Source of the DNA: Pomacea canaliculata
Taxonomy: Eukaryota > Mollusca > Gastropoda > Architaenioglossa > Ampullariidae
Direction of reading: 5' to 3'
NCBI RefSeq assembly: GCF_003073045.1
Contig: NC_037591.1
Coordinates: 24,213,319 to 24,277,318, forward strand
Length of the DNA stretch: 64,000 nt
Positions 1 to 64,000 of the stretch are shown here, piece after piece. The translations under genes were made by a program, and so were the position numbers. Each line of letters starts with the position of its first letter. The first letter of the stretch is position 1. The notes below the pieces were generated by a model, which was given only the letters and a program-made list of their open reading frames with translations, made no database searches and was not told the DNA's origin.

Positions 1-452
1 AACTTCCGATGGATTAGTAAACATTTTCTTGGGTTTATTTATCAAAACAAGCTCAAAGCATATTGTGAGTTGCATAATTTTGCTTTTGCAATGTTATAAT
101 GTTTCGTCCTTTACTTTTATTTCAAGCAAAATGCCAATCGAAGATTCACATAACCGATAAGCTTTATGTTTCTTCGCTTCATGACGAGACGTTTGGTTTC
201 GCTGCTGTGCCTTCGAATAGTTTGCTGATATTTTCAAAATATCATCGGTCGTGGTATAGAATAGCGTACTATTCGAAGTTGTAAGGACAGGTGTTACTTA
301 CCTTTAGACTTAGATACACACTTCAGTTTACTTCCTTGTGATATCAGTGACAGCCCTAGTCACGTGATAAGTCAGTCACACGGGGTTAATAATTATCACT
401 CCACTCTGAAAAAGATTTCTTTATTTTATTTTATTTTTTTTTGTATTCTGAT

Positions 453-492
<40 letters not shown>

Positions 493-2542
493 CAAACGTG
501 AATAACAAGGCTAGCAACTACCACCAGCCTCACTGTAAACGTTCTGACCGAGCTCAAGTACTTAAGATTAGTGGGTTAATTTCAAAACTTAAAATACCTA
601 AAGTACCTATTTTAAGTTTAATGGGATAGATGTTGAAGTACTATTTGAATTATTATATCTAAGTGTTAAAAACAACTATAACAATAAGTTCTCAGTGGCT
701 GAAAACTATGTAATTAAGCTTATTGGCTCATCTGTATATATATAAAACTTTTACTTTTTACAGATGGACAGATAGATGGGCTTGATAAGGTGATTACTCC
801 TATATTGCTGCATGATTCTAAAGTGCGGGGCAGTGGGTCTTGTAATCTTGCTAAAAACTACAGTGTTGTTATTATATTTACCTGTTTACACTCAGAACAA
901 TCACCCAGCTCAATGGTACGTGCTGAGTGAAGTAGATTTCCACTAGATGTTGTCGCAAAAACTATGATGCTATTATTCTGATACAAATTATTTTATCCTT
1001 TTGATGTTCATAAATGATCTAGCATAGCTTGGTGGTTCTTTATTAATCTTTATTGAGTCCTTTATTAATCGGCTTAGTACACAATCTGTCACATCATTAA
1101 CCTTTAACCCGGAGTCTGAATTCTTCCCTTACTAGGTCGATGATGGCAGTTTTCAGTTTGAAAATAATCCTTAAGTATTAAAGTAGTGATATATTATTTT
1201 CTATTAGTAAAATTATCATGATTTCCGTTTTTTGACGTTAATGTACTTTTCATGTACACACACACATATATATATATACGATCATTCACACACTTGTACC
1301 CACAACATATCGCAGGAAGCTGACAATGACAATGACCAACTTTATTAGCCCGCAGTGAGCAATTTAAACATGGGAAGGTGCTCAGTTTTTATATATGAAT
1401 AGTTACACATCAAGTTCTGGCTGCAAAATATGATCAAGTTGAAAAAAAATGGTTTAAAATGTTTTTCAATAAAAAATCAGGGTGTGAACATAACATATGA
1501 AGCAGAGATTTCATTATTTATTACTTGAAAGATATATGTACATTCATGATTTAGTCCATAAAATTATATATATATGATTCATGCTAAGTGCTATGAGCTA
1601 ATCTTTGGAAAGGTGCTATAAAAATACTTGTTATTATTAATTTTTAGTTATTTTTATTTAAAATGATTTTTGAAAACATATTATTTATTATTATTTTAAG
1701 ATTTCTTTTTTTTATTAATTTTATTATTTTAATATTGTTATCATTTTATTATTATTTGCTAGATTATGGTTACAATGTTTACTACAATCACCGTAAATAA
1801 ATTGTAATCTAAAACTTGGCGAGAAAATAGAAATAATATTCTTACTATTTCCTGCTCAGTGATAATCTTCAGTAATATCATATTGATCTTCCGATGTTCA
1901 GTATCAACTGATGTAGAATGTTACAGTGCAGAGGACAGAATGTATTCTGGATTAGAAGTATTTGGTGTTGCTACCTGTCGATTGCCAAACCGTTGTATAT
2001 TAATTAAAACGGAAAGACAGGACCTCATCAGCTTTTTATGAAAAGAACATACAAGTAAAAGGCGATTCTCTTCTTCAATTGTAGGGTTGTAATGAGGACA
2101 TTTATTAATTTCGGTGTAGGTCTTAGTGATGAAGACATTTGTTCGCAGACGAGTGACATTTCTGTCACACATGAACTGTTTCTATTCTCATGTATCATAT
2201 TGTCAGACAGGAACTGTCTCTATTCTCATCATTAAAGTCTGCTCATTCATTGCTACTGGAATTAACTTTCCTGTCACCAGGTTGAATTAAGAGATTAGCA
2301 ACAGAAGTTAATTTTTCAGTCCACTGAATAGATTTGATTTTCCTGGGTATTTTGAGGTTTTCAAACGAAGAAAAATAACACTTTATAACACACTAATGCA
2401 CACCATGTAGATTACAAGAAGTTTATACAGCACATTACCAGTGAGACATTGTTTTCTGGTGATATTCTCACATTACATATATTCCATCCAGAAACATATG
2501 CTAAAGAAAAAGGTGAATCTCAAAGAACACTATTTTGTTATG
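1..2542. other. 3' side of copy 1; AT-rich, no gene seen
   Basis: No supported coding region. 1319-1400 looks like the 3' end of a minus-strand LINE (AATAAAGTTGGTCATTGTCATT-like, split here by orientation). 1590-1790 resembles a plus-strand CR1/L2 tail (AAAGGTGCTATAAAAATAC) running into TTA-rich repeats. CA/TA simple repeats lie at 1257-1280. Confidence 0.4.
458..491. repeat. 34-bp poly-A tract
   Basis: Uninterrupted A from 458 to 491. It could be a retroposon tail; no body could be recognised to its left. Confidence 0.9.
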
Positions 2543-4812
2543 CTACGAATTACTCTTCACTGAACTTTCATTGCTCCACAGTGTTACTGCCAAGAAACCG
2601 AAGAAAAAGATGAATGCGTAATACAATATTAAATTAACAGTTTGCGATCTACAATATGAGGAGCTAGCTTTCTTTACTTTCGCAACTGTTACTGAAGACA
2701 CTGACGACTTAAATAAGTCCATGTGAGAGATGTCGGCCACATATTTGAGGACCCAGCCATCGCCACAGCCAATAAACAAGTGGCCGTTGAGGTCAAGGTT
2801 CAGAACTGTTGGTCGCACAATGCTACCAGCCCCGGGGAGGTAGTCGATGAACCTCAGGTCAGCGTCCGTTACTTTTGTCACGTGAACACAGTCGTTCATC
2901 CAGTCTGCGATGATCAGCAAACTGTCGCCATAAAAGCAGACGTCTGTTGGAAAGAAAGGTTGTTTGGGTGGCGAGTAGGTCGCGATGGGGTCGTCAGATT
3001 TATTAGAATAAAGACGAACAACACGGGAGCCTTAGTGTCTCTTTCCTCTTCTTTCTTTGCCGAGTCGTCAGTTAGCAGTTCGCTATCATCGTCATCTACC
3101 ACAGCAAATAATACTCCAGACTTGTTTGAATCAAAGTTCTGGATTTTGTTTACCTTTGGGTGTATCAGGCTAGCATCAAGTCCACAAGCCTCCTTTCTAT
3201 CTTTGAATTTTAATTGCACCGTCCTTACATCACAGCGACCAGTTTTGATGTTCTGACAAATAGCGAACATTCTGTCACCCTTGGAGGCAAAGATCCTCAT
3301 AAAGGGGTTTTCCCATTGTATTATGTAGTCTTTACGAGTCACGTACAATGTCCGTGTTTCATATTCTGTTTTCTTGTTTACAGATCCGTTAGGATTCAGA
3401 CACACTTCCGTTGATTTAGAAAAGTCGCCTCCAGGTCCCCCGTAACAAACCTCAATCATCTCGTCCTCCTTCTGCCGCACAGCCTGCACCTCCCGGCATT
3501 CATCGCCATCATACTGACAGACGCCAACAAGACTTACCTCCCTTTGAGAGGCAACGGTCAGTTTGACTGGTGACCCGATGAACCTCTTGATGTCGTCCTC
3601 GATGTCGATGGCAAAGTTACCATAGAGTCCAGGGCGGTAACTCGTGTCCGGAAGTACAGCTTCCAGTTCCTTCAGCTGCTTGTCGCTCCCGTGTCCTCGT
3701 GTCATCTCTTTCTCCATCTGCACGACCTCCGTGTAACATTCTGAACTCAGCGTCCGTCGAGCGCGGTCTTGAAGACGGAGCAGAGAGATGAGGTCCTCTT
3801 GTATTCCCTGTGTGTGGGCGGCCAGATCCTTCTCTAAGTCATCTGACACTTCCTGGAGTTGTTGCATCGCTTGGACACCATATTTTTTTGCCATGGCCAC
3901 TATGACATTATACCGGGCTTCAATCTATTGAAAAACAAATGTTGAGTTTTGTACTGAAACTTTAAAAAAATTACATCTTAAGAAGGATAGAAACATCGTG
4001 TAACATCTGATTATTGTTATAAGCATTATCACTTTTTCTGACTTACAATGGGAGACAATTGTGATATACCAAAAACGCCTGTTTCTGTAACCTCTTTATT
4101 AATAGAGGTAATAAATGTTCTAAATATATACAAGAAGACATTTTCAAGCGTAATACCACACACACAAAATACTAATGTAAATATGCATATGCATACATAT
4201 ACGACAAATGTTAAGGAAAGATCCTGTGTGCAGGTAATTTTATTTAATTTACAATATTCGATGTTGGATGCTGACCACCTACCTGTCTGCTTGCAGCAGC
4301 TCTCTTTTCTCTGGCTTGCCTTTCGTTTTGCTTCAAAGCTTCCGACTTCTCCACCATGTGCTGCACACAGCTCTCCAGACGACCGAGATTTTCTTCAATC
4401 GTTTTCTTTCGTCGAGCGATGACGTCCGATAGCTGTTCCATCAAATGTTTTTGATGTGTGGTCAGATGACATCTTTTACATATAGCTTCGTCACACTGGA
4501 GACAGCGGAAGATAATCTTTTTATCAGTGTGGAAGGAGCACATGTTGGGGCCTCCATTCCTCCTGGCCAGCTCCAGGACGTCCTCAGGGAAGTAGAAGTT
4601 CACCTGCAGAGCGCGCACACCGCCGGCAGGTACAGTCGCAGGTGTTCTGCAGGTGGGACACCGGAGGACATGTCCGTGTTTCCCAGCCAGTGTCTCCAGA
4701 CAAGGTAGGCAGAAAGTGTGGTGACATGGCAGAAATCTCGGTGAAGTGAAAATTCTGTGCATATGGCACATGTCATGTCAATCTGCTGAGCAGCTAAGTC
4801 CAACTCCGACAT
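2543..4812 (-). CDS. TRIM-like gene copy 1 (RING, B-box, coiled coil, NHL-like) with hydrophobic C-terminal tail; two frameshifts
   Basis: Probable RING E3 ubiquitin ligase of the TRIM family. Exon 1 is 4283-4812 (start MSELDLAAQQ; acceptor TTTCAG just above 4847; donor CAG|GTAGGT). Exon 2 is 2543-3924 (acceptor ATAG, first residues IEARYNVIV). The RING starts CAICTE and continues SPRFLPCHHTFC and CPTC; the B-box has CSFH, CLQC, CKRC and two His. The C-terminal half contains PFFPTD, LLIIADWMNDCVHV and LNGHLFIGCGDGWVLKY, which resemble NHL blades. Unlike the other copies it runs on about 50 residues after the NHL region and ends in a roughly 21-residue hydrophobic segment (VNLILYYAFIFFFGFLAVTLW split over 2576-2641) and a short polar tail, as in tail-anchored proteins. 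The sequence shows one missing base in the RING near 4750 and another near 3025-3030 in the acidic linker before RVVRLYS. Either these are assembly errors or the copy is a recent pseudogene. It is one of the divergent members of the array. Confidence 0.8.
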
Positions 4813-4849
4813 GTTGCGATGTTAGATGTTGGCATCACAATCTTCACCT

Positions 4850-7800
4850 GAAATCAAATCGTTAATACACCTGTGTAGATGTAAAGGAATGGGGCGTTAG
4901 AAGATATTAAAAAATAGAAGTTAAGGAAGATGAGGCACTTCTGAAATATTAAAAATGTTTCTGAAATCTTTCCTTGCTAACCACCTACCTGTCTGCTGTG
5001 ATCATTCAGTTGCTAGTCTGGCTACTCTAGGTTAAATTGCGATCTTGGTATAGCTCAGGCCTGATTTGATCAGATGATCGCTTATCTCTTCTTGACGATT
5101 AATTACATTTTTCATGGCAAAGCCCTGCTACACAGGAATGTGTAAACTGTAAAGAGAAGTCCGAAGCAAGGTGGACCTGGTATTCAATCAGGGCGATGAT
5201 GCGAGTGACACAACTGTCACAATTCAGACTGCGCCTTTAATCGAACCATCGATAATAACTATAAATAGCAGTTAATCACTAAATAATAGATAATGCGAGA
5301 CAAACAGTTGTCGAGACCAACCACGTGCTGGATACTCATCACCTGCTAGTGTGAGAAAGTTGTTGACCTTCGCCATGTCTGCCATCTTGAAACTCTGCTC
5401 TTGTAAAAAGCAGAGTTTTCGTTACTGGTAGAATATATTTATCTCCTTTCACACAACAAATCCTCCATAATGAATGTTCAGTGTTCTTACCTGCTACATG
5501 GCAGTGTTACTTTCAAAGCTTTATGTGATCCGTCGTTATGCAGTCAGTAGGACATGTCGACCTCTCTCTACAGTGTTTATCATGCACGCGTGTTGCCAGT
5601 AACAGTTCATCCAATCTTCAGTTTTGATTCACTTGGTGAATTATCATTATCGTATCAGGTCAGGATAATGGCAATCTTTGTGTGTCCACCTTTTGCTGTT
5701 TACGCCCACCCTCGCCTACTTATAGTGTGTGGTGTACTTTACTTTTTTTCTGGATAGAATTTATATCTTTTACATACTTGCGGGTGTTTGTGACATAATA
5801 CCACGAAACGACCATATTGTCCCAACACCGAAAGTCGAATCAATCCAGACCCAAAAGACAAGACGAATCGATCTCCGATGACAGGAGCAGGTCTCGTACA
5901 AACATGTAAATACTGCATTGTAAGGGACTGTCCATCACGGCACATGGGTAATGATCAACTTTACTTACCTGGAGAATTATTCCCCTCCAAATGTATAGTA
6001 AAGCCCAACAATGGAAGACAGAATAAATTCGAAAAAGCGAATGAAAAAACGACAAATAAAAGCCACTGGATTTGATTTTAAAAGCTTTATTTCAACATTC
6101 AGATTATTAGATGTTTGAAGCCATAGTTTCAGGAATGAGAGACTGGTTGATCTTCCTACTACGACTCCTGTTACCTCATGATGCTGTATTTTAGTGAGTC
6201 CTCGTAGAGATGTTTTACTGTAGCTTTTGTTGTGCTTTTATGTGAAGTATCATTTCTCTGTTTAACCTTTAGTATTTTTAGTAACTTTACAGGAGAATAT
6301 TTTGAAAGCATTTGGGAAACACTGGAAAATGTTAGAATGTAGTTTACGGGCAGTTGTTATTGAAACCTCGCTACAGTGGCCGAATGACCCTTAATTAACA
6401 TTTTCTTCCAAGCATTAATAAAACCTATTCGCCAAGATAATGTTTCTCTAATGTGTTCATGCTATCTGGGCAACACCTGCAGAATAAGGAACTGAGATCC
6501 TTCCTCCATCATCCTACTGCAGTCACACGCAAAGAATTATTTTAGTCCTCAGTTATGTGCGGAATAGACATTCCCCTGATATAGAAGTATTTGTCTTGTT
6601 TTCTTTCAAATCATTGCTCCTCATTCAGGTGTGGAGACACTCTGCTGCAATCACCTGCTATGGCATTGCCAGGCGGGACGGCAAAAACAAATATAAGTTA
6701 TTGTTAATGTTCTCTTATAGAAAAAGCATTTTTCAGCTCATAGTAATAAACAGAATTTGATTTATTTTTAGAGTCCTATCCAAATACTCCAAAACAAAAA
6801 AAGTACACAACCAACAAGGTTTTGTCCGGAGCACAGTCGTTTCCCTTGAAGGAAACTAAGAGTATTTTCTCGAAATGTTAAAATGATCTAATATTTCATT
6901 AAGGATTGTTAGTTGTGTAATAAAACGTATTTATTTTATGAGTAAAATTGCATTTGCTTTTAGCTATGTTTATTTTAATTTAATTTTTGCATTTTTGCAT
7001 GTTTCCTTTGTAAGCGCAACGAATCTGAAGTGGGACATGCGCTGTACAATCTGCTTGTTATGATTATTGCAATATACAACATTGCAATATATACATCCAT
7101 ACAGTTTAAAAGATAGAATGGAGAGGAAAATGGTCATGTAACTACAGTGATACCTCGGTTCTCGAACATAATTCGTTCCGGGAGGACGGTCGAGAACCAA
7201 ATTGTTCGAGAACCGAAGCAATGAAACCCATAGGAAATAATGGAAACTGGATTAATTCGTTCCAAGCCCCAGAAAATGCCTATTTACTGGCCTAATTTGT
7301 ATATAATATGTAGAAAAACATGAGTCTCAACAAGAAATAAGAAATTAAAGTGTATTTATTAAAACAAAAACAAAACAAAAACAAAACAAAAATGTACAGT
7401 ACAGTACAGTACAGTAAATTGTGTTTCATTTACTGTACCTGTACCAAACTTTATGGCAGGAGGGAATGAATGTGGAGGGAGGAGGGAAGGGGGATGGTTA
7501 TTGTCACTGATGACGCAAGCAAGGCGCGCTGGGCCGAATGAACGCCATTCGGCTCAACTCGGCTCATCTCGGACGTTCGGATGTTCGAGTTCCAAATATT
7601 TGTTCGAATTCCAAGACAAAATTTTCTCGAATTTCCTGGTCGAATACCGATTTGGTCGAAAGTCAAGGCGTTCGAGAACCGAGGTATCACTGTACTGTAA
7701 TACCTATTCCCAATGAGCACCCTATAAGTATGAACCTACATCCGTGCAAAAAATGAAGTTTAGAGCAAACCTGCTCTAACAGTAAAAAGTTCCTGTTGAA

Positions 7801-8492
7801 ATATGAACAAAACCTAAACCCAACTTTTTACATACAAATCAAGCGGTCAAAATTGATAACTAAGATAAAACTGATCACATAAGCGCCAACGCTTTGGCAT
7901 AAGAAATAAGACCTGCTGTTCAAAAAAGATTTTCAGAGAGACAACAATTAACGACATTAATCAAAATGCATAAAAATAAGTGAAAACGACCTTTGCTCTA
8001 AACCAAATAATTGTAAAATATTATACTTAAAATTTGTTCATGTAACGAGAAAATATCTTTTGGTAATTTCTTCTTGTGCAGTATTTATATTACGATCCTG
8101 TGCTTTGAAAAAATTCAAATGTGGCTTTACTTAGGTCATAAAATGGTTGTTCCAAGATTCCAAGAAGAGGAAGAAGTGCAAAAATCTTTAAAAAGAATTT
8201 CAAAATTATGTTTGTCATAGGCTGCTTAACCAGTGCAAAGGAAATTTAAGCGTCCACAAAAACTTTTCTCTTTTTTACTAGAAAATAACAGAAGAAAAAA
8301 GGGCAATCGGGCGCAAAATACATTTAGCCAACTTTGCATTATAAATAAAAAATAAAAATCTTGTTTTATGAACCGCTATTATTATAAAAGAAAGAAGGAA
8401 GGAAAGAAAGAAAAGGTTCATAGAATTAATCCATCTGTGTGCTGAGAGCATGGATATTTACTGTTTTCCCAGGTTGCCAGGCCCGCATTCCA
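4850..8492. other. Between copies 1 and 2; regulatory and repeat DNA
   Basis: Two minus-strand GTAAGN donors, ending exons at 5491 and 5969 (CAG|GTAAGTAAAG), are candidate first exons of copy 1. The pogo-like MITE lies at 7145-7692. A GAAAG-rich tract is at 8392-8415 next to the copy 2 stop codon. No protein gene is seen. Confidence 0.4.
7145..7692. mobile_element. pogo/Tigger-like MITE
   Basis: Perfect terminal inverted repeats of 23 bp beginning CAGTGATACCTCGGTTCTCG at each end, flanked by TA dinucleotides (7143-7144 and 7693-7694) as expected for Tc1/mariner-pogo elements. Subterminal GAACCGA and TTCGAGAA blocks recur inside. The middle holds an AAAACA-type simple repeat and a (GTACA)n tract. 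It has no transposase and lies between copies 1 and 2. Confidence 0.8.
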
Positions 8493-10706
8493 TTATTTTT
8501 TATTTTTAGGATTTGGGGTGATGGAGGCCCCATGGAACTTTCGTTTTCGAGAAGGAGTCTTATTCATGTCAGCAATATCAAAGGGATATTTCAGAACCCA
8601 GCCATCCCCACACCCAATAAGCAATTGGCCGTTAAGGTCAAAGTTCAAAGCTGTAGGTCTTACGATGTCACCGCTTCCTGCCAGGTACTTAATGAATTCG
8701 AGGCCGTAGTCGGTTACTTGTGTCACGTGTACACAGTCATTGAGCCAATCGGCAATCAGCAGCAAAATCATCACTGCAAAAAGCAGATGTCCGTTGGGAA
8801 GAAGGGTTGGTTTGGTGGCGTATAGGTCGTCACTGGGTCGTTAGATTCCCGAGAATAAAGACGCACAACACGGGAGGCCATCTTGTCCTCTTTCTCCTCA
8901 TTTCTCTTCTTTGAATTGTCATTTTCGTCTACCACAGCAAACAACTGCCCTTGCTTATAAGAATCAAAATTATGGACTTTGTGTACCTTTGGATGAAGCA
9001 AAGCAGTACCAGAGATTGAGTTTTGAGATTCTGCTTGTCTTAAATCAACTGAGCATATCTTACAGAAATTTGTCGCACAGTCTTGAAGTATGTAAAACAA
9101 ACTTTCATTCTTGGAACCGAAAATTCTACGTGACTGTCTGTTCCACTGCATTATGTAGTCCTTACGTGTGACACACGATATCCGGAATCCGTATTCTTGC
9201 TCAATGCTTTTAGAACCAGTAAATAGAAACACTGCTTCTTTCTCTTTGGAAGAGCCATCTCCCACTCCCCCATAAAATACCTGGATACGTCTGTCTTCCT
9301 TTTGCCGAAGGGAATGAATATCACAGCGCTCACCATCACCACATCGTCCCACGTTAACCATGTCGACCTTTTCCTCACTTGGAAAGTGCAGTTTGACTGC
9401 TGACCCCATGAACCTCTTGATGTAGCCCTCAATGTCGTTAGTGAAGTCACTGTGGAGCCCAAGGCGGTAACTCGTGTCAGGCAGTCCATCTTCAAGATTT
9501 CTCAGCCTCTGGGGGCTTCCTTCTCCCTCTGTCATCTCTTTCTCCATCTCCAGGACATCGGTGTCGCGTGCAGAAGTCAAGGCCTGACAAGCTCGGTTTT
9601 GAAGCTGGAGCATGGAGTTTAACACATTCCTCACTCTCTGGGTATCCGCGGCTAAATCTTTCTCCAGACTGTCTGAGATTTCTTCCAGCTGCTGCAGAAC
9701 TTCAGTCCGATATTTCTTGACCATGGTCACAATAAAGTCTAGCCGGCCTTCAATCTGATGTAGAACAAAACAAAAGATGTAGTTTAACTAGCTGTGAGCA
9801 TCGTAGGAAAAAACGGACATACTTTGGAGTCCTAGTCTTTTAAGTGTAGTATTAATTACCCGTGTACGGGTGTCTCCTGGGTTCTCAGATGTGTCCACGT
9901 CTTGTCCAGTTGCTATTTGATCGTCAGCTTTCAATCAATCTTTTAATCTTTATGTAAGCCAAATTTATCAATGCGAATATCTCTTAAAACGGTGTAGGTG
10001 TAATCTGAGACAGACATACACATTATCAGCGCCTCCTCCTCAAACAATCTCTCTTTCTGATAAAATTAAAATATTTGGGATGTCCTGGACGGATATATGT
10101 TGTTATGTTACACGAACAAAGGTAACTATAGTGAGTACAGTTTTATTTTTATTGAACAGAGAATTTACCTACCTCTTTCAAGACAACAGCTTTCTTCTTT
10201 CTGGCAAGCTCTTCGCTTTGTTTAAAACTTTCACATTTTCGTGTTATGCGTTCAACGGAGTCCTTCAGACGAGGCAACTCTTCTTCAATCTTTTTCTTAC
10301 GGCGGGCAGTGATCTCTGACAGGTCTTCGGTCACGTGACCCTCGTGTTTAGTCAGTTTACAACGCATGCAGATGGCTTGGTCACATTGTGTACAGTAAAA
10401 TATAACACACTCCTTGGTGTGAACATTACACATGGAGTGACTTCCCTCATTGCGCGCCTGCTCCAGAGCTTCCTCCGTGAAGTAGAAGTTGACTTGTAGA
10501 GCACGCACACCACCTGGCGGTACAGTAGCAGGAGCTCTACAGGTAGGACAAAATATCACGTGTTTATTATATACTTTTGTCAGCTGCTCAAGACACCCTA
10601 CACAGAAGGTGTGATGACAGGGTAGAAACCTCGGTGACCTAAACACTTCTGTGCAGATGGCACATACCATGTTACTCTGCTCAGTCGTCGAGTGTGAAGC
10701 AGACAT
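8493..10706 (-). CDS. TRIM-like gene copy 2 (RING, B-box, coiled coil, NHL-like), one frameshift, basic C-terminal tail
   Basis: Exon 1 is 10173-10706 (178 codons, start MSASHSTTEQ, donor GAG|GTAGGT). Exon 2 is 8493-9754 (acceptor CATCAG, first residues IEGRLDFIV). The splice acceptor for a 5' UTR exon is seen above 10763. RING cysteines are CAIC, CHHTFC, CLEQ and CPTC; the B-box reads CNVH, CTQC, CMRC, then two His. A long heptad-like stretch (KKYRTEVLQQLEEISDSLEK onward) suggests a coiled coil. The NHL-like end has LLLIADWLNDCVHV and LNGQLLIGCGDGWVLKY. The reading frame breaks once at 8777-8782, next to a run of five T on the coding strand: one base appears missing between the codons for CF and the following residues. 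The tail after the NHL part, KTPSRKRKFHG, is strongly basic and could act as a nuclear signal (inference). A type B promoter and candidate first exon lie at about 12175-12488. Confidence 0.8.
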
Positions 10707-12174
10707 TTTGTGATGTAAGGGTCCCGAGCGTTGATACAGGTCGGTTTATATTATAAAATTCTCCTGAAATAAATATCATCATGACAAGTCAGAAAAGGAA
10801 AGTTTATTCGAATATTTTAGGGTCACTCAGGGGTCTGATTAGTCAAGGGACATCACAAATGAAGAAATCCCTCTTAGTGAAGTGAAGCGCAAGACTAGTC
10901 TCGATGACACTATTCAATGAATATTTTAATCGATTAAACTAATTTAATTTTTTTTAAATTTTTTTTTGCCATTCAGTCAATATTTGCTTATTTACTTCTT
11001 ACTAGTTCCTGAGCGAAATTAACATTTCTCGACTAGGGTAGCGTCATAGAACATGTCCCGCTGTGAGCAAATAAATAAATACAGAAAATACAGAAGGGAA
11101 GGAACTCCTCTCATCTTTAGTAGTTGTTATATTAGAGGTTACTTCCCTCAAAAAGCTAAAATAGTCAATGAGGTAATTTATGTTTCAAGCTAGGCTACCA
11201 TTTCGTTGATCAAGCGCCATGTTTGTGGTGGTTACCGGTTTCTCAATTAGGCATGGATTTGTTCTCCAACAACCGAAAAGGACAAAAAGTAGTAAGCAAT
11301 GTTTAAATTCTAATATGTATTCTAATAAATATATTAGTTGTGCAGTTTATGTTTGTATATTATGAACTTATCGTTCTTTTCATTCTATCTTCTTATTCTC
11401 CGTCCCATAGAGTTAAAATCTTTCATTTGAATTAAGTAGAAAAAAAATCTAGTCACACCACGTTAATGTTTAAAAATGCTCTTTAAAATTGTGTATCACA
11501 AAAGGTTGTCTTTAGTGTAGATTACTGGTTAATAATATTAAAAAAAATAAGTGGTCGCGAGTTTCTGGCTTTCGTTTGCTTTGAAGATTAATTTTAAAAA
11601 AATAGTAGTAACTATTTTCCGTAACAGCTGTTCAAAAAACTATGTACAAGACCGCCTATATCCGAACTTCAATACTTTGCCCAGGAAAATAAGTTGCCTT
11701 TTAACAAACAGACCCACTTCTTATTATTATACTGTCGACTTAGATTTCAACCATCTGAAACCAGATCATCACACGTGAAGGACATGTATTATGAAAGAAT
11801 TGCTTCAATTCTTAGCCGCACTGACCCCATGCATGTCTAGTCCATAATGGAACACATTATCACATGAAGTGGTACATAAACAGTTAAGAACACCTTCAGA
11901 GAAAGGAATTCGCAGGACAAATCATTATTGTACAGCAGCATGCACCGATGCATTAGATACTAATGTTGAACTTTCGTTTTATAAACAAGCAGTACATTAC
12001 TTTCACATCGATAAGTGAACCTCATTAACAACGATCTATTTTAACACGAATAATTAACTACCTTCTTCTTATGAGCATTTTGAAAACTAATTGTATTAAG
12101 ACTTATTTTTTTTTAATCTGTACAAAATCTCCCTAAAAAATAAATATGTTTTGAGTTGTAAGAATATCTCTTAC

Positions 12175-12488
12175 CTGTAGAACAGCTGGTGACACACTAC
12201 ACACCTGCTGTCATGGCGCAGAGATCAGTTCCGGGAAAAGAAACCATATATTGGAAGCTTTGAATTATTTATAGAGCACAGCCATGACTAGAATGTGACA
12301 TCATGTTTCTAATGTCCATAGTGAGTGGTCTTATTATCCCAAAGTTCATGGTTTCATTGTATAGGAAGGAATTAAAATACGATTAGTTTACGATTAGGAT
12401 CAAACTATTATTTAATCACACATCGATCATTACACCTTACTGTTATTTTAAGCACATTTATAGACCGCGCAATCTGGTGGAAATTCCC
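12175..12488 (-). promoter_or_regulatory. Type B promoter and 5' UTR exon candidate upstream of copy 2
   Basis: On the minus strand, in order: kB consensus GGGAATTTCC (12479-12488), TATA box TATAAATA (12266-12273), CArG-like sequence (12244-12254), IRF-like GGAAAAGAAACC on the plus strand (12234-12245) overlapping the STAT-type palindrome TTCCGGGAA (12229-12237), a six-codon upstream ORF (12197-12214), then donor CAG|GTAAGA with the exon ending at 12175. The element recurs upstream of other copies. Transcription from here is inferred from the TATA-to-donor layout. Confidence 0.5.
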
Positions 12489-14626
12489 GATTTCGTGTTT
12501 CAAGTTACAGTGTAATCACCTGTGAGAAAAAGCAAGTAGGCATCACTGTTTCTTGCTCGTTACATATTCTATTAACCACAATCGACGATTACAAAGAATG
12601 AGTAAAGCGGAAGGCTGAGCAGCACTGCATTAGGTAAAAAGAGATAATTACTGATAAAATATCATAGATAAAATCGATCTTATTTTTTTTATACAAGTGA
12701 GTAACTTATAACTAGAGACTTGTGCTACGTTCTGTAAACACCACCTGACTGGCATAATTGGGTACTTTATCTGACATTTATAAACCAACATCTTTGTTGT
12801 AGGAGGCAGAGCTACCAAGAGCTGTTTACATGAGAGTGGTTAGTAAATGAGGAAAAATAACCTTAGAGGGTCAAAGTTGTAGTACCCCGCTACATAGAAA
12901 AAATCCCCAGGCCCTCAACCCCGATGACCCTCCTACATTAGGCCTGGAAATACTATACTACAGACTTGACACACAATATCTGCATGAGTAATTACATCCC
13001 TTCCAATGGACTACACTCCCTTGGTATCTTCTCTGTACCTCAGGTCCTTAGCAATACCGGAGCAGAGAATAAGTCATAAAAAGCATATCACTAAAATAAT
13101 ATACAGAGAAGTATATACAGTCTGTGTGTAGGTGTGAAAGAGAGAGTTTATTATACCAGTGTGTGTCAGAGAAATTCATTTTTTTAATTATTGTTATATA
13201 ACCGAAACAGTATCTTGCGATATAATAAAATAAATTGTAGACAATTTAATTCCATGGTTATATTTTATTATCCAGTTTTAATAACATGCAACTTGTTACT
13301 TCATGCCTCTAGTTTGGAGTCTGTTGTGGCTTTTTTCACAAGAGAATAATATGATTTTTAAAAAGGTCTGTAATATAGAGCACTAGTAGTTTTGTGCAGG
13401 CACAGTTATTCAGGACCAGTAGGTTTTATAACACAAAAGGCATTTTTTGAAATAAAGCACTTTACTATTTAGAGTCTATAAAGAGTACATCTAACAACAT
13501 TTTGAAAGCAAGTTAAATGTGAAACCAATAAATGCACGTACACATATCATACATAAAACAGTTTAAACATTTATTTTTGAATGCATTCTTGCATCAGTTT
13601 TCACGCTTTAACATTTAAAAGACCGAATAAGTAAAAAATTAATATTAAACCATAACAATAAATCTGCTTGACCTTTTTCTTTTTGAACATGAAGATAACC
13701 GACGTGTAAGTTATAAAATAAAATACCACGACAAACAGACACAGAAATGAACTAAATTTCTCAAACAAAATTTTTAATTTAGTTATAATTACATTTCGAT
13801 ACAACTTTTTCTCAGCTTTAAGCGCTCTTTGCAGCGCTAGAATTCTAAAGTAACTAATAGCCAAAAACAACAACAACAAAAATTGTATCCACAGCTCTTT
13901 TTCTGCAATATACTAAAACAAATGAGTACAATTTACACGAGTTAAGATGTGAAATAAAGAATTGTAATTCTTGTGAAAAAGGAAAGTCAAAGCACATACG
14001 TTCAGCAATCGCAACGATATTTAAACACTGCTTTATGTCGTGGGTTATTATGTTCTGAAAGAAATATTTTGGGCACGAGAAGACATTTTCAGCGGATTGG
14101 CAAAATGAAACGACTGGTTTGCCGTACAGACTTTTTTTCCTTTCGTCCCAAAACATAGAAATCAAAAATATCTGAATAATTAGCATCATTTACTAAATGA
14201 AACAAAAAATTCAGTGATTTATCAGCAAAAATAATGAAGGTTATAGGCGTTCTAATTCAACATTGTTTCTGTAGTAAGTGTTTAGTTATATGTTATATGT
14301 GAGAACAGTAAACTAAGATATCCAGAACACTGTACAGGAGTGAATTACCATACACCTTGACAAAACACGAAACATCAAGGTCTGTAAGAAAAAGTATGTA
14401 CCACTGTTTCTGTAAAACATTTTAAACCATTCTCTTTTAAAAATCGAGTGCATTATGTTATCCACATTATATTATCCAAAAACCAAAACAGCGACTGAAT
14501 GAGAAACGCTAAAAATAGAAATGACAGGCAACAGCCCCGTCACGTGCTTTAGTCCCGTAGCCTTCAGGTGAACAGGAGCTTGGAATGGTGAGTAGACAGT
14601 AGATAAAATGTGTAAGTGCAGAAAGG
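12489..14626. other. 3' flank of copy 3, shared with copies 4-7
   Basis: Non-coding sequence collinear with 19690-21607, 30840-32387, 40090-42450 and 51430-53800, including a conserved block at 12885-13030 (CCCCGCTACATAG, AAATCCCCAGGC) that is lost at the 30.8-kb junction. It contains a recurrent short minus-strand frame rich in hydrophobic residues (13601-13879) that is interrupted in two of five copies. Confidence 0.5.
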
Positions 14627-16568
14627 TCAATACATTTCAGAAATGTCACCAGGATATTTCAGGACCAAACCGTCGCCACATCCAATAAGCAAGCGGCCGT
14701 TAAGGTCAAGGTTCAGAGCTGTGGGCCTCACAATGTTTCCACTTCCGGGCAGGTAGTCGACGAACGTCAGGCCAGTTGTAGTGACTTTTGTCACGTGCAC
14801 ACTGTCGTTCATCCAATCAGCGATCAGTAGCAACTTTTCGTCATAGAAGCAGACGTCTGTCGGGAAGAAGGGTTGTTTCGGTGACTTGTAGGTCGCTATG
14901 GGGTCATTAGACTTGCGAGAATAAAGTCGTACAACACGGTAACCATTTTCTTGTCCATTCTTACTTATTATTGCTTCATGACTTGAATTTTCATCTCCGT
15001 GTTGATGCTCCTCTTCGTCTACCACAGCAAAGAAAGATCCAGGAAGATTTGCGTCAAAGTTATGTATTTTTTGTACCCCCGGAAAAAGCAGATAGTCACC
15101 AAAATTACATGTTTCCTTTCCATTTTCCCATTTTAGCTCCATTCGACTAATATAACATAAACCCTTTGGACAGTTTTGAACCATGCCAAACATGCTTATA
15201 CTCTTGGAACCAAATGCCCTGTTCTCTGAGTCTTTCCATTGCCACAGATAAGATTTACGTGTGACATATGTTACCCGCATTTTATAAGTGTTAATCATAA
15301 CTTTAGAGCCTGCAGACCCCCAGGTCATGTGCTTCTCATTGGAAAAGTCGCCTCCTGTTCCTCCATAAATGACATCAAAAGTTGTGTCCTCTCTTTGCCG
15401 AAGAGCGTGCACTTCATTACATTCGCTATCATCACATTGATCCAAGCAATCCATGTCCACGTTTTGTACAATCGGAAAGTTCAGTATGACTGGGATCCCA
15501 ATGAACCACTTGATGTCCTCTTTAATGTCGTTGTTGAAGTCGCCATGGAGACCGGGACAGAAATACGTATCAGGCAGTCCGTCTTCAAGTTCTTTTAGGC
15601 GCTCGGAGCTTCCTTCTCCCTTTGTTATCTCTTTCTCCACCTGCAGGACCTCTGTGTCACAGGCTGAAGTCAGCGTCAGTCTAGTGTGGTTTTTAAGCTG
15701 TAGAAGGGAGTTAAGTTCGCCTTGTACTCGCTGTGTGTCAGCAGCCATTTCTTTTTCCAAACTATCGGAGATTTCTTCCAGTTGTTGCTGTGCTTGGTCA
15801 CGATATTCTTGTGCCATTGCTACAATAAAGTCAAACCGGACTTGAATCTGTTGGAAATGGAAACAGTATTTCTGGATTCAAAATCTTTATGTCATAAAAA
15901 GCATTATATTTTTAATCATAATAATCAATGCCCAAAAAGCATCTTGCAACAGTCTGTCGTGGTTTCTTCTCTCTGCATATATGTGTGTGATGGGTGAGAG
16001 ACAGAGAGAGACAGAGAGAGAGACAGCATTTACCAACCTGTTTGGAGATTCCATTTCGCTTCTCTCGGGCTCGTTTCTCATTTCCTTTCAAACATTCTAA
16101 TTTGTTGGTCACGTGATCAATGGAATCCTCTAGACGATGCAGTTCCTGTTTAATGGTTTGCTTAGAACGACTTGCGGCCTCGGACAGATCTTCGGTAACG
16201 TGCCCATCGTGTTTAGTCAGCTTACATCTCAAGCAGATGGCTTGGTCACACTGGGCACAGTAGAATAGGACATGTTCTTTAGTGTGAACAGGACACTTTA
16301 AATGGGTTTCATCACTGCGAGCCTGCTCTAGAGCTTCGTCAGTGAAGTAGAAGTTGACTTGTAGAGCACGCACACCACCTGGCGGTACAGTAGCACGAGC
16401 TCTACAGGTAGGACACGGGATGGTGTTTCCATGGACGTTTGCCAGTTGCTCCAGACACTCTAGACAGAAGGTGTGATGACAGGGCAGAAATCTCGGAGAT
16501 GTAAAAACTTCTCTGCATATTGCACATGTCATGTTTATCTGAGCAGAAGCCATGTCTGAAGCTGCCAT
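14627..16568 (-). CDS. TRIM-like gene copy 3, intact (RING, B-box, coiled coil, central domain, NHL-like)
   Basis: This is the best reference copy: both exons are open and the predicted protein is 583 residues. Exon 1 is 16038-16568 (177 codons, start MAASDMASAQ; acceptor TTCCAG nine bases above the ATG). Exon 2 is 14627-15847 (acceptor CAACAG, first residues IQVRFDFIV, ends GDISEMY). The RING occupies residues 15-55 (C15, C18, C30, H32, C35, C38, C52, C55), a C3HC4 pattern. B-box 2 is residues 92-123 (CPVH, CAQC, CLRC, H120, H123). A coiled coil is likely at about 130-260, rich in E, K, L and Q. The central part has YGGTGGDFS, VTRKSYLWQW and HNFDANLPGSFFAVVDE. The end carries two NHL-like blades (FFPTDVCFYDEKLLLIADWM, then LNGRLLIGCGDGLVLKY). 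The donor CAG|GTTGGT is weak. Role by family: ubiquitin ligase with a C-terminal substrate or ligand platform. The substrate is unknown. Confidence 0.9.
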
Positions 16569-16577
16569 GATAGTGTC

Positions 16578-18143
16578 CTGGAATTAAATCAAGAGATTAC
16601 GGGAATATTTCTCTACAGTTCACAAGAAAGGAAAAACACGAGATTATATGTTATCTAAATGTTGAACTTTCTTAATCTATAACACATACAAACAATTTTA
16701 GAGAGGAAGTCTGTATTTTAATGAAAACTGGTTATTATTTTCTTTTGAAGACTGTAGACAGAGGAAGTTAAATACAAAAATGGGTGAGACCTCTAATATA
16801 AGCAGCAGTTGCAGAAAATGTCAGTGTTCCAGTCAGCATGAACACATGAAAACAGCAAAATACTACTCCCTCACTCTCTCTTTCAAAAATGAATTAAGCG
16901 AATGAATTAAACATCTTTATCAGTGTAATCACTGTTTGCTGAAGTGTTCCTCTCATTTACAAACATGGAAGTCGCTTGCTAAGTCATCTGCAGTCACTTT
17001 GTGGTGCTGCTGTCACTACCACACCACACACAATGTTATTTGTCACAGTCACAACACAGCTTTTGTGATGGGTGTATCCCGTGAACTATCACGGATGAGA
17101 TTTGATTGTCAACTTATATTTCAAGCATTGGAAAAGCTCTTTGAGTAAGGGGCGGTAATTGATACCGTGAGTCACATTCATTAAAGATTGTTTCACTATT
17201 GTATCACGCGTGACACACTCCAACACATAAAGCAATGAACCAAACTTTGAGAATGCATCCAGATGAAAAAGTTTGCCGGAGAAATTCATTGGGTGCTACT
17301 AGGATTTCTTTTCGTAAACAAGCCGTACATTACTTTCCTAAGTGTATCATTCAAAACAATCTATGTTAACATGCATTATTTACTGCAAACCTTCTAATTT
17401 CAATTTTATTATAAATGAACTTCAATAATTATTTAAAATCTGTAAAAAACCTGAAAGTGCTTTAGCCTTTAAGGGTTGATATAATTTAAAACAATACTTT
17501 TATAATCTTTTTGAAAAGACAGGTTACATTTCGTACATTCATCATCTCAGAAGTATCACTTTTATTAAACTCTCATTTGAATTATATGGAACTTTTATAT
17601 CATATCATGACACTTAGCAAAGTAGGCATACATACCGCCAGACAATTTCAAGATATGTTTGCAGGTAATGAGATGAAATCTTAATTTAATTCTACCACTT
17701 CAAACATCTACACCAAAGAAAAACTGCTTGTCATTGCATTAATCTGTTGTATCAATCTGATTTCTGAACACTACTTTAGTTATTTATGCAATGGCTTCAA
17801 GCAAATATCAAACTTTATCTCGTTTCTAACACGTTGTGGTGGAGGACGACGGGGAGAGACTGTCATAAGAAATGTCTGACACCATCAAGTGTCTGAGGTG
17901 CAATTATATGATGATGAACATTTGTCTAGGTAAGGACGAGCTGACTGCATGTGCCACACACTGGTCTTAGAACTCACTGTTTCGTGTTGACAGTTGGTGT
18001 TGTCAATAGAATAAACACGAAATACTGTCTTTCGAACTACTAAAGTAATTCACATACAGTGAGTCATTACTCACATTAACTACAACCGACCCAAAGTGAG
18101 CTCCCTACAAAAGAACCTACTTAACTGAATGAATATCTCTTAC
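16578..18143. other. Intron-like 5' flank of copy 3, shared with copies 5-7
   Basis: Between the start-codon acceptor and the type A donor. Collinear with 34330-35264, 44890-46745 and 56740-58198. No conserved frame is present: frames open in one copy are closed in others. It is best read as the 5' UTR intron. Confidence 0.45.
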
Positions 18144-18236
18144 CTGTAGAACAGGTGTGAAGAACAAACTGACGTCTACTGTCACGGCTCTGGAAACCAA
18201 TTTTAAAGTAAAATATAGTAAAGGTTTCTACTTATA
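18144..18236 (-). promoter_or_regulatory. Type A promoter and 5' UTR exon candidate of copy 3
   Basis: Minus-strand TATAAG at 18231-18236 is followed about 90 bases later by CTACAG|GTAAGAG, with the exon ending at 18144. The same block occurs upstream of copies 5, 6 and 7. It lies about 1.6 kb upstream of the copy 3 start codon, which is itself preceded by a splice acceptor. Confidence 0.45.
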
Positions 18237-19116
18237 GAATACACGGGGTCTGGTGGTAATCATGACTGGAACATGACATCATGTTGTTAGATGTCTATGG
18301 TATATTAACCCGAAGCTCATGTTTTTATTGTCTAGCACAGCTAGAGTTAAAATATTATTGTTTAATCACATATTCATTGCTGCCTCTTTTAAGCAGATTT
18401 ATGGATTCTCTCTCTGTTGTCAAAATTGCCGATTTTATAAAAATTCTTTCATGTTCTAGATAAGTTATCGATCCTTGAATAAGAATAGTAGCAATAAAAT
18501 TGATTTATATAGCACAATACATAACCAATATATCCAAGCCTATTGCTCTGTAGACATATAACAACCACAGCCGACGACGATGACGATGGCGACGACCAAA
18601 ACCAAAGAAGTGAAAGACTGAGCAGCACAGTGTTAAGCAAAGGAAGATCACCACAGACAGAAAGTCGAGGTCAGACCAAATCGGATTTAAAGCACATCGG
18701 CCGGTCGCCTATGGAAACATAGATAAACATATTGTAGATTATTGGTTGATAATATTCAAAAAACAAGTGGTCGTGAGTTTTTGGCCTTCATTCGCTGGGA
18801 AGATTGATTTAAAAAAATAATAGTAACTATTTTTAGTAATAGCTGTTCAAACTACGTACAAGATCGACTATACCCGAACCTGAATACTTTGCCCAGGAAA
18901 GATAAGTCGCTAATTAAGTAGCTATCCCACCGCTCATTAATATATGTTGGACTTGATAAGTGTACCTCATTAACAACGATCTATTTTGACACGAATAATT
19001 CACTACCTTCCTTCTCATGAGCATTTTAAAAACTAATTTTGTTAAGACTTAGCTTAAATGAGTACAAAATCTCACTACAAAATGAATATGTTTTGAGTTG
19101 TAAGAATATCTCTTAC

Positions 19117-19428
19117 CTGTAGAACAGTTCGTGACGCACTAGACACACCCTGTCATGGCGCAGGGCTCAGTTCCGGGAAAAGAAACCATATATGGAAAGC
19201 TTTTATTTATAGACTCTAGCCATGAATAGAATGTGACATCATGTTTGTAGATGTCCATAGTGAGTGACCCTATTATCCCAAACTTCATGGTTTCATTGTA
19301 TAGGAAGGAACTAAAGTACGATTAGTTTACGATTAGGGTCAAACTATTATTTAATCACACATCGATCTTGACACCTTACTGTCTATTTTTAGCAGATTTA
19401 TAGACCGCGCCCTCTGGTGGAAATTCCC
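19117..19428 (-). promoter_or_regulatory. Type B promoter and 5' UTR exon candidate upstream of copy 3
   Basis: kB consensus at 19419-19428, overlapped by a CTCF-like 14-mer GCGCCCTCTGGTGG at 19407-19420. TATAAATA at 19204-19211, perfect CArG box CCATATATGG at 19186-19195, TTCCGGGAA at 19171-19179 joined to the IRF-like GGAAAAGAAACC, and donor CAG|GTAAGA with the exon ending at 19117. This would be a second, more distal first exon for copy 3. Confidence 0.5.
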
Positions 19429-21607
19429 GATTTCATGGTACATGTTTCAAGTTACAGTGTAACCACCAACTCGTTAATAATAATAATAACAAATTTAACT
19501 TAATACAGGAGATATTGCAGCCATATAGACAATCTAGTTGCTCGTTACACATTATACTAATCACTATCGACGATTACAAAGAATGAGTAAGATGGAAGGC
19601 TGAGCAGCACTGCATTATGTAAAAAGAGATAACTACAGATATAAAGTCAATCATAGATAAAATCGATCTTGTTTTTTTTATACAATTGAGTAACTTATAA
19701 CTAGAGACTTGTGCTACGTTGTGTAGATATCACCTGACTGGCACAGTTAGGTCTGACATTTATAAACCAAAAACATCTTTCTTGTAGCAGGCAGAGATAG
19801 CAAGAGTTGTAAACAAGGGTTGTTTACATGAGAATGTTTAGTAAATGAGGAAAAATGACCTTATAGGGTCAAAGTTGTAGTACCCCGCTACATAGAAAAA
19901 ATCCCCAGGCCCTCAACCCCGATGACCCTCCTACATTAGGCCTGGAAATACTATACTACAGACTTGACACACAATATCTGCATGAATGATTACATCCCTT
20001 CCAATGGACTACACTCCCTTGGTATCTTCACTGTACCTCAGGTCCTTAGCAATACCGGAGCAGAGAATAAGTCATAAAAAGCATATTACTAAAATAATAT
20101 ACAGAGAAGTATATACAGTCTGTGTGTAGGTGTGAAAGAGAGAGTTTATTATACCAGTGTGTGTCAGAGACATTCATTGTTTTTAATTATTGTTATATAA
20201 CCGAAACAGTATCTTGCGATATAATAAAATAAATTGTAGACAATTTTAATTCCATGGTTATATTTCATTATCCAGTTTAAATAACATGCAACTCGTTGCT
20301 ACATGTCTCTAGCTTGGAGTCTGTTGTGGATTTTTTCACAAGAGAATAATATGATTTTATAAAAGGTGTGAAATATAGAGCACGAGTAGTTTTGTCCAGG
20401 CTAAGTTAAGGACCAGTAGGTTTTATAACACAAAAGGCATGAGGTGAAATAAAGCACTTTACTATTTATCTATCAAGAGTACATCTAACAACCTTTTAAA
20501 ACAAAGTTAAATGTGAAACCAATAAATGCACGTACAGTATTACATATATCATACATAAAACAGTTCAAATATTTATTTTTGAATGTATACTTGCATCAGT
20601 CTTCATGCTTTAACATTTAAAAGACCGAATAAGTAAGAAATTAAAATTAAACCATGAAATCAATCCACTTGACATTTTTCATTCCGAATAAGAAGATAAC
20701 CGACGTGTAAGTTATAAAATAAAATACCATGACAACCAGATACAGAAATGAACTAAATTTCTCAAATCAAAATTTTAATTTAGTTATAATTACATTTCGA
20801 TGCAACTTTTTCTCAGCTTTAAGCGCTCTTTGCAGCGCTAGCATTCTAAAGTAACACATCAACACAAAAAATTGTATCCACAGATCTTTCTCTGCAATAT
20901 ACTAGAACTAATGAGTACAATTTACACGAGCTAAGATGTGAAATAAAGAATTGAAATTCTTGTTAAAAAAGCAAAACCAAAGCACATACGCTCAGTAATC
21001 CCCACGATATTAGTCAACTATTTTCAGTCTTTTATAAGATTATATCAGATTCTAAAAGAAATATTTTGGCCGCGAAATGACATTTTCTGCGGATTGGCAA
21101 AATGAAACGACTGGTTTGCCGTACAGACTTTTTCTCCTTTCGTCAAAAACATAGAAATGAAAAATATTTGAATAATTAGCATAATTTACTAAATTAAACA
21201 AAAAATACAGTGATTTATCAGCAAAAATAATAAAGGTTATAGGCGTTCTAATTCAACATTGTTTCAGTAGTAAATGTTTAGTTATATGATATATGTGAGA
21301 ACAGTAAACTAAGATATCCAGAACACTGTACAGGAGTGAATTACCATACACCTTGACAAAACACGAAACATCAAAGTCTGTAATAAAAAGCAAGTATGTA
21401 CCACTGTTTCTGTAAAACATTTTAAACCATTCTCTTTTAAAAATCGAGTGCATATGGAATCCACAAACCTAAACAGCGGCTGAATGAGAAACGCTAAAAA
21501 TAGAAATGACCACAGCCCCGTCACGTGCTTTTGTCCCGTAGCCTTCAGGTGAACAGGAGCGTTGAATGGTGAGTAGACAGTAGTTGAAATGTGTAAGGGC
21601 AGAAAGG

Positions 21608-23553
21608 TCAATACAGTTCAGAAATGTCACCAGGATATTTCAGGACCAAACCATCGCCACATCCAATAAGCAAGCGGCCGTTAAGGTCAAGGTTCAGAGC
21701 TGTGGGCCTCACAATGTTTCCACTTCCGGGCAGGTAGCAGACGAACAGGTCAGTCAGGTCAGTCAAACTGACGTTTGTCACGTGCACGCAGTCGTTCATC
21801 CAATCAGCGATCAGCAGCAAATTTTCGTTATAGAAGCAGACGTCTGTCGGGAAGAAGGGTTGCTTCGGTGACTCGTAGGTCGCTATGGGGTCATTAGACA
21901 TCCTAGAGTAAAGTCGCACGACGCGGTAACCATTTCGTCGTGCATTCTCCTTACTCATTATTGCTTCAAAACATGAATTTTCATCTTCGTCTTGATGCTC
22001 CTCTTCGTCTACCACAGCAAAGAAAGAACCATGAAGGCTTGCGTCAAAGTTATGTATTTTTTTTTACCCCTGGAAAAAGCAGAGGTTCACCTGAAGCAGA
22101 TATTTCCTTTCCATCTTTTTCTTTTAGCTCCATTGGACTAATACAACATAAGCCCTCTACATAATCCTGAAAAATACCAAATACGCTTGTACTCTTTGAA
22201 CCAAGTGTCCTGATCTCCGAGTCTTTCCATTCCCAAATATAAGGTTTACGTGTGACGCATGACATCCGTGTTTCACATGTGTGAACTATAACTTTAGAGC
22301 TTGCAAACCTCCAGATCGCGTATATCTCTTTGGAAAAGTCACCTCCTGTTCCTCCATAAATGACATCAATACTTTTATCCTCTCTTTGCCGAAGAGCGTG
22401 CACTTCCCTACATTCCCAATCATCACATTGACCAAGGCATTCCATGTCCACGTTTTGTACAATCGGAAAGTCCAGTCTGACTGGGGTCCCAATGAACCTC
22501 TTGATGTCCTCTTTAATGTCGTTGGTGTAGTCGCCATGGAGGCCGGGACAGAAACGCCTATCAGGCAGTCTGTCTTCAAGTTCTTTTAGGCGCTCGAAGC
22601 TTCCTTTTCCCTTTGTTATCTCTTTCTCCACCTGCAGGACCTCTGTGTCACTGGCCGAAGTCAGGGCCAGTGTGGTGCGGTTTTTAAGCTGAAGAAGGGA
22701 GTCAAGTTCGCCTTGTACTCGCTGTGTGTCAGCAGCCATTTCTTCTTCCAAACTATCGGAGATTTCTTCCAGTTGTTGCTGTGCTTGGTAACGATATTCT
22801 TGTGCCATTGCTACAATAAAGTCAAACCGGTCTTGAATCTGTTGGAAATGGAAAAAAATTTTTGTGGATAAAATCTTTTATGTCATAAAAAGTAGTATAT
22901 TTTTAATCTTAAGTATTATATACCCAAGAAGCATCTTTGTCCGTCGTGGTATCTTCTCTCTGTGTGTGTGCTTGTGTAGTGGGTGAGAGAGAGAGAAAAA
23001 AAAGAGAATATTAACCAACCTGTTTCGAGATTCCATTTCGCTTCTCTCGGGCTCGTTTCTCATTTTCTTTCAAGCATTCTAAAACATTGTTGGTCAAGAA
23101 GGCAATGGCTTCCTCTAGACGATGCATTTCCTGTTTAATGGTTTGCTGACAACGACTTGCGGTCTCGGACAGATCTTCGGTAACGTGCCCATCGTGTTTA
23201 GTCAGCTTACATCTCATACAGATGGCTTGGTCACACTGGGCACAGTAAAATAGAACACGTTCTTTAGTGTGAACAGGACACTTTGAATGGTTTTCATCAC
23301 TACGCGCCTGCTCCAGAGCTTCGTCCGTGAAGTAGAAGTTGACTTGTAGATCACACACACCACCTGGCGGTACTACAAAGGGAGTTCTACAGGTAGGACA
23401 CGGGATGGTGTTTCCATAGCGATTTGCCAGTTGCTCCAGACACTCTAGACAGAAGGTGTGGTGACAGGGCAGGAATCTCGGAGATGTAAAAACTTCTGTG
23501 CATATTGCACATGTCATGTTTATTTGAGCAGAAGCCATGTCTGCGGCTGCCAT
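21608..23553 (-). CDS. TRIM-like gene copy 4, one frameshift in a homopolymer
   Basis: Exon 1 is 23020-23553 (178 codons, start MAAADMASAQ; acceptor CAG just above the ATG). Exon 2 is 21608-22838 (first residues IQDRFDFIV, ends GDISELY). RING and B-box ligands are complete (CAIC, CHHTFC, CPTC; CPVH, CAQC, CMRC). The coiled coil and the YGGTGGDFSK motif match copy 3. The frame changes at 22057-22065, where the coding strand has nine A; eight would keep LLFPGV...HNFD in frame, so a homopolymer miscall is as likely as a real lesion. The C-terminal blade has a small in-frame insertion (NVSLTDLTDLFVCYLPG) relative to copy 3, caused by a short repeat of GTCAGTCAG on the plus strand. Its upstream region is interrupted by a LINE from about 23962, so the normal type A promoter is missing; the nearest promoter-like sequence is at 30718-30813. 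Confidence 0.82.
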
Positions 23554-23961
23554 GATAGTGTGCCTGGAATTAAATCAAGAGAATACGGGAATAGTTCTCT
23601 ACAGTTTACAAGAAAAGAAAAACACGAGACTATAAGTTATTTAAATGTTGAATTTTCTTAATCTATAACACATACAAACAATTATCTAGATGAAGTGTGT
23701 ATTTAAATGAAAATTGGTTATTATTTTCTTTTTAAGACTGTAGACAGAGGAAGTTACATTGAAAAAATTGGGTGATACCTGTAATATAAGAATCAGTTGC
23801 AGAAAATGTCACTGCGTTCCAGTCAGCATGAACACATAAAAACAACAAAATATACGAAAACGTCTACGCCCTCACTCTCTGTTCCAAAAAGGAATTAAGC
23901 GAGTGGTACATTAACGTCTTTATCAGTGTAATCATTGTTTTCTAAAATGTTCCTCTCACTC

Positions 23962-26900
23962 AGAATCAGAATCAGTTTATTGAATAGGCCATCAGCCCTT
24001 TTCAAGGGAAAGCATAACCATCAAAGATATATATCAATAGTAATATAATTATAGGTAAGCACAACATGCCCAGGTGCAAGTAAAGATATGCATTGTCATT
24101 TAACCATACACCATACAGTTATATAAATATGCAAGTACAAATTAATACTTATCAAATTAATTTTAGTCACAAGACAGAATATAACCAACTAACATTAACA
24201 TATCTTTGGTCTAAGTCACAGTTTTTTCTTATTTCCAGTGCATTATAAACAAAAGATTCAAGACGTAGCGTAGTTCGCATTCTATTATCTGACATCAAGA
24301 GTGTGAAATGGAAAAGGGAAGGGTGCTTAGAATATTTTTTAGGGATGAAAAGTTTACGAAGGTCCATATATTTAGGGCATGTAAGGAGAAAGTGCTGTTC
24401 AGTTTCAACTATGTCAGGGCAAAAGGGGCAGTTCAAACATTTTGACTGAGTTAAAAAATAACGCTGCTGATGGCATTTAAGTACAGTTATACCCATTCTA
24501 AATTTTATGAAGGTATCTCTTATGCCTCTGTGTTTCAACCAGACAAGATAGTTGCTTAAAATAATATGAGTCTTGAATGTATTGTATGGGATATATCTTG
24601 AACTGCTTTGAATAGCATTACGCCACTGTTGGTGGTAACAGTCTATCAGTCTGCTTCAGGATTTGTAGGAACAGTTTATCATCTCCAGTCCCTTGGCTTT
24701 CCCACACTATGCCAAAACCATATTTATACAAAAATATCATAATAAAGTGCAGCCATGTTTTCTTGTTTTGCTCATGAAGTAGTGTTAACATTAAATAGGC
24801 TTTTTTCTGGAGTCTAGTTTGTGGCATTCTTAGCAAAGGAGCCAATATCCAACACACCGCACTGATGCATTAACAGACAAAGGGAATCTACCACATTCCC
24901 CATATGTCAACGAGTTACGTGTCCTCGTTATGACTCCTAAAAATCTTTTCATTGCGAAGGTGTGAACCTTCTCAATGCTATCATTACTGGTACACAGACC
25001 CCATATTTCAGAGCCCTATAAAAGTATTGGCTGGACCTGTGCATCAAAAAGTTTGAAAAACAGGTTAGGTGAAGTATCAACAATGTACCACAACAGTTTC
25101 AGAATACTTATAACTCTCCTCTTTGCTTTTTCAGCTATATCTTCTAATGCATGTGTAAAAATACACCTTGTGGAGAAAACTATACCCAAGTATTTGTATA
25201 CATTCACAATTTTTAAAAAAGAATTACCAAATAACCATTTTTCTTTACAAGATATAAAACCACCATTTCGAAAAATCAAGAAATTTGATTTATCAAGATT
25301 AACAGCAAGATTTAAAGACCTTGAGCACTGAAAAAGAATGTTCAGCTGGTTCTGCAGTCCAATGATTGTATCTGATACAAGGGCAACATCATCAGCAAAA
25401 AGTAAAATAAATATCTCAATAAGTTCTGGGGTTAGCTGGACACTATACTTCCCATACTCATTTATGTCCTTTGTTAGTTCTTTTATAAACAAAGTAAATA
25501 ATACAGGGCTGCAAATCTCACCTTATTTAAGGTCACAGGGACATTCAATATAATCAGACAGTTTTGCACCAGCTCGCACTCTAGCCTTTACATTATTGTA
25601 CATGCTTTGGATTGCTAAAACCATTTTTCCTTTTAAACCATTTTTTTATAAGTATATTCCATAGCTTGTTTCTTGAAACCATATCGAACGCTTGACAAAA
25701 GTCTATGAAAGCAAAATACAATTTTTTATGGTTTAGTAGCTGTTTCTGAATTAATGCCATGAGGAAAAAAGCTTGGTCTATGGTACTGTACCCTCTCCTG
25801 AACCCTACTTGTTCTTCCCCGATTATTTCATTGTCCTCCATCCAATCTGTAATTCTCTTAATCAAAATAGCACTATATATTTTACTACAGAGATTTAGTA
25901 GAAAAATGTCTCGATAATTTTCTGGTTTACTGGGATCACCTTTTTTTGTGTAATGGTTGTATTATTGATTCAGTTCACTGGTCAGGAAATAGGCTGTTGT
26001 CAAACAGGTAGTTAAAGTATGTGGTGAGAAAAGGGAGGACATAATCCAAGGCATATTTATAAAGTTCTCCAATTAAGCCATCTGGCCCAGCTGCCTTCTT
26101 GTTGTTTAAGGATCTCAAAACATTTACTATTTATTCTTCTGAGATAAAACTGTTTAGTGCTTCATCATTTTCCTTAGTGGTGCTACTAATATCCTATGTT
26201 ATACTATTATAACGAGCTGCAATACTGCTGTCTGTCACTTCTCTGCTTGGATTAAAAACACAGTTAAAATGGTTGAACCATTGTTCAGTAGGTACAGGGT
26301 GTGCAACTGGGGGTTTCCTCTGGATGGTCTTGACTGTTTCCCAAAACCATTTAGAATCAGTTATATTTTCTTTTAGACATCTCACTAAAGAGTTTTTATG
26401 GTCTGCTTTTTTCTTACAAAGCAATTTTTTGTAGATTTTCCTATATTGCAGATATTTTTGTCTTTCCTCATCACATTGTGATGTACAAAATTTCTTGAGG
26501 GTCTTGCGTAGATGTTTCCTGCTTTCTCTACATTCTGCATCAAACCAAACTTTTTTTCTCTCTCTCCCTGTGTATATGGTCTTCTTAACACATTCACCAG
26601 CTAACCATAAGTCATCACTGAACATTGTAAGGGCAGTATTTATGTCTTTTACAATAAGATTTTCAGCCTCCCTAAAGAGGCTTTGCACAACATCACTTTG
26701 AAGCTTGATCTGAAACTAAGATTTTATCACCTTTCCATATAAATTTTTCAAAATTACATTCTGAAATTTGCTTCTTGATCCCTACTATCGAAACGAGTTA
26801 AGTACTTCAACTCTACAGGCATGTGTTTGGATTCCACCATAGGTAAAACTGGGAGAAGATGGCACATCCTCAGTAAAGTTTCAGAAACAATAAAATAATC

Positions 26901-28900
26901 AATAACACAGCAACCTGTGCTAGAGATATATGTAAAGTTTCCACTAAAAGTACCATAGCTAGAAGTGTGCAATGTTTTTAAACCACTAACAATTACAAGA
27001 TTAATTCCATTACAGAACTGCAACAAGTAGCGTCCAAAAGAATTAATTATTACATCCGCGGAGCATCTGTGAAAATTACATAAAGTAGTAACACACTGTC
27101 GATCTATACCACTCTCATCATCGTCAGCTGTACTCTAATTCTCGGATCCTGTCCTTGCATTCCGGTCGCCTATAATCATCAGTGGTAATTCCCCTAGTTG
27201 TTTTGACACTTCTAGTATACAGTCTTCTAATATGGCTATGTCATTGTAGATATCAGTATCTTTATAGTAATGTGAATTTGGTGGGGAAATGTACAGACCT
27301 AAAAGTACAACGTCTTGATCTCCCATCAGTTGTTTGACATCTTAATAGCGACCATGTTGTCAAATTCAACAAAAATTTGTGTAACAAATTGTCTCGAGTC
27401 ATTCTTAATTAGTAAAGCGACACCGCCCGAAAGCCTGCCGGGGGAATCTGACAAATTTAAGAGCTGGGAGGTAAAAACCGTAAAATTTGGGAACATAGCC
27501 TCAGGCACTGATTTGCAGAATGTTAAACAATGTCAAATTTATTAAACAGTAGCAGCAAGTCTGTCTTACCGTCCACAGAAAGTCCCTCGATATTATATGA
27601 TAGTAATTTTGATGAACTGTGGTGGGCCTTTTGGTGGGCATCTTGTCACTTTTTTCTTGTTGGTGTTCTTTTTAGGGTACCGTAGTCCATTTTCGAGGTC
27701 CTCCATTCACTGGGCAGACAACTCTGACTACTCGTGCTTGCTTTACTTGATTACCGGTCTTAGCATGAGCTGCACGAGGGGGCTGTCTGCGTCGAGAAGA
27801 GTGTCTATCTGTACAATCTTGCTCCGAATTCTCACACACACACACACAAAACAAGTATCAATGTCTCTAACGCTCACACAAAGAAAAGGGGTATATAAAA
27901 ATAAACAATCAACACAAAGAGTAAAATTGAAAATAAAACAATTACCCTGTGCACAGGCGAGTCACAGTAATCGTGAACAAAACACAACACCCACACGTGC
28001 CGCGGGGTGACCGCTCAAGCGTCCGTTCGGGGTGTTTGCTGGTGGCAGCCCGCCCTCTGGTCATGCGTGCCAACGCCGACCCCCCCTCTCTCTCTCCCTC
28101 TCTCGTCCAGCTGGACCCCCTTTCTTCCTCTCGTCCAGGCACGAGGCGTGGCTAGGTCGCTGGTCACGTGACCCCCTGCTCACAGGGCCCCGCTCTTGGT
28201 GCTCCGTAGAGGGTATGGCCGCACACTGGCGCAGCAGGGTCACGGGTTCACGCGCCGTCGAGTCGTGAGGAGGCAGGGTGGGGGTGGTCAAAATGCCGAA
28301 CAGTGGCACGATAAAGAATGTGAAGACACGTAGACACGTAGCAAAAATGACAACAGGAAGAGGAACACAGAAGAATGAGACATAAGCCTGTAGAGAGAGC
28401 AATCCAACCAATCAAAAAACGGCTCTCCCACACCTACAGTTTCTAAACAAATATTCTAGTACATGTATATACAGGTGACCAACAGACTAATGGTCCTAAA
28501 CATATAAAATCCGCACGGGTGCATGCCACATGCGTCGCGACCCTGCCTTCACACACGCTAGCCTAACATGGTACATGTCTTACACTCAAGGAAAATTATG
28601 AGAACGTGGAAAATATACAGATTCTCTCATTCAAACTTCCACCCCCAAGTAAAGGCCCCCACAGACGGGAGTGGTGTAGAACAAAGAAAAAGACCTCTAC
28701 TCACCCAGAACAGCTCGTGATAGAGCTCGTGATCGATAGAGGTGAAAACGCCAGTTACCGGGGCCACGGTCTAGCACCGCCCCACTCGTCCGGCACCGTT
28801 CGCTGCTGGGTGGCGACTGTCCAGAAACCACAGCAAGACGCGCCAAGGATCCCGCGCGCGCGAAAAGAACAAAGGTAAAGAAGAAGGGGGTGAAAAGTCA
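23962..28900 (-). mobile_element. Degenerate APE-type LINE (non-LTR retrotransposon), minus strand
   Basis: Read on the minus strand from right to left: an endonuclease domain in pieces (about 27640-26750; LLLFNKFD, PLMIIGDRNARTG, CCVIDYFIVS), a linker with many basic residues (26190-26690), reverse transcriptase blocks (25593-25865 with EEQVGFRRGYSTIDQ and FIDFCQAFD; 25016-25492 with LLFADDVAL and NLDKSNFLIF), and a C-terminal zinc-knuckle-like CPFC...EQHFLLTCPKY (24167-24538). The 3' end is AATAAACTGATTCTGATTCTGA near 23962-23990, a short tandem tail rather than a long poly-A. Frames are broken in several places, so it is inactive. 27640-28900 is GC-rich with no recognisable protein and is taken as its 5' part. 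The clade is not assigned. It interrupts the 5' flank of copy 4. Confidence 0.8.
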
Positions 28901-28919
28901 AAGGGAGAGGGATCTGGAT

Positions 28920-29560
28920 TGTAACAGTCCGGTCCAGAGAAGAAACTTGTTTTCTTTTCTTTGTGAGAAGTCCCCTCCAGCCCCCCCCCCATGCGAGGTC
29001 TTTCATTTCCCCCACCACTTCCGACGCGCGCACGACAGCGCCCGCCTCTTAATGTGATCAGGGCTCGTTAGAGAAGTCTACAGTGATGGGTCAATTCATA
29101 CATTTTTCTCTCCGCCTTCATCTCTCTCCCACCAGTTGTCACAGTCCTGTTGTAAGGAGAAAACATCCTCCACACCGTCGCTTTTGGACATAAATTTTTC
29201 TTTTTTGCTGATCTTTCCACAAGTTTCTTAACAGTACCAAACTTATTTAATAAAGTTTATTTCTTTTAACCTGTAAAACATGAATATATTTGAGTGCTGA
29301 AAGCTATAAAGTTTATAAGCTAGCGAGGGTGAGAGAACAGCGTAGTTATTTTCTATTTATAGATCAAAAACCTACCTGTCCTGCGACTGCCTCTCGCTTC
29401 TCTTTGGCTCCTAAAACATAGCAGATGATATATATTTTGGTTGCTGGCACGAAAAATGTACAGTTTATAAGCCAGCAAGCGTGCGAGAACAGCGTCAGTA
29501 TTTTCTATTTATAGATTAAAAAAAACCTTCCTTTCGGCGACTGTTTGATATAATGTTTCT
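28920..29560 (-). pseudogene. Scrambled relic of a ninth TRIM-like copy, related to copy 8
   Basis: No usable reading frame remains, but pieces match copy 8 by eye. 28930-29090 resembles exon 2 around 60340-60560 (GAGAAGTCCCCTCCAG, GTCTTTCATTTCCC and CGTTAGAGAAGTC occur in both in the same order). 29131-29217 resembles 60181-60250. 29218-29415 resembles the copy 8 intron and exon 1 donor region 60912-61140, including AAAAACCTACCTGTCCTGC. 29415-29540 repeats the intron segment a second time in more decayed form. The order of the exon 2 pieces is disturbed, so at least two deletions or rearrangements occurred. It lies between the LINE at about 23962-28900 and copy 5. Confidence 0.6.
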
Positions 29561-30717
29561 TATTTCCACAATTTGTCAACCAGTTTAGAAAGTAAAGTCC
29601 CGCCAACTACTTTAAAGTGTGATATTAATTGCATCGTTTCAGAATGTGCTAGTAAGATAAAATTATCGTTTGAAGTCAAGTCTGTCGGTTAATTATACAC
29701 AACTAAGACATAATAAACATTATGTATGTGGGATTCGAATGTGGCTGGTTACAGACTTTACACTGAGTGAGTGAAATTTAGTAAGATTTGGTTTAAATCT
29801 TCAGTTGTTTTTCATGTATTACACGACGGGGAATCCAAACAAACAAAAATATGGTTCACCAGTAGTAAACTGATGAGTTTAAAGAAGAAAGTCTGCTTCA
29901 GCTTATCCGCTAAATGGTATTTAAAGCGTCCTAGACATGCTTCTCGTAATACATTTGTACAAATTGTGAATACAATTTTTGATTCTCAGCAAAATTACAA
30001 ACAACAAAATTGTCTCCAAATTCAGAGTTTGCATGATTGTATATAGACAGTAGACAGGCTCTGGACACTGGTCTTGTGTGCTCAAGGATGCATGTCTTCA
30101 GTTGTGGGTTACATGATGACATCATTGAAATCAAATTATTGAAATGTAGACACTGGCTTTACCTTCTTCTTATCTCTTTTCTCAGTACTGTATAGCCAAA
30201 TTATTGCCATCCTTTTGTAAACACCTGGTTATAACGACGCTTTAGCAGCCAATCACATCACTGACCGTTACCACTTTGTAATAACCATAGTCAATGACCA
30301 ACCTGTCCTTTCACTTACTAGTCAAAGTAGCCAGCAACATTGATGTCAGTTAACAAAGAATACATTTGGGCCCCTCCCTAGATTGTCCAGGACATCAACA
30401 AGTCCTTTCAGATGATCGTTGGGCGACCTTTTCACACTTTTCAATCTGTATTCTGAACCTCTAGCTATCAACATCATAAATTGAACTTTTATATTTACAT
30501 GATGTCACAGCAAACAAGGACTGATGTAAGAGTGATACGATAAAAGACATTGCCTCCCCTTTCCCATCATTTGATCTCTTGATGGATGCTGCTCCTCTGT
30601 AGCTTTGCTGCTTTTACACTGTGATGGCTGAAGCTTGGGATGATATAAGTTTTTTAAGTCTGTACACAATCTCCCTAAAAAATAAATATTTTAATGCTTT
30701 GTAAGAATATCTCTTAC
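29561..30717. other. Unassigned spacer between relic and type B promoter
   Basis: I see no gene or recognisable repeat in 29561-30640; this stretch is not shared with the other array units. From about 30640 the sequence joins the type B block. Confidence 0.4.
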
Positions 30718-30813
30718 CTGTAGAACAGTTTACGAAAGACTACACACCTGCTGTCATGGCGCAGACGATCAGTTCCGGGAAAAGAAACCATATTTGGAAA
30801 GCTTTTATTTATA
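30718..30813 (-). promoter_or_regulatory. Type B promoter core upstream of copy 4, truncated distally
   Basis: TATAAATA at 30806-30813, CArG box CCATATTTGG at 30788-30797, TTCCGGGAA at 30773-30781 with the IRF-like extension, and donor CAG|GTAAGAG with the exon ending at 30718. The sequence beyond about 30840 jumps directly to the 3'-flank sequence of copy 5, so the kB and CTCF-like part is absent. It lies 7 kb from the copy 4 start codon, beyond a LINE and a relic gene. Confidence 0.4.
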
Positions 30814-32387
30814 AAATATAACCATGAATAGAATGTCATAGAATAAGTCATAAAAAGCATATCACTAAAATAATATACAGAGAAGTATATACAGTCTGTG
30901 TGGAGGTGTGAAAGAGACAGTTTATTATACCAGTGTGTGTCACAAAGATTCATTGTTTTTTAATTATTGTTATATAACCGAAACGGTATCTTGTGATATA
31001 ATAAAATAAATTGTAGACAATTTTAATTCCATGGTTACATTTTATTATCCAGTTTAAATAACATGCAACTCGGTACTACATGTCTCTAGTTTGGAGTCTG
31101 TTGTGGCTTTTTTCACAAGAGAATAACATGATTTTAAAAAGGTGTGAAATATAGAGCACGAGTAGTTTTGTGCATTCACAGTTAATGACCAGTAGATTCT
31201 ATGACACAAAAGGCATGAGATGAAATAAAGCACTTTACTATTTATCTATCAAGAGTACATCTAACAACCTTTAAAAACAAAGTTAAATGTGAAACCAATA
31301 AATGCACGTACAGTATTACATATATCATACATAAGACAGTTCAAACATTTATTTTTAAATGCATTCTTGCATCAGTCTTCATGCTTTAACATTTAAAAGA
31401 CCGAATAAGTGAGAAATTAAAATTAAACCATGAAACCAATCTACTTAACATTTTTCTTTTTGAATATGAAGATAACCGACGTGTAAGTGATAAAATAATA
31501 TAACACGACAACCAGACGAAGAAATGAACTAATTTTTTTGAAATCAAGATTTTAATTTAGTTATAATTACATTTCGATACAACTTTTTCTAAGCTTTACG
31601 GGGTCTTTGCAGCGCTAGCATTTTAAAGTAACTAATAGCCATCAACAAAATAAATTGCATCCACACCTCTTTTCTGCAATATACTAAAACTAATGAGTAC
31701 AATTTACACGAGTTATGACGTGAAATAAAGAATTGCAATTCATGTAAAAAATGGAAAATCAAAGCACATACGCTCAGCAATCCCAACGATATTTAGTCAA
31801 CTACTTTCAGTCGTGGATTATAAGATTCTAAAAGAAACATTTTGGCCTAGAAATGACATTTTCAGCGGATTGGCAAAATGAAACGACTGGTTTGCCGTAC
31901 AGACTTTTGTTCCTTTCGTCAAAAACATAGAAATGAAAAATATTTGAATAATTAGCATCATTTACTAAATTAAACAAACAATACAGTGATTTATCAGCAA
32001 AAATAATGAAGGTTATAGGCGTTCTAATTCAACATTGTTTCTGTAGTAAATGTTTAGTTATATGATATATGTGAGAACAGTAATCTAAGATATCCAGAAC
32101 ACTGTACAGGAGTGAATTACCATACACCTTGACAAAACACGAAACATCAAGGTCTGTAAGAAAAAGCAAGTATGTACCACTGTTTCTGTTAAACATTTCA
32201 AACAATTCTCTGTTAAAAATCGAGTGCATATGGAATCCTCAAACCAAAACAGCGACTGAATGAGAAACGCTAAAAATAGAAATGACAGACCACAGCCCCG
32301 TCACGTGCTTGTGTCCCGTAGCCTTCAGGTGAACAGGAGCGTTGAATGGTGAGTAGACAGTAGTTAAAATGTGTAAGGGCAAAAAGG

Positions 32388-34295
32388 TCAATACATTTCA
32401 GAAAGGTCACCAGGATATTTCAGGACCAAACCATCGCCACATCCAATAAGCAAGCGTCCGTTAAGGTCAAGGTTCAGAGCTGTGGGCCGCACAATGTTCC
32501 CACTTCCGGGCAGGTAGTCGACGAACGTCAGGCCAGTCGCACTGACTTTTGTCACGTGCACACTGTCGTTCATCCAATCAGCGATCAGCAGCAACTCTTC
32601 GCCATAGAAGCAGACGTCTGTCGGGAAGAAGGGTTGTTTCGGTGACTCGTAGGTCGCTATGGGGTCATTAGACATCCTAGAGTAAAGTCGTACAACACGG
32701 TCACCATTTTCCGGTGCATTCTCATTAGTCATTATTGCTTCATAACTTGAATTTTCATCTACATCTTGATGCTCCTCTTCGTCTACCACAGCAAAGTAAG
32801 ATCCAGGAAGGTTTGCGTCAAAGTTATGTATTTTGTTTACCCTTGGAGAAAGCAGACGGTCGCTTAAATGGAATGTTTCTTTTCCATCTTCCTGTTTTAG
32901 CACCATTGGACTAATATAGCCCTCTGCATGATTCTGAAACAGACTAAACATGCTTGTACTCTTGGAACCAAATCTCCTGATCTCTGAGTTTTTCCATTCC
33001 CAAATATAAGATTTACGTGTGACGCATGTTACCCGCTTTTTAAAACTTTGAATTATACCTTTAGAGCCTGCAGACTCCCAGTTCACGTATTTCACTTTGG
33101 AAAAGTCACCTCCTGTTCCTCCATAAAAGACATCAATAATTTTATCCTCTTTTTGCCGAAAAGCGTGCACTTCCCTACATTCGCTATCATCTAATTGACC
33201 CAAGCATTCCATGTCCACGTTTTGTACAATCGGAAAGTCCAGTCTGACTGGGGTCCCAATGAACCTCTTGATGTCCTCTTTAATGTCGTTGTTGAAGTCG
33301 CCATGGAGGCCGGGACAGAAACGCGTATCAGGCAGTCTGTATTCAAGTTCTTTTAGGCGCTCGAAGCTTCCTTTTCCCTTTGTTATCTCTTTCTGCACCT
33401 GCAGGACATCCGTGTCACAGGCAAAAGTCAATGCTAGTTTAGTGCGGTTTTTAAGCTGTAGAAGGGAGTCAAGTTCGCTTTGTACTCGCTGTGTGTCAGA
33501 AGCCATTTCTTTTTCCAAACTATCGGAGATTTCTTTCAGTTGTTGCTGTGCTTGGTCATGACATTCTTTTGCCATTGCTACAATAAAGTCAAACCGGTCT
33601 TGAATCTGTAGGAAACGGAAACATTGTTTCTGGATAAAATCTTTACGTCATGAACAGCGTTATATTTTTTAATCGTAAGTATTATATACCCAAGAATCAT
33701 ATTACAACAGTCTGTCGCGGTTTCTTCTCTGTGTGTGTGTGTGTTTGTGTGGTGGGTGAGAGAGAGAGCATTTACCAACCTGTTTCGAGATTCCATTTCG
33801 CTTCTCTTGTGCTCGTTTTTCATTTTCTTTCAAACATTCCAATTTGTTGGTCACGTTGTCAATGGAATCCTCTAGACGATGCAGTTACTGTTCAATGGTT
33901 TGCTTACAACGAGTTGCGGCCTCAGACAGATCTTCGGTAGCGTGCCCATCGTGTCTAGTCAGCTTACATCTAATACAAATGGCTTGGTCACACTGTGTAC
34001 AGTAGAATATGACATTTTCTTTACTGTGAACAGAACACATCGAATTGCTTTCATCACTGCGTGCCTGCTCCAGAGCTTCTTCCGTGAAGTAGAAGTTGAC
34101 TTGTAGAGCACACACACCACCTAGTGGTACCACAAAGTGAGCTCTACAGGTAGGACATGGGATGGTGTTTCCGTGGCGATTTGCCAGTTGCTCAAGGCAC
34201 GCTAGACAGAAACTGTGATAACAGGGCAGGAATCTCGGGGATGTGTAAATTTCTCTGCAGACAGCACATGTCATGTTTATCTGAGTAGAAGCCAT
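32388..34295 (-). pseudogene. TRIM-like gene copy 5 with premature stop in exon 1 (could yield a RING/B-box-only product)
   Basis: Exon 1 is 33780-34295 and exon 2 is 32388-33605; exon 2 is open throughout (IQDRFDFIV to GDLSEMY). A TAA codon at 33885-33887 replaces the conserved GAA of the QELHRLE motif, so translation from the Met at 34295 (MASTQINMTC) gives 136 residues: RING (CAVC, CYHSFC, CPTC) and B-box (CSVH, CTQC, CIRC) but no coiled coil. The usual acceptor CAG is changed to CAT here and the first Met of the other copies is lost. A new TATTTCAG about 16 bases downstream could serve as acceptor and would leave the second Met as start. Alternatively, an ATG at 34320-34322 lies on the old acceptor in the same frame. 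The intron has a (TG)n tract. Whether this is a dead gene or a short regulator cannot be told from sequence. Candidate type A first exon and TATA box are at 35265-35360. Confidence 0.75.
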
Positions 34296-35264
34296 GTCTG
34301 AAGCTGAAATAGAAGTATGCATGGAATTAAATCAAGAGATAGCTGGAATATTTCCAGGGTTGTCCATGGGATATATTTTTCCATCCCATCCCATCCCACG
34401 GGATTTTTATTATATATTATTAATGTGGAATACCGTTCAAATAAAATCATTAAATTTATGAAAGTTTAGGTATAGTGTCTACTAAATAGGACTACATGTA
34501 CAAAGAGACATGCATTATCTACTCTATATCTTCCAAGTTAGATTTCATAATAAATAATCTATAATAATTGGTTAAAATATGAAAATACCGGAAGTGCTTT
34601 AACCTTAAAGGGTTGGTACAATTCAAAACAGAACTTTTATCATCTTTTTGAAGAGACAGGATACATTTCGTACATTCACCATCTCAGAAGTATCACTTTC
34701 ATTAAAGTATCATTTTAATTACATGGAACTTTTATACCAAACCATGAAACATAGCAAACTAGACATACACACCGCCAGACAATTTGAAGATATATTTGCA
34801 GGTAATGAAATTAAATATAAATGTAACGCTACCACTTCAAACATCTACACCAAAGAAAAACAACTTGAAATTGCATTAATGTTTTGTCTCAGTCTGATTT
34901 CCCAACATTGCTTTAGGTATTTCTGCAATGGCTTCAAGCAAATATCAAACTTTATCTCTTTTCTAACTCACGTTGTGGTGGAGGACGACGGGGAGAGATT
35001 GTCATAAGAAATGGCTGACACCACCAGGGAATGAGGTGCAATTATGTGATGATGAACAGTTTTCTTTGTAGGGACAAGCTGACTTCATGTGCCATACACT
35101 CACTGCTTCGTGTTGATAGTTGGTGTTGTCAATAGAAGTAAAACGAAATACTGTCTATCAAACTACTCAAGTCATTCACATACAGTAGGTCTTCCGTCAC
35201 ATTACAACCTACCCAAAGTGAGCTCCTACAAAAGAACCTACTTAACTGAATGAATATGTCTTAC

Positions 35265-35360
35265 CTGTATAACAGGTATAAAGAACAAACTGACGTCTTC
35301 TGTAATGGCTCTGGAGCCAGTTTCGAGACAAGTAAAATATAGTAAAGCTTTATATTTATA
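35265..35360 (-). promoter_or_regulatory. Type A promoter and 5' UTR exon candidate of copy 5
   Basis: TATAAATA on the minus strand at 35353-35360 and a donor GTAAGA with the exon ending at 35265. About 200 bp upstream at 35562-35571 is GGATATTCCC, one base from a kB consensus. Confidence 0.45.
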
Positions 35361-35661
35361 GAATACACCCAGTCTGGTAATAATCATGACTGGAACATGA
35401 CATTATATATATGGTGATTGGCCTTATTATCCCAAAGTTCATGTTTTTATTGTCTAGCAGAGCTTTATGCTTAGGTTAAAATATTATTGTTTAATCACAC
35501 ATCAATCGCTGCACCTTACTGCCTATTTTAAGCAGATTTATTGATTCTCTCTCTCTCTGGTGGATATTCCCGATTTTATAAAAAAAGTCTGTCACGTCCT
35601 AGATACACTTTCGACTCTTGCATAATAAAACTAGCAATAAAGTTGACTTATATAGCACAAT

Positions 35662-35710
35662 CATCATCATCATTCCTTGCTACTCCTCGAGGAGCATAGG
35701 GCCGCAACAA
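35662..35710. mobile_element. 49-bp retroposon fragment with 12-bp target duplication
   Basis: (CAT)n followed by CTCCTCGAGGAGCATAGGGC, flanked by ATATAGCACAAT on both sides (35650-35661, 35711-35722). The other units have the uninterrupted sequence. It looks like the 3' tip of a non-LTR element. Confidence 0.6.
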
Positions 35711-35722
35711 ATATAGCACAAT

Positions 35723-38700
35723 ACCTCAAGCTTATTGCTCTGTAGACAACCCCAGCCGACGACGATGGCGATGGCGACAACGACAAAGAAAGAAGAGAAA
35801 GACTAAGCAACGGAGCGTGAAGCAAAGGAAGATCACCACAGACAGAAAGTGGAGATCAGACCAAATCGTGTTTAAAGCACGTACACGCACATCAGTCTCT
35901 CACCTATGTAAGCATAGATAAAGCGGCTATCTCACCTGGATATACCTGGAGATACCTCCAGCACAGAGACCATTTAAATATCACTTTAAGAACCAACTTC
36001 AGGTGACCATGAGATAATGTAGTCATTTTTTAGTTAGCCCGGCACTGTTCTTGATAAATGAATCTCATTTCTTTCTCGGTGACAAGAGGTCAATATTATT
36101 TTCTTGAAAAATAAAAGATTTTATTCATCCCAGAAGGAGATTTATGGCAGATCGAGATAAAAGCACAAAAAATAGACTAATAACAGGTACAAACCTAAAC
36201 ATTTGAGCCAACTGCTTCATGACAGGTTGTGTTTGGGCCATGTACATTGTGAAACACACTTACAAGTCTCGTGCACATGGGCCTTATGCGCTAAATATCC
36301 TACAAATACTTTAGTTTGAAAATATATCTTACCTTTCTTACCTTTTGTCGAACAGAAGAAACTATGTACACGTCTACAACCACATACCTTGTGACATACC
36401 TGGAAAGGCAACAGCACGATGAGTAGGGAGCTATTTTCGTACGAAACAGAGGAAATTCCTAGAAACTGATTTTAGTTTTCGTTTTCGGTAAGTTCTTTTG
36501 TCAGCTTAGATCATCGAAGGTTTTGGCTTTAACAGTTAGAACGACTCCCAGCACAATGCTTCTCCTCAACCTTCTCATTTCCGTTTATTTCTACTTTCAA
36601 CTTGTCATCCTCTACTGAATCATGAAGATGTTAGTTTATTATTACAATATATACCAGCAGAGGTTAAGCTCAAGGTTTATGTCACTGTGCAGTGTTGGTG
36701 TGAACAGTAAAGCAATATTATGATCTGCGAGTAGCATGCGAAAGATTTCCGTCCTCAAAACAAAACTCTAACTAAACGATAGTTGTATTCCACGCGATAA
36801 TAATATACAAAATAAACTGCGCATAAATGCTAAAACTTACCGATAAGTATATATATATTTACTGACTGAGCAGATCACGAACCAGGTAAAAAAAAGGTTC
36901 AGTTAAAAAGGTATTGGAACATATCAAAGCACTGTTCAGTCTACTGAACTGCTAAAGCGATTCGCATGTAAACCTAATAATGCCAAATGTCGGTTACTAT
37001 TTGACGCGAAACATAAACCCATTACAAATATATAAGTATATGAATAAAAATATATAAAAGATTCTTACCTTTGTAGAAATTTAGTAAGGGACTACATGCA
37101 GCTGAGGTGCACGCCACCTGTTTGTAATAAAGATAATCACAGGAGTGGAAGGAGATTTGTTTTTATTTAGCAGGACGCAGTGCTCGCGGTTATTTTCAGT
37201 AACTGACTTCAGTTTCGCTAACGGGAGTTTCTACTTTCGCTTTATGGCAACCAAAGTTTTGACTGAAATAAGGTGAAGTGAAAAACAAGTAAATTAAAAC
37301 AGCAGTTGATGTTGGCAAATCAACTTCTACACCCCGGCAGTGTTTTGAGAGTCCACAATACAGTCTACATTGTATCCGAAGTCCGTGTCACTCCTTCAGT
37401 AAATCATAGGAACACATTTCCCTATTGCTGAAGCACAAATTTTAAGCAATATTGATATGCATTCAATACCTTGTTATTGAATTATTTAATTTAGATGTGA
37501 GTTGCCGAATGTAGTTCATGAAATGTCTTACCAATATGTGTATAAGTCTATTATTCTGTCGACCAGAGCCTGCATTGCCTATACATGTACTCATAAACTG
37601 TTCAGGCCGATCTTGAGAGATTGTTATTACAACACGGGTATCGTCTGGCCGATTGTCAGGTTTCATCCAACATGTAGCTGCCTGCAGCTCTGTGAGTTCT
37701 GTAAACCTGTCTGGAAACAGTAACTCGTATCAGACAGTTCTTGACATCGCTCTGTTGCTTCCCCTATTTCATGTTTTCCTCAACCAGCAGGTCCTCCCTT
37801 GTACACTCCAAATGATGAGGAAGGGAGCTCATCGTGTTTGAACTCGTTTTTTTTAAAGTCATTAATTGAAAGAGAGAACGGACAGTTGTATGGCGCAAAA
37901 TACTGCGCAGTCACGGTTCGTGGAAAAGGTCTCATGCCACTTCACAAATTAGTTTGTGTAGACTCATTTCTGATTGTCACACCTTACACAATCAGATACT
38001 GAGTCTACGACAGATACACGGGGTCTGAGTAAAGGACGGTCTTCTCTGGACGACAGTCTAAGTCAATGAATAAATCCCTTCATCCACTTGGTTTATTGAA
38101 TTCTCTACCACAAAGGACTACTGCACGTATGAGTATCAGGAAAGAATAAATGGAGTATGAGTTCAAGTGTAAGTCATGATAAAACTAAACAGTAATCTCA
38201 TGATGTGTGGGTAACATGTGATATTGTGTCGTGTACTTCTCACTCACCATTTACGGTGATGTGGAGATATTTGAACTTTCCTTTCGTCTTGTATCTTGAC
38301 CCATCTGTACCAAGGAGAAATGGTTGTGTCTCTTCTGTTTGTTACACTTAATTAAATAACTTACTTTTCACTTGACGAAGCCTTCTTATTGTTATCTTTT
38401 AATGCTATGTTCGAATGCCATTATTTGTTTGTAATTAGCTATAGGTTTTGCAGGTTTTCATCTTGCTGCGTAGACGCACTTCAGTGAGGTTATAAGACTC
38501 GTGTGATGTGCCGACAGGGTAAAGAATAAATTGCACTTGAGATCTCTTTTTATGCAAATTATTTGTCGTCTTTCTCTGTGTATATATATATATGGCACTC
38601 ATACACATATAACGTGTCACATTCTCTTTCAAAGTCAGACTAACCACTCACTGTGGCGCTTTGGAAGCACGAGTTGTCCACCCTCTGTCTAGTATCGTGG

Positions 38701-39582
38701 TATATTTAATTTCAAAATAAGAGTTATTCCGACATTGGTGGTTTCTCAATTAGACATGGATTTGCACTCCAACAACCGAAAATGACAAAAAATAGTAAGC
38801 AATGTTTACATTCTAATATGTATTCTAATAAATATGTTTGTTGTGCAGTTTATGTTTGTATATTATGAACTTATCATTCTTCTCATTTCTATTCTCATTC
38901 TCCGTCCCATAGAGTTAAAATCGTTCATTTGAATTTAGTAGAACAAAACAATCTAGTCACACCACGTTAATGTTTCAAAATGCTCTTTAAAATTGTGTTT
39001 CACAGAAGGTTGTCTTTAATGTTGATTACTGGTTAATAATATATAAAAAAAACAAGAGGTCGCGAGTTTCTGGCCTTGGTTTGCTGGGAAGATTGATTTA
39101 AAAAAATAGTAACTATTTTCAGTAACAGCTGTTCAAAAAACTACGAACAAGACCGACTATATCCGTACATCTGAAACCACATCATCACACGTGAAGGACA
39201 TGTATTATGAAAGAACTGTTTCAGTTCTTAGCCACTCTGACCCCATGCATGTCCAGACCATCATGGAATACATTATCGTATAAAGTGGTACATAAACAGT
39301 TAAGAATACATTCAGAGAAAGGAGTTTGCAGGATAAATCATTTTTGTACAGAAGCATGCACCGATGCATTAGATACTAATGTTGAACTTTCGTTTTATAA
39401 ACAAGCAGTACATTACTTTCACATCGATAAGTGTACCTCATTAACAATGATATTTTTTGACACGAGTAATTCACTACCTTCCTTCTTATGAGCATTTTAA
39501 AAACTTATTTTATTAAGACTTATTTTTTTTTTAATCTGTACAAAATCTCCCTAAATTTTTTTTTTGAGTTGTAATAATATCT
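35723..39582. other. Distal 5' flank of copy 5; extra donor-like sites, no gene
   Basis: Shared with 47350-50935. It has further minus-strand donor sites that recur in the duplicate: GTAAGATA near 36335 (also 47755 and 59190), GTAAGTTTT near 36838, and GTAAGAATC near 37068 (also 48463). These could be alternative first exons. Reading frames here are short and not conserved. Its left edge and 38520-38730 are also found at 59340-59510, next to copy 8. Confidence 0.4.
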
Positions 39583-39890
39583 CTCACTCGTAGAACACTC
39601 CACACCTGCTGTCATGGCGCAGGGATCAGTTCTGGGAAAACAAACCATATATGGGAAGCTTTTAATTATTTATAGAGCACAGCCATGACTAGAATGTGAC
39701 ATCATGTTTGTAGATGTCCATAGTGAGTGACTCTATTATCCCAAAGTTCATGTTCTCATTGTATAGGAATGAACTAAAGTACGATTAGTTTACAATTATG
39801 GTCAAACTATTATTTAATCACACATCGATCTTGAAAAATTACTGTTATTTTAAGCACATTTATAGACCTCGCCCTCTGGTGGAAATTCCC
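39583..39890 (-). promoter_or_regulatory. Type B promoter candidate upstream of copy 5, partly eroded
   Basis: kB consensus 39881-39890, CTCF-like motif 39869-39882 (one mismatch at its first base), TATAAATA 39667-39674, perfect CArG box CCATATATGG after AAACAAA, and STAT-type TTCTGGGAA at 39630-39638. The IRF-like core is changed and the donor now reads GTGAGA, shifted by one base relative to the other copies. Confidence 0.4.
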
Positions 39891-41702
39891 GATTTCATAG
39901 TAGATGTTTCAAGTAACCACCAACTCGTTCATAATAATAATAACAAATTGAACTTAATACCGGAGATATTGCAACCATATAGACAATATTGTTGCTCGTT
40001 ACACATTATACTAATTACTATCGACGATTACAAAGAAAGAGTGAGCACTGCATTAGGTAAAAAGAGATAACTACAGATATAAAGTCAATCATAGATAAAA
40101 TCGATCTTGTTTTTTTATACAATTGAGTAACATGTAACTAGAGACTTGTGCTACGTTCTGTAGACATCACCTGACTGGCATAATTAGGACTTTATCTGAC
40201 ATTTATAAACCAACAACATCTTGTAGGAGGCAGAGCTACGAAGAGTGTTTTACATGTGAGTGATTAGTAAATGAGGATAAATGACCTTATAGGGTCAAAG
40301 GTGTAGTACTCCGCTACATAGAAAAAATCCCCAGGCCTCCAACCCCGATGGCCCTCCTACATTAGGACTGAAAATACTACACTACAGACTTGAAACACAA
40401 TATCTGCATGAGTAATTAAATCCCTTCCTATGGACTACATTCCCTTGGTATCTTCTCTGTACCTCAAACCTTCGTAATACCGGAGCAGAGAATAAGTCAT
40501 AAAAAGCATATCACTAAAATAATATACAGAGAAATATACAGCATGTGTGTAGGTGTGAAAGAGAGAGTTTATTATACCAGTGTGTGTCATAGAGATTCAT
40601 TGTTTTTAATTATTGTAATATAACCAAAATAGTATCTTGTGATATAATAAAATAAATTGTAGACAATTTTAATTCCATGGCTATATTTTATTATCCAGTT
40701 TAAATAACATGCAACTCGTTACTACATGTCTCTAGTTTGGAGTCTGTTGTGGCTTTTTCACAAGAGAATAACATGCTTTAAATAGGTGTGAAATATAGAG
40801 CACTAGTAGTTTTGTGCAGGCTCAACTAAGGACCAGTAGATTTTATAACACAAAAGGCATGAGGTGAAATAAAGAACTTTACTATTTATCTATCAAGAGT
40901 ACAACCTTTTAAAAGAAAGTTAAATGTGAAACCAATAAATGCACTTACAGTATTACATATATCATACATAAAACAGTTCAAACATTTTTGCATCAGTTTT
41001 CACGCTTTAACAGTTAAAAGACCGAATAAGTAAAAAATTAAAATTAAACCATCAAATCAATCCACTTGACATTTTCCTTCTGAATATGAAGATAACTGAC
41101 GTGTAAATTATAAAATAATATAACACGACATCCAGACACAGAAATGAACTAAATTTCTCAAACCAAATTTTTAATTTATTTATAAATACATTTCGATACA
41201 ACTTTTTCTCAGCTTTAAGCGCTCTGTGCAGCGCTAGCATTCTAAAGTAACACATCAACACAAAAAATTGTATCCACACCTCTTTCTCTGCAATATACTA
41301 GAACAAATGAATACAATTTACACGAGTTAACATGTGAAATAAAGAATGGAAATTCTTGTTAAAAAAGTAAAACCAAAGCACATACGCTCAGCAATCCCCA
41401 CGATGTTTAAGCACTACTTACAGTCGTGGATTATAAGATTCTGAAAGAAATATTTTGGGCACGAAATGACATTTTCAGCGGATTGGCAAAATGAATCGAC
41501 TGGTTTGCCGTACAGACTTTTGTTCCTTTCGTCAAAAACAGAGAAATGACAAATATTTGAGAAATTAGCATCATGTAACAAATTAAATAAAAATACAGTG
41601 ATTTATCAGCAAAAATAATGAAGGTTACAGGCGTTCCCAATAACCATTATTTCAGTAGTAAGTGTTTAGTTATATGTTATGTGTGAGAACAGTAAACTAA
41701 GA

Positions 41703-42148
41703 CAGTGATGCCCAACCTTTTTCGGCCTACGGGCCATATACATTTCAGACATGCGTGTCAGGGGCCGCTTCACCGCAAAAAATACAAAAAAAATAAAAAA
41801 AAAATAGAGCAGATACCATTTTTATTAGAAACAAGCTGTACTTACCATTAATTATGTACTAATTAGTGGGATATTTGAAGTTGTTTACCGAAACCAACTT
41901 CTGAATCTCCGGCCTCATCGTAGAGACACCAAGTCGGAGAACTGAATCGAAATGTTCGTCCATCGAAAAAAAGATTGGGAAACGCCCCTACGTAGGGATA
42001 AATACTTCTTCCATTTTTTTTCGTTTTTTAGGTCTTTTTTTATTACTAACATGCCGATTTCCTGCACTGTGGGCAGAAGTTTCGCGGGCCGGATGGCACC
42101 GCGTCGCGTGCCGGATATGGCCCGCGGGCCGTAGGTTGTGCATCCCTG
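41703..42148. mobile_element. hAT-type MITE (first copy)
   Basis: 446 bp with imperfect 15-bp terminal inverted repeats (CAGTGATGCCCAACC and CAGGGATGCACAACC) and a perfect 8-bp target duplication AACTAAGA (41695-41702, 42149-42156), the size typical of hAT elements. The empty site AACTAAGATATCC is present in the flanks of copies 3, 4 and 5. It contains no transposase. Confidence 0.85.
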
Positions 42149-42461
42149 AACTAAGATATCCAGAACATTGTACAGGAGTGCATTACTATACACCTTGACA
42201 AAAAACGAAACATCAAGGTCTGTAAGAAAAAGCAAGTAGGCATCACTCTTTCTGTAAAACATTTTAAACAATTCTCTTTTAAAAATCGAGTCATTATGTT
42301 ATCCACATTATATTATCTACACAAAAAAAATAGTAAAAATAGAAATGACAGGCCACAGCCCCGTCACGTGCTTGTGTCCCGCAGCCTTCAGGTGAACAGG
42401 AGCTTGGAATGGTGAGTAGACAGTAGCTAAAATGTGTAAGTGCAGAAAGGTAAATCCATTT

Positions 42462-42940
42462 GCAGGAAAGAAATCAACTGACCACATTACTCCTGTACTT
42501 CGTGACCTACATTGGCTTCCTGTGGAGAAGCGAATTGAGCACAAATTGTTAACCTTAACCTATGGCTGTCTTCACGACCTTACGCCTGTCTATCTACAAG
42601 AACTCATTCGCTGTTACCAACCCCAGCGGAACCTTCGTTCAGCAGCACACTTCAGACTTGAACGACCGAGTGTTCAGTCAGGGAATGCTAATAAGAAGAC
42701 TGCGGGTTTCAGATCCTTCTCCAATGTAGCCCCTCTTTTGTGGAACTCGCTTCCCCTCTCGACCAAGGAGTCTGATAGTATTGCATCTTTCAAGAAAAAT
42801 CTTAAGACTCACTTGTTTAAACTTTTTTGAAGTTTTCATTTGACCTGCAGTTTGGTGGCTGCTGGGATCACCGCGCATTGAGCGCATCTTTGTGATGCGG
42901 TTACTAGCGCGCTATAAAACTACATCATCATCATCATCAT
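42462..42940 (+). mobile_element. 5'-truncated L2/CR1-like LINE, 3' end only
   Basis: The open frame 42432-42830 encodes the C-terminal region that follows the reverse transcriptase in CR1/L2-type LINEs: HITPVLRDLHWLPVEKRI, LLTLTYGCLHDLTPVYLQEL, LRSAAHFRL, APLLWNSLPLS and FKKNLKTHLFKLF. The 3' UTR ends GCGCGCTATAAAA followed by (CAT)n. Short target duplications (AATCCATTT-like) bracket it. It inserted at the stop codon of the TRIM-like gene and supplies the C-terminus of copy 6. Confidence 0.85.
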
Positions 42941-44879
42941 CCATTTCATAAATGTCAGCAAGATAGTTTAGGACCAAACCATCGCCACATCCAATAAGCA
43001 GGTGGCCGTTAAGGTCAAGGTTCAGAGCTGTGGGCCGCACAATGTTCCCACTTCCGGGCAGGTACCAGACGAACGTCAGGCCAGTCGAACTGACTTTTGT
43101 CACGTGCACACAGTCGTTCATCCAATCAGTGATCAGCAGCAAATTTTCGTTATAGAAGCAGACGTCTGTCGGGAAGAAGGGTTGTTTCGGTGACTCGTAG
43201 GTCGCTATGGGGTCATTAGACATGCTAGAGTAAAGTCGTACAACTCGGTCACCATTTTCCCGTGCATTCTCTTTACTCATCATTGCTTCATAACTTGAAT
43301 TTTCATCTTCATCTTGATTCTCCTCTTCGTCTACCACAGCAAAGTAAGATCCAGGAAGGTTTGCGTCAAAGTTATGTACTTTTTGTACCCTTGGAGAAAG
43401 CAGACGGTTGCCTAAATTACATGTTTCTTTTCCCTCTTCCTGTTTTAGCACCATTGGACTAATATAACATAAGCCCTCTGCATGATTCTGAAACATACCA
43501 AACATGCTTGTACTCTTGGAACCAAATGTCCTGATCTCTGAGTCTTTCCATTCCCAAAAATAAGATTTACGTGTGACGCATGTTATCCGCGTTTCACATG
43601 AGTGAACTATAACTTTAGAGCCTGCAGACCCCCAGTTCACGTATATTTCTTTGGAAAAGTCACCTCCTGTTCCTCCATAAATGACATCAATACTTTTATC
43701 CTCTCTTTGCCGAAGAGCGTGCACTTCCCTACTTTCCCTATCATCACATTGACCCAGGCATTCCATGTCCACGTTTTGTACAATCGGAAAGTCCAGTCTG
43801 ACTGGGATCCCAATCAACCTCTTGATGTCCTCTTTAATGTCGTTGGTGAAGTCGCCATGGAGGCCGGGACAGAAACACATATCAGGCAGTCTGTCTTCAA
43901 GTTCTTGTAGGCACTCGGAGCTTCCTTTTCCCTTTGTTATCTCTTTCTCCACCTGCAGGACCTCCGTGTCACTGGCCGAAGTCAGGGCCAGTGTGGTGCG
44001 GTTTTTAAGCTGAAGAAGGGAGTCAAGTTCGCTTTGTACTCGCTGTGTGTCAGAAGCCATTTCATCTTCCAAACTATTGGACATTTCTTCCAGTTGTTGG
44101 TGTGCTTGGTCATGATATTCTTTTGCCATTGCTACAATAAAGTCAAACCGGACTTGAATCTGTTGGAAATGGAAACAGTATTTCTGGATAAAATCTTTTA
44201 TATTTCATAAAAAGCATTATATTTTTAATCTTTTATTATTGTATACTCAAGAAGCCTCTTACAACAGTCTGTCGTGGTTTCTTCTCTGTGTGTTTGTGCT
44301 GTGGGTGAGAGAGAGAGAAATAAAAGAATAGAGGGAACATTTACCAACCTGTTTCGAATTTCCATTTCGCTTCTCTCGGGCTAGTTTCTGATTTCTTTTC
44401 AAACATTCTAATTGGTTTGTGACGTGGTCAATGGATTCCTCTAGACGATGCAGTTCCTGTTTAATGGTGTGCTGACAACGACTTGCGGCCTCGGACAGAT
44501 CTTCGGTTACATGCCCCTCGTGTCTAGTGAGCTTACATCTCATACAGATGGCTTGGTCACACTGTGTACAGTAGAATAGGACACGTTCTTTAGTGTGTAC
44601 AGGACACTTTGAATGGCTTTCATCTCTACGCGCCTGCTCTAGAGCTTCGTCCGTGAAGTAGAAGTTGACTTGTAGATCACACACACCACCTGGCGGTACA
44701 GTAGCAGGAGCTCTACAGGTAGGACACGGGATGGTGTTTCCATGGCGATTTGCCAGTTGCTCCAGGCACTCTAGACAGAAGGTGTGATGACAGGGCAGGA
44801 ATCTCGGAGATGTAAAAACTTCTGTGCATATTGCACATGTCATGTTTATCTGTACAAAAGCCATGTCTGAGGATGCCAT
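42912..44879 (-). CDS. TRIM-like gene copy 6, intact, with LINE-derived poly-Asp C-terminus
   Basis: Both exons are open; the predicted protein is 592 residues. Exon 1 is 44349-44879 (177 codons, start MASSDMAFVQ; donor CAG|GTTGGT). Exon 2 is 42912-44159 (acceptor CAACAG, first residues IQVRFDFIV). RING: CAIC, CHHTFC, CLEC, CPTC. B-box: CPVH, CTQC, CMRC, two His. Central motifs YGGTGGDFSK, VTRKSYFWEW and HNFDANLPGSYFAVVDE match copy 3, as do the NHL-like blades. Where copies 3-5 end in SEMY-stop, this one reads YEM followed by six Asp and VVL before a TAG. Those last ten codons and the stop come from the 3' end of a plus-strand L2/CR1-like LINE (42462-42940), whose ATC repeats are GAT codons on this strand. 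The candidate type A promoter is at 46746-46841 and type B at 50936-51236. Confidence 0.9.
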
Positions 44880-45470
44880 GATAGTGTGCCTGGAATCAAA
44901 TCAAGAGATTACGGGGATATTTCTCTACAGTTTACAAGAAAAGAAAAGCACGAGATTATAAGTTATTGAAATGCTTAACTTTCTTAGTCTATAACATATA
45001 CAAACAATTTTAGAGATGAAGTGTGTATTTTTATGGAAACTGGTTATTATTTTCCTTTTTAAGACTGTAGACAGAGGAAGTTAAACTGAAAAAATGGGTG
45101 ATACCTGTAATATAAAATACATGAAAACGTCTACTCCCTCACTCTCTGTTCCAGAAATGAATTAAGTGAGTAGTACATTAACATCTTTATCAGTGTAATC
45201 ACTGTTTTCTGAAGTGTTCCTCTCACTCAGAAACATGGAAGTCGCTCACTAAGTCATCTGCAATCACATTGCAGTGCTGCTGTCACTACCACACCACACA
45301 CAATGTTATTTGTCACAGTCACAACACAGCTTTTGTGATGGATGTATCCGTGAACTATCAAAGATGAGATTTTATTGTCAACTTACATTTCAAGCATTGG
45401 AAAAGCTGTTTGAGCAAGGGGCGTTAATTAATACCGTGAGTCACATTCCTGAAAGATTGTTTCACTATTG

Positions 45471-45800
45471 TGTAGAGGGCCGGTAGTCCGACGTTGTTAG
45501 GTTTTGGCATGCAAGAAAAGTGCTGATGAATGCGATCCCAAAGTTTACCCCGTCCCAGAGTTAGTATATAAGGGCAGGGCTGAGACGAAACGGGGAAGAA
45601 GAGACGTCGGCTGATCAGAGAGAGCGCAGACACGTGACAGTAGGCGACAGCCTGACAGCGCCTCTGGCGATGTGGAGCAGCCGTGGCCATTGTACAAACA
45701 CGTGTAATAAAGGTTCACACACCCGCTGACAAGTTCCTGCCTTTTGGTTGAGTGTTGGACTGTTGTGGTCACTGTTCGACCCCCTTACCACTCGGTTACA
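45471..45800 (+). mobile_element. Solo LTR (fossil LTR retrotransposon)
   Basis: A 330-bp block present only in the copy 6 flank; the same site is empty upstream of copies 3 and 7. It starts TGTAGAGG and ends GTTACA, is bracketed by ATTG (45467-45470 and 45801-45804), and contains TATATAAGG and AATAAA in plus orientation. No internal coding part is present. Superfamily not assigned. Its absence from paralogous units suggests it is young relative to the array. Confidence 0.7.
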
Positions 45801-46745
45801 ATTGTATCACGCGTGACACACTCCAACACATAAATGAACCCAACTTTCAGAATACATCCACATGAAAAAGTTTGCACAACAAGTTCATTGGATGCTAATA
45901 GGATTTCTTATCGTAAACTAGCAGTACATTACCTTCATACGTGTGTCATTCAAAAATAATTTATTTTAACATGCATTATTTACTGTGAACCTTGTAATTT
46001 CAATTTTATTATAAATGAACTTCAATAATTATTTAAAATCTGGAAATACCGAAAGTGCTTTAACCTTTAAGGGTTGGTATAATTCAAAACAATACTTTTA
46101 TAATCTCTTGAAAAAGACAGGATACATTTCGTACATTCATCATCTCAGAAGTATCAATTTTATTAAAGTATCATTTTAATTACATGAAACTTTTGTATCA
46201 TATTATGACACTTAGCAAACTAGACACCGCCCGACAATTTCAAAATATATTTTCAGGTAATGAGATGAAATCTTAATTTAATTCTACCACCTCAAATATC
46301 TACACCAAAGAAAAACTACTTGCCATTGCATTAACCTTTAATTAATCTTATTTAATTAATCTTATGTCCGAACGTTACTTTAGTTATTTCTGCCATGGCT
46401 TCAAGCAAATATCAAACTTTATCTAGTTTGTAACACGTTGTGGTGGAGGACGACGGGGAGAGATTGTCATAAGAAATGTCTGACACCACCAAGGGTCTGA
46501 GGTGCAATTATGTGATGATGAACAGTTTTCTAAGTAAGGACGAGCTGACTTCATGCGCCATACACTGGTCTCACTGAACTCACTGCTTCGTTTTGACAGC
46601 TGGTATTGTCAGTTGTATGAAAACAAAATACTGTCTATCGAACTACTAAAGCAATTCGCATACAGTAAGTCTTCACTCACATTAACTACAACCGACCCAA
46701 AGTGAGCTCCCTACAAAATAACCTACTTGAAGTAATAACTCTTAC

Positions 46746-46841
46746 CTGTATAACAGGTATAAAGAACAAACTGACGTCTACTGTAATGGCTCTGGAACCA
46801 GTTTTGAGAAAAGTAAAATACAGTAAAGGTTTCTATTTATA
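46746..46841 (-). promoter_or_regulatory. Type A promoter and 5' UTR exon candidate of copy 6
   Basis: TATAAATA on the minus strand at 46834-46841 and donor CAG|GTAAGA with the exon ending at 46746. It is collinear with the type A blocks of copies 3, 5 and 7 and lies 1.9 kb upstream of the copy 6 start codon. Confidence 0.45.
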
Positions 46842-49800
46842 GAATACACGGGGTCTGGTGGTAATCATGACTAGAACATGACATCATGTTTATAGATATC
46901 TATGGTGAGTGGCCTTTTTATCCCGAAGTTCATGTTTTTATTGTCTAGCACAGCTAGAGTTAAAAATATTATTGTTTAATCACACATTCATTGCTGCCTC
47001 TTGTAAGCAGATTTATGGATTCTCTCTCTGTGGTGAAAAATCCCGATTTTATAAAACGTCTTTCATGTCCTAGATAAGCTGTCGACTCTTACATAATAAT
47101 AGTAGCAATAAAGTTGATTTATAGAGCACAATACCTCAGCAATATATCCAAGCCTATTGCTCTGTAGACATATAATAACCACAGCCAACGACGATGACGA
47201 TGACAATGGCGACGACGAGAAACAAAGAAGTGAAAGACTGAGCAGAGGAGTGTTAAGCAAAGGAAGATCAACACAGACTGAAAATCGAGGTCAGACCAAT
47301 TCGTGTTTAAAGCACATCGGCCGGTCGCCTAAGGAAACAGATAAACAAACCTGCTAACTCACCTGCATATACCTCCAGCACAGAGATCATTTAAATGTCA
47401 CTGTAAGAACCAACTTCAGGTGACCATGAGATAATGTAGTCATATTTGAGTTAGTCTGGAATTGTTCTTGATAAACGAATCTCGAAATACATTCAAAGTA
47501 GTAGTAACCATTTTCAGTAGCAGCTCACAGAAGGCATCCAGTGATGAAATGATATGAAACCTCACAGTTCTTGTGTGTGGGTGTGTTTCTACCTCAGGCT
47601 AACAACAGGTACAACACCAAAACCTTTGAGCCAACTGCTTCATGACAGGCTGTGTTTGTGGCATGTACATTTGTGAAACACACCTAAAAGTCTCGTGTAC
47701 ATGGGCTTATGCGCTAAATCTCCTACAAATACCTTAGTATGAAAATATATCTTACCTTTCTTAGCTTTTGTTGAACAGAAGAAACTATCTACACGTCTAC
47801 AATCATATTCCTTGTGACTGCTTCCCGTCAAGGCAACAGCACGATGAGTAGGGAGCTATTTTCGTACAAAAGATAGGAAATTCCCAGAAACTTATTTTAG
47901 TTTTCGTTTTCGGTAAGGTCTTCTGTCAGTTTATATCATCGAAGGTCCTGACTTTAACAGGTAGAACAACTCCCAGTACAATGCTTCTCCTCCCCTTCTC
48001 ATTTCTGTTTATTGCTACTTTCAACTTGTCATCCTCTACTGAATCATGAAGATGTTTATTATTACAATATATACCAGCAGAGGTTAAGTTCAAGGTTTAT
48101 GTCACTGTGCAGTGTTGGTGTGAACAGTAAAGCAATATTATGATCTACGAGTAGCATGCGAAAGATTTCCGTCCTCAAAACAAAACTCTAACTAAACGAT
48201 AGTTGTATTCCACGTGAAAATAATATACAAAATAAACTAAAACTTACCGATAAGTATATATATATTTACTGATTGAGCATATCACGAACCAGGTAAAAAA
48301 AAGGTATTTGAACATATCAAAGCACTGTTCAGTCTACTGAACTGCTAAAGCGATTCGCATATAAACCTAATAATGCCAATTGTCGGTTACTATTTGACGC
48401 GAAACATAAGCTCATTACAAATATATAAGTATATAAATACAAATATATAAAAGATTCTTACCTTTGTAGAAATTTAGTAAGGGACTACATGCAGCTGAGG
48501 TGGTGCACGCCACCTGTTTGTAATAAAGATAATCACAGGATTGGAAGTAGATTTATTTTTATTTAGCAGGACGCATTTTCGCTAACGAGAGTTTCTACTT
48601 TCGCTTTATGGCAACCAAAGTTTTGAGTTAAATAACGTAAAGTGAAAAACAAGTAAATTAAAACAGCCGTTGATGTTGGCAAATCAGCTTCTACACCCCG
48701 GCAGTGTTTTGAGAGTCCACAATAAAGTCTACATTGTATCCGAAGTCCGTGTCACTCCTTCAGTAAATCATAGGAACACATTTCCCTATTGCTGCATCAT
48801 AACTGTTAAGCAAAATTGATATGCATTCAATACCTTGTTATTGAATTATTTAATTTAGATGTGAGTTGCTGAACGTATTTCATGAAATGTCTTACCAATA
48901 TGTGTATAAGTCTATTATTCTGCCGACCCGAGCCTGCATTGCCTATACATGTACTCATAAACGATCTTGAGAGATTGTACGGGTATCGTCTGGCCGATTG
49001 TCAGGTTCCATCCAAGATGTAGAGGCCTGCAGCTCTGTGAGTTCTGTACACCTGGAAACAGTAACTCGTATCAGACAGTTCTTGACTTCGCTCTGTTGCT
49101 TCCCCTATTTCATGTTTTCCTCTACCAGCAGGAGGTACCACCCTTGTACACGCCAAATGATGAGGAAGGGAGCTCATCGTGTTTGAACTCGTTTTTTTTT
49201 AAAGTCATTAATTGAAACAGAGAACGGACAGTTGTATGGCGCAAAATACTGCGCAGTCACGGTTCGTGGAAAAGGTCTCGTGCCACTTCACAAGTTAGTT
49301 TGTGTAGACTCATTTCTGATTGTCACACCTTACACAATCAGATACAGAGTCTACGACAGATACACGGGGTTCTGAGTAAAGGACGGTCTTCTCTGGACGA
49401 CAATCTAAGTCAATGAATAAATCCCTTCATCCACTTGGTTTATTGAATTCTCTACCACAAAGGACTACTGCACGTATGAGTATCAGGAAAGAATAAATGG
49501 AGTATGAGTTCAAGTGTAAGTCATGATAAAACTAAACAGTAATCTCATGATGTGTGGGTAACATGTGATATTGTGTTGTGTACTTCTTACTAGCCATTCA
49601 CGGTGATGTGGAGATATTTGAACTTTCCTTTCGTCTTGTATCTTGAGCCATCTGTACCAAGGAGAAATGGTTGTGTCTCTCCTGCTTGTTACACTTAATT
49701 AAATAACTTTCACTTGACGAAGCCTTCTTATTGTTGTTTTTTTATGCTATGTTTGAATGCCATTATTTGTTTGTAATTAGCTATAGGTTTTGCAGGTTTT

Positions 49801-50935
49801 CATCTTGCTGCGTAGACGCACTTCAATGAGGTTATAAGACTCGTGTGATGTGCCGACAGGGTACAGAATAAATTGCAGTTCAGATCTCTTTTTATGCAAA
49901 TTATTTGTCGTCTTTTTCTGTGTGTATATATATATATCGCACTCATACACACATAACGTGTCACGTTCTCTTTCAAAATCAGACTAACCACTCACTGTGG
50001 CGCTTTGGAAGCACGAGTTGTCCACCCTGTGTCTAGTATCGTGGTATATTTAATTTCAAAATAAGAGTTATTCCGACATTGGTGGTTTCTCAATTAGACA
50101 TGGATTTGCACTCCAACAACCGAAAATGACAAAAAATAGTAAGCAATGTTTACATTCTAATATGTATTCTAATAAATATATTTGTTGTGCAGTTGAAGTT
50201 TGTATATTATGAACTTATCATTCTTCTCATTTCTATTATCATTCTCCGTCCCATAGAGTTAAAATCGTTCATTTGAATGTAGTAGAAAAAAACAATCTAG
50301 TCACACCACGTTAATGTTTCAAAATGCTCTTTAAAATTGTGTTTCACAGAAGGTTGTCTTTAATGTTGATTACTGGTTAATAATATATGAAACAAACAAG
50401 TGGTCGCGAGTTTCTGGCCTTCGTTTGCTGGGAAGATTGATTTAAAAAAATAGTAGTAACTATTTTCAGTAACAGCTGTTCAAAAAACTACGAACAAGAC
50501 CGACTATATCCGTACATCTGAAACCACATCATCACACGTGAAGGACATGTATTATGAAAGAACTGTTTCAGTTCTTAGCCACACTGACCCCATGCATGTC
50601 TAGTCCATAATGAAACACATTATCGTATGAAGTGATGCATAAACAGTTAAGAATACATTCAGAGAACGAGTTTGCAGGATAAATCATTATTGTACAACAG
50701 CATGAACCGATGCATTAGATACTAATGTTGAACTTTCGTTTTATAAACAAGCAACACATTACTTTCACATCGATAAGTGAACCACATTAACAATGATATT
50801 TTTTGACACTAGTAATTCACTATCTTCCTTCTTATGAGCATTTTAAAAACTTATTTTATTAAGACTTATTTTTTTTTAATCTGTACAAAATCTCCATAAC
50901 ATTTTTTTTTTTAGTTGTAATATTATCTCTCACTC

Positions 50936-51236
50936 GTAGAACACTACACACCTGCTGTCATGGCACAAAGATCAGTTCCGGGAAAAGAAACCATATATGG
51001 GAAGCTTTTAATTATTTATAGAGCATAGCCATGAATAGAATGTGACATCATGTTTGTAGATGTCCACAGTGAGTGGCCCTATTATCCCGAAGTTCATGTT
51101 CTCATTGTATAGGAACGAACTAAAGTACGATTAGTTTACGATTAGGGTCAAACTATTCTTTAATCACACATCGATCTTGAAAAATTACTGTTATTTTTAG
51201 CACATTTATAGACCTCGCCCTCTGGTGGAAATTCCC
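50936..51236 (-). promoter_or_regulatory. Type B promoter candidate upstream of copy 6
   Basis: kB consensus 51227-51236, CTCF-like motif 51215-51228 (one mismatch), TATAAATA 51013-51020, perfect CArG box 50991-51000, TTCCGGGAA 50976-50984 with the IRF-like extension. The donor is GTGAGA as in the 39.6-kb copy. It belongs to the duplicated 11.3-kb unit. Confidence 0.45.
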
Positions 51237-53050
51237 GATTTCATAGTAGATGTTTCAAGTTACCACCAACTCGTTCATAATAATAATAACAAATTGAACT
51301 TAATACCGGAGATATTGCAACCATATAGACAATATTGTTGCTCGTTACACATTATACTAATTACTATCGACGATTACAAAGAAAGAGTGAGGTAAAAAGA
51401 GATAACTACAGATATAAAGTCAATCATAGATAAAATCGATCTTGTTTTTTTATACAATTGAGTAACTTATAACTAGAGACTTGTGCTACGTTCTGTAGAC
51501 ATCACCTGACTGGCACAATTAGGACTTTATCTGACATTTATAAACCAAGAACATCTTGTAGGAGGCAGAGCTACGAAGAGTGTTTTACATGTGAGTGTTT
51601 AGTAAATGAGGATAAATGACCTTAGAGGGTCAAAGGTGTAGTACTCCGCTACATAGAAAAAATCCCCAGGCCTCCAACCCCGATGGCCCTGCTACAATAT
51701 GCCTGGAAATACTATACTACAGACTTGACACACAATATCTGCATGAGTAATTACATCCCTTCCTATGGACTACATTCCCTTGATATCTTCACTGTACCTC
51801 AAACCTTAGTAAAACTGGAGCAGAGAATAAGTCATAAAAAGCATATCACTAAAATAATATACAGAGAAATATATACAGTAGGTGTGTAGGTGTGAAAGAG
51901 AGAGTTTACTATACCAGTGTGTGTCACAGAGATTCATTGTTTTTAATTATTGTAATATAACCAAAATAGTATCTTGTGATATAATAAAATAAATTGTAGA
52001 CAATTTTAATTCCATGGTTATATTTTATTATCCAGTTTAAATAACATGCAACTCGGTACTACATGTCTCTAGTTTGGACTCTGTTGTGGCTTTTTCACAA
52101 GAGAATAATATGATTTTAAAATAGGTGTGAAATATAGAGCACTAGTAGTTTTGTGCAGGCACAGTTAATGACCAGTAGATTTTATAACACAAAAGGCATG
52201 AGGTGAAATAAAGCACTTTACTATTTATCTATAAAGAGTACATCTAACAACCTTTTTAAAAAAAAGTTAAATGTGAAACCAATAAATGCACTTACAGTAT
52301 TAGATTTATCATACATAAAACAGTTCAAACATTCTTGCATCAGTTTTCACGCTTTAACATTTAAAAGACCGAATAAGTAACAAATTAAAATTAAACCATC
52401 AAATCAATCCACTTGACATTTTCCTTCTGAATATGAAGATAACCGACGTGTAAATTATAAAATAATATAACACGACATCCAGACACAGAAATGAACTAAA
52501 TTTCTCAAACCAAATTTTTAATTTATTTATAATTACATTTCGATACAACTTTTTCTCAGCTTTAAGCGGTCTGTGCAGCGCTAGCATTCTAAAGTAACAC
52601 ATCAACACAAAAAATTGTATCCACACCTCTTTCTCTGCAATATACTAGAACAAATGAATACAATTTACACGAGTTAACATGTGAAATAAAGAATGGAAAT
52701 TCTTGTTAAAAAAGTAAAACCAAAGCACATACGCTCAGCAATTCCCACGATATTTAGACACTACTTTACAGTCGTGGATTATAAGATTCTGAAAGAAATA
52801 TTTTGGGCACGAAATGACATTTTCAGCGGATTGGCAAAAGGAAACGACTGGTTTGCCGTACAGACTTTTGTTCCTTTCGTCAAAAACAGAGAAATGACAA
52901 ATATTTGAGAAATTAGCATCATGTAACAAATTAAATAAAAATACAGTGATTTATCAGCAAAAATAATGAAGGTTACAGGCGTTCCCAATAACCATTATTT
53001 CAGTAGTAAGTGTTTAGTTATATGTTATGTGTGAGAACAGTAAACTAAGA

Positions 53051-53493
53051 CAGTGATGCCCAACCTTTTTCGGCCTACGGGCCATATACATTTCAGACAT
53101 GCGTGTCAGGGGCCGCTTCACCGCAAAAAATACAAAAAAAGAAAAAAAATAGAGCAGATACCATTTTTATTAGAAACAAGCTGTACTTACCATTAATTAT
53201 GTACTAATTAGTGGGATATTTGAAGTTGTTTACCGAAACCAACTTCTGAATCTCCGGCCTCATCGTAGAGACACCAAGTCGGAGAACTGAATCGAAATGT
53301 TCGTCCATCGAAAAAAAGATTGGGAAACGCCCCTACGTAGGGATAAATACTTCTTCCATTTTTTTTCGTTTTTTAGGTCTTTTTTTATTACTAACATGCC
53401 GATTTCCTGCACTGTGGGCAGAAGTTTCGCGGGCCGGATGGCACCGCGTCGCGGGCCGGATATGGCCCGCGGGCCGTTGGTTGTGCATCCCTG
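53051..53493. mobile_element. hAT-type MITE (second copy, by segmental duplication)
   Basis: 443 bp, nearly identical to 41703-42148, with the same 8-bp duplication AACTAAGA (53043-53050, 53494-53501). The shared insertion point shows it was copied with its host segment and did not transpose independently. Confidence 0.85.
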
Positions 53494-53806
53494 AACTAAG
53501 ATATCCAGAACATTGTACAGGAGTGCATTACTATACACCTTGACAAAAAACGAAACATCAAGGTCTGTAAGAAAAAGCAAGTAGGCATCACTCTTTCTGT
53601 AAAACATTTTAAACAATTCTCTTTTAAAAATCGAGTCATTATGTTATCCACATTATATTATCCACACAAAAAAAATAGTAAAAATAGAAATGACAGGCCA
53701 CAGCCCCGTCACGTGCTTGTGTCCCGCAGCCTTCAGGTGAACAGGAGCTTGGAATGGTGAGTAGACAGTAGCTAAAATGTGTAAGTGCAGAAAGGTCAAT
53801 CCATTT

Positions 53807-54267
53807 GCAGGAAAGAAATCAACTGACCACATTACTCCTGTACTTCGTGACCTACATTGGCTTCCTGTGGAGAAGCGAATTGAGCACAAATTGTTAACCT
53901 TAACCTATGGCTGTCTTCACGACCTTACGCCTGTCTATCTACAAGAACTCATTCGCTGTTACCAACCCCAGCGGAACCTTCGTTCAGCAGCTCACTTCAG
54001 ACTTGAACGACCGAGTGTTCAGTCAGGGAATGCTAACAAGAAGACTGCGGGTTTCAGATCCTTCTCCAATGTAGCCCCGCTTTTGTGGAACTCGCTTCCC
54101 CTCTCGACCAAGGAGTCTGATAGTATTGCATCTTTCAAGAAAAATCTTAAGACTCACTTGTTTAAACTTTTTTGAAGTTTTCATTTGACCTGCAGTTTGG
54201 TGGCTGCTGGGATCACCGCGCATTGAGCGCATCTTTGTGATGCGGATACTAGCGCGCTATAAATCTG

Positions 54268-54306
<39 letters not shown>

Positions 54307-54319
54307 TCATCATCATCAT

Positions 54320-54366
<47 letters not shown>
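53807..54366 (+). mobile_element. 5'-truncated L2/CR1-like LINE with expanded CAT tail
   Basis: It has the same insertion and the same encoded LINE C-terminus (frame 53777-54175) as 42462-42940. Its tail is longer: (CAT)n at about 54267-54311, a CAC run near 54320-54334, then CAT repeats to 54366. Read on the minus strand this gives the Asp and Gly run at the end of copy 7. Confidence 0.85.
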
Positions 54367-54368
<2 letters not shown>

Positions 54369-56730
54369 TTTCAGAAATGTCACCAAGATATTTCAGGACC
54401 AAACCATCGCCACATCCAATAAGCAGGCGGCCGTTAAGGTCAAGGTTCAGAGCTGTGGGCCGCAAAATGTTCCCACTTCCGGGCAGGTAGTCGACGAACG
54501 TCAGGCCAGTTGTAGTGACTTTTGTCACGTGCACACAGTCGTTCATCCAATCAGCGATCAGCAGCAACTCTTTGTCATAGAAGCAGACGTCTGTCGGGAA
54601 GAAGGGTTGTTTCGGTGACTCGTAGGTCGCTATGGGGTGATTAGACTTGCTAGAGTAAAGTCGTACAACGCGGTAACCATTTTGTCGTGCATTCTCCCTT
54701 CTCATCATTGCTTCATCACTTGAATTTTCATCTTCGTCTTGATACTCCTCTTCGTCTACCACAGCAAAGAAAGATCCAGGAAGGTTTGCGTCAAAGTTAT
54801 GTACGCTTTCTACCCGCGGAAAAAGCAGAGGGTCACCTAAAACAGTGGTTCTCAAAGTTTTTCGGACCGCGGACCACTTTACTTAAGTAAAACCTACGGC
54901 GGACCACCAAGTCCTTAGTAAAAACTATGGCGGACCATCAAGGCCTAAAAATCAGTCTGTACTATGAATTTCAAATTTAAATTGGCGCATTTGTTTCATT
55001 TTAATTCAAAACTTAATGTCCTTTTGTAAAAGTAGTATAGTAATAAGTTGACATAAAACTACGTATACCTCGTTCTTTGTAATTAAAATGTTAATGCGAG
55101 GAACGCATCTCTTTAAACATCCCTTTGCTGACATATGACGACTGTCAGCCGCGGACCACCTAACTTATGCCCACGGACCACTAGTGGTCCGCGGACCACA
55201 CTTTGAGAACCACTGACCTAAAATACGTGTTACCTTTCCATTTTCATATTCTAGCTCCACTGGACTAATATAGCATATGTCCTTTGTATAATTCTGAACA
55301 ATAGCAAGCATGCTTACACTCTTAGAACCAAATGCCCTGAACTCCGACTCTTCCCATTCCCAAATATAAGGTTTACGTGTGACGCATGTTATCCCCGTTT
55401 CATATGTGTTCTTTATACATTTAGAGCCTGCAGACCCCCATGTCATGTGTTTCTGTTTGGAAAAGTCCCCTCCTGTTCTTCCATAAATTATATCAATACT
55501 TTTGTTCTCTTTTTGAAGAAGAGCGTGCACTTCCCTTCAATCGCTATCATCAGATTGACTCAAGCATTCCGTGTCCACGTTTTGTCCAATCGGAAATTCC
55601 AGTCTGACAGGGATCCCAATGAACCTCTTGATGTCCTCTTTAATGTGGTTGGTGAAGTCGCCATGAAGGCCGGGACAGAAACACGTATCAGGCACTGCAT
55701 TACCAAGTTCTTTTAGGCGCTTGGAGCTTCCTTTTCCCTTTATTATCTCTTTCATCACCTGCAGGACCTCCATGTCACAGCCTGAAGTCAGGGCTAGTCT
55801 AATGCGGTCGTTAAGCTGTAGAAGGGAGTTAAGTTTGCTTTGTACTCGCTGTATGTCAGCAGCCATTTCTTTTTCCAAACTATCGGAGATTTCTTCCAGT
55901 TGTTGTTGTGCTTGGTCACGATATTCTTTTGCCATTGCTACAATTAAGTCGAACCGGTCTTGAATCTGTTGGAAATGGAAACAGCATTTCTGGATAAAAT
56001 TGTGTATGTCATAGAAAGCATTATATGTTTAATCTTTAGTATTTTATGTCGAAGAATATCTTACAACAGTCTGAAGTGGTTTCTTCTCTGTGTGTGTGTG
56101 TTTGTGTGGTGGGTGAGAGAGAGAGCATTTACCAACCTGTTTGGAGATTCCATTTCGTTTCTCTCGGGCTCGTTTCTCATTTTCTTTCAAATATTGTAAA
56201 AAATTGTTGGTTATGTAGTCAGTGGATTCCTCTAGATGATGCAGTTCCTGTTTAATGATTTGCTGACAACGACTTGCGGTCTCGGACAGATCTTCGGTTA
56301 CATGCCCCTCGTGTTTAGTCAGCTTACATCTCAAGCAGATGACTTGGTCACACTGGTCGCAGTAAAATATGACACGTTCTTTAGTGTGTACAGGACACAT
56401 CGAATGGCTTTCATCACTACATGCCTGCTCCACAGCTTCTTTAGTGTGGACATAACACTTTGAATGGCTTTCATCACTACGTGCCTGCTCTAGAGCTTCG
56501 TCAGTGAAGTAGAAGTTGACTTGTAGAGCACGCACACCACCTGGCGGTACAGTAGCAGGAGCTCTACAGGTAGGACACGGGACGGTGTTTCCATGGCGAT
56601 TTGCCAGTTGCTCTAGACACTCTAGACAGAAGGTGTGATGACAGGGCAGGAATCTCGGGGATGTAAAAACTTCTGTGCATATTGCACATGTCATGTTTGT
56701 CTGTACAGAAGCCATGTCTGAGGCTGCCAT
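54316..56730 (-). pseudogene. TRIM-like gene copy 7, disrupted by a MITE and a stop; B-box half duplicated; poly-Asp/Gly tail
   Basis: Exon 1 is 56137-56730 (198 codons, start MAASDMASVQ) and is open. Exon 2 is 54316-55965. Exon 1 has a 60-bp in-frame tandem duplication (56380-56439 and 56440-56499): EALEQARSDESHSKCYVHTK is followed by EAVEQACSDESHSMCPVHTK, doubling the first C-x2-H ligand pair of the B-box. In exon 2 a TGA at 55537-55539 replaces the conserved Cys of DSECREVHAL, and a 373-bp hAT-type MITE with 8-bp target duplications sits at 54843-55215, inside the sequence for the region before HNFDANLPG. The C-terminus runs into the tail of an L2/CR1-like LINE, giving EM, eleven Asp and six Gly before TGA. 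A full-length protein is not possible as read. A RING/B-box/coiled-coil fragment of about 330 residues could still be made. Confidence 0.85.
54843..55215. mobile_element. hAT-type MITE inserted in exon 2 of copy 7
   Basis: 373 bp with terminal inverted repeats beginning CAGTGGTTCTCAAAG and an 8-bp target duplication ACCTAAAA (54835-54842, 55216-55223). Internal GGACCGCGGACCAC repeats occur near both ends. The insertion is absent from the same exon in all other copies. Confidence 0.9.
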
Positions 56731-58198
56731 GATAGTATGTCTGGAATTAAATCAAGAGATTACGGGAATATTTCTCTACAGTTCACAAGAAAAAAAACCA
56801 CGAGATTATAAGTTATTTAAATGTTGAAACAAACAGTTACCGAGATGAAGTGTATATTTTAATGAAAACTGGTTATTATTTTCTTTTTAAGACTGTAGAC
56901 AGAGGAAGTTAAACTGAAAAAAATGGGTGATACCTGTAATATAAAATACACTTAAACGTCTACTCCCTCACTCTCTGTTCCAGAAATGAATTAAGCGAGT
57001 GGTACATTAACATCTTTATCAGTGTAATCACTGTTTTCTCACTCAGAAACATGGAAGTCGCTCGCTAAGTCATCTGCAATCACATTGCAGTGCTGCTGTC
57101 ACTACCACACACACAATGTTATTTGTCACAGTCACAACACAGCTTTTGTGATGGATGTATCCGTGAACTATCACAGATGAGATTTTATTGCCAACTTACA
57201 TTTCAAGCATCTGAAAAGCTGTTTGAGCAAGGGGCGGTAATTGATACCGTGAGTCACATTCATTAAAGATTGTTTCACTATTGTATCACGCGTGACACAC
57301 TCCAACACATAAAAGCAATGAACCCAACTTTGAGAATGAATCCACATGAAAAAGTTTGCGGGAGAAATTATTGGGTTCTAAGAGGATTTCTTTTCGTAAA
57401 CTAGCCGTACATTACTTTCAAAGTGTATCATTCAAAACAATCTGTGTTAACATGCATTGTTTCCTGCGAACCTTCTAATTTCAATTTTATTATAAATGAA
57501 CTTCAATAATTATTTAAAATCTGGAAAAAAACCGAAAGTGCTTGAACCTTTAAGGTTGGTATAATTCAAAACCATACTTTTATTATCTCTTTGAAAAGAC
57601 AGGAGACATTTCGTACATTCACAATCTCACTTTCATTAAGGTCTCATTTTAATTACATGGAACTTTTATATCATAAAACTTATCAAACTAGACATACACA
57701 CTACCAGACAATGTCAAGATATATTTTGCAGCTAATGAAATGAAATCATAATTTAGAGCTACCACTTCAAGTATCTACACCAAAGAAAAACTACTTGCCA
57801 CTGCATTAATCTGTTGTATCAATCTGATTTCCGAACACAACTTGAGTTATTTCTCAAATTGCTTCAAGCAAATGTCAAACTTTATCTCGTTTCTAACACG
57901 TTGTGGTGGAGGACGACGGGGAAAAATTGTGATAAGAAATTGCTGACACCACCAAGGGTCTGAGGTGCAATTATGTGATGATGAACAGTTTTCTAGATAA
58001 GGACGAGCTGACTTCATGTGCCATTCACCCACTGCTTCGTGTTGACAGCTGGTATTGTCAATAGAATGAAAACGAAATACTTTCTATCGAACTACTGAAG
58101 TAATTCACATAAAGTAAGTCTTCACTTACACTAACTACAACCCACCCAAAGTGAGCTCCCTAAAAAAGAACCTACTTAACTGAACGAATATGTCTTAC

Positions 58199-58293
58199 CT
58201 GTAGAACAGGTGTGAAGAACAAACTGACGTCAGCTGTCAAGGCTGTCGAGGACAGTTTCAGGAAGAGAAAACTAAGGCAAAGGTTTATATTTA
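58199..58293 (-). promoter_or_regulatory. Type A 5' UTR exon candidate of copy 7, weakened TATA
   Basis: Donor CAG|GTAAGA with the exon ending at 58199. The position of the TATA box (58286-58293) reads TAAATATA instead of TATAAATA. No type B block is present further upstream before copy 8. Confidence 0.35.
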
Positions 58294-59625
58294 GAGAACA
58301 CACGTGACCTGGGGGTAATCAAAACTAGGACCTGATATCATATTTCTAGATACTTATCTCTGGTGAGTGGGTGGCGATGACGACAAAGAAGTTAAAGACT
58401 GCGCAGTGCGCAAGGGAAGATCACCAAGGACAGAAAGTGGAGGTCAGACCAAATCCTGTTTAAAGCCCGTACACGCACATCGGTCACTCACCTATGTAAG
58501 CATAGATAAACCGGCTAACTCACCTGGAGATACCTGCAGCACAGAGACCATTTGAATGTCACTGTAAGAACCAACTTCAGGTGACCATGAGATAATGTAG
58601 TCATATCTGAGTTAGCCTTGATAAACGAATCTCATTTCTTTCTCCGTGGCAAGAGGTCAATATTTTCTTGAAAAGTATCAGATTTTATTTATCTCAGACC
58701 GTCATTTGGGGCAGATCGAGATAAAGGAAACAAGACCATGACCTAGCCATAGCCACATAACAGACTCATTCAGACAAGTGCAATCATTCACTCTCTCTCT
58801 ACAGGACATGTCTGTCATCACAAATGATTCCGGATGCCTTTTTTTGTAACTGCTTAGTAAGTCTTTAACTTATTTCGGAGTAGGGTAACGCGTGGTGTCG
58901 AAATACATTCAAAGTAGTAGTAACTATTTTCAGTAGCAGCTCACAGAAGGCATCCAGTGATGAAATGATATGATACCTCACAGTTCTTGTGTGTGGGCGT
59001 GTTTCTACCTCAGGGTAATAGCAGCTACAACACCAAAACCTTTGAGCCAACTGCTTCATGACAGGCGGTGTTTGTGCCATGTACATATGTGAAACACACC
59101 TACAAGTCTCGTGCACATGAGCCTTACGTGTCTCTCTGATCCACTAAATCTCATACAAATACTTTAGTATGAAAATATATCTTACCTTTCTTACCTTTTG
59201 TCGAACAGAGGAAACTATCTACACGTCTACAATTATATTCCTTGTGACTGCTTCAGGTAAAGGCAACAGCTCGATGGGGAGCTATTTTCACATGAAACAT
59301 TAGAGAAAATTACCAGAAACTTATTTTAGTGGTAAAGAGTAAATTGTAGTTCAGATCTCTTTGTATGCAAATTATTTGTTCTCTCTCGCACTCACACCTA
59401 CATAATATGTCACCTTCTCTTTCAACATCAGAATAACCACACATTGTAGCGTTTTGGAAGCACGAGTTGTCCTCCCTGTGTGTAGTATCGTGGTATAAGA
59501 GTTATTCCGACATTGGCGAGACCCACAAAAGACAGAACATTTTTATTGCTTCCATAAATATTTTAGAATTCACATTCCATTTTAGTTTGTTATCAAAATG
59601 AGTACTTAAGTAATTCAACTATTTC
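58294..59625. other. Junction between the young array units and copy 8
   Basis: Contains truncated pieces of the distal 5' flank: 58450-58640 matches 35880-36080, 58890-59320 matches 47490-47900, and 59340-59515 matches 38520-38730. The homology stops at about 59515, just before the copy 8 3' end, marking an old breakpoint. No gene. Confidence 0.45.
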
Positions 59626-61642
59626 CTACTTCATTGAAGACAGTCTTTTCTCCATTGCATGAACATCAAAAGGGTATCTCAGCACCCACCCGTCCCCACA
59701 TCCGATCATCAAGTGGCCGTTAAGGTCAAGGTTCAGAGCTGTGGGCCGCACGATGGCGCCACTGCCTGGGAGATAGTCCATGAACCTGAGGTCATTGTCA
59801 GCAACTTTGGCCACGTGCACGCAATCATTCATCCAGTCAGCGATCAGCAGCAAGTGTTGGGTGTAAAAGCAGACGTCTGTTGGGAAGAATGGTTGTAGCG
59901 GTGATGTGTAGGTCGCTAGGGGTGAGTTACATTTGTGAGAATAAAGACGAACAACACGGGGATTCCTTCCGTCCGTTTGTTCCTGGCCATTCGTCCTTTG
60001 TTCTTTCTTTATCTTATCGCCTTTAATTTCATCTATCAGAACGAAGAACGTTCCCGATTTATTTGAGTCAAAATTGTGTATTAAGTGGACAGATTCATTT
60101 GGGCGACTCAAAATTGTACCGAGGTGAACTTCTCCTTTTCTGTCTCCCAATTCGAGGTCCACAGAACATACATAACACTGACCAGTGTCACAGTCCTGTT
60201 GTAGGAGAAACATCCTGTCACTTTTGGAATAAAATTTTTCCTTTTGCTGGATCTTTCCATTTTAGTACCGAATGATCTGAAAGCGGATTGTACGATACAC
60301 GTGTTCCATGTTCCCAGCTCTTGTTTTGAGAACCATCCGGGTTCAACCATACTTCCTTTACTTTGGAGAAGTCCCCTCCAGGCCCCCCATACGACACCTT
60401 AATTCGTTTGTCTTTCATTTCCCGCAGAGCGTGCACTTCCCGACATTCCCCATCAGCACATTGACTAACTCGAATGATCTTGTTATCAAAAGGAAAACTG
60501 AGTGTGACTGGAGACCCGATAAACCTCTTCATGTGGTCCTCTAGGTCGTTAGAGAAGTCGCTATGGAGACCGGGCCACGTGATGGTCGTCAGTCCAACGT
60601 CAAGGTTTCTCAGCCTCCGAGGGCTTCCTTCTCTCCTCCTCATCTCTCTCTCCACCTGCAGGATGTCCGTGTCACAGGACGAACTCAGCGCCACCGAAGC
60701 ACGCTCTCGAAGTGATATCAATGTCAGCAGTTCATCCTGAACTTTCTGTGAACGCAGGGCCAGCTCATCCTCCACACCGTCCATCGTCTGTAGTTCTCTC
60801 AGCGCGTGGTCTCGACATTTCCCTGCCATCTCCACAATGACGTCATACCGTGCTCGAATCTAACGGAAATAAATGTAGCGTTGTGGTCACGTGACCAATA
60901 TGCAACAGACAAGTTCCTTAACAACAGTGACAAAAACTTATTTTTAAAACAACGTTTAATACTTTTAACCTTTAAGGGAAACATAGCACATGATATATAT
61001 TTTGATTGTTGACGTGTTAGTTACTTAGAGCCACGAAAACTTTAAAGTTTATAAACTAGCGAGGGTGCGAGATAAGCATCTGTATTTTCTATTTATAGAT
61101 CAAAAACCTACCTGTCCTGCCACTGCATCTCGCTTCTCTTTGGCTCGCTCCTCAATTTTGACAACGGCCTCCGCGTGCTCAATCAGGACTTGAATAGAAT
61201 CATCAAGACGATGGAGATGTTCTTCAACCGTTTTCTTACAGCGAACAGCGGCGTCTGACAGATCGTCGGTCACGTGCCCCTCATGTTTAGTGAGTTTACA
61301 TCTCATACAGATGGCTTGATCACACTGTGTACAATAGAATATAACATGTTGTTTAGTGTGAACAGGACATGTGGAGTAAAGGTCCTCACTGCGCGCCCAC
61401 TCCAGAGCTTCCTCGGTCATGTAGAAGTTGACTTGTAGAGCACTCACGCCACCTGGCGGGACCGGGACAGAGGCTCTGCACGTGGGACACGGGAGGATGC
61501 TTCCATGTCTGTTGGCCAGCTCCTCTAGACACGGCAGACAGAAGGTGTGATAACAAGGTAGAAATCTGGGTGACCTGTACACCTCTGTGCAGACTGCACA
61601 CACCAGGCTGTCTTTCTCCACCGCAAAGCCTGAGTCGGACAT
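59626..61642 (-). CDS. TRIM-like gene copy 8 (divergent), one frameshift
   Basis: This is the first copy in transcription order and a divergent member. Exon 1 is 61112-61642 (177 codons, start MSDSGFAVEK; acceptor TTTCAG above 61686; donor CAG|GTAGGT). Exon 2 is 59626-60859 (acceptor GTTAG, first residues IRARYDVIV, ends AMEKRLSSMK). RING: CAVC, CYHTFC, CLEE, CPTC. B-box: CPVH, CTQC, CMRC, two His. The central region has YGGPGGDFSK and HNFDSNKSGTFFVLIDE; the NHL-like end has LLLIADWMNDCVHV and LNGHLMIGCGDGWVLRY. The frame shifts once at about 60231-60234, in a run of T on the coding strand (one base missing between the codons for GKI and YSKSDRM). A longer in-frame extension to 61780 exists but crosses the splice acceptor, so the Met at 61642 is preferred. 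A candidate 5' UTR exon ends in a good donor (GAG|GTAAGT) at 62385. Confidence 0.83.
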
Positions 61643-61689
61643 GTTGCACGTGCTGAAGGCACTGAGAGCCTCCAAAGTTCCTTCCCCTG

Positions 61690-64000
61690 AAATAAGGTCA
61701 GAACAAACACGATTACATGAATACAGAAGACACGGAAAGATGACGATATAGAGCAAAAAACAAAGTAAAGAACAGCTCACAAACTATAAATTTAGGTAAA
61801 TTCAAAATCTGAAGTTCCATTGACTACTACTACTGCTGCTGCTAATAATAAAGCTGAAATACAATTTTCTTAGCAATGGATATATGATTTAAAAATATAC
61901 TTACTTTACAACATCTCGAGGCTAAAATGTTTTACAGCTTACAGTTTATGTACAATATTACCTCCTATCTGAATAACTTTGATATCCCTTTGTAATACTT
62001 GTGTGAATAAACCTCTGATATTATTAAGATATAAATAAAAACATTACAATTTTACACATTTAAAAGAATTTTAGCGTAAGAACTGAGATAATTTCATATG
62101 CAAACAGACCTTTAATTGTAAGTAGACTTCTGTTGCAGTTTAACTTTATAATTTCGTGGCGGTAGGTTTCACCCAAACCCGATGGTTTACGTTTTTCAGT
62201 GGTCTAATCTCTAAAGTTAAATTAATTGTATTTTGTGTGATTTTTGTTTCTTCTGTCTCTTGTCATTTTGTGTTTTACTTGAAAGAATCATTCTTGAGAA
62301 ACTGTTTCAACTTCTTATATGAGTGACTAAGTCTGTGAGCTCTAAGACTGATCTTCTAAAAAAAAATGTTTACTGAATACTTACCTCTTCCAGCAGTCTT
62401 TCTCGTTGCAAACTTTCTTTGTTTGAATCAAGAGCACAAAATCACACAGCTGTGCTTGTTTTGTTTTGTTTCCTTTTTTATTCTCGCTCGTTATGAAATA
62501 AAAGAAGACCGTTGCCTTCTGTTGAGCAGCAGAGAAGTTGTGAACAGCCCACCACCAGAGTAGTAAACCTCATGTAGAGGCTGTGAGATAAGGGTTGTTA
62601 TCAGGCTGTGGCATCCGGGTTTCTTTCTACCAGTCAGGTTTATGATACAACTTCACCTAGAAAATCCGTGTACGATGTCAAAGTTCGATCTACTTTCACC
62701 ATGCGGTCTAGTCGTCGATTGTTTTGTCAAGTACTTCCTCTTTATAGACAATAGATGCAGGAGTAGGAGTTGGCAGGAGAGTATCATGTGACAAACACTC
62801 TCCACTCCTTGTCTCAGTTTCTCTGTCGCGCAACGAACCGCCAAGTTGCCGGGAAGCCTTGTAAAGAAAAGCGACCTCAGGTATTGTCTTTTTTTTTTCA
62901 CAATACAACTAACTCTGCCTCTTGCAGGCCTGCATACATTTAATTATATTCCCAAAAACTATGTTGCAGTTATTAATAAAAAATACAAGATATATTTAGA
63001 GAATGATTTATGAGAATACATAGGTCAATCATTTCTTAGTATTATCTCTTAACAAGAAGACGCAGCCTCCCTTCCCTACACGTGGTGTCCCTCCACTTGC
63101 CGTGTCTCCTCGGGAAGTGAAGCGCTGGCCGGCCACAGTTAATAATATTGTCTTCCACATTTTTCTTCCAATATCTTAAAAAAACTGTTACTCATGCAAC
63201 AGGTGCAGTTCGTCCACCCTCTGTGTGCTGCCTCTTTAACCTCATGTCACCCTTCTGTGACAGGGATCCGCTAACAAACCTCGCAACTGTCGTCTGGTGT
63301 GAAAGGTGGCGTTGAGTTCAGTGACGATGTGAGGTGAGTCTGATCACAACTCAACATTAATTTTTATGTTGCTTATGTGGTCGATCATGCTGGGGATCCT
63401 TAGTTTGTATACTGCCTGGTGTTTTTTTGTTTGTTTGTTTTTTTGTTGTTGTTGTTGTTTTTTTGGAAAGAAACGTGTCAGGGTTCGCATGAATTCTTGA
63501 AGCTGGTTTACGGAGTCTGCTGTGGCTTCGTCCACCTGTAGGGTGAAGACACAGCTTTGCATGTTCGGAAATATTTTCAGAAATGTGTGAGCTTTTCTAT
63601 CTAGTTCTTTGATTCGAGAAAAACTTATTATAGACCTTGAGATGCTCAAACAAGAGAATATGTGCATACATAAAAATGAACCAGTACATGTAAAATTTCA
63701 GAGGTAATCGTATTATTAAGTATAATGTAGCAACAAGCGGTACAAAAGTTATTGAAATATAATTGAAACATGAATGTATGTACAGTATTTAAACAGCATA
63801 CATATAGCACATTTAAACATCAGATGTGTCAATCTTCCTGCGAACAATCATCAGCTTTTTAAAAAATACACAGGCAAGTTACACAATTCGACATTTTCAA
63901 GAAATTGTAAACATTAAATCAAATCGTGAAATTCATTCTTCTTTATAAGGCACATCACTAATTTTTATGAGAATGAAGATATCGAGACTGTAGAACCTGT
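61690..64000. other. 5' flank of copy 8 and right edge; no supported gene
   Basis: Apart from the donor at 62385, nothing is recognised. A minus-strand frame at 63344-63667 (with ...VFTLQVDEATADSVNQLQEF) contains a CTACAG|GTGG site that could be an acceptor or donor of an exon, but no family is identified. (TTG)n lies at 63440-63460. Confidence 0.3.
62385..62480 (-). promoter_or_regulatory. Candidate 5' UTR exon of copy 8
   Basis: A minus-strand donor GAG|GTAAGT ends a candidate exon at 62385, 0.7 kb upstream of the acceptor at 61687-61689 that precedes the copy 8 start codon. The exon's 5' limit is a guess. An A-rich TATA-like sequence lies near 62480. It is not similar to the type A or B exons of the other copies. 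Confidence 0.35.

Follow-up and report, generated by a model that had tools for sequence, protein, structure and literature searches.

An antisense LINE insertion gives the open reading frame of a TRIM-like gene in Pomacea canaliculata an acidic C-terminal tail and a new stop codon

The stretch of DNA analysed here, referred to as the window, comprises 64,000 nucleotides of the Pomacea canaliculata genome (C2:24213319-24277318), and genome searches were made in the 440,159,624-base assembly of 24 contigs to which it belongs. The gene of interest, copy 6, is a member of a tandem TRIM-like family on C2; when the genome was searched with the last 105 residues of the gene, 43 of the 45 matched pieces fell inside about 375 kb of this contig. 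Exon 1 of copy 6 (44349-44879, minus strand; 177 codons, limits set by our own judgement) is an open frame with Pfam matches above the cut-offs for zf-RING_UBOX (8e-10) and zf-B_box (1.8e-08), and it ends at the donor CAG/GT. Exon 2 (42912-44159, minus strand; 415 codons and a stop) follows the acceptor CAACAG/ATT and lies in a stop-to-stop frame of 430 amino acids (42912-44204), which bears out the statement of an earlier sequence-only reading that the rest of the protein is open. Judged by these borders, the two exons can be joined in phase 0. Copy 6 resembles the NHL-type TRIM proteins TRIM2 and TRIM3 in its RING finger and B-box, in a predicted long helix and in a predicted C-terminal body rich in strands, and its best profile matches among solved structures, albeit weak, are TRIM3 (E 0.041) and TRIM2 (E 0.26); it differs from them in that exon 2 gives no Pfam match at E values up to 1. 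As to the neighbouring genes, the last 67 or so residues of copy 1 (2543-2740, minus strand) form a tail in which, unlike in its neighbours, there is a stretch resembling a membrane anchor (LILYYAFIFFFGFLAVTLW, mean hydropathy 2.18). Copy 4 has two open frames in exon 2 that overlap at 22050-22063, likely reflecting a frameshift, and the sequence between copies 4 and 5 includes a fragment of a retroelement, recognised by its RVT_1 match (25016-25522, minus strand).

At the end of copy 6 the gene-strand bases 42950 to 42912 read Y-E-M-D-D-D-D-D-D-V-V-L-stop, with the stop codon at 42914-42912. The poly-aspartate C-terminus reported by the sequence-only reading is thus found by direct reading where it had been placed. 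The end of this frame runs into a 477-bp LINE (42462-42938, plus strand) that is antisense to the gene and truncated at its 5' end; read on the plus strand from 42462 it first encodes the C-terminus of an ORF, after which come about 110 bases of 3' UTR and a CAT repeat. By its motifs we take the element to be CR1/L2-like, and all three longer relatives tested contain an RVT_1 domain (L041, 1.2e-23; L049, 6.2e-30; L047, 1.3e-19). The insertion bears the hallmarks of a LINE, namely the 5' truncation, a simple-repeat 3' end and an exact 8-bp target-site duplication, AAATGGAT on the gene strand, which flanks the element at both ends in copy 6 and likewise in copy 7. In copy 6 the duplication lies at 42939-42946 on the gene side and at 42454-42461 on the far side, both on the minus strand. 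CAT-repeat 15-mers with at most one mismatch occur 20 times in the window as compared to a mean of 0.02 in shuffled sequence.

The position of the duplication makes it possible to assign every codon of the tail. Six GAT codons (42924-42941, minus strand) encode the aspartates, the first of which (42939-42941) lies inside the gene-side duplication and is host sequence, whereas the other five, the Val-Val-Leu and the stop belong to the LINE, the last four codons (GTA GTT TTA TAG, 42912-42923, minus strand) coming from its 3' end. The claim that the element supplies VVL and the stop in frame is hence borne out, and the claim that it supplies all six aspartates is correct for five. As both copies of the duplication carry GAT, the last codon before the insertion was Asp and not Tyr as in copies 3-5. 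Behind the far-side duplication the position of the old TGA reads TTA in copy 6, but copy 7 reads AAATGGATTGACC there and retains the TGA directly after the far-side GAT, so that the end of the gene before insertion can be reconstructed as EM-D-stop (ATG GAT TGA). The antisense LINE does sit at the end of the gene, as the sequence-only reading had it, yet it did not land at a SEM-Y codon, as the target read ATG GAT and no Tyr was replaced; nor do copies 3-5 uniformly stop after SEM-Y, which is the case in copies 3 and 5 whereas copy 4 ends SEL-Y-stop. Since both the repeat and the target contain GAT, the joint can be shifted by one unit, which leaves the reading unchanged. No AATAAA or ATTAAA hexamer is present within the first approximately 870 bases behind the new stop, the antisense LINE included, and the LINE hence adds no such signal of its own.

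The repeat is a regular constituent of the element. Of the 18 distinct family places inspected, among them copies 6 and 7, all end in CAT repeats (13 places came from a pattern that requires a CAT tail, and 5 missed by the pattern were read separately and have the tail too). The exact 28-base gene-strand tail has 139 matches in the genome, and the reversed control pattern has none; 100 places were listed and 50 of them read (30 and 20 loci). Among the 50 places read the repeat ranges from 4 to 9 GAT, with the floor of 4 set by the search pattern, and 6 is the commonest length (15 of 50), so that the repeat of copy 6 is typical of the family. When a 369-base piece of the LINE was compared with the genome, the best 40 of 297 candidates were at least 97% identical and the 41st piece 92%; the family appears to be young, although its youth is overstated by these identities as the 40 are the best-scored of the 297. 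Depending on the frame, the antisense end of the LINE is read as D(n)-VVL-stop, as M(n)-stop or as an immediate stop. An antisense insertion would thus close any frame inside the repeat or a few codons later, and its tail adds acidic residues in one phase of three. A run of at least 100 codons joins the GAT frame at one of the 50 places read, which is copy 6 itself, and a run of at least 50 codons at five; the ATG frame is joined by a run of at least 100 codons at one place (L068). By eye, L068 as well as L084 resemble other retroelements. With copy 6 as the only GAT-frame run of this length among the 50 places, such captures look rare.

The insertion is, however, not confined to copy 6, for which alone the LINE capture had been given, because copy 7 contains the same LINE at the same base (53807-54363, plus strand). 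Site and 5' truncation are identical to those in copy 6, the duplication AAATGGAT is found at 54371-54364 and 53806-53799, and the repeat is expanded to about 99 bases and interrupted. Read inside the LINE tail, copy 7 ends SEM-D11-G5-stop. Its exon 2 contains an in-frame stop after 142 residues and a 373-bp insert (54843-55215) with terminal inverted repeats CAGTGGTTCTCAAAGT at both ends and a perfect 8-bp duplication TTTTAGGT, which is presumably a hAT-like element. Taken together, the nonsense codon and the hAT-like insert suggest that copy 7 is probably a pseudogene, and its longer repeat is accordingly best seen as unconstrained drift. A recent burst of hAT-Charlie elements is reported for Pomacea canaliculata (PMC6129957). 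In exon 1 of copy 7 a portion of the sequence ahead of the B-box core is present twice, owing to a 60-base tandem duplication (56377-56506).

How did the same insertion come to be in two neighbouring genes? Units 6 and 7 have a 6.8-kb flank in common that is 94.6% identical, and within it lies a near-identical tract (41497-42938) with 11 substitutions in 1439 positions, as opposed to 187 in 4892 in the flank (36500-41496) and 39 in 475 in the adjoining coding sequence. The difference is significant against the flank (Fisher p 4e-11) and against the coding sequence (2e-15), and an equally poor window was seen in none of 2000 shuffles, all for edges chosen after looking, the left one picked from the data, and for counts of substitutions that exclude the indels (3 bases at 41792-41794 and the GAT repeat itself). 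On the coding side the first difference between the two copies is at 42949, three bases past the duplication, and copy 6 can also be told from copy 7 at 42958, 42966 and 42969. Conservation as the cause of the tract was ruled out, as over the 3' UTR stretch copies 3, 4 and 5 show 48/344, 68/347 and 69/350 differences to copy 6, respectively (about 12-15% in BLAST pieces). The pattern of substitutions points to gene conversion or a crossover with an edge at or beside the GAT repeat, and its simplest reading would be that the LINE was taken along in a recent exchange whose tract stopped there. Over the last 478 coding bases the closest sequence to copy 6 is that of copy 5, with 33 differences, and at the end of the coding sequence the closest to copy 7 is copy 3 (36/475), as compared to 39 differences between copies 6 and 7; these differences are small, and the pattern would be in line with mosaic copies.

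The main competing history, to which we give a substantial though smaller weight, has the LINE inserted before unit 6 and unit 7 arose by duplication, with conversion having only homogenised the copies and no LINE passing from one paralogue to the other. Presence of the insertion in both copies within their common 6.8-kb flank is what this order of events predicts. However, at the divergence of the flank (187/4892) about 8 to 9 changes would be expected per LINE copy where 4 are seen: over 454 aligned columns of the LINE, 2 changes absent from the family loci are common to both copies and 2 are unique to each (of 17 matching loci, the count took in the 13 that cover more than 440 bases; as L002 and L041 represent a single place, 12 are distinct). 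These numbers are small and the counter-evidence is correspondingly weak. The few changes in the LINE against 3.8% divergence of the flank thus favour, but do not prove, insertion after the duplication and later transfer.

But is the tail part of a protein at all? It could be a mere open frame, with copy 6 silent or its transcripts ending or being spliced before the LINE, in a gene that is decaying like copy 7. We consider this unlikely, albeit an explanation to be reckoned with. In its favour, copy 7 is broken, copy 4 has its exon 2 in two frames and exon 2 of copy 6 lacks a clear sign of purifying selection, as its dN/dS is 0.79 against copy 3 and 1.65 against copy 5 (computed from copies 3, 5 and 6 only). 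Against it, copy 6 has an open frame in each exon and usable splice borders, the first approximately 870 bases past the new stop are free of the poly-A hexamers named above, and dN/dS in exon 1 is 0.36-0.48 relative to copies 3, 4 and 7 (copy 5 not included, copy 7 shortened). Between the second exons of copies 5 and 6 (32391-33615 and 42915-44159) there are 80.5 changes at 952 amino-acid-changing sites versus 13.5 at 257 silent sites, and the ratio of 1.65 may be hinting at diversification in the TRIM-like cluster.

Translation of the tail, which we favour over a mere open frame, would be expected to do little harm. Ends were read at 22 of 30 paralogue loci (the other 8 have no match to the end motif and were left out of the counts), and they range from a plain VPVDY-stop to an extension of some 67 residues that contains a hydrophobic stretch of 19. 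As C-termini vary this freely among paralogues, tolerance of a new tail is to be expected, and the acidic tail is probably tolerated. The conserved core of 17 aligned exon-2 proteins ends at GCGDG-WVL ahead of the tail; the alignment comprises 16 of 20 exon-2 frames and the window's own, of which L009 is a second record, with L028, L029 and L038 omitted without a strict rule. An AlphaFold model built from this alignment is of moderate quality (mean pLDDT 71.1, pTM 0.64) and consists of a long helix, predicted at residues 2-60 of exon 2, where a TRIM protein would have its coiled coil after the B-box (block pLDDT 49-72), and a strand-rich body, with pLDDT below 50 at residues 409-415. Among the 50 Foldseek matches listed most are G-beta and other WD40-type chains with query TM scores of 0.30-0.40, and none is a TRIM NHL entry. 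According to the model, the tail probably hangs free of the propeller-like domain. One paralogue has an enlarged Asp/Glu-rich loop inside exon 2 (L017:1489-2790), and acidic runs are thus found elsewhere in the TRIM-like family.

A far more ambitious interpretation would combine these elements and regard the antisense 3' end of the LINE as a portable C-terminal cassette that was handed from one paralogue to another in this TRIM-like cluster by a conversion tract bounded by the repeat, and whose acidic tail came under selection in copy 6. If so, an insertion near the end of a gene would swap its tail cleanly and in the GAT phase add D(n)-VVL-COOH, and we assume that the hydrophobic VVL end could suit a PDZ-type pocket. 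As a joint claim we find this very improbable. Two further explanations are contradicted by the data. That the Asp run arose from a microsatellite of the host, grown in place and unrelated to the LINE, is hardly credible: one GAT did pre-exist and the repeat of copy 7 has clearly grown, but copies 3-5 have no repeat at this position, elsewhere the LINE normally closes with this repeat and copy 6 has the family-typical 6 units. Independent insertion of the LINE family into copy 6 and into copy 7, conceivable for a young and numerous family, can be dismissed virtually outright, as base, 5' truncation and duplication are the same where unequal truncation points would be expected, two private changes are shared and near-identity extends past the LINE.

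Taken together, we consider it highly probable that one antisense LINE insertion, common to copies 6 and 7, provided copy 6 with its in-frame tail and stop. A young, 5'-truncated CR1/L2-like element would have inserted once into the last codons of a TRIM-like gene that ended ATG GAT TGA, presumably by target-primed reverse transcription, as suggested by the 5' truncation, by the duplication and by the GAT common to both sides at the joint. Its CAT repeat would have extended the GAT phase by five more Asp codons, its constant 3' end would have added Val-Val-Leu-stop, and the old stop would thereby have been displaced behind the LINE into what is now the 3' UTR. Tandem duplication, a later conversion or crossover tract, or both would then have placed the insertion in the neighbouring copies 6 and 7, of which copy 7 appears to have decayed through the nonsense codon, the hAT-like insert and the long interrupted repeat, while copy 6 has retained its open frame and a repeat of family-typical length. 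The protein is predicted to have gained a flexible acidic extension past the final strand of a propeller-like domain.

Events of this type are already known as regards both LINEs in coding exons and LINE tails that make microsatellites (PMC2911107, PMC2887409). RTE elements in Lepidoptera have very short 3' UTRs and 3' ends that are simple repeats and seed microsatellites, with frequent 3'-terminal partial copies spreading them (PMC2887409). The element described here is similar in this, but there RTE-clade elements are seen as marker loci, whereas here a CR1/L2-like repeat would be read as protein at the end of a gene. Likewise, in the Drosophila genes cno, CG14821 and nej a LINE within a coding exon adds amino acids to the host protein, and invertebrate cases are called anecdotal in that paper (PMC2911107). 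The Drosophila insertions it describes are divisible by three, free of stops and situated in internal exons, whereas in copy 6 the C-terminus is replaced and the element brings its own stop. A limited literature search brought up no earlier account of a poly-Asp C-terminus derived from the tail of a LINE.

At the level of the DNA the capture is genuine, one event present in two copies, and what distinguishes it is that the stop comes with the element and that the presumed boundary of recombination falls at the repeat. With empty-site paralogues, both copies of the duplication, the old stop still legible in copy 7 and an elongated sister repeat, the locus would preserve an unusually complete record of a mobile element rewriting the end of a protein. 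We suggest that the constant 3' end of such a LINE can serve as a C-terminal tag that is predictable in sequence and carries its own stop.
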